Assembly (NCBI RefSeq): GCF_011290385.1
Contig: NZ_CP049785.1
Span: 262,317-326,316, forward strand
Length of the DNA: 64,000 bases
Reading direction: 5' to 3'
Source: Blattabacterium sp. DPU
GTDB lineage: Bacteria; Bacteroidota; Bacteroidia; Flavobacteriales; Blattabacteriaceae
Shown: in pieces, positions 1 through 64,000 of the stretch
Layout: the number at the start of each line of letters is the position of its first letter
How positions within the stretch are numbered: position 1 is the first letter of the stretch
Position numbers and translations under genes: made by a program
The notes under the pieces: model-generated
What the model was told of the DNA's origin: nothing
The model's input: the letters and a program-made list of their open reading frames with translations, nothing else
Databases searched by the model: none

Positions 1-494
1 GATTTATTTAAAAATATATCTCCAACAGAAGAAACATAAGATATGATTTTAATATTTTTTATTAATTGTTTAGCAATGGCTCCAGCTACTACTCTACATA
101 TTGTTTCTCTTGCAGAAGAACGTCCTCCTCCTCTGTAATCTCTGATTCCATATTTTTTTTCATATGTTAAATCTGAATGAGACGGGCGATAAACTTCTTG
201 AATATGATCATAATCATCCGATTTATGATCTTTGTTATAAATAATAAAACCAATGGGAGTTCCTGTGGTTTTATTATTAAATATTCCAGATAAAAAATTT
301 ATTTGATCAGGTTCATTTCTAGAAGTAACTATAGATGATTGTCCCGGTTTTCTTCTATTTAATTCATATTGAATTTCTTTGAAATTTAATTTTACTCCTG
401 CTGGACATCCATCGATAACTCCACCTAATGCGATTCCATGGCTTTCTCCAAAAGTGCTAACTCTAAATAAATTTCCAAATATATTCCCTGCCAT
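1..494 (-). CDS. aroC: Chorismate synthase, C-terminus cut by window edge
   Basis: AroC converts 5-enolpyruvylshikimate-3-phosphate to chorismate, the last common step to aromatic amino acids and to menaquinone. The reading frame starts at the ATG at 494 and runs out of the window at base 1, giving about 164 N-terminal residues. The family start [10 protein letters not shown] and the GESHG motif near residue 17 are present, as is the flavin-binding RSSARET segment near residue 125. It lies 7 bases downstream of the DEAD-box helicase gene and is probably co-transcribed with it. Chorismate also feeds the isochorismate synthase gene at 6152. Confidence 0.96.
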
Positions 495-501
495 AAAAAT
501 T

Positions 502-2112
502 CTAGTTTTTAATTTCTATAGAAAGAGGTCTTCCCATATGGTTTATTCTACTCATTCCTATTAATATTTTATTTCTATAACGTTTTTCTACTTCAAATAA
601 CGAAGAATTTGATAAAATTTCTATGTGACCAATATTAATACGTGAATTATTAACTGCTTGATTGATTAAATTTATCAGTCCTAATTTTGTCAAATTGTCT
701 TTAAATCCTATGTTTAAAAAAAGTTTTGAAAAGAATTTTTTTTTATTATACAAAAAATTACAATTTTTTTTGTTGTAAGAGATTGGATTTAAATCTTGAG
801 AATTTTTATAAAAATTTATAAAATGATTGAATTCTATCCAAGAAAAACGTTTTATTAATTCTTTTTTATCAAAAAATTCTAAATTTTTTTGTATTTCAGG
901 AAGAAATTTATTCATTAATTTTTCATCTACAACTGTTTTTTTTACTTTTTCTATAAAATAAAAAAGTTGTTTTTCACATATTTCTTTTCCGGTAGGAACC
1001 ATAACACGATCAAAACTTTTTCCAATTCTTTTTTCAAATTCTTTCAAATTTCTAATTTCTTTTTTTTGTATAATACAAACAGAAATTCCTACATTTCCAG
1101 CTCGACCAGTACGCCCACTTCTATGAACATAGATTTCACTTTCTTTTGGAAGATTATAATTAATAACATGAGTTATATTATTAATATCTAGTCCACGAGC
1201 AGCAACATCTGTTGCTACAAGAAATTGTAAATTTCTATTTCTAAATCTGTTCATAACAGATTCACGTTGTGTTTGTGAAAGATCTCCATATAAAGCATCT
1301 GCATTATAACCATCTTTAATTAAAAATTCTGCTATTTCTTTAGTTTCTTTTTTAGTACCACAAAATATAATCCCATAAATATCAGGATTTATGTCTACAA
1401 TTCTTTTCAGAGCTAAATATTTTTTTTTAAAATTTTCTATTATATAATAAATATGTTTGACATCATCTGAACCTATATTTTTTTTTCCTGTAATAATTTC
1501 TACAGGATCTATTAAATATTTATGAGCTATTACGTTCATATATTTAGACATTGTTGCTGAAAATAAGAGACTTTGTCTATTTTTTGGTAATTTTTCTATG
1601 ATAGAATCTAATTCATCTTTAAATCCCATATTTAACATTTCATCAGCTTCATCAAGTACTAAATATTGAATTTTATCAAAACATAATTTTTTTCTTTTCA
1701 TTAAATCAATAATTCTTCCCGGAGTTCCTACTATAATATGAGTTTTACTTTTCAAAGATTGAATTTGAGAATTAATATTAGCTCCTCCATATAAAGAAAC
1801 AATTTTTATAAATGATGAAAATTTTGAAAAACGACAAAGATCTCGTGTTATTTGTATACACAATTCTCTTGTAGGACATAAAATTAAAGCTTTAGGAAAA
1901 GTAGAATCAAAATCTATTTTTTGAATAATTGGAAGTCCAAAAGCAGCCGTTTTTCCTGTTCCAGTTTGAGCTAATGCTATAATATCTTTTTTTGAAGACA
2001 ATAAAAAAGTAATAACTTTTTCTTGTATTGGTGTTGGATATTTAAAACCAATATCTTCTATAGCTCGAATTATATTATCATCAAAAAAATTATATTCTTT
2101 AAATGTTTTCAT
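502..2112 (-). CDS. deaD: DEAD-box ATP-dependent RNA helicase
   Basis: 536-residue RNA helicase that unwinds structured RNA during ribosome assembly or mRNA turnover. Visible motifs in order are the Q motif (PTPIQ near 26-30), Walker A AQTGTGKT (48-55), PTREL (80-84), TPGR (about 130-133), DEAD (154-157), SAT (185-187) and [10 protein letters not shown] in domain 2. After a lysine- and asparagine-rich linker the last 70 or so residues resemble a DbpA-type RNA-binding domain. The symbol deaD follows this architecture; dbpA or csdA are possible alternatives. It is the first gene of a minus-strand pair with aroC. Confidence 0.93.
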
Positions 2113-2201
2113 ACAAAGAATGGTAAAAATGCTAATTTATATATTGCACGACAAATATATATATTAATATCATATTAATTATTTAATTGAATATTAAATG
2201 T

Positions 2202-3566
2202 TTATTCTATTTTTTTAATAAGCTTTTGAATTATAGTTTCATATCTTATAAAAAATAATATAGCTGAAGTAGTTAATCCTAATCCTAATCCAATCCATAT
2301 TCCTATTCCTCCCATTTTAATAGATAAAAACCATGCTGTAGGTATAGCAATAATCCAATAAGAAAAAAAACTGATCCACATAGGGATATGAACATCTTGT
2401 AATCCTCTTAATGCTCCTAATATTATTCCTTGTAATCCATCAGATAATTGAAAAAAACTAGCAATCACAATCATTTTTTTTGCAATAAAAATAACTTCAT
2501 TATCATTTTTTATATAAAAATATGGAATATAATTTCTAAAAAAGAAAAAGAAAAAACTGCAAATTATCATAAAAATAAAACCCATAAAAAAAATAGATTT
2601 TCCTATCCTTTTCAATTCTAAATAATTTTTTAAAGCTAGTTGTTTTCCTATTCTTATTGTAGCTGTTACAGAAAACCCACTACTAAGAAGAAAAGTAGAA
2701 GAAACTAAACTAATAACTATTTGATGAGCTGCTAATACTTTAATTCCACATTTTCCTGATATAAAAGAAGAAAAAGCAAAAGCACTCATTTCAAATAGCA
2801 TATGCAATCCAGAAGGAATACCTATTTTCAATATTTTTTTTATATATTTTTTTTCTAAAAAAAAATATTTTAATTGATTATAATAATTTCGTACTTTTTC
2901 GTATTTATATAATAAAACGAAAATACCTATTAACATAGTTGTACGAGATATTAAAGTAGCATAAGCAACGCCAATAATTCCCAATTTAGGAAAACCACAT
3001 TTTCCATGAAGCAAAATATAATTTAGTATAATATTAATAAAAGCAGAAATCCAAGTAACAATCAAACTAGGAAATACTAGAGATAACCCTTCCGAAAATT
3101 TCCTAAAAACTTCGAACATCATCCAAGGAATCAAAGAAATAGATATTATTTTTAAGAAAAATATGGTTTCATTTAATATTTCTTTAGGTTGTCCTAAATA
3201 AGGAAAAATGTAACAAAATATATATATTAATCCATACATAAATACAGACAAAAAAAAATTGAAAACTAATCCATGATGAAAAATAATAGCTCCTTTTTTA
3301 TATTCTTGTTTTGCATCCGTAGATGCTATTAAAGTAGAGATTGCTGTTGATATTCCTAATCCAAAAATGATTACAACAAAAAAAACAGCATTAGCTAATG
3401 AAACAGAAGCTAAAGCTTGTTTTCCTAAAAAACCAACCATCATATTATCAGATAAACCTATGCATATTACACCTAATTGAGTAAAAAATACAGGAACAGC
3501 CAATAAAAAATTTTTTTTAATATGTTCAAAATATATTATGATTTTTTTTTTATTAGATAAGATCAA
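2202..3566 (-). CDS. MATE family multidrug/toxin efflux transporter
   Basis: 454-residue, strongly hydrophobic protein with about 12 membrane segments and two similar halves, as in NorM/MdtK-type MATE exporters. These pump cationic compounds out of the cell using a Na+ or H+ gradient. The N-terminal segment with PVFFTQLGVICIGLSDNMMVG is typical of the family. No ATG precedes the first membrane helix, so the start is most likely the TTG at 3566, 4 bases after the gcvT stop. A general efflux pump is a notable retention in a reduced genome; the substrate cannot be told from sequence. Confidence 0.9.
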   Translation of the reverse strand: MILSNKKKIIIYFEHIKKNFLLAVPVFFTQLGVICIGLSDNMMVGFLGKQALASVSLANAVFFVVIIFGLGISTAISTLIASTDAKQEYKKGAIIFHHGLVFNFFLSVFMYGLIYIFCYIFPYLGQPKEILNETIFFLKIISISLIPWMMFEVFRKFSEGLSLVFPSLIVTWISAFINIILNYILLHGKCGFPKLGIIGVAYATLISRTTMLIGIFVLLYKYEKVRNYYNQLKYFFLEKKYIKKILKIGIPSGLHMLFEMSAFAFSSFISGKCGIKVLAAHQIVISLVSSTFLLSSGFSVTATIRIGKQLALKNYLELKRIGKSIFFMGFIFMIICSFFFFFFRNYIPYFYIKNDNEVIFIAKKMIVIASFFQLSDGLQGIILGALRGLQDVHIPMWISFFSYWIIAIPTAWFLSIKMGGIGIWIGLGLGLTTSAILFFIRYETIIQKLIKKIE

Positions 3567-3570
3567 ATAT

Positions 3571-4692
3571 TTAATTTTGTATTTCTATAAAAGGTAATTT
3601 ACCTATTTTAATGGGTATTTTTTGATTTCTTATAAAAAGAAATATAGAATTTGTTTTTTTTTTATTGGTTAAATATCCTAATCCAATTCCTTTTTTTAAA
3701 ATTGGAGAATAAATACCAGAAGTTACATAGCCAATATTTGTTCCATTTTTATCTATTAGTAAATGTCCTTGTCTTGGTATTTTGTTTTTTTCTTCTACCG
3801 TAAAAGAGAGAAATTTTTTTTTATATTTTTTTTCTTTTTTTTGTTTTTGTAATATATTTTTTGCTATAAATTCTTTTTCAAATTTAACTATCCAAGATAA
3901 ATCCGCTTCTATAGGGGTTATATCTTCAGATATATCTTGTCCATATAATCGGTATCCCATTTCTAATCTTAACGAATTTCTACTTGCTATTCCACAAGGA
4001 ATTATTTTTCCTTTTCTCGTTTCTAAAATATTATTCCATATTTTTTCTGCATTTTCGTTAGAAATATAAATTTCTATTCCTTTAGATCCTGTATATCCTG
4101 TTCTAGAAATTAATACATTTTTTATTTCTGAAAATGTTCCTATTTTAAAATGGTAGAAAGGAATTTTATCTAATGATACATTTGTTAATTTTTGAATATA
4201 AAATAGAGATGATGGTCCTTGAATAGATAAAATAGAATATTCTAAAGAAATATCTATTAATTTTACATCAGAATGTTTTTGTTTCTTGATTTGATCTTTT
4301 ATCCATTTTTTATCTTTTTCAATATTAGCTGCATTTACTATAAGTAAAAATTCTTTATCAGAAATCTTATAAATAACTAAATCATCTATGATCCCTCCTT
4401 CTTCATTAATTATACAAGTGTATTGTGCTTGTCCAATTTTAATTTTACATAAATTGTTTGTAGTTATATATTGAATTAATCTATCAGAATCTTTTCCTTT
4501 CAAAATAAATTTTCCCATATGACTTACATCAAAAATTCCAGCATGATTTCTTACAAACATATGTTCTTTTAAAGAAGAAATATATTGAAGAGGCATGTAA
4601 AAACCAGAATAGTTAACCATTTTTGCCCCTAATTCAATATGATTGTTATATAAAATTGTTTTTTTAATAATATTTTTTTTATTTTCCGTCAT
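3571..4692 (-). CDS. gcvT: Aminomethyltransferase, glycine cleavage T protein
   Basis: GcvT takes the aminomethyl group from the lipoylated H protein and passes it to tetrahydrofolate, releasing ammonia. The 373-residue product has the N-terminal H-LGAKMVNYSGFYMPLQY region, the FDVSHMGK motif and a C-terminal barrel with IGYVTSGIYSP, all family hallmarks. The ATG at 4692 is preferred over a TTG at 4701; it overlaps the upstream PTPS gene by 14 bases, suggesting translational coupling. The H and P proteins are not in the window; the shared dihydrolipoyl dehydrogenase is at 23910. Confidence 0.96.
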   Translation of the reverse strand: MTENKKNIIKKTILYNNHIELGAKMVNYSGFYMPLQYISSLKEHMFVRNHAGIFDVSHMGKFILKGKDSDRLIQYITTNNLCKIKIGQAQYTCIINEEGGIIDDLVIYKISDKEFLLIVNAANIEKDKKWIKDQIKKQKHSDVKLIDISLEYSILSIQGPSSLFYIQKLTNVSLDKIPFYHFKIGTFSEIKNVLISRTGYTGSKGIEIYISNENAEKIWNNILETRKGKIIPCGIASRNSLRLEMGYRLYGQDISEDITPIEADLSWIVKFEKEFIAKNILQKQKKEKKYKKKFLSFTVEEKNKIPRQGHLLIDKNGTNIGYVTSGIYSPILKKGIGLGYLTNKKKTNSIFLFIRNQKIPIKIGKLPFIEIQN

Positions 4693-5089
4693 ATTCAGCA
4701 AAATTATTTTTCGTTTCGTACAAAGTTATTTTTAAATCTAAGTTAGAAGATATTCTTTTATTTATTTTATTCCACATGAAAATAACTATATTTTCTATAG
4801 TTGGATTTTTTGATGAAAATTCTTCAATATCTAAATTCATATTTTTATGATCAAAAAATTTTTCTATTTCATCATAGAGAATAGATTTCAATTTTTGTAA
4901 ATTGAAAACAAATCCTGTTTCTGGATCTATTTTTCCTGTAATACTAGCAATATATTCATAATTGTGACCATGATAATTAAAATGGGCACATTTCCCAAAT
5001 ATTTCAATATTTTTTTCATAACTCCAACAATTATTATAAAGTTTATGTGCAGCGCTAAAATATCCTTTTCTACTTACAGTAACTATCAT
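4679..5089 (-). CDS. 6-pyruvoyl-tetrahydropterin synthase / QueD family protein
   Basis: 136-residue zinc enzyme of the PTPS/QueD fold, which works on dihydroneopterin triphosphate. Zinc ligands are His15, His40 and His42, with candidate catalytic Cys34 and a DH pair at 80-81. Cys34 is separated from HGH by five residues (CxxxxxHGH), as in animal PTPS, whereas E. coli QueD has CxxxHGH. Glu125 in LYETKNN matches the substrate-anchoring glutamate. No other queuosine gene lies in the window, so 6-carboxytetrahydropterin synthase and a pterin- or folate-related role are both possible. It sits between idi and gcvT and overlaps both. Confidence 0.88.
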   Translation of the reverse strand: MIVTVSRKGYFSAAHKLYNNCWSYEKNIEIFGKCAHFNYHGHNYEYIASITGKIDPETGFVFNLQKLKSILYDEIEKFFDHKNMNLDIEEFSSKNPTIENIVIFMWNKINKRISSNLDLKITLYETKNNFAEYDGK

Positions 5090-5621
5090 AGTTTAGTTGA
5101 TTAAAATATTTATTAATAATAATTTTTAGCCAAATAGTATAAGAATCTGGATAAACAGAAATATTTTTTACTAATTCATTTAATGAGATCCATTTCCAAC
5201 TATCTACTTCTTTAAAATTAATAACTGGAGGTTTTTCATAGTATCCAACAAAAACATGATCTAATTCATTTTCTATTAAACCATTACTTAAAAATTCATT
5301 ATAAATAAAGCTAAATCTTTGTTCCAAAAAACAATCAAAACCCATTTCTTCTATTAGACAACGATGAGCTGCTTTTAAAAGAGACTCATTTTTTCTAGGA
5401 TGACTGCAACAAGTATTAGTCCAAAGTAAAGAAGAATGATATTTTATTGAAGATCTTTTTTGCAACATTAAATCATTTTTGGTATTAAAAATAAAAACAG
5501 AAATGGCACTATGTAGTAGTCCTTTCATATGAATTTCTTTTTTATTTTCAAATCCAATAATTTGATTTTTCATTCCTATTAAAGGAATAAGATATTCATC
5601 ATATCGTTCTTTTTTTTTCAT
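5070..5621 (-). CDS. idi: Isopentenyl-diphosphate delta-isomerase, type 1
   Basis: Interconverts isopentenyl and dimethylallyl diphosphate, the building blocks of menaquinone side chains, undecaprenyl carrier and the prenyl group used before MiaB. The 183-residue Nudix-fold protein carries the catalytic cysteine in NTCCSHP (Cys72), a metal-binding histidine in LLHSAIS (His38), the REx-like EEMGFDC stretch and the ELDHVF glutamate. Starts with the ATG at 5621 and overlaps the PTPS gene by 20 bases. Type 1 Idi is dispensable beside an MEP pathway, so its retention is informative. Confidence 0.95.
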   Translation of the reverse strand: MKKKERYDEYLIPLIGMKNQIIGFENKKEIHMKGLLHSAISVFIFNTKNDLMLQKRSSIKYHSSLLWTNTCCSHPRKNESLLKAAHRCLIEEMGFDCFLEQRFSFIYNEFLSNGLIENELDHVFVGYYEKPPVINFKEVDSWKWISLNELVKNISVYPDSYTIWLKIIINKYFNQLNYDSYCK

Positions 5622-5708
5622 ATTTATTTTATTATATAGACAAACATAATATAGTGTAAATTCATTATTTTAATAAATGTGTTGTTTATTTTTTTATAAA
5701 GTTTTTTT

Positions 5709-6161
5709 ATGAAAAATAAAATTCAAAAAATATTAAATGAATTAAATGATTTAAAACAAATTACATTAATAAACATGATGCAAATTCAATTTATTTTTTT
5801 ATCCAATAAATTGGATACACTGATAGCAAAAATGCCTATAAATAGTAATCTTCTTCAACCTTTTGGTTATTTACATGGAGGAGCTACTATGATTTTAGCT
5901 GAAAGTGTGGGGAGTTCTATTTCTCTCATTAATGTTAAAAAAAATAAAAAAGAAAACGATTTCAATGTTTTTAGTATTGAAATATCTGCCAATCATGTTA
6001 GATCCATAAGAAAAGGTATTTTGTTTGCTAAAGCTAAAATTTGTCATAAAGGAAATACTTTACATTTTGTTCAAGTTAATATTTATGATGAAAAAAAAAA
6101 TATCATTAGTTTTTGTAAACTAACTAATATAATAATTATCAAAAAACAAATATGTCCATAG
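5709..6161 (+). CDS. Hotdog-fold thioesterase, probable DHNA-CoA hydrolase
   Basis: 150-residue PaaI-type hotdog thioesterase. The signature FGYLHGGAT (His56, Gly57, Gly58) and the downstream Glu65 in AESVGS form the usual active-site region. It overlaps the isochorismate synthase gene by 10 bases and shares its strand, which suggests it hydrolyses 1,4-dihydroxy-2-naphthoyl-CoA in menaquinone synthesis (MenI). That assignment rests on the neighbour; the fold alone only says acyl-CoA thioesterase. It is divergent from idi across an 87-base gap. Confidence 0.85.
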   Translation: MKNKIQKILNELNDLKQITLINMMQIQFIFLSNKLDTLIAKMPINSNLLQPFGYLHGGATMILAESVGSSISLINVKKNKKENDFNVFSIEISANHVRSIRKGILFAKAKICHKGNTLHFVQVNIYDEKKNIISFCKLTNIIIIKKQICP

Positions 6162-7204
6162 AAATTAGTGTCTTTTCTTTATATAGAAAAATTATCAAAA
6201 ATTATTATAACCATAATAATTTTGTTCTCTTTAGAAAACCTTATGATAAAAAAATATTTTTTTATTCAAACTATAATTATAATTCTGTAAGTGAAAAATT
6301 TTTTTTGATAAAAAATTTTGATCATAATCACACTATAAAAATATATCCTAAAAAAATTTATTATGTAGATATACAAAAATATTCTAAAAAAGAAAATATT
6401 TCCTATTCTTATTGGGAAAATAATTCTTCTTTATTAACATATTCTATGAAATATAAAGATTTAATAAAAAAAGCTGTAGATAGTATAAAAAAAGGATTTT
6501 TTAAAAAAGTTGTTTTATCCAGATTTATAAAAATTTCTTTTCGTTGCTTTTATTTTAAAAATACATTTACAAAATTAATTTATGCATATCCTAATGCTTT
6601 AATAAGTCTTTGGTATGATTTTCATCATGGATTTTGGATTGGATGTACTCCAGAATTACTTATGAAATGTTTTAATAATAAATTAAAAATATCCGCTTTA
6701 GCAGGAACTATTTGGGGAGATCATAAATGGACAAAAAAAGAAATAGAGGAACATAAAATTGTAATAAGATATATTCTTCATCTGCTGAAATTTTATAAAG
6801 GATCTATTCATGTAGAAAATACTAAAATACTAAAAATAGGTCACTTAAAGCATTTAGAAACTTCAATTTTTTTTTCTTTTCATAAAGAACCGGATTATTA
6901 TGAAATATTGAGTCGTTTACATCCAACTCCTTCTATATGTGGATTTCCAAAAGAAAAATCCTTGGATTTTATTTATAAAAATGAAAAATGTAAAAGAAAT
7001 TTTTATACAGGATATATTGGTATGGTAAATCAAAAAAATATGGAATTATACCTTAATTTGAGATGTGTCAACATAAAAGAAGATAAAAAAGAGATGACTT
7101 TATATGCAGGTAGTGGAATTACCATAGATAGTGATATACATCAAGAATACATGGAAACAGAAAATAAAATAAAAAATATTCTTTCTCAACTTATTTTTAA
7201 ATAA
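6152..7204 (+). CDS. menF: Isochorismate synthase
   Basis: Isomerises chorismate to isochorismate, the entry step to menaquinone. The 350-residue protein lacks most of the variable N-terminal half but keeps the chorismate-binding domain: KVVLSRF, SALAGT, HLETSI, LHPTPSICGFP, FYTGYIG and SGITIDSDIHQEYMETENK. The catalytic lysine, the glutamates and the Mg-binding residues therefore appear intact. EntC-type enzymes look alike, but menB and menA in the same window point to MenF. The 3' end overlaps the convergent ndh gene by 8 bases. Confidence 0.93.
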   Translation: MSIEISVFSLYRKIIKNYYNHNNFVLFRKPYDKKIFFYSNYNYNSVSEKFFLIKNFDHNHTIKIYPKKIYYVDIQKYSKKENISYSYWENNSSLLTYSMKYKDLIKKAVDSIKKGFFKKVVLSRFIKISFRCFYFKNTFTKLIYAYPNALISLWYDFHHGFWIGCTPELLMKCFNNKLKISALAGTIWGDHKWTKKEIEEHKIVIRYILHLLKFYKGSIHVENTKILKIGHLKHLETSIFFSFHKEPDYYEILSRLHPTPSICGFPKEKSLDFIYKNEKCKRNFYTGYIGMVNQKNMELYLNLRCVNIKEDKKEMTLYAGSGITIDSDIHQEYMETENKIKNILSQLIFK

Positions 7205-8483
7205 TTTTTTTTTTTCTATGGAAAGGTCTTATAATTAAACGAACACTTTTATTATAATGAAAATATTGAATAATCCAATTTGTTAAAGCTATAGCTCTAT
7301 TTCTAAAACCGACTAAACTAACTAAATGAACAAACATCCAAACAATCCATGCTAAAAAACCCTTTAATTTTAAATAAGGAAAATCACATACAGCTTTATT
7401 TCTTCCAATAGTAGCCATAGAACCTAAATTTCTATAAATAAAAGGTTTTATCTTTTTTTTTTCTGATAAACAATTTAAATATTTAGCCAAATAATTACCC
7501 TGTTGTATAGCTGGTTGAGCAGTCATCGGATAACCATTAGGATAATGGTTATTTTTATTCATATAAGCAATATCTCCAATAGCAAAAATGTTTTTGTATC
7601 TTAAAGTATTAAGATAATTATCTACTAAAATTCTACCTCCTTTTATATCTTCTTGTAAAAACCCTTTTATAATAGCACCTTTTACTCCTGCGGCCCATAT
7701 TACATTAGAAGATTCTATCTTTTTATCTTTTTCCATAAAAACTATTTCTCCATTATAATCCTTAACCAAACAATTTAACCAAATAATAACTCCTAATTCT
7801 TTTAAATTTTTATAAGCTTGTTTAGCTGAGGACTCAGACATTCCATCCAATAATCTAGAAGTAGCTTGTAATAAGTGAATATTCATATATCGAATATCTA
7901 AATCAGGATAATCATGTGGTAATACATATTTTTTCATTTCAGCTAAAGCTCCAGCTAATTCAACTCCGGTAGGTCCTCCTCCTACAATGACAAAAGTCAT
8001 AAGTCTCTCTTTTTTTTTATTATCTTTCGTTAATAAAGCAGATTCAAAATCCTGTAAAATAAGACTTCTTAGATTTAAAGCTTCTGGAATAGATTTCATA
8101 GGAAGAGCAAAAGATTCTATATTTTTATTTCCAAAATAATTAGTTATAGATCCTGTTGCTACAATTAAATAATCATAACATAAATCTCCTATATTGGTAT
8201 ATATTTTTTGTTTTTTTGTATTTATATAATAAACTTTAGCTAATCTAAAGAAAAAATTTTTTGTTTTTTTAATAATATTTCTAATGGAATGTGCTATAGA
8301 ATCTGGTTCTAAACCTGCTGTCGCTACTTGATACAATAAAGGTAAAAAAGTGTGATAATTATTTTTATCTATAAGAACTACTTGAAATTTATCTCTTTTT
8401 AATTTTTTTGCTACTTGTAATCCTGCAAATCCAGCACCAATAATTACGACTCTTTTTAGGTTGTTTCCTTTTGGTATATTCAT
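7197..8483 (-). CDS. ndh: Type II NADH:quinone oxidoreductase
   Basis: Single-subunit, non-proton-pumping NADH dehydrogenase feeding electrons to menaquinone. Two dinucleotide-binding motifs are visible: VVIIGAGFAGLQVA at the N-terminus for FAD and FVIVGGGPTGVELAG near residue 165 for NADH. A Gly-Asp FAD motif (IFAIGDIAY) lies near residue 305 and a hydrophobic or amphipathic C-terminal stretch (LAWIVWMFVHLVSLVG) serves as membrane anchor. The ATG at 8483 (MNIPKGN) is chosen over an upstream TTG at 8489. A 14-bp inverted repeat lies immediately before the start codon. Confidence 0.94.
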   Translation of the reverse strand: MNIPKGNNLKRVVIIGAGFAGLQVAKKLKRDKFQVVLIDKNNYHTFLPLLYQVATAGLEPDSIAHSIRNIIKKTKNFFFRLAKVYYINTKKQKIYTNIGDLCYDYLIVATGSITNYFGNKNIESFALPMKSIPEALNLRSLILQDFESALLTKDNKKKERLMTFVIVGGGPTGVELAGALAEMKKYVLPHDYPDLDIRYMNIHLLQATSRLLDGMSESSAKQAYKNLKELGVIIWLNCLVKDYNGEIVFMEKDKKIESSNVIWAAGVKGAIIKGFLQEDIKGGRILVDNYLNTLRYKNIFAIGDIAYMNKNNHYPNGYPMTAQPAIQQGNYLAKYLNCLSEKKKIKPFIYRNLGSMATIGRNKAVCDFPYLKLKGFLAWIVWMFVHLVSLVGFRNRAIALTNWIIQYFHYNKSVRLIIRPFHRKKKII

Positions 8484-8484
8484 A

Positions 8485-8498
8485 GTCAAAAATTTGAC
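8485..8498. repeat. Inverted repeat in the ndh / zinc-peptidase divergent promoter region
   Basis: GTCAAA-AA-TTTGAC, a 6-bp perfect inverted repeat with a 2-base centre. It sits two bases upstream of the ndh ATG and inside the roughly 87-base region between two divergent genes. It would place a dimeric regulator across the ndh start. An AT-rich genome makes short inverted repeats common, so function is uncertain. Confidence 0.4.
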
Positions 8499-8570
8499 AT
8501 AATAAGCTAATTTATATATATTTTCATTTTAATTGATAAATTAATAATTTTGTTTAAAAAATAGATTTTT

Positions 8571-9269
8571 ATGACTTATTATTTCATTGTTGGAACTACT
8601 TTTTTACTAAGTGTTATTGTTAATACAATATTGAAAAATAAGTTTAGAGCTTATTCTAAACTTTATTTACACTCACATATGAGTGGAAAAGAAATCGCAG
8701 AAAAAATGTTAAACGATCATGGAATATATGACGTTCATGTCCTTTCTATAGAAGGAGAACTAACTGATCATTATAATCCTATAAATAAAACAATTAATTT
8801 AAGCGAAAAGGTTTATAATGATACAACAACAGCTTCAACTGCAGTAGCGGCTCATGAATGTGGTCATGCTTTACAACATAGATTAGGTTATAATTTATTA
8901 AAATTGCGAAATCATTTAGTTCCTATTCTTAATTTTAGCTCTCAATTCATTAACTTAGCGATTGTATCTGGATTAACTATTTTTTATAGTTCAGGAGGAA
9001 AAGATTCTTTGATCCTAAAATTAGGAATAGGATTATTTTTTTTGGTTGTCATTTTTTCTTTTCTCACATTGCCTATAGAATTTGACGCAAGTAATAGAGC
9101 TTTGAATTGGCTAAAAAATAAAAATGTAGTAAACTACCAAGAATATCATAAAGCAAAAGAATCCCTAAATTGGGCTGCTATGACTTACGTTATTTCTGCT
9201 TTGGGAAGTTTAGCTCAATTGATATATTTTTTATCTTTTTTTAGTAGTAAAAAAGATGAACATTTTTAA
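8571..9269 (+). CDS. Membrane zinc metallopeptidase, YugP/COG2738 family
   Basis: 232-residue membrane protein with an N-terminal helix, the zinc-binding HECGH motif at residues 95-99, and two hydrophobic segments around 120-170 followed by a hydrophobic C-terminus. This order matches the YugP-like zinc peptidases found widely in Bacteroidota and Firmicutes; substrates are poorly known. It is transcribed divergently from ndh and its stop abuts the convergent thx gene with no spacer. Confidence 0.9.
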   Translation: MTYYFIVGTTFLLSVIVNTILKNKFRAYSKLYLHSHMSGKEIAEKMLNDHGIYDVHVLSIEGELTDHYNPINKTINLSEKVYNDTTTASTAVAAHECGHALQHRLGYNLLKLRNHLVPILNFSSQFINLAIVSGLTIFYSSGGKDSLILKLGIGLFFLVVIFSFLTLPIEFDASNRALNWLKNKNVVNYQEYHKAKESLNWAAMTYVISALGSLAQLIYFLSFFSSKKDEHF

Positions 9270-9374
9270 TTACTTTTTTTTTTTATTACTGGAATTTCTT
9301 GGATTTGGACGAAGATTTCCATAAGTTTTATTTTTTATTTTTCCTCTTCTAGTTTTTTTATCACCTTTTCCCAT
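9270..9374 (-). CDS. Small ribosomal protein bTHX
   Basis: A 34-residue, very basic product starting MGKGDKKTRRGKI and continuing with a TYGNLRP segment and a lysine tail. This matches the bTHX family, whose known members begin MGKGDxxxRRGKI and bind the head of the 30S subunit. The ATG at 9374 lies inside the end of coaE (14-base overlap), and the stop abuts the convergent zinc-peptidase gene. An 11-A run on the coding strand encodes part of the tail. The gene is short enough to be missed by automatic callers. Confidence 0.88.
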   Translation of the reverse strand: MGKGDKKTRRGKIKNKTYGNLRPNPRNSSNKKKK

Positions 9375-10011
9375 GTTGTAATATTAGTTTTTCCAAAAGT
9401 TTATGTATCCTATCCGATTTATATTGTAAATAATATGAGGATAGATAATTATTATTAATAATAAAATCAGATTTTTTTTCTCTTTTTTCATTAGATATTT
9501 GATTTTTTAATCTATTTACAATTTGATTTTCGTTTAAATTATCTCTTTTAATTATTCTTTCAATAATATTTTTATTGGATGAATTTACATTGATAATAAA
9601 ATCACATTCTTTATAACTTCCAGTATCAAATAATATGGCAGATTCCTTTATAACATATATAATTCTTTTTTGTGAAAAAGAAGACATCCATTGTTGAAAA
9701 TCAAGAAATATCCATGGATGTACAATATTACATAATAACTTTAATGCTATAGGGTTTTTAAATACAATTTGGGATAAATATGTTTTATTTATTTTATCTT
9801 TTTTTTTGTTATAAGAATTTTTACCAAAATATTTTATAATATTTTTTTTTAAAATCTCTATTTTATTCATCAATATTTTTCCTCTTTGATCTGAATGATA
9901 AACAGGAATTCCTTTTTTTTTGAAAAAAGAAGAAAATAAACTTTTTCCGGACCCCATTTTTCCTGTTATCCCTATTAATTTTATTTTTCTATTTTTGATT
10001 TTTTTTATCAT
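9361..10011 (-). CDS. coaE: Dephospho-CoA kinase
   Basis: Last step of coenzyme A synthesis, phosphorylating the 3'-hydroxyl of dephospho-CoA. The P-loop GKMGSGKS is at residues 17-24, followed by the VYHSDQ segment, a central HPWIF (substrate CoA-domain region) and an ESAILFDTG stretch typical of the family. Length 216 residues is normal. It overlaps yajC upstream by 23 bases and thx downstream by 14 bases, making a tight yajC-coaE-thx unit. Confidence 0.94.
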   Translation of the reverse strand: MIKKIKNRKIKLIGITGKMGSGKSLFSSFFKKKGIPVYHSDQRGKILMNKIEILKKNIIKYFGKNSYNKKKDKINKTYLSQIVFKNPIALKLLCNIVHPWIFLDFQQWMSSFSQKRIIYVIKESAILFDTGSYKECDFIINVNSSNKNIIERIIKRDNLNENQIVNRLKNQISNEKREKKSDFIINNNYLSSYYLQYKSDRIHKLLEKLILQHGKR

Positions 10012-10321
10012 AATTTATTATATTATTATTAACATTATAACGTAATTGAGTTAATTCTTTTGAAATTGTATTTTTTTCAAATTTTATTTTTCCTGTAACA
10101 GTTTCTAGGATACAAAAGTGATCCGTAATATCTACAATTTTACCATGTATTCCTGAATTTGTCACTATATAATTTCCTTTTTTTAAATTTTCTTGAAATT
10201 TTTTCTCAATTTTTTGTTTTTTTATTTGAGGACGTATCATAAAGAAATAAAATATAATAAAAATCAATACAAACATACAAATGGTGTTTGCAATAGAATT
10301 CTGTTGTAGTATAAAAAACAT
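9989..10321 (-). CDS. yajC: Sec translocon accessory subunit YajC
   Basis: 110-residue protein with one N-terminal membrane helix ending in the family signature FFMIRPQIKKQKIEKKF. It is followed by a small soluble domain with GNYIVTNSGIHGKIVDI. YajC associates with SecDF-SecYEG at the inner membrane. It lies between nusB and coaE on the minus strand, an arrangement seen in other Flavobacteria. Confidence 0.93.
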   Translation of the reverse strand: MFFILQQNSIANTICMFVLIFIIFYFFMIRPQIKKQKIEKKFQENLKKGNYIVTNSGIHGKIVDITDHFCILETVTGKIKFEKNTISKELTQLRYNVNNNIINYDKKNQK

Positions 10322-10342
10322 AAGAATATATTTTTATTAGAC

Positions 10343-11263
10343 TTACATAAGTCCTTTTCCTATTTTAAATATTTTATTTTTTTTATATAGAAATCTAAAT
10401 ATTTGATCTAATATTCCATTAATAAAAGTTTTACTTTTTTCCATACAAAATATTTTTGTAATTTCTATATATTCATTCATAGTTGCTCTAGGAGGTATAT
10501 TTGGAAAATATAAAAATTCACAAATCGCCATTTGTAAAATAATCAAATCTATAATCGCTATTCTTTCTATATCCCAATTATTTGACATATCATTGATTAA
10601 ATTATTAAATTCTTCTTTATGAAAAATTGTATTTCTATATAAATTGATGATAAATTTTTTATTTTCATTGTTTTTATAAATATTATATAATTTAAAATTT
10701 TGAGGAGTCGAATAATTAATGAATTGTAAAGTTTTACATACCATAGAATGAACTATGTATAAATCTTCTTCTACATTAAAATAATATAAATCTTCTATAT
10801 ATTCTATTAATTTTTTGTTTTGAATAATAAAATTTTTATAATATTTTATTAAAAATCTTTTTTCTTCTTCAAAAGAAGAATTAGGTTTCATTGAATATTT
10901 TTTGCAAAAATTTGATTTTTGCATTTCTTTTAATAATATAAAAATATATTTGTCTTGTTGATTCCATAAAATTTTTTCAGAATTTTTTGCATGATTATAT
11001 TCTTCTATTAAATATTTATTTTTGGATAATATTTTTAATACTGAATTATATGCTAATTTTTGTATAATATCTATTTTATATAATTTTTTTAAAGCATTTT
11101 CTCTAATTTTTAAAATTAAGTAGAGAAAAAAAATATACATATGATGTAAAGATTCAAGAGTTTGAAGCATATTTTTTTCAACTTTATTTGAATCCATTTT
11201 AGATAAATGTTGAGCATATAAGAATTGTAATCCTCTTATTCTGAAGTGTCTTCTTATTGACAT
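10343..11263 (-). CDS. nusB: Transcription antitermination factor NusB, long Bacteroidota form
   Basis: 306-residue NusB. The start RRHFRIRGLQFLYAQ and the C-terminal third (IAIIDLIILQMAICEF, then RATMNEYIEITKIF and FINGILDQI) match NusB. The middle is a long insert characteristic of Bacteroidota, where NusB is about twice the E. coli length. NusB with S10 (46489) forms part of the rRNA antitermination complex. First gene of the nusB-yajC-coaE-thx unit. Confidence 0.9.
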   Translation of the reverse strand: MSIRRHFRIRGLQFLYAQHLSKMDSNKVEKNMLQTLESLHHMYIFFLYLILKIRENALKKLYKIDIIQKLAYNSVLKILSKNKYLIEEYNHAKNSEKILWNQQDKYIFILLKEMQKSNFCKKYSMKPNSSFEEEKRFLIKYYKNFIIQNKKLIEYIEDLYYFNVEEDLYIVHSMVCKTLQFINYSTPQNFKLYNIYKNNENKKFIINLYRNTIFHKEEFNNLINDMSNNWDIERIAIIDLIILQMAICEFLYFPNIPPRATMNEYIEITKIFCMEKSKTFINGILDQIFRFLYKKNKIFKIGKGLM

Positions 11264-11328
11264 TTTTTTTAAAATAGTGTTTTTCTATGCACAACTAAAT
11301 TTTTTGTACAATTATATAAATAAAAAAC

Positions 11329-11345
11329 CAAACTTAAAAAGTTTG
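11329..11345. repeat. Perfect inverted repeat upstream of the ABC exporter gene
   Basis: CAAACTT-AAA-AAGTTTG, a 7-bp perfect stem with a 3-base centre, ending 16 bases before the ATG of the ABC exporter. It lies in the 98-base divergent region between nusB and that gene. It could be an operator or a leader hairpin. There is no T-run immediately after it that would make it a clear terminator. Confidence 0.45.
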
Positions 11346-11361
11346 TATTTTTGTGTGTTAT

Positions 11362-13095
11362 ATGAGTGGTTTATTTGCTTTTAGCAAAAGATATTGTTTA
11401 AAGTACAAGTTACGTTTGTGTATAGGATTTTTACTAATTTTAGTGTCAAATATTTTAACCTTACTTCCTATTCCCTATATAGGAAAATCCGTTAATACTA
11501 TCAGAAATCTATTTACAAATTTTTCAAATACATCGAATTCTCTTTTTTCTTTAAAAAAAGATATTTGTATTTATACCAGTATTATATTGATAATTCCAAT
11601 TATAGGAGGATTTGTAAAATATCATATGCGGCAATGTATAATTACTACATCTAGAATGATAGAATTTGATATAAAAAACGAAATTTTTTCACATTATCAA
11701 AAATTAAGTTCATCTTTTTATAAAAAAAATTCTACAGGAGATTTAATGAATCGTCTTACAGAGGATGTTTCTTTTATTAGACAATATATAGGTCCTGGAA
11801 TGATGTATTTTTTGAATCTCATAATTCTTTTTTTTATGGTTTTTATGCAAATGTTGCGAATTAATAAAATGCTAACTTTTTATGTTCTTTTACCTATTCC
11901 TATTCTTTTTATTTTCATTTATTCTATTAGTATTTTTATTACCAAAAAAAGTGAGGAAGTTCAAAAATTTCAGTCTATGATATGCTCTTTCATACAAGAA
12001 ACTTTTTCAGGAATTAATATTATTAAATCATTTGGAGTTGAATCTTTTTTTGAAAAAAAGCATAAAAAAATTACATTAAAATATAAAAAAAAAAGTTTAG
12101 AATTATCTAAAATTGATACAATATTATCTTCTATTATTATATTTTTTATAGGAACTTGTCATGTATTAATTATTTTTTTTGGGGGGAAAAAATACTTTGA
12201 AGGGGAAATAAAGGAAATTGGAACTATTGCTGAATTTTTTACATATATAAATGTTTTAATTTTTCCTTTTATTATATTAGGATGGGTAGTTTCGATTTCA
12301 GAAAGAGCCAAGGTATCTCAAATTCGTATTAGTGAATTTTTGAAGGAAAAACCTGATATATTAAATAATAATTCAATAAGAACAGAAATTCTAGGAAAAG
12401 TTCAATTTAAAAATGTAAGTTTTTTTTATAGAAAAAATAATACAAAACAACATAATTATACAGTCAGTAAAATATCATTTACTTTGAAGGAAGGAAAAAC
12501 TTTAATTTTAACAGGAAAAACAGGATCAGGAAAAACAACTATAGGAAGATTAATGTCTCGTTTATATGATCCATTTCAAGGAAAAATATTAATAGATAAT
12601 TTATCTTTAAAAAATCATAATTTATATAATTATAGAAATAATATTGGCTATGTTCCTCAAGAATCTTTTCTATTTTCAGATTCTATTTATAATAATATCG
12701 CTTTAGGATGTGTAGATAAAGTTACTCCAAATAAAGTATATGATGCTGCTAAAATAGCTATGATTGAAAATGATATTTTAAACTTTAAAAATGGATATAA
12801 TACCATTATAGGAGGAAGAGGAATAACTTTATCTGGAGGTCAAAAACAAAGAATATGTATAGCTAGAGCTATAATAAGAAATCCAAAAATACTTATATTC
12901 GATGATAGTTTTTCTGCTATAGATCAAAAAACTAGAAAATTAATTATTCGTTATGTAAAAAAAGAAATGAGATATAGTACTATTATTATTATAACTCATG
13001 ATACTTCTTATATATCTGATTTTGACTTATTTATTGTCCTGAAAAATGGAAAAATTTCAAAAATAGAAAAACATAACATTTCTTGTAAAAAATAA
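11362..13095 (+). CDS. ABC exporter, fused permease and ATPase (MsbA-like)
   Basis: 577-residue half-transporter with an N-terminal six-helix membrane domain (about 15-310) and a C-terminal ATPase. Walker A GKTGSGKT is at about 385-392, Q-loop in VPQESFLFS, signature LSGGQ at 490-494, Walker B LIFDD and the H-loop in ITHDTS. It dimerises to export lipids or drugs; MsbA-type lipid A flipping is plausible given the LptE-like and KdsC-like genes nearby but is not proven. The ATG at 11362 is chosen; a GTG at 11353 is in frame. Confidence 0.9.
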   Translation: MSGLFAFSKRYCLKYKLRLCIGFLLILVSNILTLLPIPYIGKSVNTIRNLFTNFSNTSNSLFSLKKDICIYTSIILIIPIIGGFVKYHMRQCIITTSRMIEFDIKNEIFSHYQKLSSSFYKKNSTGDLMNRLTEDVSFIRQYIGPGMMYFLNLIILFFMVFMQMLRINKMLTFYVLLPIPILFIFIYSISIFITKKSEEVQKFQSMICSFIQETFSGINIIKSFGVESFFEKKHKKITLKYKKKSLELSKIDTILSSIIIFFIGTCHVLIIFFGGKKYFEGEIKEIGTIAEFFTYINVLIFPFIILGWVVSISERAKVSQIRISEFLKEKPDILNNNSIRTEILGKVQFKNVSFFYRKNNTKQHNYTVSKISFTLKEGKTLILTGKTGSGKTTIGRLMSRLYDPFQGKILIDNLSLKNHNLYNYRNNIGYVPQESFLFSDSIYNNIALGCVDKVTPNKVYDAAKIAMIENDILNFKNGYNTIIGGRGITLSGGQKQRICIARAIIRNPKILIFDDSFSAIDQKTRKLIIRYVKKEMRYSTIIIITHDTSYISDFDLFIVLKNGKISKIEKHNISCKK

Positions 13096-13178
13096 TTTTG
13101 AACAATTATAACGAAAAAATAGTATAGACCATTTTTTTTGTTTAGATTTGCTTGTATAGTATTATAATATTTTTTGAA

Positions 13179-13580
13179 ATGGACGAAAAAGAAAATATCA
13201 AAGAAAGAAATGAAATTTGTTCACGAACTCTAAAAACTGGTAGCCGTACTTATTTTTTTGATGCTAGAGAAACAAGAGCAGGTGATTATTATTTAACTAT
13301 AACTGAAAGTAAGAAAAATTTTTCTGAAACAGGAGAAGTTACTTATAAAAAACACAAAATTTATTTATACAAAGAAGATTTTTCAAAATTTCAAAGTATA
13401 CTTGATGATATGATTCGATTTATTATTAATGAAAAAGGAAGAGAAGTTATTTCAGAACGTCATCAAAAAGATTTTAAAAATCACACTACATATAATCAAG
13501 AAATTAAGGATAAAGAAGTGCAACAAAAGAAAACATCAGAAATAAAAAATTTTACAAATATTAATTTTGAAGATATTTAA
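13179..13580 (+). CDS. DUF3276 / PUR-alpha-like nucleic-acid-binding protein
   Basis: 133-residue protein with the SRTLKTGSRTYFFDARETRAGDYYLTITESKK pattern (in pieces: KTGSRTYFFD, RAGDYYLTITES) of the Bacteroidota DUF3276 family. That family is related to the eukaryotic PUR domain and binds single-stranded DNA or RNA. The N-terminal domain covers about residues 12-90; the tail is charged and lysine-rich. The ATG at 13179 gives the conserved start MDEKENI. Physiological role is not established; retention in a reduced genome suggests a core function. Confidence 0.85.
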   Translation: MDEKENIKERNEICSRTLKTGSRTYFFDARETRAGDYYLTITESKKNFSETGEVTYKKHKIYLYKEDFSKFQSILDDMIRFIINEKGREVISERHQKDFKNHTTYNQEIKDKEVQQKKTSEIKNFTNINFEDI

Positions 13581-13658
13581 TGAACTTGATTGTTACAATT
13601 AATATTTTGTGAATTTTTGTTTAATGAATGATTGTTTATTACTTTTATTTAGGGTCTT

Positions 13659-14159
13659 ATGGAGAATTATATAAGTATAATGAATGATATTGATACTTTC
13701 ATATTTGATGTCGATGGAGTATTGACAGATTGTACTTTAAACTTGCTCCCAGATGGAAATTTAGTAAGAAAAATGTTTGTTAAAGATGGATATGCAATGC
13801 AATTAGCAAAAAAAAAGGGATATAATTTATGTATTATTACAAGTGGAGCTGATTTGATGGTCTTCAGACGTTTGAGAGGATTAAATATTCGTCATATTTA
13901 TCAAAGAGTGGATAATAAAAAAAAATATTTAGATGAATATTGTAATATTTTAAATATTACTAAAAAAAAAATACTTTATATGGGAGATGATATTCCTGAT
14001 ATTGAAATCATGAAATCTGTGGCTTTGCCTTGCTCTCCAATAGATGCAGTACAGGAAGTTAAAGATATATCTAAGTATGTATCTCCTAAAAAGGGAGGTA
14101 GAGGTTGCGTAAGAGATGTTATAGAGAAAACTCTAAAAATACAGAAAAATTGGATTTGA
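13659..14159 (+). CDS. kdsC: HAD phosphatase, KdsC-like
   Basis: 166-residue single-domain HAD hydrolase of the KDO-8-phosphate phosphatase subfamily. The nucleophile motif is FDVDGVLTD (Asp17, Asp19), motif II is IITSG, and motif III is MGDDIPDIEIM. KdsC releases phosphate from KDO-8-phosphate for lipopolysaccharide inner core. Related HAD members act on other sugar phosphates, and no other KDO gene is in the window, so the substrate is inferred. The last codons begin a short TTGGATTTG repeat that runs on past the stop. Confidence 0.85.
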   Translation: MENYISIMNDIDTFIFDVDGVLTDCTLNLLPDGNLVRKMFVKDGYAMQLAKKKGYNLCIITSGADLMVFRRLRGLNIRHIYQRVDNKKKYLDEYCNILNITKKKILYMGDDIPDIEIMKSVALPCSPIDAVQEVKDISKYVSPKKGGRGCVRDVIEKTLKIQKNWI

Positions 14160-14183
14160 TTGGATTTGTTTGATTGGATTTGA
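14150..14183. repeat. Short TTGGATTTG direct repeats at the kdsC 3' end
   Basis: Three copies of TTGGATTTG occur in succession, the first including the kdsC terminal codons and stop, the others in the intergenic DNA before the terminator hairpin. The units are separated by 1 and 5 bases. This looks like a local slippage duplication with no evident function. Confidence 0.6.
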
Positions 14184-14211
14184 AAAATAGTGTCTTACAA
14201 GACACTATTTT
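14184..14211. terminator. Bidirectional rho-independent-like terminator between kdsC and groEL
   Basis: A perfect 13-bp inverted repeat, AAAATAGTGTCTT then AC then AAGACACTATTTT. The flanking A-run on the left and T-run on the right give a U-tract in either direction. In practice the two innermost pairs open to form the loop. It sits between two convergent genes and can end both the kdsC and the groESL transcripts. It is one of the few clear terminators in the window. Confidence 0.85.
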
Positions 14212-14225
14212 AATTTTACATCTTT

Positions 14226-15875
<1,650 letters not shown>

Positions 15876-15914
15876 TTAAAATTTTAATGAATTTACCTTA
15901 ATTATAAAAATAAA

Positions 15915-16193
15915 TCATATAATAGCTATTATATCAGATTCTCGCATTATAAGATATTCCTCTCCTTCCCATTTCAATTCTGTACCAGAATACTTACCAT
16001 ACAAAACTCTATCTCCTTCTTTTAAATTCATGGGTTCATCTTTTTTTCCTTTTCCTACTGCTATTATGGTTCCTTTTTGTGGTTTTTCTTTGGCTGTATC
16101 AGGAATAATAATACCTGAAGCAGTTTTTGTTTCAGCAGGATCAGGTTGTACGAGAACGCGATCTGCTAAAGGTTTAATCTTTACTTCCACCAT
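15915..16193 (-). CDS. groES: Co-chaperonin GroES
   Basis: 92-residue co-chaperonin starting [16 protein letters not shown], with the mobile loop around residues 20-33 ([13 protein letters not shown]) and the C-terminal DIIAII. It is the first gene of the groES-groEL pair. The 112 bases between secG and groES carry a 15-bp palindrome and a sigma-54-type -24/-12 element, suggesting the pair has its own promoter despite being in line with the upstream cluster. Confidence 0.98.
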
Positions 16194-16235
16194 ATTATAA
16201 ATAATTTTTAAGGTTAATGGTTCTAATTATCAAAT

Positions 16236-16252
16236 TAGCCAAAAACATGCCA
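16236..16252 (-). promoter_or_regulatory. Candidate sigma-54 (-24/-12) promoter of groESL
   Basis: On the minus strand the bases read TGGCATG-TTTT-TGGCTA. The GG (16251-16250) and GC (16239-16238) dinucleotides are separated by exactly ten bases, and the match to the consensus TGGCAYG-N4-TTGCW has a single mismatch (G for the second T of TTGC). The predicted start, about 12 bases beyond the GC, would leave a leader of roughly 30 bases before the groES ATG. An overlapping TAATTTG resembles a Bacteroidota housekeeping -7 box and is the rival reading. Confidence 0.55.
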
Positions 16253-16283
16253 AATGAAAAATTTTTTATTTTAACGAGACTAA

Positions 16284-16298
16284 ATGCCATTATGGCAT
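16284..16298. promoter_or_regulatory. Perfect 7-1-7 palindrome upstream of groES
   Basis: ATGCCAT-T-ATGGCAT, a perfect 15-bp palindrome centred about 40 bases upstream of the putative -24 element. Read on the minus strand it contains ATGCCATAATG, an 11-mer also present on the plus strand in the palindrome upstream of dnaK. It lies 7 bases downstream of the secG stop. Candidate binding site for a dimeric regulator such as the Fis-type HTH of the nearby sigma-54 activator. Confidence 0.55.
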
Positions 16299-16305
16299 AT
16301 TTTAT

Positions 16306-16551
16306 TTAATGTTTTGATTTTAGAAAAAAATTGAAAAATAAAATTAAAAAAAATATAATAATAGACAAAATCCAAGTAATATTCTCTAAAAATGTATTTG
16401 TTCTCTTAATTCCAAAAAATCTAAAATTTTTCTCCATAAAAGATTGATGAATACTTTCTTTTTTAGGATTTTGTACTAAAATCATCAATATAAGTAAAAG
16501 ACACATTATAATGATAAAAAATCCAAATATAATTATAGATATGTTTTCCAT
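16306..16551 (-). CDS. secG: Preprotein translocase subunit SecG
   Basis: 81-residue protein with two membrane helices (about 5-27 and 60-76). The connecting loop ILVQNPKKESIHQSF matches the SecG LVQ pattern; the usual glycine-rich part of the loop is replaced by a short charged stretch. It assists SecYE-mediated export at the inner membrane. Four bases downstream of the LptE-like gene, in the conserved Flavobacterial order before groES. Confidence 0.9.
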   Translation of the reverse strand: MENISIIIFGFFIIIMCLLLILMILVQNPKKESIHQSFMEKNFRFFGIKRTNTFLENITWILSIIIFFLILFFNFFLKSKH

Positions 16552-16555
16552 ATGT

Positions 16556-17053
16556 TTATTTTGTGATTTGCCAATTATTATTTGGATCGTGAAATATTTT
16601 ATGATATACCTGAATTGTTAATTTTTCTATTATTTTGTCAATAATTTCTTTTGAAAAAAGATTTTTTTTATTATAAAATTCTTCGGATACAGTAAAATTT
16701 TCTTCCCAACTTTTTTCAGGTTCAATTTGATCTTTGTAAGATATTTTCGCTGTTACTTTAATTTTTTTTAACGGATAATTTTCCATTGGAATAATGGCAT
16801 AATGTAGAAAAACACCTTCCAAAACAACATCCCCATTTTTCAATACTAAATTAGAAGGATTATGTTTCATAATATATTCTTCAATACTTTTCTTAAAATC
16901 AAAAGAAATAGATCTTTTAGGTATATTAACTACTTCTGAAATATCTCCTATTTCTATTGTCTTATTTGCATCAAATAATGATGAAAAAGATGAATGATAA
17001 CAACTGACTATCATAAAAAACATGAAAAAAAAAATAATTTTTTTATAATCCAT
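16556..17053 (-). CDS. LptE-like outer-membrane lipoprotein
   Basis: 165-residue protein with a short basic N-terminus, a hydrophobic signal segment and a lipobox ending at Cys18 (MIVSC), so it should be lipidated after export. The mature part has the beta-rich layout of LptE-family proteins, which plug the LptD channel for lipopolysaccharide insertion. The call rests mainly on its place between the sigma-54 activator and secG, where Flavobacteria carry LptE. It overlaps the activator gene by 11 bases. Confidence 0.75.
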   Translation of the reverse strand: MDYKKIIFFFMFFMIVSCYHSSFSSLFDANKTIEIGDISEVVNIPKRSISFDFKKSIEEYIMKHNPSNLVLKNGDVVLEGVFLHYAIIPMENYPLKKIKVTAKISYKDQIEPEKSWEENFTVSEEFYNKKNLFSKEIIDKIIEKLTIQVYHKIFHDPNNNWQITK

Positions 17054-18296
17054 ACTGTTTAATTTTTCTATATAATGTTCTTTCTGAAATTCCTAATTCT
17101 TTTGCTGCCTTTTTTCTTTTTCCATTATTTTTCTTCAAGGCTTTTCGAATAAATTCTATTTCTTTTTTTTGTAAAGAAAAAGAAGATAAATTATTTTTCG
17201 ATAAATTTTCTTCTACTTCTTCATAATCTAAATCTTTTTTTGATTTAGATGAATCTTCTAATTGAAAAATTGAATCATTTCTATTATCAATTATTTTTCC
17301 AAAAACTTTTTCCATAAGTGGTTGATTTTTTTCAATAAATCTAGCATTAGAATTATTTTTAATCAATTGAAAAGTAATGTTTTTTAAATCATTCAAATTT
17401 TGTTTCATATCAAATAGAATTTTATAAAGAAAATCTCTTTCTCTATTATGAAAAGATGTATCTATTACATTATGTACATGATGATTAGAAAAAGATATCG
17501 ATGGAATATTTTCTGGAATATATTCTTTTAATTTTTTTGCAGAAATTTCACGTTTAGTTTCCACTACAGAAATTTGTTCTACAAAATTCTTTAATTGTCT
17601 AATATTTCCAGGCCAAGAATAATTTTCTAAATAATTTAAAGATTCTTCGGTAAATATAACTGGAGGCATATGATATTTTTCTGAAAAATCATTGGAAAAT
17701 TTTTTTAATAAAAATTTAATATCATTTTTACGAGAACGTAAAGAAGGCACATTAATTTGTACCGTATTTAAACGATAATATAAATCTTCTCTAAATTTTC
17801 CTTTTTGTATTGATTCTGTCATATTTAAATTAGTAGCTGCTACAATACGTATATTAGTCTTTTGAATTTTAGAAGACCCTACCTTCATAAATTCTCCAGA
17901 TTCTAATATTCTGAGAAGACGGACTTGTGTTGTTAAGGGTAATTCTCCTACTTCATCTAGGAAAATAGTACCTCCATTTGCTACTTCAAAATAACCTTTT
18001 CGCATATTTGTAGCTCCTGTAAAAGATCCCTTTTCATGTCCAAAAAGTTCACTATCAATAGTTCCTTCTGGAATAGCCCCACAATTTACCGCAATATAAT
18101 CATGATGTTTTCTAGAAGAATATTGGTGAATAATTTTTGGAATAAATTCTTTTCCTACTCCACTCTCTCCAAGAACTAATACAGAAATATCAGTAGGAGC
18201 TACTTGTGTCGCTTTTTCTAAGGCTCTATGCAAAGCATAATCATATCCAATAATTCCAAATTTTTGTTTAACATTTTGGATAAAGATGGATTCCAT
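17043..18296 (-). CDS. Sigma-54-dependent transcriptional activator without sensor domain
   Basis: 417-residue bacterial enhancer-binding protein. The AAA+ domain starts almost at the N-terminus: Walker A GESGVGKE (43-50), the sigma-54 contact loop GSFTGA (90-95, a variant of GAFTGA), Walker B GGTIFLDEVGELP (108-120), then the arginine-finger region FREDLYYRL. The C-terminus has a Fis-type helix-turn-helix (KKAAKELGISERTLYRKIKQYGL spread over the last 25 residues or so). There is no receiver, GAF or PAS domain, so activity is probably set by expression level or an unknown partner. Located in the cluster leading to groESL. Confidence 0.93.
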   Translation of the reverse strand: MESIFIQNVKQKFGIIGYDYALHRALEKATQVAPTDISVLVLGESGVGKEFIPKIIHQYSSRKHHDYIAVNCGAIPEGTIDSELFGHEKGSFTGATNMRKGYFEVANGGTIFLDEVGELPLTTQVRLLRILESGEFMKVGSSKIQKTNIRIVAATNLNMTESIQKGKFREDLYYRLNTVQINVPSLRSRKNDIKFLLKKFSNDFSEKYHMPPVIFTEESLNYLENYSWPGNIRQLKNFVEQISVVETKREISAKKLKEYIPENIPSISFSNHHVHNVIDTSFHNRERDFLYKILFDMKQNLNDLKNITFQLIKNNSNARFIEKNQPLMEKVFGKIIDNRNDSIFQLEDSSKSKKDLDYEEVEENLSKNNLSSFSLQKKEIEFIRKALKKNNGKRKKAAKELGISERTLYRKIKQYGL

Positions 18297-18318
18297 GTTT
18301 TTATTTTTTACATCATTT

Positions 18319-19641
18319 TCAATGTTTTCCTATTAAAGTTGCAGATGTAGCATTTGTTATTTCTACATGAGCTAAATCCCCTATATTTAAGTTTTTTTTA
18401 GGAAAAACTACAACTATATTTTGTGTATTTCTTCCATACCAATATTGGTTATTTTTTTTTGATTCTCCTTCTACTAAAACTTCTTCTACATTTCCTAAAT
18501 GTTCTTGCATCCTATAAAATGAATGTTTTCTTTGTAAATCAATAATTTCTTTTAATCGTCTTTTTTTAATATTTTCAGGTACATTATCTTTTAATTTTCT
18601 ATATGCATAAGTTCCAGGTCTAGGAGAATAAGAAAACATGTATCCATAATTATATTTAATTTTATTCATTAAACTTATAGTATCCTGGTGATCTTCCTCT
18701 TTCTCATTACAAAATCCAGTCATTATATCATGAGAAATAGAACATCCAGGTATAATATTTTTAATTTTTTTAACTAAAAAAAGATATTTTTCTCGTGTAT
18801 ATTTTCTGTTCATTAATTTTAATATTTTATTGCTTCCAGATTGAACAGGTAAATGAATATGTTTACAAATATTTTTATGTTGAGAAATTACTTTTAATAC
18901 TTTATCAGACATATCATGAGGATTAGATGTAGAAAATCTAATTCTCATAAAAGGAATTTCTCTAGCTAAAAAATCCAAAAGTTGTGAAAAATCTACAGTT
19001 CTATTTTCTTCTATCCATAAATAAGAATCTACATTTTGTCCTAAAAGAGTTATTTCTTTATATCCATTATGATATAAACGTTTACATTCCTCAATTATAG
19101 AATATGGATCTCGACTTCTTTCTCTACCTCTAGTAAAAGGAACGATACAAAATGTACACATATTATTACAACCTCTTGTTATGCTTAAAAAAGTTGTTAT
19201 TTTTTGATCATTTTGTTTTCTTTTTACAAAATTTATATCAGCATAAGTTTCATTTTTTTTCTTTTTATCATAAAAATATTGTTTTCCCATTATAGAATAA
19301 TAAATAAAATTAGGAATTTCTCTATAAGAATCTGGATTTACGAAAAAATCTACTATTTTTTCTTTCAATAAAAAATTTTTAATTTGTTTTGAAAAACATC
19401 CTATAATTCCAATCCAAATTTTTTTCTTTTTTCTAAAAAATTTTAATTGTTCTAATTTTTTTTTTATAGCTAATTCTGCTTTTTCTCTAATAGAACAAGC
19501 GTTTAACAATATTATATCTGCTTTATCTACGTTTTCAGATAAAACAAACCCATGGTTTGATAAAATAGAAGTAACAATATCGCTATCTGATATGTTCATT
19601 TGACAACCATAATTTTCAATATAAAAACTTTTATTTTTCAT
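18319..19641 (-). CDS. miaB: tRNA-2-methylthio-N6-dimethylallyladenosine synthase
   Basis: 440-residue radical-SAM methylthiotransferase that modifies A37 of tRNAs reading UNN codons. The N-terminal domain has three cluster cysteines (YGCQMN, NACSIREKAE, GCFSK), the radical-SAM motif is CNNMCTFC, and a C-terminal TRAM domain ends the protein. The substrate prenyl group derives from the isoprenoid route served by idi. It heads the miaB - activator - lptE-like - secG cluster and has a 15-bp palindrome in its upstream region. Confidence 0.96.
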   Translation of the reverse strand: MKNKSFYIENYGCQMNISDSDIVTSILSNHGFVLSENVDKADIILLNACSIREKAELAIKKKLEQLKFFRKKKKIWIGIIGCFSKQIKNFLLKEKIVDFFVNPDSYREIPNFIYYSIMGKQYFYDKKKKNETYADINFVKRKQNDQKITTFLSITRGCNNMCTFCIVPFTRGRERSRDPYSIIEECKRLYHNGYKEITLLGQNVDSYLWIEENRTVDFSQLLDFLAREIPFMRIRFSTSNPHDMSDKVLKVISQHKNICKHIHLPVQSGSNKILKLMNRKYTREKYLFLVKKIKNIIPGCSISHDIMTGFCNEKEEDHQDTISLMNKIKYNYGYMFSYSPRPGTYAYRKLKDNVPENIKKRRLKEIIDLQRKHSFYRMQEHLGNVEEVLVEGESKKNNQYWYGRNTQNIVVVFPKKNLNIGDLAHVEITNATSATLIGKH

Positions 19642-19660
19642 ATATTTTTTAAATATATTA

Positions 19661-19675
19661 ATGTCATTATGACAT
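19661..19675. promoter_or_regulatory. Perfect 7-1-7 palindrome upstream of miaB
   Basis: ATGTCAT-T-ATGACAT, a perfect 15-bp palindrome centred 27 bases before the miaB ATG, in the 54-base gap after pncB. It differs from the groES palindrome only by one symmetric base change (C to T in one arm and the matching G to A in the other). No sigma-54-type element is seen beside it. Confidence 0.5.
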
Positions 19676-19695
19676 AGTAAAATAATAACTATTTC

Positions 19696-20868
19696 TTATA
19701 TATGAAGAATTTTTTTGGCTAAAAAAATCATATTTTTTTCACCTGTAGATTTTTCTTGAACATTAGAAAGTTTTACCACTGATATCCATTTTTTTTTTGG
19801 AAGAGCTTTAACCATTTTTATGACAATGTTCATTGAAGGTAAACCTACGTCATTAGTGAAATTAGTTCCTATTCCAAAACAGGTATTTATTTTATTTCTA
19901 CAAAAAGAAGAAATATAAGCCACTTTATGTGGATCTAGATTGTCCGAAAATATAATTTTTTTTCTTATAGGATTTATTTTAAATTTTTTATAATGTTTTA
20001 TTGTTTCTTTGGCAAAAAAAATAGGATCTCCACTATCATGTCTTACTCCTTTAAAAAGATTGGACAGTTTCTTATTAAAGTTTTTAAAAAAAATTGGGGA
20101 TGTATATGTATCGGATAAAGCTATTCCTAAATTTCCTTTATAAATGTTCAACCAATTTTCCATAGCTACACAATCAGCTATGTTAAATCCATATTTTGCT
20201 GCATGAAACATAATCCATTCATGTCCTTGAGTTCCTATCGGTTTAATTGAAAAGATATGAGAAAAATGAACATTACTGCTTCCTATGAAGAAAGGAGGGC
20301 CTTCTTCTGTTAATATTTTTAATACTAATTTATGGACTTTATAAGAATATCTTCTTCTTGTTCCATATTCTACAATTTTAACTTGTAATTTTTTATATTT
20401 TTTTAATTTTTCTTTAGTTATTTTCGTTATTTTTTTTTCGGATATTTTTCTAGCTCCTGTTAATTTATAATATAGTTCAGACATTATCGCCATTAAAGGA
20501 ACTTCCCATAATATAGTACTACTCCATAATCCTTCTATATGCATTTGTATATTTTCTCCTTTTTGAAGAATATTTACTTCTTTTGGATTATATTGATATT
20601 TATTTAAAAAATCTAAATAAGAAGAATCTAAATAAGGGCAATATTTTTCTAAATAGATTCTTTCTTCATTTGAAAGTTTTAAATAAGCCATTTTATTTAA
20701 ATTTTCCTTCAATATTTTAGCAAAATTTTTAGGAAAAGGATGACTTCCTCTATTTATAAATTCATATTTCGCTTTTGCAAATGGAAATAATTTTATGACA
20801 GCATTTTGCATGGTAAACTTATAAAAATCATTATCTAATAATGATGATACAATAGAAAAATTATTCAT
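19696..20868 (-). CDS. pncB: Nicotinate phosphoribosyltransferase
   Basis: Salvages nicotinate to nicotinate mononucleotide for NAD synthesis. The 390-residue protein starts with SSLLDNDFYKFTMQ, typical of the family, has the phosphorylatable-histidine region SNVHFSHIFSIKPIGTQGHEW (as SNVHFSH and GTQGHEW) and the RHDSGDP phosphoribosyl-binding motif. Retaining this step suggests the host supplies nicotinate. Divergent from the RRM gene. Confidence 0.96.
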   Translation of the reverse strand: MNNFSIVSSLLDNDFYKFTMQNAVIKLFPFAKAKYEFINRGSHPFPKNFAKILKENLNKMAYLKLSNEERIYLEKYCPYLDSSYLDFLNKYQYNPKEVNILQKGENIQMHIEGLWSSTILWEVPLMAIMSELYYKLTGARKISEKKITKITKEKLKKYKKLQVKIVEYGTRRRYSYKVHKLVLKILTEEGPPFFIGSSNVHFSHIFSIKPIGTQGHEWIMFHAAKYGFNIADCVAMENWLNIYKGNLGIALSDTYTSPIFFKNFNKKLSNLFKGVRHDSGDPIFFAKETIKHYKKFKINPIRKKIIFSDNLDPHKVAYISSFCRNKINTCFGIGTNFTNDVGLPSMNIVIKMVKALPKKKWISVVKLSNVQEKSTGEKNMIFLAKKILHI

Positions 20869-21050
20869 TAAAGATATTCTTTAACATTTATTGAAAAATT
20901 TAAAAATAAAATTTTTGAATTTTATCAATTATTTGCAATAATAAAATAAATCAATTATTTAAATTGCTTTCTTTTGCATTAAGTAATATATTTTTCTTTT
21001 TTAGAAAAAATATTTTTCTAAATTTGCTTTTAAAACAATTTATTTTTAAT

Positions 21051-21323
21051 ATGGACAATACGAAACTATACGTAGGGAATTTATCTTATGATATGACAGA
21101 ACAAGAATTAAAAAAATATTTCGAATCTGTAGGAGAAGTGACTCATGCTAAAATAATTTTTGATGAATCTACATCAAATAAAAAAAGTAAAGGATTTGGT
21201 TTTATAGAAATGTCAAATGAAGAAAATGCAAAACAAGCTATAGAAAAATTAAATGGAACAGAACTTATGGGGAGGAATATTATTGTATCTGTAGCAAGGC
21301 CAAGAATAAGAAGAGACTATTAG
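21051..21323 (+). CDS. Single-RRM RNA-binding protein
   Basis: 90-residue protein consisting almost entirely of one RNA-recognition motif: RNP2 KLYVGNL (5-11) and RNP1 KGFGFIEM (47-54), with a short basic tail ending RPRIRRDY. Such small RRM proteins are common in Bacteroidota and may act as RNA chaperones. The ATG at 21051 is chosen because the family begins just before RNP2; longer in-frame starts reach into AT-rich leader. The 182 bases upstream, shared with divergent pncB, hold only AT-rich sequence and an ATCAATTATTT direct repeat. Confidence 0.92.
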   Translation: MDNTKLYVGNLSYDMTEQELKKYFESVGEVTHAKIIFDESTSNKKSKGFGFIEMSNEENAKQAIEKLNGTELMGRNIIVSVARPRIRRDY

Positions 21324-21422
21324 TCGTTTTTAATCATTATTTCGTGTTTATATACGCTTACATCTGTTTTATTTTAAAATGATTAATTAATTTATAATGA
21401 AGCTAATATATACTACTAATAT

Positions 21423-22337
21423 ATGGAAAAATTATACGGAACAGGTGTAGCGTTAGTTACCCCTTTTAAAAAGGATGGAAAAATTGATTTCAATGGACTT
21501 GAAAAACTTGTAAAATATGTTTTGGATAATAATGTTGATTATTTAGTTGCATTGGGAACAACAGCAGAAACAGCTACTCTAAAAGAAGAAGAAAAATGGG
21601 ATGTTGTAAAATGTATTCAAAGTACTAATTATAAACAACTTCCTTTAGTATTGGGAATAGGAGGAAATAATACAGAAAATGTTATAAGAAAAATAAATAG
21701 CATAAAAAACTTATCTGATTTTTATGCTATTCTTTCAGTTTCTCCTTATTATAATAGACCATCTCAAGAAGGAATATATCAACATTTCAAATCTATTGTT
21801 AATTGTACGGAGGCTAATATTATTCTGTATAATGTACCTAAGAGAACTGGATCTAATATTATACCGGATACGGTTTTACGTTTATCTCATGATTTCAAAA
21901 ATATAATAGGAATAAAAGAAGCGTCAGGAAATATTTTGCAATCTTATAATATTTTAAAGAATAGACCCAAAAATTTTAGTGTAATATCAGGAGATGATTT
22001 TATGGCATTACCAGTTATTTTAGGTGGGGGAGAAGGTCTTATTTCTGTGATTGCTCAAGGACTTCCTGAAAAAATTTCTAATATGGTCTCCTTAGCAAGA
22101 GAGGAGAATAATGTTAAAAAAGCTTTTTCTATCTTTTATAATATTATTGAGATTATAGATATTATTTATGAAGAAGGAAATCCTACAGGAATCAAAACTT
22201 TATTAGATATAATAGGAATATGTAATTCATATGTAAGATTACCATTGTTAGTTGGATCTCATTATTTAAGAAAAAAAATATTACATTTACTAAATAATAA
22301 TGAATTATGTTCAATGAAAAAATACAAAAAGGATTAA
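21423..22337 (+). CDS. dapA: 4-hydroxy-tetrahydrodipicolinate synthase
   Basis: First committed step of lysine and diaminopimelate synthesis, condensing pyruvate with aspartate semialdehyde. In the 304-residue product the Schiff-base lysine is Lys165 (GIKEASGN), Tyr136 and Arg141 lie in ILYNVPKRTG, and the GTTAET loop supplies the threonine pair. Normal length and intact active site. It overlaps the start of the ferritin gene by 31 bases. Lysine supply is a typical nutritional role of insect symbionts, and diaminopimelate also feeds peptidoglycan. Confidence 0.96.
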   Translation: MEKLYGTGVALVTPFKKDGKIDFNGLEKLVKYVLDNNVDYLVALGTTAETATLKEEEKWDVVKCIQSTNYKQLPLVLGIGGNNTENVIRKINSIKNLSDFYAILSVSPYYNRPSQEGIYQHFKSIVNCTEANIILYNVPKRTGSNIIPDTVLRLSHDFKNIIGIKEASGNILQSYNILKNRPKNFSVISGDDFMALPVILGGGEGLISVIAQGLPEKISNMVSLAREENNVKKAFSIFYNIIEIIDIIYEEGNPTGIKTLLDIIGICNSYVRLPLLVGSHYLRKKILHLLNNNELCSMKKYKKD

Positions 22338-22813
22338 TAAGACAACTAAATAGAGAATTAGAATCTTCTCATATATATTTATATATGGCTTCTTGTATAG
22401 AAAAAAAAGGTTATGAAGGAATATGTGAATTTTTATATGATCATTCAAATGAAGAAAGAATCCATATGTTAAAGTTGATTAGATACATTAATAAAAGAGG
22501 AGGAAATGTTTTTTTGGATAATAATATATCAATTATTAATATAACATATATATCTCTAAAAGATTTGTTTTTGAAATTATTTGAACATGAACAAAAAATT
22601 TCCAAAGAAATAAATTCTTTAGTAGAAGTTTCTTTGCAAGAAAAAGATTATTTTACATATAATTTTTTACAATGGTATGTTGAAGAACAAATAGAAGAAG
22701 AAGCTTTGATTAAAATGATTTTGGATAAAATCGAATTAATAGGGGGAGATAAAGGTGGATTATATTTATTTGACAAAGACATGAAAAATATCCATAAAAA
22801 TAAAAAATTATGA
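22307..22813 (+). CDS. ftnA: Ferritin (non-heme iron storage)
   Basis: 168-residue four-helix ferritin. The ferroxidase ligands Glu17, Glu50 and His53 are in place (NEERIHM), with further acidic ligands in the EHEQ and VEEQIEEE helices. It stores iron as ferric oxide and protects against oxidative damage. The start ATG lies inside dapA (31-base overlap) and the stop overlaps the omega-subunit start, so all three are translationally linked. Flavobacterial relatives are thought to carry a bamD-type gene here. Confidence 0.94.
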   Translation: MFNEKIQKGLIRQLNRELESSHIYLYMASCIEKKGYEGICEFLYDHSNEERIHMLKLIRYINKRGGNVFLDNNISIINITYISLKDLFLKLFEHEQKISKEINSLVEVSLQEKDYFTYNFLQWYVEEQIEEEALIKMILDKIELIGGDKGGLYLFDKDMKNIHKNKKL

Positions 22814-23124
22814 TGAATTTTTTGAAAGATGTTAATGTTCCAATAAATACAGAGACTATAGATTGTGTTCAATTAGAAAAAAAATCAGGAAAAAATATAT
22901 ACGAAACTATATGTATTTTGGAAAAAATAAGCCAAAAAATAAACAATCAAATCAAAGAAGATTTATATAATAAGTTGGAGGAATTCAATTTTATAAATAA
23001 AAATAATCTGGAAGAAATTTTTGAAAATAAAGAACAAATTGAGTTATCCAGATTTTATGAAAAACTTCCAAAAGCTACATCTATTTCTATTCAATATTTA
23101 TTATCTGAAAAAATAAAAATTTAA
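22810..23124 (+). CDS. rpoZ: RNA polymerase omega subunit, Bacteroidota type
   Basis: 104-residue protein with NIYETICILEKISQKINNQIKEDL and KLEEFNF (in short pieces: GKNIYETICI, EEIFENKEQIELSRFYEKLPK). This pattern matches the divergent omega subunit annotated in Flavobacteria, which stabilises the beta' subunit. Its position after dapA is also conserved in that group. Sequence similarity to E. coli omega is low, so the call depends on the Bacteroidota pattern. It may start at ATG 22810 or 22813, and its end overlaps the convergent transaldolase by 4 bases. Confidence 0.85.
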   Translation: MMNFLKDVNVPINTETIDCVQLEKKSGKNIYETICILEKISQKINNQIKEDLYNKLEEFNFINKNNLEEIFENKEQIELSRFYEKLPKATSISIQYLLSEKIKI

Positions 23125-23783
23125 TTTATTTTATTCTGAAAATCTTTTATAAACTTATTCAATCCTATATCAGTTAATGGATGATTCAATAAAGAACGAA
23201 TGACATTTATAGGAGAAGTCACGGCATGTATTCCAATTTTAGAACATTCTGTAATATGTAAAGGATTCCGTATAGAAGCTGCTAATATTTTTGTTTTAAA
23301 ATGGTAAGTATCATACACATTTTTTATGTTTTGTATTAAATTTAATCCGTTATAAGATACATCATCTAATCTACCTAAAAATGGAGAAATATAACTAGCT
23401 CCAGCTTTAGCCGCTAATAGAGCTTGTCCCATAGAAAAAATAAGAGTGCAATTAGTTTTTATTTTTTTATTATAAAAATGTTTAATAGCTCTAATTCCAT
23501 TTTTTGTTATGGGTATTTTTACTACAATTTTTGGATGTAGAAGAGCTAATTCTTCTCCTTCTTTTACCATATCATGATAACTAGTGCTAATGACTTCTAT
23601 ACTTACATTTTCGTCATTTTTTAAACGTTTACATATAGATATATAATGTTTGTGAACATCTCTTTGATTGGATACAGATTCTTTTGATATTAAAGATGGA
23701 TTTGTTGTAACACCATCCAACATACCCAATGATCTTGCTTCATCAATTTCTTCTAAATTAGCTGTATCTATAAAAAATTTCAT
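23121..23783 (-). CDS. tal: Transaldolase, TalC/FSA-type
   Basis: 220-residue short transaldolase. The Schiff-base lysine is Lys89 (VVKIP), with Asp6 in FIDTANLEEI and the TTNPS loop (26-30). It transfers dihydroxyacetone units in the pentose phosphate pathway; the similar fructose-6-phosphate aldolase cannot be excluded from sequence alone. Single gene on the minus strand between two plus-strand units. Confidence 0.92.
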   Translation of the reverse strand: MKFFIDTANLEEIDEARSLGMLDGVTTNPSLISKESVSNQRDVHKHYISICKRLKNDENVSIEVISTSYHDMVKEGEELALLHPKIVVKIPITKNGIRAIKHFYNKKIKTNCTLIFSMGQALLAAKAGASYISPFLGRLDDVSYNGLNLIQNIKNVYDTYHFKTKILAASIRNPLHITECSKIGIHAVTSPINVIRSLLNHPLTDIGLNKFIKDFQNKIN

Positions 23784-23909
23784 AAAAATGTTTCATTAGT
23801 ATAATTGCAAATTTATAACATTTTTAATAAATAACTCTTATTTTATAATAATTTATACAATCAATAAAAATAGAAAAATCTGTAAATTTATTTTATTAAT
23901 ATTACGATT

Positions 23910-25307
23910 ATGCATTTCGATGTTATTATTTTAGGAAGTGGACCTGGGGGGTATGTAGCTTCCATACGAGCAGCACAACTTGGAATGAAAACAGCTGTGG
24001 TAGAAAAAGAATCTCTTGGAGGTATTTGCTTAAATTGGGGATGTATTCCTACTAAATCACTTTTGAATAGCGCAAAAATTTTACAATCCATAAAAAAAAA
24101 TGGAGAATTATTTGGAATAAAAAATGAAAGTATTGAAATAGACTACCCTAAAATTATTTCTAAAAGTAGAAAAATTGTTGATAAAATAAAAAAAGGAGTC
24201 TCATTTCTAATGAAAAAAAATGGAATTCATGTAATTTATGGAAAAGCACGGTTAAAAAAAGGAAAAAAAATAGAAATTTTCAAAAATAAAAAAAGCGAAG
24301 AAGAACATTCTGCCTCACATATTATTATTGCTACTGGTGCGATTCCAAAAATTGATAAAAATATAAAATTTCAATATAATGAAAAAAAAATTATAACATA
24401 TAGAGAAGCTTTATCCTTATCTTCTTTACCAAAAAGAATAATAATCATAGGTTCTGGGTCAATAGGATTAGAATTTGCTTATTTTTATCATTCTATGGGA
24501 ACAAAAGTAACGATTATCGAAATATGTTCTAATTTATTTCCTAATGGAGATCAGGATATTTCTGATTATTTAAAATATTCTTTTAATAAAATAGGAATTA
24601 AAAACTATGTGTCCTCTAGTATAAATAAAATAATTTATAAGAATGAAAATTATGAAGTAGAAATCAAAACCCAATCAGAAAATATTGTATTAAAAGCAGA
24701 TATTATATTATACGCTACAGGCGTTATTCCCAATATAAAATGTATTGGATTAGATGAAATAGGAATTCAAACAGAAAAAGGATTTATAGTCGTAGATGAA
24801 AATTACCGCACAAATATAGATGGATATTATGCAATCGGAGACGTTATTAAAACTCCTTCTTTAGCTCATATTGCATCGCATGAAGCCATAAATTGCATTG
24901 ATAATATAAAAGGTTTAAATTGTCAAAAAATAGATTACAATAATGTTCCAAAATGTGTTTACTCGCTTCCTGAAATTGCTTCAGTAGGTTATACAGAACA
25001 AGAATCTAAAAAAAAAGGATTTCAAATTAAAATAGGAAAATTTCCTTTTAGTGCTTTAGGCAGATCTATTTCTGATGAAAATACTGATGGTTTTGTGAAA
25101 GTCATTTTTGATGAAAAATATGATGAATGGTTAGGATGTCATATGATAGGAAATCATGTTACAGATTTGATTTCAGAAGTGGTAGTTGCTAGAAAATTGG
25201 AAGCAACTAGCTATGAAATTTTAGGAAGTATACATCCCCATCCTTCATTAAGTGAATCTATTGTAGAATCTATAGCTAACGCTTATGGTAAGTCTATTCA
25301 TTTGTAA
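23910..25307 (+). CDS. lpdA: Dihydrolipoyl dehydrogenase
   Basis: 465-residue flavoprotein, the E3 component of 2-oxoacid dehydrogenase complexes and of glycine cleavage. FAD motif ILGSGPGGYVA (7-17), redox disulfide Cys40-Cys45 in GGICLNWGCIPTKS, NAD motif IIIGSGSIGLEFA (about 175-187), AIGD motif, and the C-terminal active-site HPHPSLSES. All key residues are present. It pairs functionally with GcvT at 3571. Confidence 0.96.
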   Translation: MHFDVIILGSGPGGYVASIRAAQLGMKTAVVEKESLGGICLNWGCIPTKSLLNSAKILQSIKKNGELFGIKNESIEIDYPKIISKSRKIVDKIKKGVSFLMKKNGIHVIYGKARLKKGKKIEIFKNKKSEEEHSASHIIIATGAIPKIDKNIKFQYNEKKIITYREALSLSSLPKRIIIIGSGSIGLEFAYFYHSMGTKVTIIEICSNLFPNGDQDISDYLKYSFNKIGIKNYVSSSINKIIYKNENYEVEIKTQSENIVLKADIILYATGVIPNIKCIGLDEIGIQTEKGFIVVDENYRTNIDGYYAIGDVIKTPSLAHIASHEAINCIDNIKGLNCQKIDYNNVPKCVYSLPEIASVGYTEQESKKKGFQIKIGKFPFSALGRSISDENTDGFVKVIFDEKYDEWLGCHMIGNHVTDLISEVVVARKLEATSYEILGSIHPHPSLSESIVESIANAYGKSIHL

Positions 25308-25415
25308 ATAAATCAATTAAAAATATATTACTTTCTTCTATATTTCCGCATATAATACGGATTATACATCTACTTTTTTTACATGTTTACATGAAATTCA
25401 TAATTTTATTGTTTT

Positions 25416-25994
25416 ATGATACATATTATATTGTTTGGCCCACCAGGTTGTGGAAAAGGAACTCAAGCTAAAATCATATCAAATAAATTTGGTTTCATAC
25501 ACCTATCTACTGGAATGATATTTAGAGATCATATGAAAAAAAAAACTAATCTGGGGAAACTAGCAAGTTGTTACATAAATAAAGGAATATTAGTTCCTGA
25601 TGCAATTACTACAAATATGTTTTACATAGAAATACAAAAATATTTTAATGCTAAAGGAATTATTTATGATGGATATCCTAGAACTAAAAATCAAATCTTT
25701 TCTTTAGAAAAAATATTAAAAAAATTTTGTTTAGGAAAAATTAATATAATTTTCTATTTTTTTATTCAAAAAAATTTGATAATAAATAGATTATTAAAAA
25801 GAGGAAAAACGAGTTATCGTAATGATGACACGAATATTATTACGGTTCAAAGAAGAATAAAAGAATACGAAAAAGAAACTTCTTTAATATGGAAAAATTA
25901 TAAATGGAAAAATAATATAATAAGATTAAATGCTTCTTTATCTGTTGAACAAATTTCTTTTTTTGTAGAAAAGAAAATTATAAATCTTTTATAA
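25416..25994 (+). CDS. adk: Adenylate kinase
   Basis: 192-residue short-form adenylate kinase converting AMP and ATP to two ADP. P-loop GPPGCGKGT (8-16), AMP-binding LSTGMIFRDH, DGYPRT, and a short LID without zinc cysteines (RGKTSYRNDD). It directly precedes obgE by 10 bases, a conserved Bacteroidota pair. Normal length for the phylum. Confidence 0.96.
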   Translation: MIHIILFGPPGCGKGTQAKIISNKFGFIHLSTGMIFRDHMKKKTNLGKLASCYINKGILVPDAITTNMFYIEIQKYFNAKGIIYDGYPRTKNQIFSLEKILKKFCLGKINIIFYFFIQKNLIINRLLKRGKTSYRNDDTNIITVQRRIKEYEKETSLIWKNYKWKNNIIRLNASLSVEQISFFVEKKIINLL

Positions 25995-26004
25995 AAATAA
26001 TTTC

Positions 26005-26994
26005 ATGAAAAATTGTTTTGTAGATTTTATAAGAATTTTTTGTAAAAGTGGAGATGGAGGGTCAGGATCTATTCATTTTTATAGGGATAAATCTGTAAAT
26101 AGAGGAGGGCCTGATGGAGGATCAGGAGGAAAAGGAGGAAATATTCTTATTCAAGGAAATTCTCATATTCATACTTTTTTACATTTAAGATATCATAAAC
26201 ATTGGATAGCTAAATCTGGACTTCCTGGAAAAGGAAATAATATAACTGGAGCAAATGGAAAGGATTTATTAATAGAAGTACCTATAGGTACTATAGTAAA
26301 AGATGAAAAAAAAAATATAATAATGGAAATAACCCAAAATTTTCAAAAAGAAGTTTTATTCAGAGGTGGGAAAGGTGGAAAAGGAAATGTTTTTTTTAAA
26401 AATTCAATTTGTCAATCTCCTTATTATGCACAACCGGGAATTAAAACAAAAGGAAATTGGATTTTTTTAGAATTGAAAATTTTAGCAGATGTAGGATTTA
26501 TAGGTTTTCCTAATACTGGAAAATCTACTTTACTTTCAACAATTACAAGAGCAAAACCCAAAATAGGAAATTTTGCTTTTACAACTACAATTCCACATAT
26601 AGGAGTAGTGAAAACAGATTTTAATTCTTTTTTAGTAGCTGATATTCCAGGAATTATAGAAAAAGCTTCCGAAGGAAAAGGATTAGGACATGATTTTTTA
26701 AGACATGCAGAACGAAATTCTGTTTTATTATTTTTAATTTCATCAGATACGAAAAATAAAAAAAAAGAATACTTTATTTTATTAAATGAATTAAAAAAAT
26801 TTAACTCGAATTTTTTGAAAAAAAAACGTTTATTAGCAATATCTAAATCAGATTTAATAAAAGATGAAAAAAAAAAGAAAATAAGAGAATCTTTTTTTAA
26901 TAAATTCAAAGAAGATATTGTATTTATTTCTTCTTTTACAAAAGAAGGATTATCTGAATTAATACAAAAATTATGGGAAATGATTAAAAAATAA
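26005..26994 (+). CDS. obgE: Obg/CgtA GTPase
   Basis: 329-residue GTPase involved in late 50S assembly. The glycine-rich Obg domain covers about residues 1-155 (GGSGSIHF, GGPDGGSGGKGG). The G domain has G1 GFPNTGKST, G3 DIPG, G4 SKSD and a G5-like SS motif. It ends shortly after the G domain, so the variable C-terminal extension found in some species is absent. Its stop is 4 bases from the convergent clpX stop. Confidence 0.95.
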   Translation: MKNCFVDFIRIFCKSGDGGSGSIHFYRDKSVNRGGPDGGSGGKGGNILIQGNSHIHTFLHLRYHKHWIAKSGLPGKGNNITGANGKDLLIEVPIGTIVKDEKKNIIMEITQNFQKEVLFRGGKGGKGNVFFKNSICQSPYYAQPGIKTKGNWIFLELKILADVGFIGFPNTGKSTLLSTITRAKPKIGNFAFTTTIPHIGVVKTDFNSFLVADIPGIIEKASEGKGLGHDFLRHAERNSVLLFLISSDTKNKKKEYFILLNELKKFNSNFLKKKRLLAISKSDLIKDEKKKKIRESFFNKFKEDIVFISSFTKEGLSELIQKLWEMIKK

Positions 26995-26998
26995 TTTT

Positions 26999-28207
26999 TT
27001 AAGAACAAAAAAGTTTTTGTTTTACAATATCTTGATCTATATTTAGTGTTGGTTGAATATTTTCTATGTCAAACATATAATCTACAAATATTTTTTCACA
27101 AAATGTTCGTAATCCTCTAGCTCCTAACCCTAATTGTAAAGTTTGATCTACTATAATATTTAGTGCTTCATCTGTTATATTTAAAGATATATGATCCATA
27201 TCAAACAATTTTTTATATTGCTTGATTAAAGCATTTTTAGGTTCAACTAAGATTTTTTTTAACATATTTTTATTTAATGGATTTAAATAGGTAATAACAG
27301 GAAATCTTCCGATTATTTCAGAAATTAATCCAAATTTTTTTAAATCTTCAGCAAGAATATTATTTTCTAAACCATTTTTTTCACTATCTATTTTTTTTCT
27401 TTTCTTAGTGATAAAACCTATAGATGTTTTTTCTATTCTGTCAGAAATAATTTTTTCCATTCCATCAAAAGTTCCTCCACCTATAAATAATATATTTTCA
27501 GTATTTACTTGTATCATTTTTTGATCTGGATGTTTTCTTCCTCCTTGGGGTGGAACATTAATTACAGATCCTTCCAATATTTTAAGTAATGCTTGTTGAA
27601 CTCCTTCTCCCGATACATCTCTAGTAATAGAAGGATTATTACTTTTCCTAGAAATTTTATCTATTTCGTCTAAAAAAATAATTCCCTTTTCAGCAGAATC
27701 TATATCATAATTAACAGATTGTAATAATTTAGTTAAAATAGATTCTACATCTTCTCCCACATATCCAGCTTCAGTCAAAGTCGTTGCATCAGCTATAGCA
27801 AAAGGAACTTTTAATAGTTTTGATATACTTTTTGCTAATAATGTTTTTCCTGTTCCTGTATTTCCAATTAATAATACGTTAGATTTTTCTATTTCTATAT
27901 TTTTTTTTGTACTATTTTGTTTTTGAATGCGTTTATAATGGTTATAAACAGCAACGGACAGAATTTTCTTTGCTTCATTTTGTCCTATAACATATTGATC
28001 TAAAAAAGTTTTAATCTCTTTAGGTTTTTTGATTTCGATAAATTCGTTATTATTTTTATGAGTATTTTTTTCATAAAATTTTTTATGAATTATGGAATAA
28101 GTTTTTTCTATACATAAATTACAAATGTGTCCATTTATTCCTGATACAAGAAAAGTAATATTATTTTTATTCCTACCACAAAAATTACATTTTAATGAAT
28201 CTTCCAT
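26999..28207 (-). CDS. clpX: ClpX, ATPase subunit of Clp protease
   Basis: 402-residue AAA+ unfoldase. The N-terminal zinc finger has Cys7, Cys10, Cys29 and Cys32. Then come Walker A GNTGTGKT, the pore loop GYVGEDVE, Walker B IIFLDEIDK and the ClpP-docking IGF loop (TSIGFITKK). The IGF loop implies a ClpP partner outside the window; the usual tig-clpP-clpX cluster is not intact here. The SRP RNA gene lies 19 bases upstream on the same strand. Confidence 0.96.
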   Translation of the reverse strand: MEDSLKCNFCGRNKNNITFLVSGINGHICNLCIEKTYSIIHKKFYEKNTHKNNNEFIEIKKPKEIKTFLDQYVIGQNEAKKILSVAVYNHYKRIQKQNSTKKNIEIEKSNVLLIGNTGTGKTLLAKSISKLLKVPFAIADATTLTEAGYVGEDVESILTKLLQSVNYDIDSAEKGIIFLDEIDKISRKSNNPSITRDVSGEGVQQALLKILEGSVINVPPQGGRKHPDQKMIQVNTENILFIGGGTFDGMEKIISDRIEKTSIGFITKKRKKIDSEKNGLENNILAEDLKKFGLISEIIGRFPVITYLNPLNKNMLKKILVEPKNALIKQYKKLFDMDHISLNITDEALNIIVDQTLQLGLGARGLRTFCEKIFVDYMFDIENIQPTLNIDQDIVKQKLFCS

Positions 28208-28226
28208 ACAGAGATTTCTTTTTAAA

Positions 28227-28326
28227 GGGACAAGCTAAACTACATCACATCGCTACTACCTAATTACCTTTGCTGTGTTCCCACCCTGGAGGAGTTATAG
28301 GGAGCTGATTGTGTAGGACTTGTCCC
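28227..28326 (-). ncRNA. ffs: Signal recognition particle RNA, small bacterial type
   Basis: About 100 nt with complementary ends (GGGACAAG with CTTGTCCC). It has the SRP apical hairpin: CCAGG-GUG-GGAA-CAC-AGCA, where GGAA is the tetraloop (28278-28281) and the flanking CAGG/AGCA form the symmetric Ffh-binding loop. Its base composition is far richer in G+C than its surroundings, as expected for a structured RNA. It guides membrane proteins to the SecYEG/YidC machinery, also encoded in the window. It sits between clpX and the divergent pyrG. Confidence 0.93.
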
Positions 28327-28407
28327 TAGTTTGGTAAATATAAAAAAAAAATCATAAATTCCTGTTTTTTGAATAATAATTATTTATTTAGGTTATTCAT
28401 ATTTTTT

Positions 28408-28419
28408 ACCCAATTGGGT
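28408..28419. promoter_or_regulatory. 12-bp palindrome upstream of pyrG
   Basis: ACCCAATTGGGT is a perfect 12-bp palindrome ending 18 bases before the pyrG ATG, unusually rich in G+C for this intergenic DNA. It may be an operator shared by pyrG and the divergent SRP RNA gene, or a leader hairpin. No matching site was noticed elsewhere in the window. Confidence 0.4.
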
Positions 28420-28437
28420 TGTTTTATTGTTATTTTG

Positions 28438-30060
28438 ATGAAAACAAAATATATTTTTGTTACAGGAGGTGTAACTTCTTCGTTAGGGAAAGGAATTATT
28501 TCTGCTTCATTAGGTATGTTATTGAAAGCTAGAGGGTATAAAGTTTCTATATTAAAATTAGATCCTTATTTTAATATAGATCCGGGAACTTTAAATCCTT
28601 ATGAACATGGAGAATGTTTTGTTACAAAAGATGGAGCAGAAACTGATTTAGATTTAGGACACTATGAACGATTTTTAAATCAACCGACAACTAAAGAAAA
28701 TAATGTAACATCTGGATTAATATATAAAACTGTAATAGATAATGAAAGAAAAGGATATTATTTAGGAACAACTGTACAAGTTATTCCTCATATTACTAAT
28801 GAAATTAAAAGACGGATTAAAATTCTTGGAGAATCTCGTAATTGTGATATTATTATTACTGAAATAGGAGGAACTGTAGGAGATATTGAAAGTTTACCTT
28901 ATATTGAATCAGTACGTCAATTAAAATGGGAATTAGGAAAATTTAATGGATTAGTTATTCATTTAACATTACTTCCCTATATAACAGTTACTGGAGAAAT
29001 TAAAACAAAACCAACGCAACATTCTGTCCGAAATTTGATGGAAAATGGAATACAAGCAGACATTATAGTTTGTAGAACAGAGAAACATATATCCAATAAT
29101 ATTAGAAAAAAATTGGCATTATTTTGTAATGTAAAACCAAAACATGTTATTGAATCAATAGATACCAAAATTATATATGAAATTCCTTGTTTATTACATT
29201 TACAAAATTTTGATGAAGTAGTATTAAATCATTTAAATCTATCTACTCTTCCTATTCCAAATCTAAAAAAATGGAAAATTTTTATTAAAAAACATAAAAA
29301 TCCAAAATTTGAGACTAAAATAGCATTAGTAGGAAAATATGTTTCTTTACACGATTCTTATAAATCAATTATAGAAGCTTTAATTCATGCAGGAACAGAA
29401 AATGAAACTTATGTTAATATAAAATGGATTTATTCAGAAATGATTAAAGAAAAAAATTTAAAAAAATATTTTAAAGGAATTTCAGGAATTTTAGTTGCTC
29501 CAGGATTTGGAAATAGAGGAATAGAAGGAAAAATACTTGCGGCAAAATATGCAAGGGAAAATGAAATTCCATTTTTTGGAATATGTTTAGGCATGCAAAT
29601 TGCTGTAGTAGAATTTGCTAGAAATGTATTGGGATTCAAAAAAGCAGAGAGTCATGAAACTAATCCGAATACATCTCATCCAGTAATAAGTTTAATGGAA
29701 AAACAAAAAAAATCAACTCATATAGGAGGAACAATGCGTTTAGGAAATTGGAAATGTTCTCTTGTAGAAGGATCTAAAATATTTTCTATTTATGGAGGAA
29801 AAAAAGAAATTTTTGAAAGACACCGTCATAGATATGAGTTTAATAATAATTATTTAAAATATTTTTCTAATGCTGGAATGAAAGCAGTTGGTATCAATCC
29901 GGAAACAGGTTTAGTAGAAGCATTAGAATTAGAAAATCATATTTTTTTTTTAGGAGTTCAATATCACCCAGAATATCAAAGTACAGTAACAAATCCACAT
30001 CCCTTATTTACTAATTTTATACAAGTATCTATAGATTCTCAGAATTCTTCTTATATATGA
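28438..30060 (+). CDS. pyrG: CTP synthase
   Basis: 540-residue enzyme aminating UTP to CTP with glutamine. The N-terminal synthetase begins KYIFVTGGVTSSLGKG. The C-terminal glutaminase has GFGNRGIEGK, the nucleophile in FGICLGMQ, and the HPEYQ histidine-glutamate. The ATG at 28438 matches the family start; a longer in-frame reading upstream has no similarity. The stop overlaps the yidC ATG (ATGA), a conserved Bacteroidota pair. Confidence 0.97.
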   Translation: MKTKYIFVTGGVTSSLGKGIISASLGMLLKARGYKVSILKLDPYFNIDPGTLNPYEHGECFVTKDGAETDLDLGHYERFLNQPTTKENNVTSGLIYKTVIDNERKGYYLGTTVQVIPHITNEIKRRIKILGESRNCDIIITEIGGTVGDIESLPYIESVRQLKWELGKFNGLVIHLTLLPYITVTGEIKTKPTQHSVRNLMENGIQADIIVCRTEKHISNNIRKKLALFCNVKPKHVIESIDTKIIYEIPCLLHLQNFDEVVLNHLNLSTLPIPNLKKWKIFIKKHKNPKFETKIALVGKYVSLHDSYKSIIEALIHAGTENETYVNIKWIYSEMIKEKNLKKYFKGISGILVAPGFGNRGIEGKILAAKYARENEIPFFGICLGMQIAVVEFARNVLGFKKAESHETNPNTSHPVISLMEKQKKSTHIGGTMRLGNWKCSLVEGSKIFSIYGGKKEIFERHRHRYEFNNNYLKYFSNAGMKAVGINPETGLVEALELENHIFFLGVQYHPEYQSTVTNPHPLFTNFIQVSIDSQNSSYI

Positions 30061-31853
30061 GGAATAGAAATTTAGATTATAGCTCTATCATAGGATTAGT
30101 TCTTATATTATTTGTTTTAATAACTTTTACTTATTTTAACAACTATAAAGAATATAAAGAAAAAGAATTAAATTTTAACCATAAAAAATTTGTTGTAAAA
30201 AAAGAAATTTTTAGAACAGATAACAATAAAAAAAATAATTTTTTTCTATTAGAAAATAATGTTTTAAAATTTAAACTGTCTAGTTTAGGAGGAATTATTA
30301 GTGATGTTATTTTAAAAAAATATAAATCATATGATGATTCATTATCACATCATGCTAAAAACCTTTATTTAATAAAAAATTTTAGTCTAGAATACAAATT
30401 ATTTTTTCAAAATAAAAAAGGATTTAATATTGATACAAACCTTTTATATTTTAAACCTTTTTTATTCGTAAAAAATGAAAAAAATGGAATAAAAATCCTA
30501 ATAATGAGAGCTACTAATCCTTATGGAAAAGGATTTATAGATTATATATATAAAATAAGAGAAAATCAATATGATATTCATTTTTCTATTAGAACTCAAA
30601 ATTTTTCTTCTTTTTTTAAGGAAGGATATAGATGTCATTTAAGATTAGAACATAATATTTTATCCTTAGAAAAGGATAGAGATTGGGAAAATTCTTATAC
30701 TCAAGTTTATTATTCTATTTTTAATGAAAATTCTATTTCTTCTGTAAAATATTTATCTGAGAAAAAAACAGAAGATAAAAATATAGATGAAACAAATTGG
30801 ATAGCTCATAAACAACAATTTTTTTCTTTTATTTTTATTCCCGATAAAAAATTAAAAAATGTTTTTATTAAATCTGAAAATTTTTTTTCTGGATCTTTTT
30901 TAAAAAAAATTCAATTAAATACATTTATAAATACAAATGAAAATAAAGAAATTCATTCTTCTTTTCGATTTTATTTTGGTCCTTTAGATTTGAATTTATT
31001 AAAAAAATATCAAAATAATTTTGAAAATATAATTCCATTTGGATGGGGGTTTCTTAAATGGATTAATAAATATTTTTTTTTAGTAGTCTTTCAATTTTTG
31101 GAAAGAACAAATTTAAATTATGGTATTATTATTATTTTGATGACTATAGTCGTGAAACTTATATTGTATCCGATTACTTACAAACAATATAAATTAAGTG
31201 CCATGATGAAGTTGATTCGTCCAGAAATAGAAAAATTAAATTCTAAATATAAGGGAGATGTATTGAAGAAACAGAGAGCTATAATGGAATTATATCATAA
31301 TGTAGGAATCAATCCAATGTCTGGATGTATTTCTACATTATTTCAAATTCCTATTTTTTATTCTTTATTTAAATTTTTTCCTACTTTAATTAATTTGAGG
31401 GGAAAATCTTTTTTGTGGGTAGAGGACTTAACTTCATATGATTCAATTTTAAAATTACCTTTCTTCATTCCTTTTTATGGAAATCATGTAAGTTTATTAA
31501 CTCTATTATATTCTTTAGCATTATTAGTATATACAAAACTTAGTAATGATGGAAAAAATGATTTTTCTCAAAATGAGAATAATTCTTCTGTTTCGGATAT
31601 GAATTTTTTATTATATTTAATGCCTATTGTTATGTTATTTTTTATAAATAGTTATGCCTCTGCATTATCTTTATATTATTTTATATCTAATATAATTAAC
31701 ATTGGATTTTTCTTTTTTATTAAGGAATTAATATTAGATGAAAAAAAAATTTTTTTAAAAATTCAAGAAAAAAAAATGATAAAACATAACTCTTGGAAAG
31801 AGATGATTAAAAAAATAGGAAATAAAAAATATAAAAATCCTATGAAGGAATAA
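30057..31853 (+). CDS. yidC: Membrane protein insertase YidC
   Basis: 598-residue insertase with an N-terminal helix, a large periplasmic domain (about 40-330) and the five-helix core starting near residue 340. The core shows KLILYPITYKQYKLSAMMK and the NPMSGC region. YidC inserts membrane proteins with or without SecYEG. The tail is lysine-rich, suitable for ribosome contact. Coupled to pyrG upstream; its end overlaps convergent birA by 14 bases with no terminator visible. Confidence 0.96.
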   Translation: MRNRNLDYSSIIGLVLILFVLITFTYFNNYKEYKEKELNFNHKKFVVKKEIFRTDNNKKNNFFLLENNVLKFKLSSLGGIISDVILKKYKSYDDSLSHHAKNLYLIKNFSLEYKLFFQNKKGFNIDTNLLYFKPFLFVKNEKNGIKILIMRATNPYGKGFIDYIYKIRENQYDIHFSIRTQNFSSFFKEGYRCHLRLEHNILSLEKDRDWENSYTQVYYSIFNENSISSVKYLSEKKTEDKNIDETNWIAHKQQFFSFIFIPDKKLKNVFIKSENFFSGSFLKKIQLNTFINTNENKEIHSSFRFYFGPLDLNLLKKYQNNFENIIPFGWGFLKWINKYFFLVVFQFLERTNLNYGIIIILMTIVVKLILYPITYKQYKLSAMMKLIRPEIEKLNSKYKGDVLKKQRAIMELYHNVGINPMSGCISTLFQIPIFYSLFKFFPTLINLRGKSFLWVEDLTSYDSILKLPFFIPFYGNHVSLLTLLYSLALLVYTKLSNDGKNDFSQNENNSSVSDMNFLLYLMPIVMLFFINSYASALSLYYFISNIINIGFFFFIKELILDEKKIFLKIQEKKMIKHNSWKEMIKKIGNKKYKNPMKE

Positions 31854-32601
31854 ATTTTATTTCTTTATGATCAAAAAAATAGAATTTTTTGTTAAATTCT
31901 ATTATTAAAAAACCTTGATCTGTTATAGATCGTATTATTCCTAATATGTAATTGTTTGTTTTATAAATATAAAAAATGGAAATTTGATCCTTTAGATACA
32001 AATGTGTAAGATAATACTTTCGTATAAATTTTTCTCCTAAAATTGTGAAAAAAAGATATTCTTTTTGAATGTAATATATAATTGTGTAAAACAAGGAATC
32101 TAAATCAAAATTTAGATCAAAAATTTTTTTTAAAGAAGAAGCATTCCAATTTTTTGAAAATTGTTCTTGATTCACATTCAAGCCTATTCCAATAATAATT
32201 GTATGAATTTTTTGGGAAAAAATACTATTTTCTATTAGAATTCCACCTATTTTTTTATTATTCGCAATAATATCGTTTGGCCATTTAATCCAAATTTTTT
32301 CTTTATTTTTCTGATTATAGTATTTAGATAAAATTTTATGTATAGCATTACTTGTAATAATATTTATTATATGTTTTTTTTTTGCATATAAAATTTTAAT
32401 GGGTTTCAAAATAATGCTAAAAGTTAAATTTTTTTTTTTTTCTGTATACCATAATTTTTGATCCATTCCTATTCCTTGAGTTTGATTCATTGTCCAAATA
32501 ACTGTCCAATTATATTCAGAAATATATTTTCTGGCATACTGATTTGTAGAATTAATTTTTTCCAACACAATTAGATTTATAGGCCAAATAAATTTTTTCA
32601 A
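31840..32601 (-). CDS. birA: Biotin--[acetyl-CoA carboxylase] ligase, with altered GRG loop
   Basis: 253-residue catalytic-type BirA with no N-terminal DNA-binding domain, attaching biotin to the carboxyl carrier protein. KWPND (106-110) and KKIGGILIE (116-124, including the active-site lysine) are present. The glycine-rich adenylate-binding loop, usually GRGxxG, reads GIGMDQ at residues 43-48, losing the arginine. No ATG is available near the N-terminus; a TTG at 32601 (or ATT just before) is the likely start. Divergent from rsfS. Otherwise the fold looks complete. Confidence 0.88.
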   Translation of the reverse strand: MKKFIWPINLIVLEKINSTNQYARKYISEYNWTVIWTMNQTQGIGMDQKLWYTEKKKNLTFSIILKPIKILYAKKKHIINIITSNAIHKILSKYYNQKNKEKIWIKWPNDIIANNKKIGGILIENSIFSQKIHTIIIGIGLNVNQEQFSKNWNASSLKKIFDLNFDLDSLFYTIIYYIQKEYLFFTILGEKFIRKYYLTHLYLKDQISIFYIYKTNNYILGIIRSITDQGFLIIEFNKKFYFFDHKEIKFIPS

Positions 32602-32689
32602 AATGTTTTATATTGTTTGTAAAATTTAATTTCTTTGAAACGAAAACCTTATTTTTGTTTATATTAATTAAAAAATAATAATTTTTGTT

Positions 32690-33013
32690 TTGTTATTAAA
32701 TAAAATCATAGAAGGAATTCAAATGGTTAAAGGAAAAGATATATCTATTATAAATTTAAAAAACAAAGAAAATTTTATTTGTGATTATTTTGTTATTTGT
32801 AATGGAGATTCTCATAATCAAGTATATGCTATTTCTCAATCCATAGAAAAAATAACAATTGAAAAATTACAAAAAAAACCATATCATATTGAAGGATTAA
32901 AAAATAGAGAATGGATTTTAGTTGATTACATTTCGATTGTTGTCCATATTTTTCAAAAAAAGATAAGATTGTATTATAATATAGAAAATATTTGGAATCA
33001 TAATATTGAATAA
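32690..33013 (+). CDS. rsfS: Ribosomal silencing factor RsfS
   Basis: 107-residue RsfS/Iojap protein, which binds L14 and blocks subunit joining under starvation. Motifs CDYFVICNGDSHNQVYAI (as CDYFVICNGDS) and EWILVDYISIVVHIF are characteristic. The conserved N-terminal LLNKIIEGIQ implies a TTG start at 32690, since the next ATG (32723) would remove it. It precedes ftsH by 39 bases, a Bacteroidota order. Confidence 0.93.
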   Translation: MLLNKIIEGIQMVKGKDISIINLKNKENFICDYFVICNGDSHNQVYAISQSIEKITIEKLQKKPYHIEGLKNREWILVDYISIVVHIFQKKIRLYYNIENIWNHNIE

Positions 33014-33052
33014 AATTCTTATTTAAAAAAATTAAGTAATGAGGAAATTTAT

Positions 33053-35002
33053 ATGATAGATAAAAAAATAAAAAGTAAAAGTAACTTTTTTTGGGTATAC
33101 GCAGTTATATTTGCTATATTTTTGGGTATATTTTTTTTTAAATCTTCTTTTTCTAATCCCAAAAAAATAGATCAGGATACTTTTTTTGATATTCTATCTA
33201 AAGGAGAAGTTGAAAAGATTATAGTAAAACATAAAGAAATAGTATATGTATATTTAAAAAAAGAATTTTTACCATTTAATAATTCCAATCATAATATTAT
33301 TAATAATCATGAATCTGGAAGAAGATTTATGACACAGTCATTACAATATGAATTTGAAATAGGAGATTTACAATTTTTTCAGAAAAAATTTGAAGAATAC
33401 AAAAAAAAATACAATTTAAATACTATTATTGATTTTAAAAATCAACAAGAGTATACCATAACTAAATTTTTATTTGATTATGGTATATTTTTTATATTAT
33501 TGATTATTTTTTGGATTTTTTTATTTAGAAGAATAGGATCTGCTAGTGGAGGCCCTGGAGGACAAATATTTAATATAGGAAAATCTAGAGCTAAATTATT
33601 TGATGAAAATGATAATGTAAAAATAACATTTAAAGATGTTGCTGGGTTAGAAGGAGCTAAAGAAGAAGTTCAGGAGATAGTAGACTTTTTAAAAAGTCCC
33701 CAAAAATATACTAAACTAGGAGGAAAAATTCCTAAAGGAGCTTTATTGATAGGACCCCCAGGAACAGGAAAAACATTATTAGCAAAAGCTGTAGCTGGAG
33801 AAGCAAAAGTTCCTTTTTTTTCTTTATCTGGATCAGACTTTGTAGAAATGTTTGTTGGAGTAGGAGCTTCCAGAGTAAGAGATTTATTTGAAAAAGCTAA
33901 AGAAAAATCTCCATGTATAATATTTATAGACGAAATAGATGCTATAGGAAGAGCTCGTGGAAAAAGTAGCATAGCTGGATCTAATGATGAGAGAGAAAAC
34001 ACTTTAAATCAACTTTTAACAGAAATGGATGGATTTGGAACTCATACTAATGTAATTGTATTAGCGGCTACTAATCGATCCGATATTTTGGATAAAGCTT
34101 TACTTCGACCGGGTCGTTTCGATCGTACTATATTAGTAGATCCCCCGGAATTAAATGAAAGAAAAGAAATATTTCGAGTTCATCTCAAAAGATTAGTATT
34201 GTCTGAAAATGTAGATATAGATTTTTTATCAAGACAAACTCCAGGATTTAGTGGAGCAGACATTGCTAATGTCTGTAATGAATCTGCTCTTATTGCAGCT
34301 AGAAAAAATAGTTCTCAAATAAAAAATCAAGATTTTCTTGATGCAATAGATCGTATTATTGGAGGTTTAGAAAAAAAAAATAAAATCATTAAACCCAATG
34401 AAAAAAAAAGAATCGCTTATCATGAAGCGGGGCATGCTACAATAAGTTGGTTATTAGAACATGCAGCCCCTCTAGTAAAAGTGACTATAGTTCCAAGAGG
34501 TCGATCTTTAGGTTCTGCATGGTATCTTCCAGAAGAAAGACAATTAACAACTCCAGAACAAATGAAAGATGAAATATGTGCATTGTTAGCGGGAAGATCA
34601 GCAGAAGAAATCATATTTAGTAATATATCTACTGGAGCTTTAAATGATTTAGAAAGAGTCACTAAACAAGCTCAGTCTATGGTGGTTATTTTTGGATTAA
34701 ATGAAAAAATAGGAAATATTTCCTATTATGATTCTACAGGACAAAACGAATTATCTTTTTCTAAACCTTATAGTGAAAAAACGGCTCAAATTATAGATGA
34801 AGAAATATCTAAAATTATAACAGAACAATATCAAAGAGCTAAAAATATACTGAAGAATAATGAAAAAAAATTATCTATGTTGGCCAATGAATTATTGGAA
34901 AAAGAAGTTATTTTTAGAGAAGATTTGAAAAAAATATTTGGAGAAAGACCTTATCCTGATGAAATTGGTGATATGTTAAGTACTGTTAATCAAAGTACTT
35001 AG
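33053..35002 (+). CDS. ftsH: ATP-dependent zinc metalloprotease FtsH
   Basis: 649-residue membrane protease with two helices (about 12-30 and 135-157) flanking a periplasmic domain. The AAA domain has Walker A GPPGTGKT (234-241), the FVG pore loop, and [23 protein letters not shown] (as LLRPGRFDR). The zinc protease site is HEAGH (457-461). It degrades misfolded membrane proteins such as unassembled SecY. An unusually good Shine-Dalgarno (GAGGA, 33041-33045) sits 7 bases before the ATG, rare in this phylum. Followed by cdsA after 12 bases. Confidence 0.97.
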
Positions 35003-35014
35003 ATTTTTATACTA

Positions 35015-35839
35015 ATGAAAAAAAAAAAATATTTAGACATTATAATAAGAATTTTCACTGGTTTAATTTATGTTGTTACAATTATTTTTTCCATTGAAAA
35101 AGGAGAAAAAATATTCAGAATAGTAATGATGATATTGTCTTTTTTTTGTTTATTTGAATTGTTATTAATATTAAAAACAAACATAGTTTTAATTAAAATT
35201 ACTTTTCCATTTTTTTTATTATCGATTTTCATCGATATTTTTCTTGAAAAGGAAAAAGGATTAATTCCATACATAATTTGTTTTATTCCTTACTCTATAA
35301 TTTTTTTAATAATTCAGTTATTCTCTAAAAAATATTCTCACAAAGAAAAAATAGGGCAAGTAAGTCATCTAATTTTTGGTTTAGTATATGTAATTATGCC
35401 ATTCTATTTAGCTTCTTACATATATACAATAATAGATCATGGTAAACAATTAATTTTAGGAATATTTATTTTAATATGGACAAATGATTCTTTATCTTAT
35501 TTAATAGGAAAGAAATGGGGGAAAAGGAAAATAGCTATATCTATTTCTCCAAAAAAATCAATAGAAGGGGTTATTGGAGGTTTATTTTCTTGTATAATAT
35601 TAGGATTTTTTTTGTACAAAACATGGGGAGAAAAATATTGGTTTATTTTATCTTTTTCGGTCCCCATTTTTTCTACTATAGGAGATCTTGTAGAATCTAT
35701 AATTAAAAGATCTTGTAGTGTAAAAAATTCAGGTATTTTGTTTCCTGGTCATGGAGGATTTTTGGATAGATTCGATAGTTTTATTTTTGTAATTCCTATA
35801 GTAGCCACTATAGTAACAAGTCTTATTTATATTTTCTAA
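35015..35839 (+). CDS. cdsA: Phosphatidate cytidylyltransferase, with KD to KN change
   Basis: 274-residue membrane enzyme making CDP-diacylglycerol for all phospholipids. About eight helices and the CDP-alcohol signature near the C-terminus are present: ESIIKRSCSVKNSG then PGHGGFLDRFD. The signature normally reads KDSG; here residue 238 is Asn (codon AAT, 35726-35728). The remaining PGHGG and DRxD are intact. The coding region starts with a run of 12 A after the ATG. It lies between ftsH and psd. Confidence 0.93.
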   Translation: MKKKKYLDIIIRIFTGLIYVVTIIFSIEKGEKIFRIVMMILSFFCLFELLLILKTNIVLIKITFPFFLLSIFIDIFLEKEKGLIPYIICFIPYSIIFLIIQLFSKKYSHKEKIGQVSHLIFGLVYVIMPFYLASYIYTIIDHGKQLILGIFILIWTNDSLSYLIGKKWGKRKIAISISPKKSIEGVIGGLFSCIILGFFLYKTWGEKYWFILSFSVPIFSTIGDLVESIIKRSCSVKNSGILFPGHGGFLDRFDSFIFVIPIVATIVTSLIYIF

Positions 35840-35863
35840 AAAAAATTATAAAATTTTATAATC

Positions 35864-36532
35864 ATGATTCATAAAGAAGGAATGTCATTTTTAAAATATA
35901 CACTAATCATCATATTATTATTAATATTTTTTTCTTTTTATTTATTTTCTAGACTAATTTTTGTTTTTTTATCATGTTTTTTTATTATTTTTTATTTTTT
36001 CTTAATTTTTTTTTTTAGAAATCCAAAAAGAAATTTTAATGGAATTTATGAAAATGAAAATAAAGAAATAATCATATCCCCTGCTGATGGAAAAATTTTG
36101 AGTATACAAAAAATTTTTGAAAATGAATTTTTCCATAAAAACTGTATATGTATTTCTGTTTTTATGTCTCCTTTTAATGTACATGTTAATAGATTTCCTG
36201 TTTCTGGAAAAATTATTTATGTGAAATATCATCCTGGAAAATATATAATAGCTTGGCTACCTAAATCTTCATTACATAATGAACATACAACAACAGTAAT
36301 AGAAACAAATAAAGGAAAAAAAATATTATTTAGACAAATAGCTGGTTTTTTGGCTAGACGTATTATTATTTATGCAAAAAAAAATTCTATAGTGAAAAAA
36401 GGAGAAGAGTTTGGATTTATTAAATTTGGATCCAGGGTTGATATTTTCTTACCATTAAATTCTATAATTTTAGTAAAAAAGGGAGAAAAAGTTATTGGAG
36501 GAATAACTATGATTTCCATTATTCCATTATAA
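35864..36532 (+). CDS. psd: Phosphatidylserine decarboxylase proenzyme, short type
   Basis: 222-residue short Psd that makes phosphatidylethanolamine. Two N-terminal helices are followed by SPADGKI and the MSPFNVHVNR motif. The self-cleavage site is the Gly-Ser in FIKFGSRVD, where the serine becomes the pyruvoyl group. Pairs with cdsA in phospholipid synthesis; the intervening PssA is not in the window. The stop codon lies within a 13-base tandem repeat. Confidence 0.95.
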   Translation: MIHKEGMSFLKYTLIIILLLIFFSFYLFSRLIFVFLSCFFIIFYFFLIFFFRNPKRNFNGIYENENKEIIISPADGKILSIQKIFENEFFHKNCICISVFMSPFNVHVNRFPVSGKIIYVKYHPGKYIIAWLPKSSLHNEHTTTVIETNKGKKILFRQIAGFLARRIIIYAKKNSIVKKGEEFGFIKFGSRVDIFLPLNSIILVKKGEKVIGGITMISIIPL

Positions 36533-36555
36533 CAAACTCCCTTTATAACAAACTC
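36527..36555. repeat. Two-copy tandem repeat at the psd 3' end
   Basis: TTATAACAAACTC occurs at 36527-36539 and again at 36543-36555, a 16-base period with identical 13-base units. The first copy contains the psd stop. It occupies most of the 30-base gap to the convergent dnaK stop and looks like a local duplication. Confidence 0.8.
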
Positions 36556-36562
36556 ATTTTTT

Positions 36563-38458
36563 TTATTTTACTTCTTCATAATCTACATCTTGTACATTTC
36601 CATTTCCTTTATTACTTTTTTCTTCATCTTCTTTTTTATTTGATTGTTGATTTGCATTTTTTGTATTATAAATTTCTTGAGAAGCATTAGTCCAAGCTTC
36701 GTTTAATTTTTTCATGTAATTTTCAATAGAAGTAAAATCTTTTTTAAAGTGAGCTTCTTTCAATTTTTTTAAAGAATTTTCTATATTTTTTTTATTATTT
36801 TCAGATAATTTATCCCCATAATCTTTTAATTGTTTTTCAGATTGAAATATTTGATTATCTGCCGCATTTAATTTTTCTATTTCTTGTTTTATTTTTTCAT
36901 CTTTTTGGGCATTTTCTTTTGCCTCTTTTTTCATTTTTTCTATCTCTTCTTGATTTAAACCAGAGGAGGTTTCAATACGTATAGACTGTTCTTTTCCTGT
37001 TCCTTTATCTTTTGCAGATACATTAAGTATTCCATTCGCATCTATGTCAAAAGTTACCTCAATTTGAGGAATTCCTCTGGGTGCTGGAGGAATATCTAAT
37101 AAATCAAAACGACCTATTTCTTTATTATCATTAAACATAGGTCTTTCGCCTTGTCCTACACGTATGGTTACGGCTGATTGGTTATCAGATGCTGTAGAAA
37201 AAATTTCTGATTTTTTAGTTGGTATAGTTGTATTAGATTCTATAAGTTTAGTAAAAACGCCTCCTAAAGTTTCAATTCCTAAAGACAAAGGTGTTACATC
37301 TAATAATAATACATTTTGTACATCTCCTGTTAATACTCCTCCTTGTATAGCCGCTCCAATAGCGACGACTTCATCTGGATTTACTCCTTTAGATGGTTTT
37401 TTACCAAAAAATTTTTCTACCTCTTCTTGTACTTTTGGAATACGTGTGGATCCTCCTACTAAAATCACTTCATCTATATTTTTAGTAGTTAAATTTGCAT
37501 CTTTCAATGCTTTATAACAAGGACTTATAGAACGTTGTATTAATTTTTCGGATAATTGTTCAAATTTTGAACGAGTTAATGTTAAAACCAAATGCTTAGG
37601 ACCTGATTCTGTAGCTGTAATATAAGGAAGATTTATTTCTGTTTGATTTGAAGAAGATAATTCTATTTTAGCTTTTTCAGACGCTTCTTTTAAACGTTGT
37701 AAAGCCATAGGATCTTTTCTTAAATCCAAGGACTCTTTGGATTTGAATTCATTAGCTAAATAATTAATGAGAACTTGATCAAAATCATCACCTCCTAAAT
37801 GAGTATCTCCATTAGTTGATAAAACTTCAAAAACTCCATCTCCCAATTCTAATATAGAAACATCAAAAGTTCCTCCTCCTAAATCGTATACAACAATTTT
37901 TTTATTTTGATTACTTTTGTCTAATCCATATGCTAAAGCAGCAGCAGTAGGTTCATTTATTATTCTTTCTACTTTTAATCCTGCTATTTCTCCAGCTTCT
38001 TTCGTTGCTTGTCTTTGTGCATCATTAAAATAAGCAGGAACAGTAATCACTGCTCTATTAATTTCTTCTCCCAGATAATCTTCAGCTGTTTTTTTCATTT
38101 TTTGCAAAATCATAGCAGATATCTCCTGGGGAGCGTATAATCTTTTTTCTATATCAACACGAGGAGTATTATTTCCTCCTTTTATTACTTTATAAGGAAT
38201 ATGTTTCAATTCTTCAGTGACTTCTGAATACATTCTCCCCATAAATCTTTTTATTGAAAAAATAGTTTTTTGAGGATTAGTAACAGCTTGTCTTTTTGCG
38301 GGATCACCTATTTTTCTTTCTCCTCCTTCAACAAAAGCCACTATAGATGGGGTAGTTCTTTTTCCTTCTGAATTAGGGATAACAACAGGATCATTGATTT
38401 CCATAACAGCGACACAAGAATTTGTTGTTCCTAGATCTATTCCTATAATTTTACTCAT
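36563..38458 (-). CDS. dnaK: Molecular chaperone DnaK (Hsp70)
   Basis: 631-residue Hsp70. The nucleotide-binding domain opens with [15 protein letters not shown] and has [13 protein letters not shown] and the [11 protein letters not shown] motif. Substrate-binding domain and helical lid follow, ending in an acidic tail ([10 protein letters not shown]). Stand-alone gene without dnaJ or grpE beside it. Its upstream region has a 15-bp palindrome related to that before groES, which suggests shared control of the two chaperone systems. Confidence 0.98.
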
Positions 38459-38506
38459 TTTGTTACGTTTTTTTCATATGTTAATTTCATTGAATAGCAC
38501 TCCAAT

Positions 38507-38521
38507 CATTATGCCATAATG
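38507..38521. promoter_or_regulatory. Perfect 7-1-7 palindrome upstream of dnaK
   Basis: CATTATG-C-CATAATG, a perfect 15-bp palindrome centred about 56 bases before the dnaK ATG. It contains ATGCCATAATG, identical to an 11-mer in the groES palindrome read on the other strand. The minus strand from here reads TGGCATAATGATTGGA, close to a sigma-54 element but with GG instead of GC at -12. The region is shared with divergent rplM. Confidence 0.55.
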
Positions 38522-38580
38522 TTATAAATAAAAGGAATAGAAACTCTGACAATAAAAAGCTTTTATAAAAAATTTTTTTT

Positions 38581-38595
38581 ATGACAAAAAGTCAT
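38581..38595. other. Small hairpin in the rplM leader region
   Basis: ATGAC-AAAAA-GTCAT, a 5-bp stem with a 5-base loop, 50 bases before the rplM start. It may be a leader element for the rplM-rpsI unit or chance pairing in AT-rich DNA. Apart from this and the dnaK palindrome, the 186-base gap shows no gene. Confidence 0.3.
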
Positions 38596-38644
38596 TCATT
38601 AAAATTTTTAAATTTCTTATATTAATCAAACTAAATAAAATAAT

Positions 38645-39088
38645 ATGGATTTTTTGAGTTTTAAAACGATTTCAGCTAAAAAAAATAACGTAATACAATC
38701 TTGGATCATAATAGATGCAACAAGTCAAATTTTGGGTCGTTTATCCACTACAGTTGTTCATATTATAATGGGGAAACACAAACCTTTTTTTTCTCCACAC
38801 GTAAATTGTGGAGATCATGTCATCGTTATTAATTCTGACAAAATTAAACTTACTGGAAAAAAATGGAATGATAAAAAATATATTTATTATACAGGTTATC
38901 CTGGTGGAAAAAAAACAATTTCTATTCAAAATTTATTTAATAGAGATTCAAGAAATATAATATATAAATCAGTTAAAGGAATGTTACCTAAAAATCGTTT
39001 AGGGCGATTGATATTAAAAAATTTACATGTATATCCAAAATCTGAACATAAACATAAAGCCCAAAAACCTATTTTATTAAAATTATAA
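38645..39088 (+). CDS. rplM: Ribosomal protein uL13
   Basis: 147-residue large-subunit protein. WIIIDATSQILGRLST, VINSDKIKLTGKKW and GMLPKNRLG are standard uL13 segments. First gene of the rplM-rpsI-rpsB-tsf unit and 4 bases before rpsI. Divergent from dnaK. Confidence 0.97.
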   Translation: MDFLSFKTISAKKNNVIQSWIIIDATSQILGRLSTTVVHIIMGKHKPFFSPHVNCGDHVIVINSDKIKLTGKKWNDKKYIYYTGYPGGKKTISIQNLFNRDSRNIIYKSVKGMLPKNRLGRLILKNLHVYPKSEHKHKAQKPILLKL

Positions 39089-39092
39089 AATT

Positions 39093-39470
39093 ATGATACA
39101 TACTATAGGAAGAAGAAAAAGATCTCTTGCACGTATATATTTAAAAGTAGGAAATGGATTAATTACTATAAATTCTAAAGAATTAGATCAATATTTTCCG
39201 AAATATCTTCACAAAAAAATTTTATATCCTATTGAAATAGTAAAAAAATTAAATCAATTTGATATAAATATCAAAGTTTTTGGTGGTGGATTTAATGGAC
39301 AAGCAGAAGCAATTCGTCTTGCTATATCTCGTGCACTTTGTCAACTTGATATAAAAAATAGAAGTCAACTAAAGTCTGAAGGATTGTTAACACGTGATTC
39401 AAGAGAAGTAGAAAGAAAAAAATTTGGGCAAAAAAAGGCCAGAAAAAAATATCAATTTTCAAAACGTTAG
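39093..39470 (+). CDS. rpsI: Ribosomal protein uS9
   Basis: 125-residue small-subunit protein with IGRRKRSLARIYL at the N-terminus, GGGFNGQAEAIRLAISRAL in the middle (as GGGFNGQAEAIR) and the basic C-terminal tail KKARKKYQFSKR that reaches the P-site tRNA. Conserved partner of rplM. Confidence 0.97.
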   Translation: MIHTIGRRKRSLARIYLKVGNGLITINSKELDQYFPKYLHKKILYPIEIVKKLNQFDINIKVFGGGFNGQAEAIRLAISRALCQLDIKNRSQLKSEGLLTRDSREVERKKFGQKKARKKYQFSKR

Positions 39471-39493
39471 AATATTAAATTAACAAAAACATA

Positions 39494-40210
39494 ATGAAAA
39501 TCAATACTCAAGATTTATTGAAAGCTGGAGTTCATTTTGGACATATTGCACGAAAATGGAATCCTAATATGCGTCCTTTTATTTTTATGAAAAAGGGAGG
39601 AATTCATATTATAGATTTAACAAAAACAATTTTAAAATTAGAGGAAGCTTGCCATGTTTTAAAAAAAATAGTAATAAATGGAAAAAAAATATTATTGGTA
39701 GGGACAAAAGCTCAAGCTAGAGAAAAGGTATGCTATTATGCAAAAAGTATAAATATGCCTTGCATAACAGAAAGATGGTTAGGAGGGTTACTCACTAATT
39801 TTACAACAATTCGTAAGTCTGTAAAAAAAATGAATAATATAGAAAAAATGAAAAAAAACGGAACTTTTGATACCTTGTCTAAAAAAGAAAGATTATTAAT
39901 TGATCGTTTATACACCAAACTATATAAAAATTTAGGAAGTATTTCAAACATGAATCATATACCAGGTGGGGTTTTTTTAGTGGATCCTAATAAGGAAAAA
40001 ATAGCTTTAACTGAAGCTAAAAAATTAAAAATACCCATTTTTGCTATGGTAGATACTAACACAAATCCTAACGATATTCAATATCCGATTCCTTCTAATG
40101 ATGACTCTTCCAAGTCTATAGATATTATTTTAAAATTTATATCAAAAGCTATTCAACATGGAATTTCCATTCATAAAAATGAACGTGAAGATAAAAATAA
40201 AAAATTATGA
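39494..40210 (+). CDS. rpsB: Ribosomal protein uS2
   Basis: 238-residue small-subunit protein. DLLKAGVHFGHIARKWNPNM is the family N-terminus (seen as LLKAGVHFGH), with TERWLGGLLTNF and the IPIFAMVDTNTNPN region. The stop overlaps the tsf start (ATGA), indicating translational coupling of rpsB and tsf. Confidence 0.97.
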   Translation: MKINTQDLLKAGVHFGHIARKWNPNMRPFIFMKKGGIHIIDLTKTILKLEEACHVLKKIVINGKKILLVGTKAQAREKVCYYAKSINMPCITERWLGGLLTNFTTIRKSVKKMNNIEKMKKNGTFDTLSKKERLLIDRLYTKLYKNLGSISNMNHIPGGVFLVDPNKEKIALTEAKKLKIPIFAMVDTNTNPNDIQYPIPSNDDSSKSIDIILKFISKAIQHGISIHKNEREDKNKKL

Positions 40211-41025
40211 AAATTTCCATTCATAAAATTAATGAACTTAGAAAAATAACAGGAATTGGAGTTATGGATTGTAAAAAAGCATTGATTTATTCTAAAGGAA
40301 ATATCGATGATGCTATCCGAACTTTAAGAAAAAAAGGAGAAAAAATAGCAGTGACCCGTTCTTCATTTCATATGAAAGATGGTGCTCTTCTTTCTTCTAT
40401 TAATTCTAATTATTCTTGTGGAACAATCATAGGAATTAGTTGTGAAACCGATTTTCTATCCAAAAGTTCTGAATTTTTATATTTTTTATCCATACTTTCT
40501 AAACATTCATTATTATTTAATAATAAAATTGATTTTTTACATAGTTCGTATGATAAATATGAAACTATACAAAAAATGATTATAAATCAAATGGGAATTG
40601 TAGGAGAAAAATTAGAATTAAAAATTTTTGAAAAAATTAATGCTCCATTTGTGATAAATTATACTCATCATACTAATAAAATAGCAACATTAGTAGGTTT
40701 TTCAAATAAAATAAATGATATATCTGTAGCTAAGAATATAGCTATGCATATAACCGCTATGAATCCTATAGCTATTAATAAAGAAAAAATTCCTAGATCA
40801 TTAATAAACGAAGAAATTGAAATTTTTGAAAATCAAATACAAAAAAAAAATAAATCTGATGTTATAAAAAAAAGAATGTTACAAGGTAAAATTGAAAAAT
40901 TTTTATCGGAAAATACCCTTTTGAATCAGAAATTTATAAAAAATAATGAAATATCTGTTCAAAAATATTTAGATAAATACGATAAAAATATAAAAATAAA
41001 TATATTTAAAAGAATAAATATTTAA
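40207..41025 (+). CDS. tsf: Translation elongation factor Ts
   Basis: 272-residue nucleotide exchange factor for EF-Tu. The N-terminal UBA-like domain and the TGIGVMDCKKAL motif are present, followed by a core domain with ISCETDFLSK and IAMHITAMNP. The C-terminal half is somewhat shortened and lysine-rich compared with free-living relatives. The gene for EF-Tu is not in the window. Confidence 0.95.
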   Translation: MKISIHKINELRKITGIGVMDCKKALIYSKGNIDDAIRTLRKKGEKIAVTRSSFHMKDGALLSSINSNYSCGTIIGISCETDFLSKSSEFLYFLSILSKHSLLFNNKIDFLHSSYDKYETIQKMIINQMGIVGEKLELKIFEKINAPFVINYTHHTNKIATLVGFSNKINDISVAKNIAMHITAMNPIAINKEKIPRSLINEEIEIFENQIQKKNKSDVIKKRMLQGKIEKFLSENTLLNQKFIKNNEISVQKYLDKYDKNIKINIFKRINI

Positions 41026-41032
41026 GAATTTA

Positions 41033-42577
41033 ATGAAAAGATTAATATTAATAATTATGGATGGTTGGGGCCTTTCTTCTTCTAAAAATTATTATTCTTC
41101 TGCAATAGAACGAGCTTATACTCCATTTATTGATTTTTGTTATCAAAATTATCCTTGTAGTAAATTAAAAGCATCTGGATATGATGTTGGATTACCTAAA
41201 GGACAAATGGGTAATTCTGAAGTTGGTCACATCAATTTGGGATCTGGACGTAAAATTATTCAAAGTTTAGAAAAAATTAATACTTCTATAGAAGATAATT
41301 CATTTCTAAAAAGAATAAATATTTTTTTTGATAAAATCTCTCTTTCTAAAAAGAGAATTCATTTTATTGGATTGTTATCTGATGGAGGTGTTCATTCTCA
41401 TATAAATCATCTTTTTTATTTATTAAAAATAGCTCATAAAAAAAAAATAAAAGATGTTTTTATACATGCTTTCACAGATGGAAGAGATACTTCTCCAAAA
41501 AAGAGTATTTTTTATATAAAAAAACTTTTAAATATAAATAAACAATATGTTGGAAAATTATCTACTGTTATGGGAAGATATTATTCGATGGATCGAGATC
41601 AGAGATGGGAAAGAACTAAAAAAGCGTACGATGCAATGGTTTATTCAAAAGGAATTTATACTAAAAATGTTCTTTCAACCATAGAGAAATTTTATAATAA
41701 TGGAATAACAGATGAATTTTTATCTCCTTTAATAATTGTTGATGAAAATGAAGTTCCTATTTCAAAAATAAAGAATAAAGATGTTGTTTTTTGTTTTAAT
41801 TTTCGTCCTGATCGTTCTAGACAAATAACAGAACTTTTTACAGAAAAAAATACTATTTTTTCAAAAACTAAAAAATTAAATTTGTCTTATATAACTATGA
41901 CTAATTTTAGTTCTAAATATAAAGGAATTCATGTTCTTTTTGAAAAAGAATATTTATCGAATACTTTAGGAGATATTTTAGAAAAAGAAGGAAAACAACA
42001 AATACGTATAGCCGAAACAGAAAAATATCCACATGTAACTTTTTTTTTCTCAGGAGGAAAAGAAACACCTTTTGATAGAGAAATAAGAATTTTATGTGAA
42101 TCTCCTAAAGTTGCTACTTATGATTTAAAACCTGAAATGAGTGCAGAAAATATAGTAAATAAAATTATTCCTGAATTAAATAATAAACAATCAGATTTTA
42201 TTTGTATGAATTTTGCAAATCCAGATATGGTAGGACACACCGGAAAAATGAAAGAAACAATAAAAGCGTGTGAATTTGTTGATCAATGTGTTAAATCTTG
42301 TTCTGAAGAAGCTATAAAAAATTCATATACAGTAATCATAGTAGGAGATCATGGAAATGCAGAATACATGATAAATTCAGACGGAAGTCCTCATACAGCA
42401 CATACTACATCATTAGTTCCTTTTATTCTTTTAGGAAAAGATATAAAAAAACAAAATATTTTTTTAAGAAAAAAAGGAGTTTTATCAGATGTAGCACCTA
42501 CTATTTTACAATTAATGGATCTTCCTATTCCTAAAATTATGAGTGGAACTTCTATGATTAGAAAATATAAAAAATAA
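41033..42577 (+). CDS. gpmI: Phosphoglycerate mutase, cofactor-independent
   Basis: 514-residue Mn-dependent enzyme of glycolysis and gluconeogenesis, interconverting 3- and 2-phosphoglycerate. Catalytic Ser62 lies in GNSEVGH, with MDGWGLS at the N-terminus, RDTSPKS, and the C-terminal DHGNAE and HTAHT metal sites. It acts just before enolase, found at 59790. Normal length. Confidence 0.96.
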   Translation: MKRLILIIMDGWGLSSSKNYYSSAIERAYTPFIDFCYQNYPCSKLKASGYDVGLPKGQMGNSEVGHINLGSGRKIIQSLEKINTSIEDNSFLKRINIFFDKISLSKKRIHFIGLLSDGGVHSHINHLFYLLKIAHKKKIKDVFIHAFTDGRDTSPKKSIFYIKKLLNINKQYVGKLSTVMGRYYSMDRDQRWERTKKAYDAMVYSKGIYTKNVLSTIEKFYNNGITDEFLSPLIIVDENEVPISKIKNKDVVFCFNFRPDRSRQITELFTEKNTIFSKTKKLNLSYITMTNFSSKYKGIHVLFEKEYLSNTLGDILEKEGKQQIRIAETEKYPHVTFFFSGGKETPFDREIRILCESPKVATYDLKPEMSAENIVNKIIPELNNKQSDFICMNFANPDMVGHTGKMKETIKACEFVDQCVKSCSEEAIKNSYTVIIVGDHGNAEYMINSDGSPHTAHTTSLVPFILLGKDIKKQNIFLRKKGVLSDVAPTILQLMDLPIPKIMSGTSMIRKYKK

Positions 42578-42584
42578 CAATATT

Positions 42585-43406
42585 TTGATACACTTGAAAA
42601 CTATTGAAGAAATAATATTAATAAAAAAAAGTGCCTTTTTAGCTTCTAAAACATTAGGAATGTTAGCTAAAGAAATAAAACCAGGAGTAAATACCCTTTA
42701 TCTTGATAAATTAGCAGAAAGTTTTATTCGTGATCATAATGGAATTCCAGCTTTTTTAGGATTATATAATTTTCCAAACACTTTATGTGTTTCTCCAAAT
42801 AATCAAGTTGTACATGGAATCCCAAATCCAGATCCTTTATGTGAAGGAGATATACTATCTATAGATTGTGGTGTTTATATGAATAATTTTTATGGAGAAC
42901 ATGCTTATACTTTTGAAGTAGGTGAAGTGTCTTATAATACAAAAAAATTTTTAGATTGTTCTAAAAAATCTCTTTATATTGGAATATCTAATTGTAAATA
43001 TGGAAATAATATCGGAGATATAGGTTATTCAATCCAATCTTTTATTGAAAAAAATGGATATAATGTAGTAAAAGATCTTGTAGGTCATGGATTAGGTAAA
43101 AATATGCATGAAGATCCTAAAATTCCAAATTTCGGAAAAAAGGGAGAAGGACTTAAGTTGGAAGAAGGATTAGTTCTTTCCATAGAACCAATGGTAAATA
43201 TTGGCTCATCTAAAATTGTTTTTCATAAAGATGGATGGACGGTGACTACACTAGATAAAAAAAATTCAGCTCATTATGAACACAATGTAGCTATTGTAGA
43301 TGGATTACCTTGTTTACTCTCAACTTTTCAATATATATATAAAGAACTTAATATTAAATCATTAGAAGAAGATTTTTTTCAAAATAAAAAAATTCATATT
43401 ACATAA
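42585..43406 (+). CDS. map: Methionine aminopeptidase, type I
   Basis: 273-residue enzyme removing the initiator methionine. Metal ligands can be seen in LSIDCGVYMNNFYGEHAYTF (as SIDCGVYMNN), GHGLGKNMHE, SIEPMV and YEHNVAIV. The family N-terminus MI-x-KT-x-EEI supports the TTG start at 42585; no ATG is available. In many bacteria map lies between secY and infA, but here it follows gpmI and precedes rpsL. Confidence 0.95.
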   Translation: MIHLKTIEEIILIKKSAFLASKTLGMLAKEIKPGVNTLYLDKLAESFIRDHNGIPAFLGLYNFPNTLCVSPNNQVVHGIPNPDPLCEGDILSIDCGVYMNNFYGEHAYTFEVGEVSYNTKKFLDCSKKSLYIGISNCKYGNNIGDIGYSIQSFIEKNGYNVVKDLVGHGLGKNMHEDPKIPNFGKKGEGLKLEEGLVLSIEPMVNIGSSKIVFHKDGWTVTTLDKKNSAHYEHNVAIVDGLPCLLSTFQYIYKELNIKSLEEDFFQNKKIHIT

Positions 43407-43431
43407 TATTTAATATTCATTAATTTTAAGT

Positions 43432-43462
43432 TTTGTAACTTATTGTTAAATAACATAATTTG
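43432..43462 (+). promoter_or_regulatory. Candidate Bacteroidota housekeeping promoter of rpsL
   Basis: A -33 TTTG (43432-43435) is followed after 19 bases by ATAATTTG (43455-43462), one base off in each of the first two positions from the Bacteroidota -7 consensus TAnnTTTG. The spacing and the short leader to the rpsL ATG at 43480 fit a promoter for the long ribosomal block. Confidence 0.4.
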
Positions 43463-43479
43463 CATTTTAAATATAGAAT

Positions 43480-43857
43480 ATGCCTACCATACAGCAATTA
43501 ATTAGAAAAGGAAGAGTCCCCATTTGTAAAAAACGAAAATCTATAGCTTTAGAATTTTGTCCCCAAAAAAGAGGAGTATGTACTAGAGTTTATACTACTA
43601 CACCGAAAAAACCAAATTCTGCCATGCGAAAAGTAGCTCGTGTTCGTTTTACAAATGGAAGAGAAGTAATTAGTTATATTACAGGAGAAGGACATAATCT
43701 TCAAGAGCATTCAATAGTATTAGTAAAAGGAGGAAGGGTAAAGGATTTACCAGGCGTAAAATATAAAATAGTGCGAGGAGCTAGAGATACAGCTGGAGTG
43801 AATGGTAGAAAAAAAAGTAGAAGTAAATATGGAGCTAAAATAACTAAAAAAGATTAA
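43480..43857 (+). CDS. rpsL: Ribosomal protein uS12
   Basis: 125-residue decoding-centre protein. [17 protein letters not shown] and [13 protein letters not shown] are the conserved loops; KPNS holds the lysine altered in streptomycin-resistant mutants and appears wild type. First gene of the ribosomal run that continues to rplQ. Confidence 0.98.
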
Positions 43858-43864
43858 AATATTA

Positions 43865-44341
43865 ATGAGAAAAGTTAGAAAAAAAGAAAAAATATATTTT
43901 CCAGATCCTAAATTTCATGATTCTTTAGTTACACGTTTTGTAAATCATTTGATGAAAAATGGTAAAAAAAATATAGCTTATAGTATATTTTATAATGCTA
44001 TGGAAAAAATAGATATTATAAAGGATAAAGAAGAAAAATCTGCATTAGAAATATGGAAAGAGGGATTAAAAAATGTGATGCCTCATGTAGAAGTTAGAAG
44101 CCGTCGTATGGGAGGATCTAACATTCAAGTTCCCGTTCCTGTTTCTTCTAATAGTAAAATAACAAAAGCAATGAAATTATTAATATCTTGTGCTTCTGTT
44201 AGAAATGAAAAAACAATGGCTCATAAATTAGCTTATGAAACATGGGATGCATTTCGAGAACAAGGTGAAGCTGTGAAAAGAAAAGATAATATTCACAAAA
44301 TGGCTGAGGCAAATAAAGCTTTTTCGCATTTTAGATTCTAG
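43865..44341 (+). CDS. rpsG: Ribosomal protein uS7
   Basis: 158-residue primary 16S-binding protein of the 30S head. FVNHLMKNGKKNIAY, VEVRSRRMGGSNIQVPV (as RSRRMGGSNIQVP) and KRKDNIHKMAEANKAF are family segments. Seven bases after rpsL and six before fusA in the str arrangement. Confidence 0.97.
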   Translation: MRKVRKKEKIYFPDPKFHDSLVTRFVNHLMKNGKKNIAYSIFYNAMEKIDIIKDKEEKSALEIWKEGLKNVMPHVEVRSRRMGGSNIQVPVPVSSNSKITKAMKLLISCASVRNEKTMAHKLAYETWDAFREQGEAVKRKDNIHKMAEANKAFSHFRF

Positions 44342-44347
44342 TTATTT

Positions 44348-46465
44348 ATGGCAAAAGATTTGAGGTATACAAGAAATATAGGAATAGCAGCACATATTGA
44401 TGCGGGAAAAACCACTACTACAGAAAGAATTTTATTTTATACAGGTATAAATCATAAAATAGGAGAGGTTCATGATGGAGCTGCTACTATGGATTGGATG
44501 CAACAAGAACAGGAACGTGGAATTACCATAACTTCTGCTGCAACATGTTGTGAATGGATATATAATGAAAAAAGATATCAAATCAATATTATAGATACTC
44601 CAGGTCATGTTGATTTTACTGTAGAAGTGGAAAGATCCATGAGAATTTTGGATGGCATGATTGTTTTATTTAGTGCTGTAGATGGAGTAGAACCTCAATC
44701 TGAGACTGTATGGAGACAAGCAGATAAATATTCGATTCCTAGAATAGCTTTTGTGAACAAAATGGATAGACAAGGTGCTGATTTTTTCAATGTTTGTTAT
44801 CAAATACGAAAGATTCTAGGAGCAAATTCAGTTCCTATTCAAGTTCCTATTGGAATAGGAGACGATTTCAAGGGAGTCATAGATTTGATATCTAATCAAG
44901 CTATTATTTGGGATGAAAAAGATTATGGAATGACTTATCAAAAAATTCCTATTCCAGATAATATGAAAAATATAGTAAATGATTATAGAAATCAACTACT
45001 TGAAACATTATCTGAACATGATGATATAATAATGGAAAAATTTTTATATGGAAATAAAAATTCTTCTTCTCTTTCACAAGAAGATATTATTTTTTCTTTA
45101 AGAAAAAATACTATAAAAATGAAAGTAATTCCAATTTTATGTGGCTCTTCTTTTAAAAATAAAGGAGTTCAAACCATATTAGATGCTATATGTAGATATT
45201 TGCCTTCTCCTCTTGAAGTCAAAGATATAGTAGGAATTAATCCTATTAGTCAGAAAAAAGAAAAAAGAAAACCTAGTGAAAATGAGCCTTTTTCGGCTTT
45301 AGCCTTCAAAATAGCAAGTGATCCTTTCGTAGGTAGATTAGCTTTTTTCAGAGTTTATTCTGGAAAAATAAAATCAGGTTCTTATAGTTTTAATGCAAGG
45401 TCAGGGAATAAAGAACGTATTTCTAGAATATATCAAATGCATGCAAATAAGCAAAATCCAATTGATAAAATTGGAGCTGGAGATATAGCAGCTGTAGTAG
45501 GATTTAAAAATATTAAAACAGGAGATACTTTATGTGATGAAAAATATCCAATTTTATTGGAAAAAATATTATTTCCTGATCCAGTAATTGGATTAGCTAT
45601 TGAACCTAAATATAAATCAGATATAGATAAAATGAGTTTGGCATTATCTAAATTAATGGAAGAAGATCCTACTTTTCAAGTTAGAACGGATAATTATACA
45701 GGTCAAACCATTATTTCTGGAATGGGAGAACTTCATTTGGAGATAATAGTAGATAGAATGAAACGAGAATTTAAAGTTGAAGTTAATCAGGGAAAACCTC
45801 AAGTAGAATACAAAGAAGCTCTAACGGATTTAGTGGAACATAGAGAAATTTATAAAAAACAAACAGGAGGTAGAGGAAAATATGCTGATATATTATTTAG
45901 ATTAGAACCCGGAAACATAGGTAAATCTGGTTTAGATTTTATTAATAAAATAAAAGGAGGAAATATTCCAAAAGAATATATTCCTTCTATAGAAAAAGGA
46001 TTTAGAGAAATGATGAAAAATGGTCCTTTATCTGGATACGAAATTGATAGTGCTAAAGTTACTATTTTAGATGGATCTTATCATTCTGTTGATTCTGATC
46101 AATTATCTTTTGAATTAGCCGGTAAATTAGGTTTTAGGAAAGCGGCTAAAAAAGCTAAACCTGTTTTGTTAGAACCAATTATGAAATTGGAAATTTTAAT
46201 TCCAGAAGAAAATATGGGAGATGTAATAGGAGATTTAAATCGTAGACGAGGGATTGTACAAGATATGAATAGTAAAAATAATATAAAAGTAATTCAAGCT
46301 TTAGTTCCATTATCAGAAATGTTTGGATATGTTACTGTATTACGAACCCTTTCTTCTGGTAGAGGAACTTCTATTATGGAATTTTCTCATTATGAAACGG
46401 TTCCTGAAAATGTTATAAATAATATTATAGAAAATAAAAATCAAAACAAAAAAATAAAAAAATAA
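44348..46465 (+). CDS. fusA: Elongation factor G
   Basis: 705-residue translocase GTPase. G1 [13 protein letters not shown], switch G3 DTPGHVDF, G4 NKMD, then domains II-V including GRGKYADI and the C-terminal [16 protein letters not shown]. Unlike the E. coli str operon, tuf does not follow; rpsJ comes next, as usual in Bacteroidota. Confidence 0.98.
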
Positions 46466-46488
46466 TAGTAGAAAAAAATTAATATACT

Positions 46489-46794
46489 ATGGGTCATGAT
46501 ATAAAAATTAAATTAAAATCATATGATTATAATTTATTAGATAAATCGGCCGAAAGAATTGTAAATTCTGTACTCCCTACGGGAGTAGTATTGAATGGTC
46601 CAGTTCCTTTGCCTACTGAAAAAAAAATATTTACGGTATTACGTTCTCCTCATGTGAATAAAAAATCAAGAGAACAGTTTTTTCTACCAACTCATAAAAG
46701 ACTATTGCAAATTCATAATGCTTCATCTAAAACAGTAGATGCATTAATGAAATTAGAATTGCCTAGTGGAGTGGAAGCAGAAATAAAAGTATAA
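46489..46794 (+). CDS. rpsJ: Ribosomal protein uS10
   Basis: 101-residue small-subunit protein, also the NusE antitermination partner of NusB (10343). [20 protein letters not shown] is the conserved start, with GPVPLPT and [12 protein letters not shown]. Opens the S10 block and lies 4 bases before rplC. Confidence 0.97.
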
Positions 46795-46798
46795 AAAT

Positions 46799-47431
46799 AT
46801 GGTAGGATTAATAGGAAAAAATATAGGAATGACTAGTATCTTTTTAAAGAATGGAGAAAATGTACCATGTACACTTGTACAAGCTGGACCTTGCTATATT
46901 GTTCAAATAAAAACAATAGAAAATGATGGTTATTCTTCTATTCAATTGGGGATAGATGATCAAAAAATTCAGAAAATTAATAAATCTTTGTTAAATCATT
47001 TTAAAAAAGCAGGATTGTCACCCAAGAAAAAATTATTGGAATTTAAAGTAAATAAAGTATCTGATTTTATTTTAGGAAATTTAATTAATATAGATTTTTT
47101 TAAAGAAGGAGAATTAGTTAATGTAAAAGGAATTTCTAAAGGAAAAGGTTTTCAAGGTGTAATTAAGAGACATAATTTTTCAGGAGTGGGGGAAAGAACT
47201 CATGGACAACATAATCGTTTAAGAGCTCCAGGATCAATAGGAGCTGGATCTGATCCATCACGTGTTTTTAAAGGAAAAAAAATGGCTGGAAGAATGGGAA
47301 ATAAAAGTGTTACCATCAAAAATATAAAAATATTGAAAATAGACATTAATCATAATATTATGATTTTAAAAGGGGCAGTTCCAGGAAATAAAAATTCATA
47401 TTTAATGATTCAAAAAAAAGAATGGAATTAA
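46799..47431 (+). CDS. rplC: Ribosomal protein uL3
   Basis: 210-residue large-subunit protein near the peptidyl-transferase centre. [26 protein letters not shown] and the [22 protein letters not shown] loop (as [13 protein letters not shown]) identify it. Overlaps rplD by 10 bases. Confidence 0.97.
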
Positions 47432-48042
47432 AAATTTTAGACATAAAAGGAAATTATACTGATAAAAAAATAGAATTTCGTGATAATGTTTTTTTAAAAA
47501 AATCTTACAATCATTCTATATATTTAGAAATTAAAAGATATTTGTTAGCTCAACGTCAAGGAACACATAAAACTAAAGAAAGAGGAGAATTATCTGGAAG
47601 TACTAGAAAATTACATAGACAAAAAGGAACTGGAGGTTCTAGAAAAGGTGATATAAAAAATCCTATTTTCAGAGGAGGAGGAAGAGTTTTTGGTCCTAAA
47701 CCAAGGAAATATTTAATAAAATTAAACAAACGTACTAAAAATATAGTTAAAAAATTTATCATTGAACAAAAATTAATTCAAAATAAAATTTTGATTATAG
47801 AAAATCTAAAATTAGATGTTCCAAAAACTAAATTTTTTTTAAATTTATTGAAATCTTTGCAATTAGAAAATAAAAAGTCATTAATGATAATTGAAAAAAC
47901 AAATAAAAATTTGTATTTATCTTCTAGAAATTTGAAAAATTTTAGATTATTAAACGTAAATGAATTAGATTGTTTCTCATTGATGAATTTTCCATATATT
48001 ATTTTTTCTGAAAATTCTATAAAAAAATTTTTCAATTTTTGA
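47422..48042 (+). CDS. rplD: Ribosomal protein uL4
   Basis: 206-residue large-subunit protein lining the exit tunnel. The long tunnel loop [19 protein letters not shown] and [11 protein letters not shown] are present. Start overlaps rplC; followed by rplW after 4 bases. Confidence 0.96.
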
Positions 48043-48046
48043 AAAT

Positions 48047-48337
48047 ATGATTTTGATCAAACCTTTTATTACAGAAAAATCTTATCGAGGAGAAAAATAT
48101 AATTGTTATGTTTTTTCTGTGAATATAAATTGTGATAAAATTCAAATAAAAAAAGAGATCAAAAAATTATTGGGATTTTCTATAAAGAAAATTAGAACTA
48201 TGATTTATCCTAGAAAAGATAAATCTAAGTATACAAAAAAAGGATTTCTTTATGGAAAAACTAATAAAATAAAAAAAGTTGTTGTTCAATTTTATGAAAA
48301 TCAAAAAATTGATTTTTTAAATCAAAAAGAAATTTAA
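48047..48337 (+). CDS. rplW: Ribosomal protein uL23
   Basis: 96-residue large-subunit protein at the tunnel exit, docking site for SRP and trigger factor. [10 protein letters not shown] at the start and [11 protein letters not shown] in the extended loop fit the family. One-base overlap with rplB (TAATG). Confidence 0.94.
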
Positions 48338-49161
48338 TGTCAATCAAGAAATTAAAACCTGTAACACCCGGTCAACGTTTTAGAATTGTAAATTCTTTTC
48401 ATCAACTCACAAATGATAATTCCGAAAAAACTTTAGTAAGAGGAAAATGTAAGTCTGGAGGAAGAAATAATGTAGGTCGTATGACTATGCGTTATTTTGG
48501 AGGTGGTCATAAAAAAAAATATAGAATAATAGATTTTAAAAGAAAAAAATTTAGAATTTATGCAATTGTAAAATCTATAGAATATGATCCAAATCGATCT
48601 TCTTTTATTTCCTTACTTCATTATGAAGATGGAGAAAAAAAATATATTGTTGCAATGGAAGGATTTAAGGTTGGACAAAAAGTAATTTCCGGTAAAAATG
48701 TACCTTTTAACATAGGGAATTCTACTTTTTTAAGTGATATTCCTTTAGGAACTAATATATCCTGTATAGAACTAAGACCTGGACAAGGTGCTAAAATAGC
48801 AAGAAGTGCAGGATCTTTTGCTCAATTGATTGCAAAAGATGAAAAATATGCAACAATTAAACTTCCTTCCGGTGAAATTAGGATGATAATGATAAACTGT
48901 ATGGCTACCATTGGTGTTATTTCGAATCCTGACCATCAGTTAGAAATATATGGAAAAGCTGGAAAGAAAAGACATATAGGAAAAAGACCTAGAACACGAG
49001 GAGTAGCTATGAATCCTGTAGATCATCCTATGGGAGGGGGAGAGGGAAAAGCTTCTGGCGGAATACCTCGAAATAGAAAAGGACAACCAGCTAAAGGATT
49101 TAGAACTCGTTCTAAAAAGCGGTATTCTGATAAATATATTTTACAAAGAAGAAAAAAGTAA
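48337..49161 (+). CDS. rplB: Ribosomal protein uL2
   Basis: 274-residue large-subunit protein essential for subunit association. [34 protein letters not shown] (as [16 protein letters not shown]) and the C-terminal [13 protein letters not shown] loop with its conserved histidine are present. Confidence 0.98.
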
Positions 49162-49174
49162 TAATTTCATAATT

Positions 49175-49459
49175 ATGGCAAGATCTTTAAAAAAAGGACC
49201 ATATGTATCTCAAAAACTATATAAGAAAGTATTAAATAATATTAAACTAGATAAAAAAACCATAATTAAAACTTGGTCTAGACCTTCTACTATTTTGCCT
49301 GATTTTGTAGGACAAACTTTTGCTGTTCACAATGGAAGGCAATTTATTACTGTATATATTACAGAAAACATGATAGGTCATAAACTTGGAGAATTTGCTC
49401 CTACTCGTACTTTTAGAGGACATGCTGGATCTAAAAATAAATTGAAAATAAAAAATTAG
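49175..49459 (+). CDS. rpsS: Ribosomal protein uS19
   Basis: 94-residue 30S head protein. [33 protein letters not shown] and [16 protein letters not shown] are standard. Six bases before rplV, whose ATG is preceded by a clear AGGAG. Confidence 0.97.
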
Positions 49460-49465
49460 GAGAAT

Positions 49466-49837
49466 ATGGAACAAGAGACTAATGTAGTTTCCGCTTCTTT
49501 AAATGGAATAAGAAATTCTCCTAGAAAAATGAGATTGATAGCAAATTTAATACGAAAACAAGAAATATTTAAAGCTTTAGATTTACTAACTTATAGCAGA
49601 AAAAAAAGAATTTCTCTTATTTTCAAAAAATTACTTCTTTCTTTATTATCTAATTGGGAAAAAAAATATAATCAGTCTTCTTCTAAAAAAAAAGAATTTT
49701 TATATATAAAAGAAATTAGAGTTAATCAAGGTAAAACTTTAAAGAGATTACGACCTGTTCCTCAAGGAAGAGGACATAGAATAAGAAAAAGATCAAGTAA
49801 CATTATAGTTTTTTTAGATCAAAAAAAAGAAACATAA
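49466..49837 (+). CDS. rplV: Ribosomal protein uL22
   Basis: 123-residue large-subunit protein of the exit tunnel. [14 protein letters not shown] and the C-terminal loop [20 protein letters not shown] are diagnostic. The body between them is shorter in charged residues than usual but aligns in length. One of few genes here with a Shine-Dalgarno-like AGGAG. Confidence 0.95.
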
Positions 49838-49845
49838 TTATTTTT

Positions 49846-50550
49846 ATGGGACAAAAAACAAATCCGATAGTTAATCGTCTTGGAATTATAACAGGATGGC
49901 AGTCTAGTTGGTGTAACAATTATAAAGATAGAATACAAGAAGATTTTAAAGTAAGAAGATATATAGAAGCAAGATTTCCAAAAGGAATAGTTTCTCGCAT
50001 TTTTATAGAAAGAACTTTAAAATTTATAACAATAACAATAAGAACATCTAGACCCGCTCTTGTTATAGGAAAAAGAGGAGATGAAGTAGATACAGTAAGA
50101 AAAGAATTAAAAAAACTTACCAAAAAAGAAGTTCAAATTAATATTTCTGAAGTTAAACGTCCTGAATTAGATGCTCCATTAGTTGCCAAGGGATTGGTAA
50201 GACAACTAGAAAATCGTATTTCTTATAAAAAAGCAATAAAATTATCTATTCTTTCTGCTATAAGAATGAATGCTCAAGGTATAAGAATTCAAATTTCTGG
50301 GAGACTTAATGGATCAGAAATGGCTAGATGTGAAACTTATAAAGAAGGAAGGATCTCTCTTGGAACTTTTCGTGCTGATGTAGATTATCATATGTCGGTT
50401 GCTCATACTGTTTATGGAAGTATAGGAATTAAAGTGTGGATAATGAAAGGAGAAATATATGGAAAAAGAGAATTGTCTCCTTTACTAGAAATTCAAAAAA
50501 AACAAAAAGCTCATAAATTTCATCATTTTAATAGAAAAAAAAATAAATGA
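49846..50550 (+). CDS. rpsC: Ribosomal protein uS3
   Basis: 234-residue 30S protein with an N-terminal KH domain ([14 protein letters not shown]) and the C-terminal [19 protein letters not shown] segment (as [10 protein letters not shown]). Begins [14 protein letters not shown]. Helps unwind incoming mRNA. Confidence 0.97.
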
Positions 50551-50558
50551 ATTATTAA

Positions 50559-50978
50559 ATGTTACAACCCAAAAAAACAAAATATAAAAAAAAACAAAAA
50601 GGAAGAATCCGTGGAAATGCTAAAAAAGGAATTCTTCTTTCCAGAGGATTATACGGTATTAAAGCTTTAGAAGGCGCTTGGATTACTTCTAGACAATTAG
50701 AAGCAGCAAGAATTGCTGCTACAAGATATATGAAAAGAGAAGGACAATTATGGATTAATATTTTTCCCGATAAACCAGCTACAAAAAAGCCACAAGAAGT
50801 ACGTATGGGAAAAGGAAAAGGACCTGTTGAATTTTGGGTATCTGTAGTTAAACCTGGTAGAATTTTATTTGAGGTAAATGGAGTAGAAATGAATGTAGCC
50901 AAAGAAGCTTTAAGATTAGCAGCTCAGAAACTTCCTATAAAAATGAAATTTATTTTTTCTAATGAAATAAAATTATGA
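50559..50978 (+). CDS. rplP: Ribosomal protein uL16
   Basis: 139-residue large-subunit protein contacting A-site t[39 protein letters not shown] (as [15 protein letters not shown]) and [13 protein letters not shown] are conserved. Overlaps rpmC by 4 bases (ATGA). Confidence 0.97.
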
Positions 50979-51175
50979 ATAGTTTAGATGTAAAAAATTT
51001 TACGATTCATGATTTGATAAAAAAAATTGATAAGGAAAAAAGAAATTATCAAAATATGAAATTTCATCATCATATTAAAACGCTTAAAAATCCTATGAAA
51101 ATTAGATTTCTTAGGAGAAATATTGCTCAATTAAAAACTAAATATAATAAAAAAATCAATGATAAAAGAACATAA
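50975..51175 (+). CDS. rpmC: Ribosomal protein uL29
   Basis: 66-residue two-helix large-subunit protein near the tunnel exit. [20 protein letters not shown] and [20 protein letters not shown] (as [15 protein letters not shown]) fit the family. Position between rplP and rpsQ is diagnostic; overlaps rpsQ by 17 bases. Confidence 0.92.
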
Positions 51176-51443
51176 ATGTGAAAAAAAAATTCGAAATCTT
51201 CGTAAACAGAGACAAGGAACTGTTATAAGTGATAAAATGAATAAAACTATTGTAGTATATGAAATGAAGAAGGTAAAACATAAATATTATGGAAAAAGTA
51301 TTACAAAAAATAAAAAATATATGGTTCATGATGAGGAAAATATATCTAAAAATGGAGATCAAGTCAGCATTATGGAAACACGTCCTATAAGCAAAAGAAA
51401 ATGTTGGAGATTAGTTTCTATATTGGAAAAATATGAAAAATAA
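51159..51443 (+). CDS. rpsQ: Ribosomal protein uS17
   Basis: 94-residue OB-fold 30S protein. [20 protein letters not shown] and [18 protein letters not shown] are the conserved halves (each read in pieces). It starts within rpmC and its stop shares a base with the rplN ATG. Confidence 0.95.
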
Positions 51444-51814
51444 TGTTACAACAAGAATCTAGGTGTAAAGTATCAGATAATACAGGAGCTAAAGAGGCTT
51501 TAATTATTAGAGTTTTAGGGGGATCTAAAAAAAGATACGCTTCATTAGGTGATACTGTTGTAATTACAGTTAAAATATCCGTTCCTGGAGGTAGTACAGT
51601 TAAAAAAGGACAAGTTTGTAAAGCTGTGGTTATCAGAACAAAAAATAGAACAAGAAGAAAAGATGGATCTTATATAAGCTTTGATGATAATGCCTGTGTA
51701 TTAATTAACCCTTCTGGGGAAATAATGGGAACAAGAGTTTTTGGACCTGTCGCAAGAGAACTTAGAGAAAAAGAATATATGAAAATTATTTCTTTAGCAC
51801 AAGAAGTTTTGTAA
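51443..51814 (+). CDS. rplN: Ribosomal protein uL14
   Basis: 123-residue large-subunit protein at the subunit interface; the docking site of RsfS (32690). [20 protein letters not shown] and the C-terminal [20 protein letters not shown] (as [10 protein letters not shown]) are standard. Intact length. Confidence 0.98.
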
Positions 51815-51827
51815 AAAATATTTTTAT

Positions 51828-52046
51828 ATGAAGAAAATAAAAAAAGAAGATAAAGTGTTAATTTTATCAGGAAACCATAAAGGTTCTGAAGGGATAATTG
51901 TAAAAATTTTTCCAAAAAAAAACAAAGCGATTATAAGTGGAATCAATATGATTAAAAAACATACTAAACCTACTTCAAAAAAACCTAAAGGAGGAATTAT
52001 AGAAAAAGAAGCGCCTATACATTTATCTAATTTGAAAAGAATTTGA
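51828..52046 (+). CDS. rplX: Ribosomal protein uL24, C-terminally short
   Basis: 72-residue uL24. The KOW domain is present ([15 protein letters not shown] at the start, then [12 protein letters not shown] and [15 protein letters not shown]). The family usually continues about 30 residues further, but here a TGA follows LKRI directly. The usual C-terminal strand and basic tail are missing and no continuation was seen in any frame before rplE. uL24 initiates 50S assembly through its KOW part, which remains. Confidence 0.93.
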
Positions 52047-52051
52047 AAAAA

Positions 52052-52612
52052 ATGATTTATCAATCTAAATTACAAAAACTTTATAAAGAAAAAATAGTTT
52101 CCATTTTAAAAAAAAAATTTGGATATAATTCTATTATGGAAGTTCCCAAACTAAAAAAAATAGTAATTCATCAAGGAGTAGGTTCTTACGTTTCAGATAA
52201 AAAAATTATAGATTATTCTATGAACGAAATAACATATATTACAGGACAGAAGGCTATTTTCTGTTATTCTAGACATGATGAATCAGGATTTAAACTTAGA
52301 AAAGGAATGCCTATAGGTGTAAAAGTCACTTTAAGAAGAACAAAAATGTATGAATTTTTAGAAAGACTTATTGTTGTTTCTTTACCTAGAGTAAGGGATT
52401 TTAATGGAGTAAAAAAAAGTAGTTTTGACAATCATGGTAATTATAACATGGGAATTGTAGAACAAGTTATTTATCCTGAAATAAATATTGATAAAATTAA
52501 GAAAAATATGGGTATGAATATTACATTTGTTACTTCTGCAAAAAAAAATGAAGAAGCTAAAAGTCTTTTATCTTTATTTGGAATACCTTTTAAAAAAAAT
52601 AAAAATGGCTAA
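52052..52612 (+). CDS. rplE: Ribosomal protein uL5
   Basis: 186-residue central-protuberance protein binding 5S r[37 protein letters not shown] (as [14 protein letters not shown]) and RVRDFNG are conserved. ATG 52052 is preferred over a TTG at 52043. Overlaps rpsN by 8 bases. Confidence 0.96.
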
Positions 52613-52874
52613 AGAATCTGTTAAAGCGAGACAAAAGAAAAGAGAAAAAATAGTTTTAAAATATGCGAATAAAAGGAAAGCCTTAAAAAAGGCTGGAAAT
52701 TATGAACTTTTACAAAAATTACCTAGAGATGCGTCTCCTGTTCGTTTAAGAAATAGATGCACCATAACTGGTAGATGTCGAGGATATATGCGTCAATTTG
52801 GAGTATCTCGTATTGTTTTTAGAAATTTAGTTTCTCAAGGATTTATTCCAGGAGTAAAAAAAGCAAGTTGGTAG
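52605..52874 (+). CDS. rpsN: Ribosomal protein uS14, zinc-free long type
   Basis: 89-residue uS14 starting [15 protein letters not shown]. The C-terminal [21 protein letters not shown] has only two of the four zinc cysteines, so it is the C-minus long form. The ATG inside the rplE end gives the conserved N-terminus. Confidence 0.96.
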
Positions 52875-52888
52875 AAAAAATATAGATT

Positions 52889-53266
52889 ATGGATGTGATT
52901 GCTGATTTTTTAACTAGAATTAGAAATGCTAGTTTAGCAAAACATAAACTTCTAAAAGTTCCATTTTCTAAAATGAAAAAAGAAATTATTTGTGTTTTAT
53001 TGGAAAATGGATACATTTTAGATTATAAAATAGAAAATAAAATAATTAAAATAGCTTTGAAGTATTATAAAGAAAAAACTTCTGTTATTCAAAAAATTAT
53101 TAGAATTAGTAAACCAGGACTAAGAAAATATTGTAAATGTAAAAATATTCCTAGAGTATTAAATGGATTAGGAATTGCTATAATTTCTACTTCTAGTGGA
53201 ATTATTACAGATAAACAAGCAAGAAAGAAAAAAATAGGAGGAGAAATATTATGTTATGTATATTGA
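52889..53266 (+). CDS. rpsH: Ribosomal protein uS8
   Basis: 125-residue 30S assembly protein; its RNA-binding N-terminal region [16 protein letters not shown] and the C-terminal [27 protein letters not shown] (as [11 protein letters not shown]) are present. Slightly shorter than the usual 130 residues because of a trimmed middle. Confidence 0.95.
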
Positions 53267-53281
53267 TAAAATAATTAAAAA

Positions 53282-53827
53282 ATGTCTAGAATTGGAAAAA
53301 AACCTATTCTCATTCCTAAAAATGTAAACATAAAAATTATTGATAACGAAGTATTAGTTAAAGGAAATTTAGGAAATTTGAGTCAAAAAATTTTAAAAGG
53401 ATTTCAATTTAATTTGAATCAAAACCAATTAACAATTATTAGAGAGAAAGAAGATAAAAAATATAAATCTCTACACGGATTATATAATGTTTTGATTAGA
53501 AATATGATTATAGGGGTTTCACAAGGATTTCATAAAAAATTAGAATTAGTAGGAATAGGATATAGAGCTTCTTATAAAAATAGAGTTCTAGACCTAAATT
53601 TAGGTTTTTCTCATAATATTATGATACAACTTCCTGAAGAAATTGATATAAAAATAGAATTTGAAAAAGGTAAAAATCCTATTATTATTTTAAAATCTTA
53701 TGATAAACAATTATTAGGAATAGTGGCTGCAAAAATTAGATCTTTTAGAATTCCAGAACCTTACAAAGGAAAAGGAATAAGATATTTTGGAGAAGAAGTA
53801 AGAAGAAAAACTGGAAAATCTGCTTAA
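53282..53827 (+). CDS. rplF: Ribosomal protein uL6
   Basis: 181-residue large-subunit protein with two repeated domains. SRIGKKPILIPKNV at the start, GVSQGFHKKLELVGIGYRA in the middle and the C-terminal PEPYKGKGIRYFGE (as EPYKGKGIRY) are conserved. Confidence 0.96.
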   Translation: MSRIGKKPILIPKNVNIKIIDNEVLVKGNLGNLSQKILKGFQFNLNQNQLTIIREKEDKKYKSLHGLYNVLIRNMIIGVSQGFHKKLELVGIGYRASYKNRVLDLNLGFSHNIMIQLPEEIDIKIEFEKGKNPIIILKSYDKQLLGIVAAKIRSFRIPEPYKGKGIRYFGEEVRRKTGKSA

Positions 53828-53840
53828 ATATTTATTGAAA

Positions 53841-54164
53841 ATGAAAAATAAAAAATTCCAAAAAATTTTTGGAAATTCAAGTAGACCTAGGATTTCCGTT
53901 TTTAGAAGTAATAAAGGAATATATGCTCAGATAATAAATGATTTATCAGGAACTACTTTAGTTTCGTCTTCTTCAAGAGAAAAAGAATTTCATAAAAATA
54001 AAAAAAATAAAACAGAATTAGCTTATGAAGTAGGAAAATTATTAGGAAATAGAGCAAAGAAATTGAAAATAAAAAAATTAGTATTTGATAAAGGAAAATA
54101 TTTTTATCATGGTAGAATTAAATCTTTAGCTGAAGGAATTAGAGATGTAGGATTAGAATTTTAA
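53841..54164 (+). CDS. rplR: Ribosomal protein uL18
   Basis: 107-residue 5S rRNA-binding protein. RPRISVFRSNKGIYAQIIND and FDKGKYFYHGRIKSLAEGIRD (read in pieces) are the family segments. ATG 53841 is preferred; a TTG lies two codons upstream. The basic N-terminal tail is short. Confidence 0.95.
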   Translation: MKNKKFQKIFGNSSRPRISVFRSNKGIYAQIINDLSGTTLVSSSSREKEFHKNKKNKTELAYEVGKLLGNRAKKLKIKKLVFDKGKYFYHGRIKSLAEGIRDVGLEF

Positions 54165-54167
54165 AAT

Positions 54168-54677
54168 ATGTCTGAAAAAAAAATAAAATATACAGGATTA
54201 GAATTAAAAGAAAAATTAGTTGGGGTAACAAGAGTATGTAAAGTAACCAAAGGAAGGAGATATTTTAGTTTTAGTGCTATTGTTATTAAAGGAAATGAAA
54301 ATGGAATAGTAGGATATGGTTTTGGAAAATCTAAAGAAGCTCCTGATGCTATTCATAAAGCAGGAGAACAAGCAAAGAGAAATCTTTGTAAAGTGTGTAT
54401 TTCCAATGGAACTATTCCTCATGAACAAGAAGCAAAATATGGAGGAGCTCATATTCTTATTAAACCAGCTTCTGATGGAACAGGAATAATTGCCGGAGGT
54501 CCTTTAAGAGCTGTTCTTGAGGCTGCAGGATTAAGAAATGTTTTATCCAAATCTAAAGGATCCTCTAATCATCATAACGTTATAAAAGCTACTATTAAAG
54601 CATTAAGTAGTATGAGAGATGTTCATATTATAGCAAAATATAGAGGAATTACCATAAAAAAAGTACATAATGGATAA
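54168..54677 (+). CDS. rpsE: Ribosomal protein uS5
   Basis: 169-residue fidelity protein. [29 protein letters not shown] and the C-terminal [24 protein letters not shown] (as [13 protein letters not shown]) are typical. Normally followed by rpmD; here it overlaps rplO by 8 bases, so rpmD is absent from this spot. Confidence 0.97.
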
Positions 54678-55149
54678 AAATTATTTGAATATTAGTTATT
54701 TACGTCCAAATAATGGATCAAAAAAAAAAAAATTAAGATTAGGAAGAGGACAAGGTTCGGGAAAAGGAGGAACTTGTGGTAGAGGACATAAAGGGGCAAA
54801 ATCTAGATCTGGCTTTTCTAAAAAAAAGGGATTTGAAGGAGGACAAATGCCTCTTCAAAGAAGAATCCCTAAATTTGGATTTAAAAGAAATCTTAACAAC
54901 AGTAAAAAAATTATTGGAATTAATTTAGATACAATTCAAAATTGTATCAATCATACGACTAAAGAGAAAGATTTTGTTATAAATAAACAATTTTTTATAA
55001 AAAAAAATTTAGCTAAAAAAAATGATTTTATAAAAATTTTAGGAAGAGGAGAACTTCATACTTCATTGAAAATACATGCATATCAATTTAGTAAAAAAGC
55101 TTTATTTTGCATAAAAAAAGTAGGAGGAGAAGCGATATTTATGCAATAA
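54670..55149 (+). CDS. rplO: Ribosomal protein uL15
   Basis: 159-residue large-subunit protein. [21 protein letters not shown] (in pieces [10 protein letters not shown] and [11 protein letters not shown]) and [15 protein letters not shown] mark the family. A run of 13 A lies near the start of the coding sequence. Follows rpsE without rpmD. Confidence 0.96.
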
Positions 55150-55156
55150 AACTATT

Positions 55157-56539
55157 ATGAATAATTTCACAACAGCTTTTTATAATATTTGGAATGTAAA
55201 AGAGCTACGAATAAAAATAATAATAACTTTGGGTTTATTATTAGTATATCGTTTTGGAGCTTATGTTCCTATTCCGGGAATTAATCCTTTAGGAATTAGT
55301 GATTTTATCGATAAATTCAGCTCAGGTTCTAAAGGATTAATGCAAATTTTATCCTCTTTTACAGGAGGAGCTTTTAATCGTGCGTCAGTTTTGGCTTTAG
55401 GTATTATGCCTTATATATCTGCATCTATTATAATACAATTAATGTGTATAATTATTCCTTATTTACAAAGATTACAAAGAGATGGAGAAAGTGGAAGAAA
55501 ACAAATTAGTTTTATTACTAGATGGTTAACTGTAGGTATATGTTTAATTCAAGCACCTGTATATCTTATTTCTTTAACTCAACAATTTATTCCTTTTTCT
55601 TCTTCTAAAACAGCTTATTTAATTGATTTAAATACCTTTTATGGAAAAAGTCTATTTTGGATTATAGGAATAATGATTTTAACTTCAGGAACTTTGTTTA
55701 CTATGTGGTTGGGTGATAAAATTACGGATAAAGGAATAGGAAATGGAATTTCATTAATTATTATGTCGGGAATCATAGCACGTTTTCCGGATGCTATCAG
55801 TAAAGAAATTTTTAGCAAACTAGAAATTGGAAACGGAGGATTAATAATTTTATTTCTTGAATTTTTATTATGGTTATTAGTTATTTTATTTTCTGTTATT
55901 ATTATTCAAGCTATTAGAAAGATACCTGTACAATATGTTTCTCATTACAAATCTTTAGGATTAGATTCTCAATTAATCCATAAAAAACATCAATATATTC
56001 CATTAAAAATGACAGCAGCTGGTGTTATGCCTATTATATTTTCTCAAGCTATTATGTTATTTCCATTAACTTTTTCCGATTATGTAATAAATATTAAAAT
56101 CAAAAATTTTTTTCATCTTTTTCAAGATATTTATGGATTATGGTATAATTTCACTATTTCTATATTAGTTATAGTTTTTACTTTTTTTTATACAGCTATA
56201 GCTATTCCAGTTAATCAAATGGCTGATGATTTAAAAAGAAATGGTGGACATATTCCTAGAATTAAACCTGGAAAAGAAACAGCTGAATATATAGATGATA
56301 TTTTGTCAAGAATTACATTACCTGGAGCTATTTTATTAGCAATAATAGCTATATTACCTTCTATAGTTTTTCGTTTGGGTTTTACTCAAAATTTTGCATT
56401 ATTTTATGGAGGGACTTCATTATTAATTATAGTAGGTGTTATTTTGGATATTTCACAACAAGTTAACATACACTTATTAAACTATCATTATGATGGATTG
56501 ATGATGATGAAATATCGTAGTAGTAGATATACTAGATAA
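55157..56539 (+). CDS. secY: Sec translocon channel subunit SecY
   Basis: 460-residue channel with ten membrane helices. GAYVPIPGIN, GIMPYISASIIIQLM, and the QMADDLKRNGGHIPRIKPG region (as DDLKRNGGHIPG-like) are conserved. Main protein-export pore, acting with SecG, YajC and YidC from this window. Seven bases after rplO and followed by infA after a 48-base gap, with no map gene between them. Confidence 0.97.
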   Translation: MNNFTTAFYNIWNVKELRIKIIITLGLLLVYRFGAYVPIPGINPLGISDFIDKFSSGSKGLMQILSSFTGGAFNRASVLALGIMPYISASIIIQLMCIIIPYLQRLQRDGESGRKQISFITRWLTVGICLIQAPVYLISLTQQFIPFSSSKTAYLIDLNTFYGKSLFWIIGIMILTSGTLFTMWLGDKITDKGIGNGISLIIMSGIIARFPDAISKEIFSKLEIGNGGLIILFLEFLLWLLVILFSVIIIQAIRKIPVQYVSHYKSLGLDSQLIHKKHQYIPLKMTAAGVMPIIFSQAIMLFPLTFSDYVINIKIKNFFHLFQDIYGLWYNFTISILVIVFTFFYTAIAIPVNQMADDLKRNGGHIPRIKPGKETAEYIDDILSRITLPGAILLAIIAILPSIVFRLGFTQNFALFYGGTSLLIIVGVILDISQQVNIHLLNYHYDGLMMMKYRSSRYTR

Positions 56540-56587
56540 TAATTTTTTTTTGTATATTATTATATTATTTATTTATTATGTATATAT

Positions 56588-56803
56588 ATGGCTAAGCAAA
56601 AGCATATTGAAGTTGATGGAACTATTATTGAGTCATCTCCAAATGCAATGTTCCGTGTGGAATTAGAAAATGGATGTATAGTTAAAGCTCATATATCCGG
56701 AAAGATGAGAATGCATTATATAAAAATATTACCAGGAGATAAAGTTAGATTAGAAATGTCTTCTTATGATTTAGAAAGAGGAAGAATAACTTATAGATAT
56801 TAA
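56588..56803 (+). CDS. infA: Translation initiation factor IF-1
   Basis: 71-residue OB-fold factor that blocks the A site during initiation. [20 protein letters not shown] and [22 protein letters not shown] (read in pieces) match the family along the full length. Precedes rpmJ. Confidence 0.97.
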
Positions 56804-56818
56804 AAATTTGTATACATT

Positions 56819-56935
56819 ATGAAAGTTAGAGCATCTTTAAAAAAAAGAACCGATAATTGTAAAATTGTAAGGAGAAAAAGGATTCTTCGGATTATAAACA
56901 AAAAAAATCCTAGATTTAAGCAAAAACAAGGTTAA
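56819..56935 (+). CDS. rpmJ: Ribosomal protein bL36
   Basis: 38-residue product starting [17 protein letters not shown] and ending [13 protein letters not shown], the standard bL36 pattern. Only one of the four zinc-ribbon positions is cysteine, so this is the zinc-free type. Located between infA and rpsM as expected. Confidence 0.96.
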
Positions 56936-56954
56936 ATATATTTATTTTTATTTT

Positions 56955-57335
56955 ATGTCTGTAAGAATTTCTGGAGTAGATCTTCCAAGATCTAAAAGAG
57001 GTGTTATTGGTCTTACTTATTTATATGGAATAGGGAAAAGTTTATCTAAAAAAATACTTTATTCTGTTGGAATCGATGAAAATAAAAAAATAGAAGATTG
57101 GTCTGATGACGATATCAGTAAAGTTAGAAAATATATATCTGATTATATAAAAACCGAAGGAGAATTAAGATCTGAAATACAATTTCATATTAAACGATTG
57201 ATGGATATCGGTTGTTATGTAGGAACTAGACATAGAAAGGGGCTACCATTGAGAGGACAAAAAACAAAGAATAATTGTAGAACAAGAAAAGGAAGGAAAA
57301 AAACTGTAGCAAACAAGAAGAAAGTTACGAAATAA
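56955..57335 (+). CDS. rpsM: Ribosomal protein uS13
   Basis: 126-residue 30S head protein. [22 protein letters not shown] (in pieces), [17 protein letters not shown] and [20 protein letters not shown] tail are conserved. Three bases before rpsK. Confidence 0.97.
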
Positions 57336-57337
57336 AT

Positions 57338-57724
57338 ATGGTAAAATCATCATCAAGTAGGAAAAAATCAGTAGTAGTAGATATTATGGGAGAAGCTCAT
57401 ATTCAAGCTACTTTTAATAATATAATTATAACCTTAACAAATAAAAAAGGCGATGTTATTGCATGGTCTTCTGCGGGAAAAATGAATTTTAAAGGATCAA
57501 AAAAAAATACTCCATATGCGGCTCAAATGGTAGCAGAAAATGTAGCAAAAGAGGGTTTAAATGCTGGCATAAAAAAAGTGGAAGTTAAAGTAAAAGGCCC
57601 TGGAGCAGGAAGAGATGCGGCAATACGAGCATTAAGCAATTCTGGTATTGTAGTGACAATGATCAAAGATATAACTCCATTACCTCACAACGGATGTCGT
57701 CCTCCTAAAAGAAGAAGAGTTTGA
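57338..57724 (+). CDS. rpsK: Ribosomal protein uS11
   Basis: 128-residue platform protein. [39 protein letters not shown] and the end [15 protein letters not shown] are family signatures. Confidence 0.98.
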
Positions 57725-57744
57725 TCCTTTACTAAAAAAAAATT

Positions 57745-58353
57745 ATGGCAAAATATATAGGACCTAAAACTAAAATATCTAGAAGATTTGGAGAATGTAT
57801 TTATGGAGAAGATAAATATTTTGAAAGAAGAAAATATCCCTCAGGTCAACATGGAAGTAATCGTCGTAGAGGAAAACGTTCGGAATATTTTATTCAATTA
57901 ATAGAAAAGCAAAAAGCAAGATATACTTATGGTATATTGGAACGACAATTTGAAAGTTTATTTTTGGAGGCAGCAAGAAAGAAAGGAATTACTGGAGAAT
58001 TATTATTACAAGCATGTGAAAGTCGTTTAGACAATATCGTTTTTAGATTAAAATTTGCTCCATCTCGATCTTCTGCTCGTCAAATCGTTTCTCATAGACA
58101 TGTTATTGTTAATAATAAAATGGTAGATATTCCATCTTTTAGATTAAAACCGGGAGATAAAATAGAAATAAAAGAAAAATCTAAAAAACATCCTGTAGTA
58201 TTACATTCTATACAAAATAAAATAGGGCCATTAGTGGAATGGTTAGTATTGGATGAAAAAAATATGTTTGGTATATTTAGAATGATGCCAAAAAGGATAC
58301 AAATACCTGAAAACATTAAAGAACAATTAATTGTCGAATTATATTCAAAATAG
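57745..58353 (+). CDS. rpsD: Ribosomal protein uS4
   Basis: 202-residue primary 16S-binding protein. YIGPKTKISRRFGE start, SGQHGSNRRRGKRSEY, and an S4 RNA-binding domain (LDNIVFRLKFAPSRSSARQIVSHRH, in pieces). No zinc cysteines, the usual form in this phylum. Followed by rpoA after 13 bases. Confidence 0.97.
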   Translation: MAKYIGPKTKISRRFGECIYGEDKYFERRKYPSGQHGSNRRRGKRSEYFIQLIEKQKARYTYGILERQFESLFLEAARKKGITGELLLQACESRLDNIVFRLKFAPSRSSARQIVSHRHVIVNNKMVDIPSFRLKPGDKIEIKEKSKKHPVVLHSIQNKIGPLVEWLVLDEKNMFGIFRMMPKRIQIPENIKEQLIVELYSK

Positions 58354-58366
58354 AATCAATTGTAGT

Positions 58367-59353
58367 ATGTCTATTCTAGATTTTGTAAAACCTGATAGAA
58401 TTACAATATCTGAATTTTCAGATAAAAAAGGAATTTTTCATTTAAAACCTTTAGAACCTGGATATGGAATTACTTTAGGAAATGCATTAAGAAGAGTTTT
58501 ATTAGGTTCTTTAAAAGGATTTGCAGTTACTTCTATTAAAATTAAGGGGGTGAAATATGAGTTTTCTACAATAGAAGGTGTAATAGAGGATGTAACTGAA
58601 ATAGTTTTAAATTTTAAAAAAATTCGTTTTAAACAAAAAATCTCAGGGACTTGTAAAGAAACTGTTAATGCTTGTATAAATCAAGGAAAACAAGTAACAG
58701 GAAAAATTTTAAATAAATTTATTTCTGGATTTCAAATTTTGAATGATGAACTGATTATTTGTAATAAAGATGAATCAATCTCTTTAGAAATAAGTTTTAC
58801 GATTGAAGAAGGAAGAGGTTATGTTCCTGCAGAAGAAAATAAAAATAGTGAAGATACAATTGATACTATTCCTATAGATTCTATTTATACTCCTATTAAA
58901 AATGTGAAATATACAATAGAAAATTGTCGTGTGGGACAGAAAATTGATTTTGAAAATCTTTCATTGGAAATTCAAACGGATGGATCTATTTCTCCAAAAT
59001 TAGCTTTGATGGAAGCTTCAAAAATATTAATCCAGTATTTTTCTATTTTTTCTTATGATAAAATAGGGGAAAAAAAACAAAAAGAAATCAATAAAAGCAA
59101 AAAATATGACGAAGAATTTATACGAATGCAAACATTATTAAAATCTAAATTAAGTGATATGGATTTATCTGTTCGTACAAAAAATTGTTTAAAGTCAGCT
59201 TCTATAAATACTATAGCAGATTTAGTAAAATGTCATAAAAATAATATGTTGAAAATGAGAAATTTTGGAAAAAAATCTTTAGATGAATTAGAAAGTAAAA
59301 TGAAAGAAAAAGGATTATATTTTGGGATGAATATAGAAGAATTCAAATTGTAA
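58367..59353 (+). CDS. rpoA: RNA polymerase alpha subunit
   Basis: 328-residue alpha subunit. The N-terminal dimerisation domain has FHLKPLEPGYGITLGNALRRVLL (as LEPGYGITLGNALRRVLLGS). The C-terminal domain has the DLSVRTKNCLKSASINTIADL and FGKKSLDELESK helix-hairpin motifs. The ATG at 58367 (MSILDF) is chosen over an in-frame TTG at 58331 inside rpsD. Pairs with the omega subunit at 22810. Confidence 0.97.
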   Translation: MSILDFVKPDRITISEFSDKKGIFHLKPLEPGYGITLGNALRRVLLGSLKGFAVTSIKIKGVKYEFSTIEGVIEDVTEIVLNFKKIRFKQKISGTCKETVNACINQGKQVTGKILNKFISGFQILNDELIICNKDESISLEISFTIEEGRGYVPAEENKNSEDTIDTIPIDSIYTPIKNVKYTIENCRVGQKIDFENLSLEIQTDGSISPKLALMEASKILIQYFSIFSYDKIGEKKQKEINKSKKYDEEFIRMQTLLKSKLSDMDLSVRTKNCLKSASINTIADLVKCHKNNMLKMRNFGKKSLDELESKMKEKGLYFGMNIEEFKL

Positions 59354-59361
59354 AATAACTG

Positions 59362-59790
59362 ATGAATCATAGAAATAAAAATAATCATTTAGGAAGAAAA
59401 TGTGGACATCGAAAATCTCTTCTTTCTAATATGGCATCTTCTCTTATAAAAAAAAAAAAAATTTTTACTACTTTAGCTAAAGCTAAAGCTTTGAAAAAAT
59501 ATGTAGAACCCATTATTACAAAATCAAAAATGAATACTCTCCATTCTAAGAGAAATGTTTTTTCATATTTAAGAGATAAAACAGCCGTATTAGAATTGTT
59601 TAAGGATCTATTTGAAAAAGTTCGTAAACGTCCTGGTGGATATACTAGAATAATAAAAACTGGATTCCGTTTTGGAGATCAAGCTCCTCTTTCTTTTATA
59701 GAATTGGTAGATTTTAACGAAACTTATACTTCTAAAAAGAAAATTAAATCCGTAAGACGTAGTAGAAAAAAAAACAAAAAAAATGAATAA
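59362..59790 (+). CDS. rplQ: Ribosomal protein bL17
   Basis: 142-residue large-subunit protein. LGRKCGHRKSLLSNMASSLI and RPGGYTRIIKTGFRFGDQAP (read in pieces) are conserved. A run of 14 A (59448-59461) lies inside the coding sequence at the KKKK segment, the longest homopolymer noticed in a gene in this window. Last ribosomal gene of the run; one-base overlap with eno. Confidence 0.97.
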   Translation: MNHRNKNNHLGRKCGHRKSLLSNMASSLIKKKKIFTTLAKAKALKKYVEPIITKSKMNTLHSKRNVFSYLRDKTAVLELFKDLFEKVRKRPGGYTRIIKTGFRFGDQAPLSFIELVDFNETYTSKKKIKSVRRSRKKNKKNE

Positions 59791-61085
59791 TGAGTAGAAT
59801 TAAAAGTATTCAAGCTAGACAAATATTAGATTCAAGAGGAAATCCTACTGTAGAAGTGGATATTATAACAGAAAATAATATATTAGGACGTGCTTCTATT
59901 CCATCTGGAATATCAAAAGGAAAGAATGAAGCTTTTGAATTACGTGACAATCAAGATAATATTTTTTTCGGAAAAGGAGTTTTAAAAGCGGTTCAAAATG
60001 TAAATGATATTATTGCTCCTGAATTAATAGGTAAATCAGTTTTAGATCAAATTTATATTGATCAATTAATGCTAGAATTAGATGGGACAGTAAATAAAAA
60101 AAGATTAGGATCTAATGCTATTTTAGCTATATCTATAGCTGTTGCAAGAGCCGCATCAAATGAACTGAATATCCCTCTTTATAAATATATAGGAGGGGTT
60201 TATACTTGTTTTCTTCCTATTCCTTTGATAAATATTGTAAATGGAGGAAGGCATTCAAATACTTCTTCTATAGTTTTTCAAGAATTTATGATAGTACCTG
60301 TTAAAGCAAATACTTTTATGGAAGCACTTCAAATAGGACATAAAGTATTTTATCAATTAAAAAACCTTTTAAATAAAAAAGGTTTTTCTACAAATGTAGG
60401 TGATGAAGGAGGTTTTTCACCTAATTTTAATGGGATTGAAGATGTATTAGATTATATATTGGAAGCTATACATATAGCTAATTATGAGCCTTATGATCAG
60501 GTAGCAATAGCTATAGATTGTGCTGCTTCTGAATTTTGTGTAAATAATCAATATGATTATTCTATATTTGAAAAATCAGAAAAAAAAATAAAGGATAAAA
60601 ATATAAAATCAAGAGAAGAACATATTCGTTATTTATCTTATTTGGTAAAAAAGTATCCAATTATATCTATTGAAGATGGAATGGATCAAGATGATTGGGA
60701 AGGATGGAAATTATTAACTCATGAAATAGGAGATAAAATTCAATTGGTAGGAGATGATCTTTTTGTCACACAAGTAAATAAATTAAATAAAGGAATCAAA
60801 AAAAAAGTAGCAAATTCTATTTTAATTAAAATAAATCAAATAGGAACGCTAACAGAAACAATTGAAACAATTCATGTAGCTAAAAAAAATAAATATAAAA
60901 ATATAATATCCCATCGTTCTGGAGATACTGAAGATTCTTTTATATCGGATCTTGCTGTTGCATTTAATATTGAACAAATAAAAACAGGTTCTTTATGTCG
61001 TTCTGAAAGAATTTCAAAATATAATCAATTACTACGCATTGAAAATACACTTGGTAAATATTCTTTTTATTCAAAATGGAATTGA
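59790..61085 (+). CDS. eno: Enolase
   Basis: 431-residue glycolytic enzyme dehydrating 2-phosphoglycerate to phosphoenolpyruvate, also supplying the shikimate pathway that ends at AroC. QARQILDSRGNPTVEVD start, GDEGGFSPN with the catalytic glutamate, EDGMDQDD metal site and SHRSGDTEDSFI are all intact. It overlaps the rplQ stop by one base, so is likely expressed with the ribosomal block. Confidence 0.98.
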   Translation: MSRIKSIQARQILDSRGNPTVEVDIITENNILGRASIPSGISKGKNEAFELRDNQDNIFFGKGVLKAVQNVNDIIAPELIGKSVLDQIYIDQLMLELDGTVNKKRLGSNAILAISIAVARAASNELNIPLYKYIGGVYTCFLPIPLINIVNGGRHSNTSSIVFQEFMIVPVKANTFMEALQIGHKVFYQLKNLLNKKGFSTNVGDEGGFSPNFNGIEDVLDYILEAIHIANYEPYDQVAIAIDCAASEFCVNNQYDYSIFEKSEKKIKDKNIKSREEHIRYLSYLVKKYPIISIEDGMDQDDWEGWKLLTHEIGDKIQLVGDDLFVTQVNKLNKGIKKKVANSILIKINQIGTLTETIETIHVAKKNKYKNIISHRSGDTEDSFISDLAVAFNIEQIKTGSLCRSERISKYNQLLRIENTLGKYSFYSKWN

Positions 61086-61128
61086 TATTTAATGTTAATA
61101 ACAATAGAAAAGAACAATATTAAAATCA

Positions 61129-62400
61129 ATGGTAATTTTAATTTTTATCTTTGGATATTTATTAATTACTCTTGAAAATCTTTTTTCTATAAATAAAGTT
61201 ATTCCATCTATTTTAATGGCCTCTATTTGTTGGTCCTTAATTATATTTTTAAACATTCCTGTATATGAATATGATTTTAATCAACATTTAATTTTAAAAA
61301 AAGATCCTAAATATTTATTGTTATTTCATTTGGGAAAGACTTCTGAAATTGTTTTTTTTCTTGTTGGAGCAATGTCTATTATTGCTATTATTGAAGAATG
61401 TTATGGTTTTGAAGCTTTAAAAGAGTTTTTTTTCACAAACACAAAACGTAAATTTTTATGGATCATAAGTGTAGTTTCTTTTTTATTATCTGCTATCATA
61501 GATAATCTTACAGCTGCTATGGTTATGATTTCTCTTTTAAGAAAAACAGTTTCCAATTATAAAGATCGTTTATATTATCTAGGATTAGTTATTATATCTG
61601 CTAATGCAGGAGGTGTTTGGTCTCCAATAGGGGATATAACAACAACTATGTTATGGATTTCTAATAAAGTAACTACAATTCATCTTATAAAAAAAATATT
61701 GATTCCATCCATATTATGTATGTTAATTTCTACTTTAATAGCATCTTATATGCCTATTTTTAATGGATATATTCAAATAAAAAAAAATAATCTATCAAAA
61801 GATTCTTTAAATAGAGGTTTTTTTATATTAAAAATAGGATTATTTCTAATGTTACTTGTTCCAATTCTTAAAACTATTATAGGGGTTCCCCCATATATAG
61901 GAATGATGTTTTCTTTAGGTATATTATTTTTGATAGCATCTAAAAAATATAAATCAAAATCCATTTTAGATAATACATTTAAAAATGTAGATATATCTAG
62001 TATTTTATTTTTTTTAGGAATTTTACTTTCTGTTTCTTCTTTAGAATCTATAGGAAAATTATATAATTTATCTCACTGGATCAATGAAACTGTTTATACA
62101 TGGAAAATTACAACTTTTTTATTTGGATTAATTTCTTCTATTATAGATAATGTCCCTTTAGTTGCTGCTACCATAGCTATGTTTTCATATCCTATGAATC
62201 ATGATTTATGGCATTTTATTGCTTATGTTTCTGGAACAGGAGGAAGCATTTTTCTCATAGGATCCGCTGCAGGTGTAGCAGCTATGAGCATGGAAAAAAT
62301 AGATTTTTTTTGGTACTTAAAAAAAATTAGTTGGATTGCTTTGATAGGATATATATTTGGATTTATTTATTTATTAATTTATCCATTTCTTTTTTTGTAA
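61129..62400 (+). CDS. nhaD: Na+/H+ antiporter, NhaD type
   Basis: 423-residue protein with about 11-12 membrane helices. LLSAIIDNLTAAMVMISLLRK (as IIDNLTAAMVMI) and SANAGGVWSPIGDITTTMLW (as GGVWSPIGDITTTMLW), with the second-half counterpart SSIIDNVPLVAATIAMF, match the NhaD/ArsB-like fold. It probably exchanges internal Na+ for H+. Its end overlaps the convergent membrane-protein gene by 27 bases. Confidence 0.92.
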   Translation: MVILIFIFGYLLITLENLFSINKVIPSILMASICWSLIIFLNIPVYEYDFNQHLILKKDPKYLLLFHLGKTSEIVFFLVGAMSIIAIIEECYGFEALKEFFFTNTKRKFLWIISVVSFLLSAIIDNLTAAMVMISLLRKTVSNYKDRLYYLGLVIISANAGGVWSPIGDITTTMLWISNKVTTIHLIKKILIPSILCMLISTLIASYMPIFNGYIQIKKNNLSKDSLNRGFFILKIGLFLMLLVPILKTIIGVPPYIGMMFSLGILFLIASKKYKSKSILDNTFKNVDISSILFFLGILLSVSSLESIGKLYNLSHWINETVYTWKITTFLFGLISSIIDNVPLVAATIAMFSYPMNHDLWHFIAYVSGTGGSIFLIGSAAGVAAMSMEKIDFFWYLKKISWIALIGYIFGFIYLLIYPFLFL

Positions 62401-62790
62401 AAATTCTACTAAATTTCCTCCTATATATGAAAAAGAAAAAAAAATAGGTAATATTATTATTTTAAACCAAAATGGAAATGGATAAAAAAATACATGAAAT
62501 AATGTTATAAAAAATAAAATAAAACCTGTTAATATAGCATAAGCTTTTTTTGCATTTTTTGAAAAAAAGGCAGCCATCAATCCTCCTAATAAAGCACTAA
62601 AAGCATAAAAAAAAATTAGTACTACAAAAAATTCAGTAGGAGCTTTAATTAGAAGATATTTAAATTTTTTTAATGGAATTGATTGTATTTTTAAAAACCG
62701 TTTTTTTACGAATTTTATAGCATATAATATTTCAATAATACTTATTGTTACTCCTATAAATATAGAGAAAATATTCCGATAGCATAACAT
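62374..62790 (-). CDS. Small conserved membrane protein of unknown function
   Basis: 138-residue protein with about four hydrophobic segments. Its layout, an N-terminal helix, a soluble linker, then three C-terminal helices with FYAFSALLGGLMAAFFSK and FSYIGGNLVEF, resembles uncharacterised Flavobacterial membrane proteins with an LGTFVGAFIAAKIA-like helix. The ATG at 62790 is preferred over a TTG at 62796. It is the least recognisable intact gene here; function unknown. Confidence 0.7.
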   Translation of the reverse strand: MLCYRNIFSIFIGVTISIIEILYAIKFVKKRFLKIQSIPLKKFKYLLIKAPTEFFVVLIFFYAFSALLGGLMAAFFSKNAKKAYAILTGFILFFITLFHVFFYPFPFWFKIIILPIFFSFSYIGGNLVEFLQKKKWIN

Positions 62791-62851
62791 AATCAAATCT
62801 TTTTTTTTTTGTTATTTTGTAAAAATAAACATCAATTTTTAATTTTTTATT

Positions 62852-63670
62852 ATGAATATAGATTGGATTACAATTAAAAAGTATGAAGATATTTTATTTT
62901 TTTTTGGTGAAGGTATTTCTAAAATAGAGATAAATAGACCATGGTGTCATAATGCATTTCGTGTAGAAACAATAAATGAAATGATAGACGCTATAAATAT
63001 ATGTGGAAATAGAAATGATATAGATGTATTAATTATAACTGGATCTGGTGAAAAATCTTTTTGTTCTGGAGGAGATCAAACTACAAGAGGAATGGGAGGA
63101 TATTTAGGAAAAGACGGGATTCCAAGATTGAATATTTTAGATTTTTATAAAAAGATAAGAGAAATACCTAAACCAGTTATAGCTATGGTTAATGGCTATG
63201 CTGTAGGAGGAGGACATGTTTTACATGTTGTTTGTGATTTAACTATAGCCTCTGAAAATGCTATTTTTAGTCAAGTAGGGCCAAAAGTAGGATCTTTTGA
63301 TGGTGGATTTGGATGTTCATATTTAGCTCGTCATATTGGACAAAAAAAGACACGAGAAATGTGGTTTTTATGTAAAAAATATACAGCTAAAGAGGCTTTG
63401 GATATGGGATTAATTAATAAAGTAGTAAAAAAAAATGAATTGGAAAAAGAAACTATAAAATGGTGTAAAATTATACAAAAAAGAAGTCCCATGTCCTTAA
63501 GATTGATAAAACGTAGTTTAAATGCTGAATTGGATGGACAACATGGATTAATGCAATTAACGGGAGATGCTACTTTAATGTTTTATTTAATGGAAGAATC
63601 TCAAGAAGGAAAAAAAGCTTTTTTAGAAAAAAGATCTCCAAATTTTAAAAAATTTCCCAAATTTTTATGA
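62852..63670 (+). CDS. menB: 1,4-dihydroxy-2-naphthoyl-CoA synthase
   Basis: 272-residue crotonase-fold enzyme closing the naphthoquinone ring in menaquinone synthesis. [20 protein letters not shown], the oxyanion segment [16 protein letters not shown] and [13 protein letters not shown] are typical of MenB. The stop overlaps the menA ATG (ATGA). Product is hydrolysed by the MenI-like enzyme at 5709. Confidence 0.96.
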
Positions 63671-64000
63671 AATTAAAATATTGGATTTATGCAGCTCGTA
63701 TTCACACTTTACCTTTATCTTTTTCTGGAATCACTCTAAGTTTTATTATCTCTAAATATAGAACAAATGTTAGTTTCGTTACATATATTTTATGTGTTAT
63801 AACCGCTTTATTATTACAAATATTAGCAAATTTTTCAAATGATTATGGAGATAGTATAACAGGAGTTGATAATTTTAAACGAATAGGTCCTAAAAAAACA
63901 ATCCAATCTGGTTTAATTTCTTTATCAGAAATGAAAAAAGCAATCTATTTATTTTCCTTATTATCTTTTTTTTCAGGTTTTTTATTAGTTTATAATACTC
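63667..64000 (+). CDS. menA: 1,4-dihydroxy-2-naphthoate prenyltransferase, cut by window edge
   Basis: The first 111 or so residues are present, beginning [20 protein letters not shown]. The first prenyl-diphosphate/Mg site follows as [14 protein letters not shown], close to the MenA/UbiA NDxxDxxxD pattern, then [10 protein letters not shown] and two membrane helices. MenA attaches the isoprenoid tail to the naphthoate ring at the membrane. It is coupled to menB by a 4-base overlap. Confidence 0.94.

Follow-up and report, generated by a model that had tools for sequence, protein, structure and literature searches.

The groES-groEL operon of Blattabacterium, a bacterial symbiont of cockroaches, very probably has a working sigma-54 promoter, at which RpoN and a single activator, acting through an upstream dyad, would drive groESL and other chaperone operons in a circuit inherited from free-living Flavobacteriales. 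We arrived at this reading by comparing genome sequences, starting from a 64,000-nucleotide stretch of Blattabacterium sp. DPU (the window; positions 262317-326316 of the single 623,008-base contig of this 623-kb genome) and extending to 49 genomes of the genus and to other Flavobacteriales.

A conserved promoter before groES

On the minus strand of the window, the gene order is miaB-like, sigma-54 activator, LptE-like, secG, groES, groEL. The groES gene (15915..16193; Pfam Cpn10, 5.7e-35) and groEL (14226..15869; NCBIfam GroEL TIGR02348) are both on this strand, and a 12-pair terminator-like hairpin lies at 14184-14211, between the end of groEL and a convergent gene at 13659-14159. The proposed groESL promoter, TTTGGCATGTTTTTGGCT (16237..16254, minus strand), sits between secG and groES, with its -24 GG at 16251-16250 and its -12 GC at 16239-16238. 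A sequence-only reading of this DNA had described a sigma-54-type promoter here, with exact GG-N10-GC spacing, some 43 bases before groES and with an activator gene three genes upstream. We found the sequence as described (TGGCATGTTTTTGGCT, minus strand, 16252-16237) and the spacing exact, measured 43 nt from the end of the site to the groES ATG at 16193, and confirmed the order activator, LptE-like, secG, groES. That reading had counted only one consensus mismatch, but there are two relative to TGGCACG-N4-TTGCW; directly before the -12 GC, the consensus T is replaced by G. From the position of the boxes, the 5' end of the groESL transcript is expected near 16226.

A lone match in so AT-rich a window is weak proof, because a scan for TGGCACG-N4-TTGCW allowing up to three mismatches found 23 sites where 18.1 were expected. 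The groES site is the sole exact match to TGGCAY-N5-TKGCW in the whole genome, and what takes it beyond chance is its conservation across the genus. We detected groES in all 49 genus genomes, and 44 of them, counting one displaced copy, share the 18-mer base for base. The remaining five differ from it by 1, 1, 3, 3, and 4 mismatches and all retain GG-N10-GC, which stands before groES in 49/49. The most widely shared 12-mer inside the site occurs in 46 of the 49 genomes, compared to 23 for the most widely shared one outside it. The rpoN gene was likewise found in 49/49, and the copy in our genome carries the activator-interacting (AID), core-binding (CBD), and DNA-binding (DBD) Pfam domains. 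The persistence of the GG/GC pair and the presence of rpoN both support the sigma-54-type promoter first read from the sequence.

In the genome with the displaced copy, G009, about 140 nt of extra AT-rich sequence lies between promoter and groES (L175, G009:C1:415500-416600), a distance of about 43 nt elsewhere. Its intact 18-mer is found 180 nt before the groES ATG, and the dyad described below is still about 51 bp away from the promoter.

We then compared these with 73 of 99 other Flavobacteriales genomes with groES; the comparison spans 15 families and includes the symbiont's own family through a 300-kb relative (G063). In 70/73 of these outgroups, TGGCAY-N7-G occurs in the 110 nt before groES; 100 shuffles gave a mean of 0.53 and at most 2. 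The -12 C is not general among them, with GG-N10-GC present in 28/73. The idea that sigma-54 control of groESL would be an unusual circuit thus did not hold: a similar site precedes groES in nearly all of these genomes, and in Flavobacterium psychrophilum, according to the available text of PMC9723704, mapped starts with a sigma-54 motif, SM4, precede groES-groEL, lon, dnaK, grpE-dnaJ, htpG, and clpB. Such control is the rule in Flavobacteriales, already known from F. psychrophilum.

A dyad in helical phase with the promoter

Upstream of the promoter lies a dyad, ATGCCATAATGGCAT (16284..16298, minus strand), centered 40 bp upstream of the -24 GG and with its core, TGNCA-N3-TGNCA, at 16297-16285. 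The sequence-only reading had recognized the groESL promoter but neither this dyad nor the further chaperone operons discussed below. Within the genus, 48/49 genomes have the 13-mer at 7 or 8 of its 8 fixed bases, and 32 of these 48 dyads are perfect. The variable pair at positions 3 and 11 is T-A in 29, C-G in 3, A-T in 3, and asymmetric in 13. The distance from dyad center to GG is 20, 40-43, or 50-54 bp, and on a tree of neighboring coding sequence, in which several branches are weak, the 4x and 5x spacing classes require at least five changes. These changes, each of about one helical turn, keep the phase.

The one genus genome in which we searched for the groES dyad and did not find it, G015 (B. 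cuenoti EUPHYsp, 511 kb; L052 / L248), is the smallest of the set and has a groES promoter with three mismatches. It retains rpoN, the activator, and both the dnaK dyad and the dnaK promoter, and may represent a circuit in decay. Separately, the first Blattabacterium Bge genome paper (PMC2768785) mentions, in its available text, 33 bp of intergenic DNA upstream of GroEL that were missed by pyrosequencing, with secondary structure blamed for the failure; this uncovered stretch may be the dyad (window 16284-16298).

Of the 70 outgroups with the promoter, 68 also have, no more than 110 nt upstream of the -24 box, a dyad that agrees with at least 7 of the 8 fixed bases, compared to a mean of 1.6 and a maximum of 5 in shuffles; matches at 8 of 8 occur in 28 outgroups versus 0.03 in shuffles. 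The dyad-to-(-24) distances cluster near 20, 31, 41, 51, 72, and 84 bp, and a scan of periods from 6 to 16 peaked at 10.5 bp (R 0.912, n=68). Rayleigh p-values for such data ignore shared ancestry and the choice of the best site in each genome, and fairer guides are a set reduced to a single value for each family and distance (R 0.875, n=36) and weak decoy sites (R 0.067, n=454). Because the spacing of the dyad follows the helix, a protein bound to it would face the promoter from one side, as expected for an activator's binding site. On the basis of its conservation and helical phasing, we propose that the dyad is the activator-binding enhancer (UAS) of this sigma-54 promoter.

The dyad follows the secG stop and can form a hairpin of six pairs (-6.1 kcal/mol, z -1.8), which could make it a terminator after secG or, alternatively, a repressor operator of the HrcA-CIRCE type. 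We regard either role as quite improbable. No T run follows the dyad on the secG strand, and its symmetry continues through the center, which a hairpin loop does not need. The same dyad also stands before grpE, htpG, and miaB, and its helical phasing to the -24 box holds across 68 outgroups, observations that argue against both a terminator and an operator. A search of the window for a CIRCE-like element, allowing up to three mismatches, gave 0 matches. We likewise rejected a reading of the dyad as an RNA hairpin.

Could the conserved block instead be the -35 part of an RpoD promoter, with sigma-54 uninvolved? A sequence TTGGCA-N16-GATAAT does overlap the site at 16253-16226, with 10/12 consensus matches. 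However, its -10 half (at least 5 of 6 bases at that spacing) is present in 2/46 genomes with the core site, while shifted positions give 4-7, and the Bacteroidota box TAnnTTTG was found downstream of the site in 0/46. Sigma-70 matches in the stretch number 25 against 23.0 expected, and the part that is conserved is the -24/-12 pair at fixed spacing. We thus consider an RpoD promoter very unlikely. We give just as little weight to the possibility that the sigma-54 promoter is a relic kept by descent, while groESL expression has passed to read-through from secG or to some other promoter. Dyad or promoter is indeed weaker in a few genomes (G015, G011, and G019), but a relic would not readily account for the retention of all 18 bases in 44/49 genomes amid scrambled intergenic sequence, for G009 holding both elements intact behind its AT-rich insertion of about 140 nt, or for phase being kept through at least five one-turn changes in spacing. 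A sigma-54 promoter in use, with an enhancer upstream, is the reading we carry forward.

The activator and the other chaperone operons

The activator operon begins with a radical-SAM methylthiotransferase gene (18319..19641, minus strand; Pfam UPF0004, Radical_SAM, and TRAM), which we take to be miaB. It is followed by the sigma-54 activator (a bEBP; 17043..18296, minus strand), with an AAA+ domain, a GSFTGA loop, and a C-terminal Fis-type HTH. Between the activator and secG (16306..16551, minus strand; Pfam SecG, 8.8e-13) is an ORF for a small lipoprotein-like protein (16556..17053, minus strand), for which Pfam and NCBIfam searches gave no match; we call it LptE-like by its position, following the F. 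psychrophilum table in PMC9723704 as available in part.

The activator is present in 49/49 genus genomes, with matches that span residues 1-6 to 417 and no internal stop. Its AAA+ domain begins at residue 15, and a domain search found no N-terminal receiver domain. It is the sole strong PF00158 protein of its genome, at 227.6 bits compared to about 36 bits or less elsewhere; the three other genes with PF00158 matches are Clp-type ATPases that, from their translations, we read as ClpB-like, ClpC-like, and ClpX-like, the last of them in the window. Each of the 30 outgroup genomes tried has an orthologue, 54-64% identical. GAFTGA or GSFTGA is present in 28/28 orthologues parsed (our script missed two of the 30), and the orthologues share the C-terminal HTH, which is among the best-conserved parts. 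Against the NCBIfam PspF model the activator scored 277.2 bits, under the cut-off of 443.55, and it fell far under the cut-offs for NtrC and NifA. An AlphaFold model was mediocre (mean pLDDT 68) and was set aside. We infer that this activator is the partner of this dyad, given that it is the only one left in the genome and that both are conserved.

A search of the DPU genome for the strict dyad gave exactly three sites, which precede groES, grpE-dnaJ, and miaB. The grpE-dnaJ copy is accompanied by a promoter, TTGGCAAATCTTTTGCC. Searching all 49 genomes for dyad plus promoter, with patterns that accept a gap of up to 42 nt, we recovered groES sites in 29, grpE-type sites in 36, and two stray matches; the reversed dyad-promoter pattern gave 0 in the 49 genomes. 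Several genomes lack a composite groES match despite having the site because their gap exceeds 42 nt. Eight grpE-type sites that we fetched, plus the one in our own genome, precede a GrpE-like start, and the others were assigned by sequence and map position. An earlier relaxed pattern demanded TG at the -12 box, which by design ruled out the groES and grpE sites, and it returned only the htpG site of our genome. In G033 (L169, G033:C1:87450-88900), the grpE dyad-promoter block appears twice, 633 bp apart; the N-terminal part of GrpE there contains a long run of repeats, a single N lies between the two blocks, and the doubling is either a duplication or an assembly artefact.

For dnaK, a sigma-54-like promoter, TGGCATAATGATTG (38503..38516, minus strand), lies 44 nt before the ATG at 38458, and a proposed enhancer, ATGACTTTTTGTCAT (38581..38595, minus strand), is centered 73 bp upstream of the -24 GG. 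An identical 13-mer, TGACTTTTTGTCA, and promoter, TGGCATAATSATTG, are found in 21/21 genomes examined, with dyad-promoter distances that are less strictly phased (R 0.68). The htpG gene has -24/-12 boxes in 14/20 genomes and lacks them in 6/20; among the 14 that carry the boxes, 11 have a dyad with at least 7 of 8 fixed bases, and 12 are at 19-22 bp. Thus, the groESL, dnaK, grpE-dnaJ, and htpG members of the F. psychrophilum SM4 chaperone set all have sites in our genome; neither clpB nor the ClpC-like gene there showed a dyad plus promoter. The dyad before miaB, ATGTCATAATGACAT (19661..19675, minus strand), 19 nt before the start codon, differs in kind: 17/21 genomes examined match at least 7 of its 8 fixed bases, and no sigma-54 box was found downstream of it in any of the 21. 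We propose it as a self-regulation site, as a dyad without a promoter at the activator's own operon suggests that the activator limits its own synthesis.

These targets also bear on why sigma-54 was kept. In the available text of PMC3971599, RpoD and RpoN are retained in Blattabacterium, Walczuchella, and Uzinura, and retention of RpoN is called unusual and, in Walczuchella, tentatively tied to nitrogen use. That sigma-54 serves nitrogen metabolism here, with groES a minor side target, seems to us very improbable, as the only activator has no receiver domain and scores far under NtrC and NifA cut-offs, and across the 49 genomes the dyad-promoter pair occurs before chaperone genes, with only the two stray matches.

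A proposed chaperone circuit

In the circuit we propose, RNA polymerase with RpoN would bind the -24/-12 boxes before groES, and the PspF-like activator encoded three genes upstream would bind TGNCA-N3-TGNCA, acting on one face of the DNA from two to eight helical turns upstream. ATP hydrolysis by the activator would then open the complex, and transcription of groES-groEL would depend on it. The same dyad-promoter pair would drive grpE-dnaJ, dnaK, and a partly decayed htpG, and the promoterless dyad before the miaB-activator operon would let the activator restrain its own production. As to a signal, if there is one, our guess is that the receiver-less activator is either always on or, like sigma-32 and HrcA, kept in check by chaperones.

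The activator resembles PspF-type proteins in having an AAA+ core and HTH without an N-terminal regulatory domain and in working at sigma-54 promoters. PspF limits its own synthesis. Unlike PspF, the Blattabacterium activator has a Fis-type HTH after a linker of more than 100 residues and has chaperone rather than psp targets. Heat-shock circuits based on sigma-32 or HrcA-CIRCE yield GroESL, DnaK-DnaJ-GrpE, and HtpG, an output shared with the circuit proposed here, which would differ from them in being positively controlled, through sigma-54 and an activator that depends on ATP; the window has no CIRCE.

The closest likeness is to F. psychrophilum, which, as far as the available text of PMC9723704 goes, shares with Blattabacterium the sigma factor, the -24/-12 motif, the groES-groEL, dnaK, grpE-dnaJ, and htpG targets, and an activator gene that adjoins lptE and, by locus tags, is near groES. 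In contrast to the single activator of Blattabacterium, F. psychrophilum has three, and its further targets include lon, clpB, motility, and lipoproteins; our searches in Blattabacterium found chaperone targets only, with no site at clpB. The same portion of PMC9723704 counts the three PF00158 proteins without assigning any to genes, and names neither a binding site nor an activator for the chaperone group. Chaperone genes are enriched among predicted sigma-54 targets in Flavobacteriia (PMC12316311), and the available text of that paper has neither "upstream activat" nor "UAS". Its reference 80, given for a statement on sigma-54-dependent transcription of groES and grpE in other bacteria, is a paper on nitrogen recycling in Blattabacterium and seems to have been cited by mistake. 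A literature search whose coverage lay largely outside subscription journals turned up no paper that deals with either the enhancer or the circuit in Blattabacterium. The elements that appear to be new are the enhancer, its phasing, the activator that likely binds it, and, in a reduced genome, the seemingly exclusive use of sigma-54 for chaperones.

When endosymbiont genomes become very small, alternative sigma factors are usually among the losses. The circuit was probably inherited from free-living Flavobacteriales and is probably the reason that rpoN survives in an endosymbiont genome of 0.5-0.64 Mb. A stronger version, which we hold to be reasonably likely, is that one sigma factor, one activator free of signal domains, and one enhancer word are used only for chaperones and the activator operon; TGNCA-N3-TGNCA would then be a hitherto undescribed binding site, recognized throughout Flavobacteriales by a chaperone activator working at unusually close range, two to eight turns, and this circuit would be why rpoN outlives nearly all other regulators. 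If true, a chaperone-only sigma-54 circuit would explain the retention of RpoN in these symbionts and link it to the dependence of endosymbionts on GroEL, and the helical phasing offers an activator-enhancer pair that can be tested throughout the order, culturable flavobacteria included.

Follow-up and report, generated by a model that had tools for sequence, protein, structure and literature searches.

Palindromes upstream of chaperone genes in Blattabacterium are very probably docking sites of the single sigma-54 activator of the genome

The expression of groESL, dnaK, and grpE is co-ordinated by HrcA/CIRCE and sigma-32 heat-shock control. A different arrangement has been described in Flavobacterium psychrophilum, where -24/-12 start sites of the SM4 class were mapped before groES-groEL, dnaK, grpE-dnaJ, htpG, lon, and clpB (PMC9723704). 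Three possible sigma-54 activators were counted in that species, none was assigned to these promoters, and no upstream binding site was reported (PMC9723704). Sigma-54 promoters have also been predicted for GroES, GroEL, GrpE, DnaJ, and DnaK in Bacteroidota, with the highest values in Flavobacteriia (PMC12316311). Because of these two studies, the link between sigma-54 and flavobacterial chaperone genes is not new. In the open-licence literature that we searched we did not find the upstream site, the assignment of an activator, the helical phasing, the likely autorepression, or the presence of this system in Blattabacterium.

The DNA analyzed here, called the window, is a stretch of 64,000 nucleotides (C1:262317-326316) from the 623-kb single-contig genome of a Blattabacterium, a genus for which many genomes of about 0.6 Mb are available. 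The window contains a minus-strand cluster comprised of miaB, a sigma-54 activator gene, a gene for a 165-aa protein, secG, groES, and groEL (Table 1). The 165-aa gene occupies the position of lptE in flavobacteria, and many free-living Flavobacteriales share the gene order of the cluster, interrupted here and there by additional genes. An Rfam scan of positions 14000-39100 returned only a small SRP RNA of the Bacteroidales type (28224-28332, minus strand, RF04183, 87.6 bits).

Table 1. Genes, predicted activator sites, and sigma-54 promoters in the window (window coordinates)
Feature	Sequence	Coordinates	Strand	Basis or remark
groEL, proposed target, in operon with groES		14226..15869	-	Pfam Cpn60, 1.5e-75
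groES, proposed target		15915..16193	-	Pfam Cpn10, 5.7e-35
Sigma-54 -24/-12 promoter of groES	TGGCATGTTTTTGGC	16238..16252	-	genome pattern scan; 32 bp downstream of the site
Predicted activator site of groES	ATGCCATTATGGCAT	16284..16298 (core 16285-16297)	.	conservation in the genus and in Bacteroidota
secG, between activator gene and groES		16306..16551	-	Pfam SecG, 8.8e-13
Sigma-54 enhancer-binding activator		17043..18296	-	Pfam, alignment, model
miaB, first gene of the activator operon		18319..19641	-	TIGR01574, over cut-off
Site heading the miaB-activator operon	ATGTCATTATGACAT	19661..19675	.	exact core upstream of miaB in relatives
dnaK, proposed target		36563..38458	-	Pfam HSP70, 4.4e-265
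Sigma-54 -24/-12 promoter of dnaK	TGGCATAATGATTGG	38502..38516	-	pattern scan; 65 bp downstream of the ATGACAAAAAGTCAT site
dnaK palindrome of the sequence-only reading		38507..38521	.	-24 box forms the right arm; left arm partly conserved
Likely activator site of dnaK	ATGACAAAAAGTCAT	38581..38595	.	dyad TGNC-N5-GNCA; not noticed in the sequence-only reading

A sequence-only reading of this DNA had pointed to 15-bp palindromes upstream of groES, miaB, and dnaK, and we confirmed that all three are present and are perfect 7-1-7 palindromes. Such palindromes are common in this window of 25% GC, with 28 observed against 21.7 expected and, among the G+C-richer ones, five observed against 3.1 expected. 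Thus, palindromy by itself is no proof and the sequence is what counts. The groES and miaB sites belong to one family with the core TGNCA-N3-TGNCA. In pattern searches of the 623-kb genome, ATGNCATWATGNCAT occurred without mismatch exactly three times: at groES, at miaB, and at C1:621619 upstream of grpE. The relaxed core TGNCANNNTGNCA occurred five times, adding a site at htpG (C1:589950) and one match inside a coding gene (C1:380501); a Markov model gives an expectation of about 2.5 matches per genome at any place, and the reversed pattern had no match in the genome. Further sites before grpE or htpG had been predicted, and this genome-wide scan found both. Of 25 genomes of the genus, 20 had matches to the strict pattern, 40 in total, and every one was at groES, miaB, or grpE. 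The one odd site among them (G002:87561) lies in a duplicated grpE promoter and marks no new target.

All 30 groES loci examined in the genus carry the core upstream of the gene with at most one mismatch. It is followed, mostly 32-46 bp downstream, by the promoter 15-mer TGGCATGTTTTTGGC, which is identical in 28 of the 30. At dnaK the element TGGCATAATnATTG is invariant in 30/30 genomes of the genus and is a sigma-54 -24/-12 box; the corresponding boxes of free-living relatives are of the TGGCAYAATSATTGAC type. The proposal that the three palindromes form one family therefore holds for groES and miaB and fails for the dnaK 15-mer at 38507, which we rejected on register and conservation: it consists mostly of the sigma-54 -24 element, and its palindromy is perfect in no more than 16 of the 30 genomes. 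Its left arm (CATTA, 38507-38511) is partly kept in the genus though it lies outside the sigma-54 box. The activator site of dnaK is more likely ATGACAAAAAGTCAT, 65 bp further upstream at 38581. Its dyad, TGNC-N5-GNCA, was found upstream of dnaK in all 30 genomes and is one base off the core in the genus.

In most genomes of the genus the grpE site is followed 11-13 bp downstream by TGGCAAATMTTTTGC, a textbook sigma-54 promoter. At htpG, boxes of the TGGTATAATnTTTGT type come 11-14 bp after the site in most genomes that have both elements; several genomes lack the htpG site or have a degraded form of it. The -24 GG and -12 GC boxes are full before groES and grpE, and the usual C of the -12 box is replaced before dnaK and htpG. 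Two peculiarities of grpE were seen along the way. In one genome (L039; G002:C1, ~86061-89075) the promoter of grpE is duplicated in tandem together with the 5' part of the gene. The duplication, which comes with an expansion of the SSCCQEEIDKEEIDKKK repeat and a single N, is possibly an assembly artefact. The grpE reading frame has one or two internal stops in four other genomes (G045, G011, G019, and G007).

The layout of sites and promoters recurs outside the genus. The comparison covered named loci across Bacteroidota and some 30 further Flavobacteriales genomes that had been selected by means of the activator; exact cores were counted within 200 bp upstream of a gene. In two sets of relatives the exact core was present upstream of groES in 15/25 and 13/19 and upstream of miaB in 34/37 and 20/24. 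Among free-living Flavobacteriales it preceded grpE in 16 of 29 and dnaK in 17 of 29, so that it is absent from 40-45% of the grpE and dnaK regions and from 40% of the groES regions. Shuffled versions of the same upstream regions contained about 0.1 exact cores. Control regions upstream of the activator gene had the core in 1/39 and 1/56 cases, and those upstream of groEL in 0/24 and 0/18. Nearly all of the 55 exact cores in 347 kb of groES-miaB loci were at the groES and miaB promoters. Another member of the family, G047, with a genome of just 345 kb, retains the activator, sigma-54-like boxes, and the sites at groES, grpE, and dnaK. As a family the sites are far from chance: apart from one match inside a coding gene, the core is restricted in the genome to particular promoters, and it is conserved in orthologous promoters across the genus and the order. 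In several free-living relatives (L165, L168, L184, and others) the groES site often lies within the secG terminator hairpin, and one stretch seems to have both roles there.

The distance from the end of the site to the -24 box falls into clusters of 12-13, 22-23, 32-34, 42-44, 53-54, 62-65, and 73-76 bp. A period of 10.5 bp fitted best, with R = 0.90 over 60 promoters, and the control distance from site to start codon gave R = 0.08. Our second rule, which takes the most gene-proximal -24 box, was chosen after the first result, for which R was already 0.85; it removes three doubtful -24 boxes of the first rule (L165, 4 bp; L168, 26 bp; L328, 8 bp). With each distinct distance used once (19 values), R was 0.75. 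The Rayleigh p values are not to be taken literally because related genomes are not independent. Phasing was weaker within Blattabacterium, with R = 0.76 at groES and R = 0.63 at dnaK. The simplest reading of this periodicity is that the sites are bound by a protein that has to face the polymerase.

We then asked which protein this might be. All 31 genomes of the genus contain rpoN (Sigma54_DBD), located at C1:189143 in the present genome, and a search for sigma-54 activators returned exactly one match in each of the 31. Among 79 Flavobacteriales genomes, only two (G076 and G087) had no match to the activator at 1e-70. According to Pfam, the activator encoded next to miaB contains an AAA+ domain (residues 15-181), a lid (187-263), and a Fis-type HTH (381-415). 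Pfam, alignment, and the structural model revealed no N-terminal sensor domain and the protein begins directly with AAA+; the model also contains a long helix (281-313) and disordered stretches. The Walker motifs are present. The loop reads GSFTGA here and GAFTGA in many relatives, and the same A-to-S change is known from the working activator LevR (PMC3162934). As a conserved, predicted dyad-symmetric site lies upstream of sigma-54 promoters, as no second activator was found in the genome, and as its own operon is headed by such a site, the miaB-linked protein is by far the best candidate. Conservation, phasing, and these two features of the activator argue strongly for the earlier suggestion that one dimeric regulator is shared by the sites and that it may be the Fis-type activator.

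The site before miaB probably serves a different purpose, namely repression by the activator of its own operon. In the window, where no clear -7 box was identified, some 20 bp separate it from the start codon, and they contain no sigma-54 box. In relatives, 54 of 55 such sites are followed, mostly 16-21 bp downstream, by TAnnTTTG, which we take to be the -7 element recognized by the primary sigma factor of Bacteroidetes, and a TTG lies within the second half-site. The site in relatives would then overlap the -33 region of a primary-sigma promoter, a position that suits autorepression. The core at miaB is identical to that of the promoters proposed to be activated, as it would be if the activator turned its own operon on and repressed nothing, but both the position of the site in the window and the primary-sigma box in relatives make such positive autoregulation unlikely.

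Other explanations can be given for the family as a whole. Assignment of the activator to the sites is by deduction, and they might be bound by another regulator, such as a chaperone repressor of the HrcA type, while the sigma-54 activator works elsewhere. We consider this very improbable: the window includes groES and dnaK and contains no CIRCE element (TTAGCACTC-N9-GAGTGCTAA) even with up to three mismatches, the sites are in phase with sigma-54 -24 boxes, sigma-54 promoters require an activator of which only one was found, and in most relatives a site heads the operon of that activator. It is less probable still that the palindromes act as RNA, either as hairpins or as terminators, for instance of secG. 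The groES site does lie within a strong terminator hairpin in some free-living relatives (-17 kcal/mol in one). By contrast, folding in the window is weak (groES, -6.1 kcal/mol, z -1.8; miaB, -5.6 kcal/mol, z -0.8), the core also occurs at grpE, dnaK, htpG, and miaB outside any terminator context, and it is in 10.5-bp phase with the promoter. Least credible of all is that these are chance palindromes of an AT-rich genome. Perfect 7-1-7 palindromes are indeed about as frequent as expected, but the restriction of this particular sequence, its conservation, and its phasing refute chance for groES, miaB, and grpE.

The main reading is one that we hold with high confidence: the palindromes would be sites of a single sigma-54 activator that opens chaperone promoters and probably represses its own operon. 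At groESL, grpE-dnaJ, dnaK, and htpG the activator would bind the core TGNCA-N3-TGNCA upstream of the -24/-12 promoter and on the helix face that sigma-54 RNA polymerase also occupies; its AAA+ domain would then open these promoters so that the cytosolic chaperones are co-ordinated. Bound at the head of the miaB operon it would repress its own synthesis. Protein-folding stress is a natural guess for the inducing signal. The SM4 start sites at groES, dnaK, grpE, and htpG (PMC9723704) count as independent support for this explanation.

The occurrence of the site family across free-living relatives points to an ancient control circuit of the heat-shock type. On balance we lean towards the broader view that in Flavobacteriales, and probably in further Bacteroidota, cytosolic heat-shock chaperones are under sigma-54 and one dedicated, sensor-less activator with autorepression and phase-locked sites, of which the nearest, just 12 bp from the -24 box, would need no DNA looping, and that this is the last sigma-54 circuit left in a 0.6-Mb symbiont. 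This would offer a possible reason why a reduced symbiont of the cockroach type retains rpoN and exactly one activator. For a large bacterial group in which mapped sigma-54 promoters had no assigned activator, it also puts forward a probable chaperone regulator together with its DNA site, and it opens the heat-shock control of Flavobacteriales to experiment. The phase-locked, promoter-proximal sites provide a natural data set on the proximity and the helical face that binding of a sigma-54 activator requires.

Compared with known systems, the candidate circuit differs from HrcA/CIRCE and sigma-32 control in that its promoters are of the -24/-12 type and the window has no CIRCE element. The activator resembles one-component activators of the PspF type in that AAA+ is combined with a Fis-type HTH while an N-terminal regulatory domain is absent, and PspF-type structures were among its PDB matches. 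It scored 277 bits against the PspF equivalog TIGR02974, far below the cut-off of 443.55, and it differs from PspF in its proposed targets and in an extra conserved helix and a variable linker between AAA+ and HTH. The work on Bacteroidota promoters (PMC12316311) provides promoter statistics only, with neither an enhancer site nor a cognate activator as proposed here. There is also a likeness to SM4 of F. psychrophilum, whose targets groES-groEL, dnaK, grpE-dnaJ, and htpG are also the predicted targets in Blattabacterium (PMC9723704). To that system we add a predicted site and one candidate activator, and we trace the set to a reduced symbiont.
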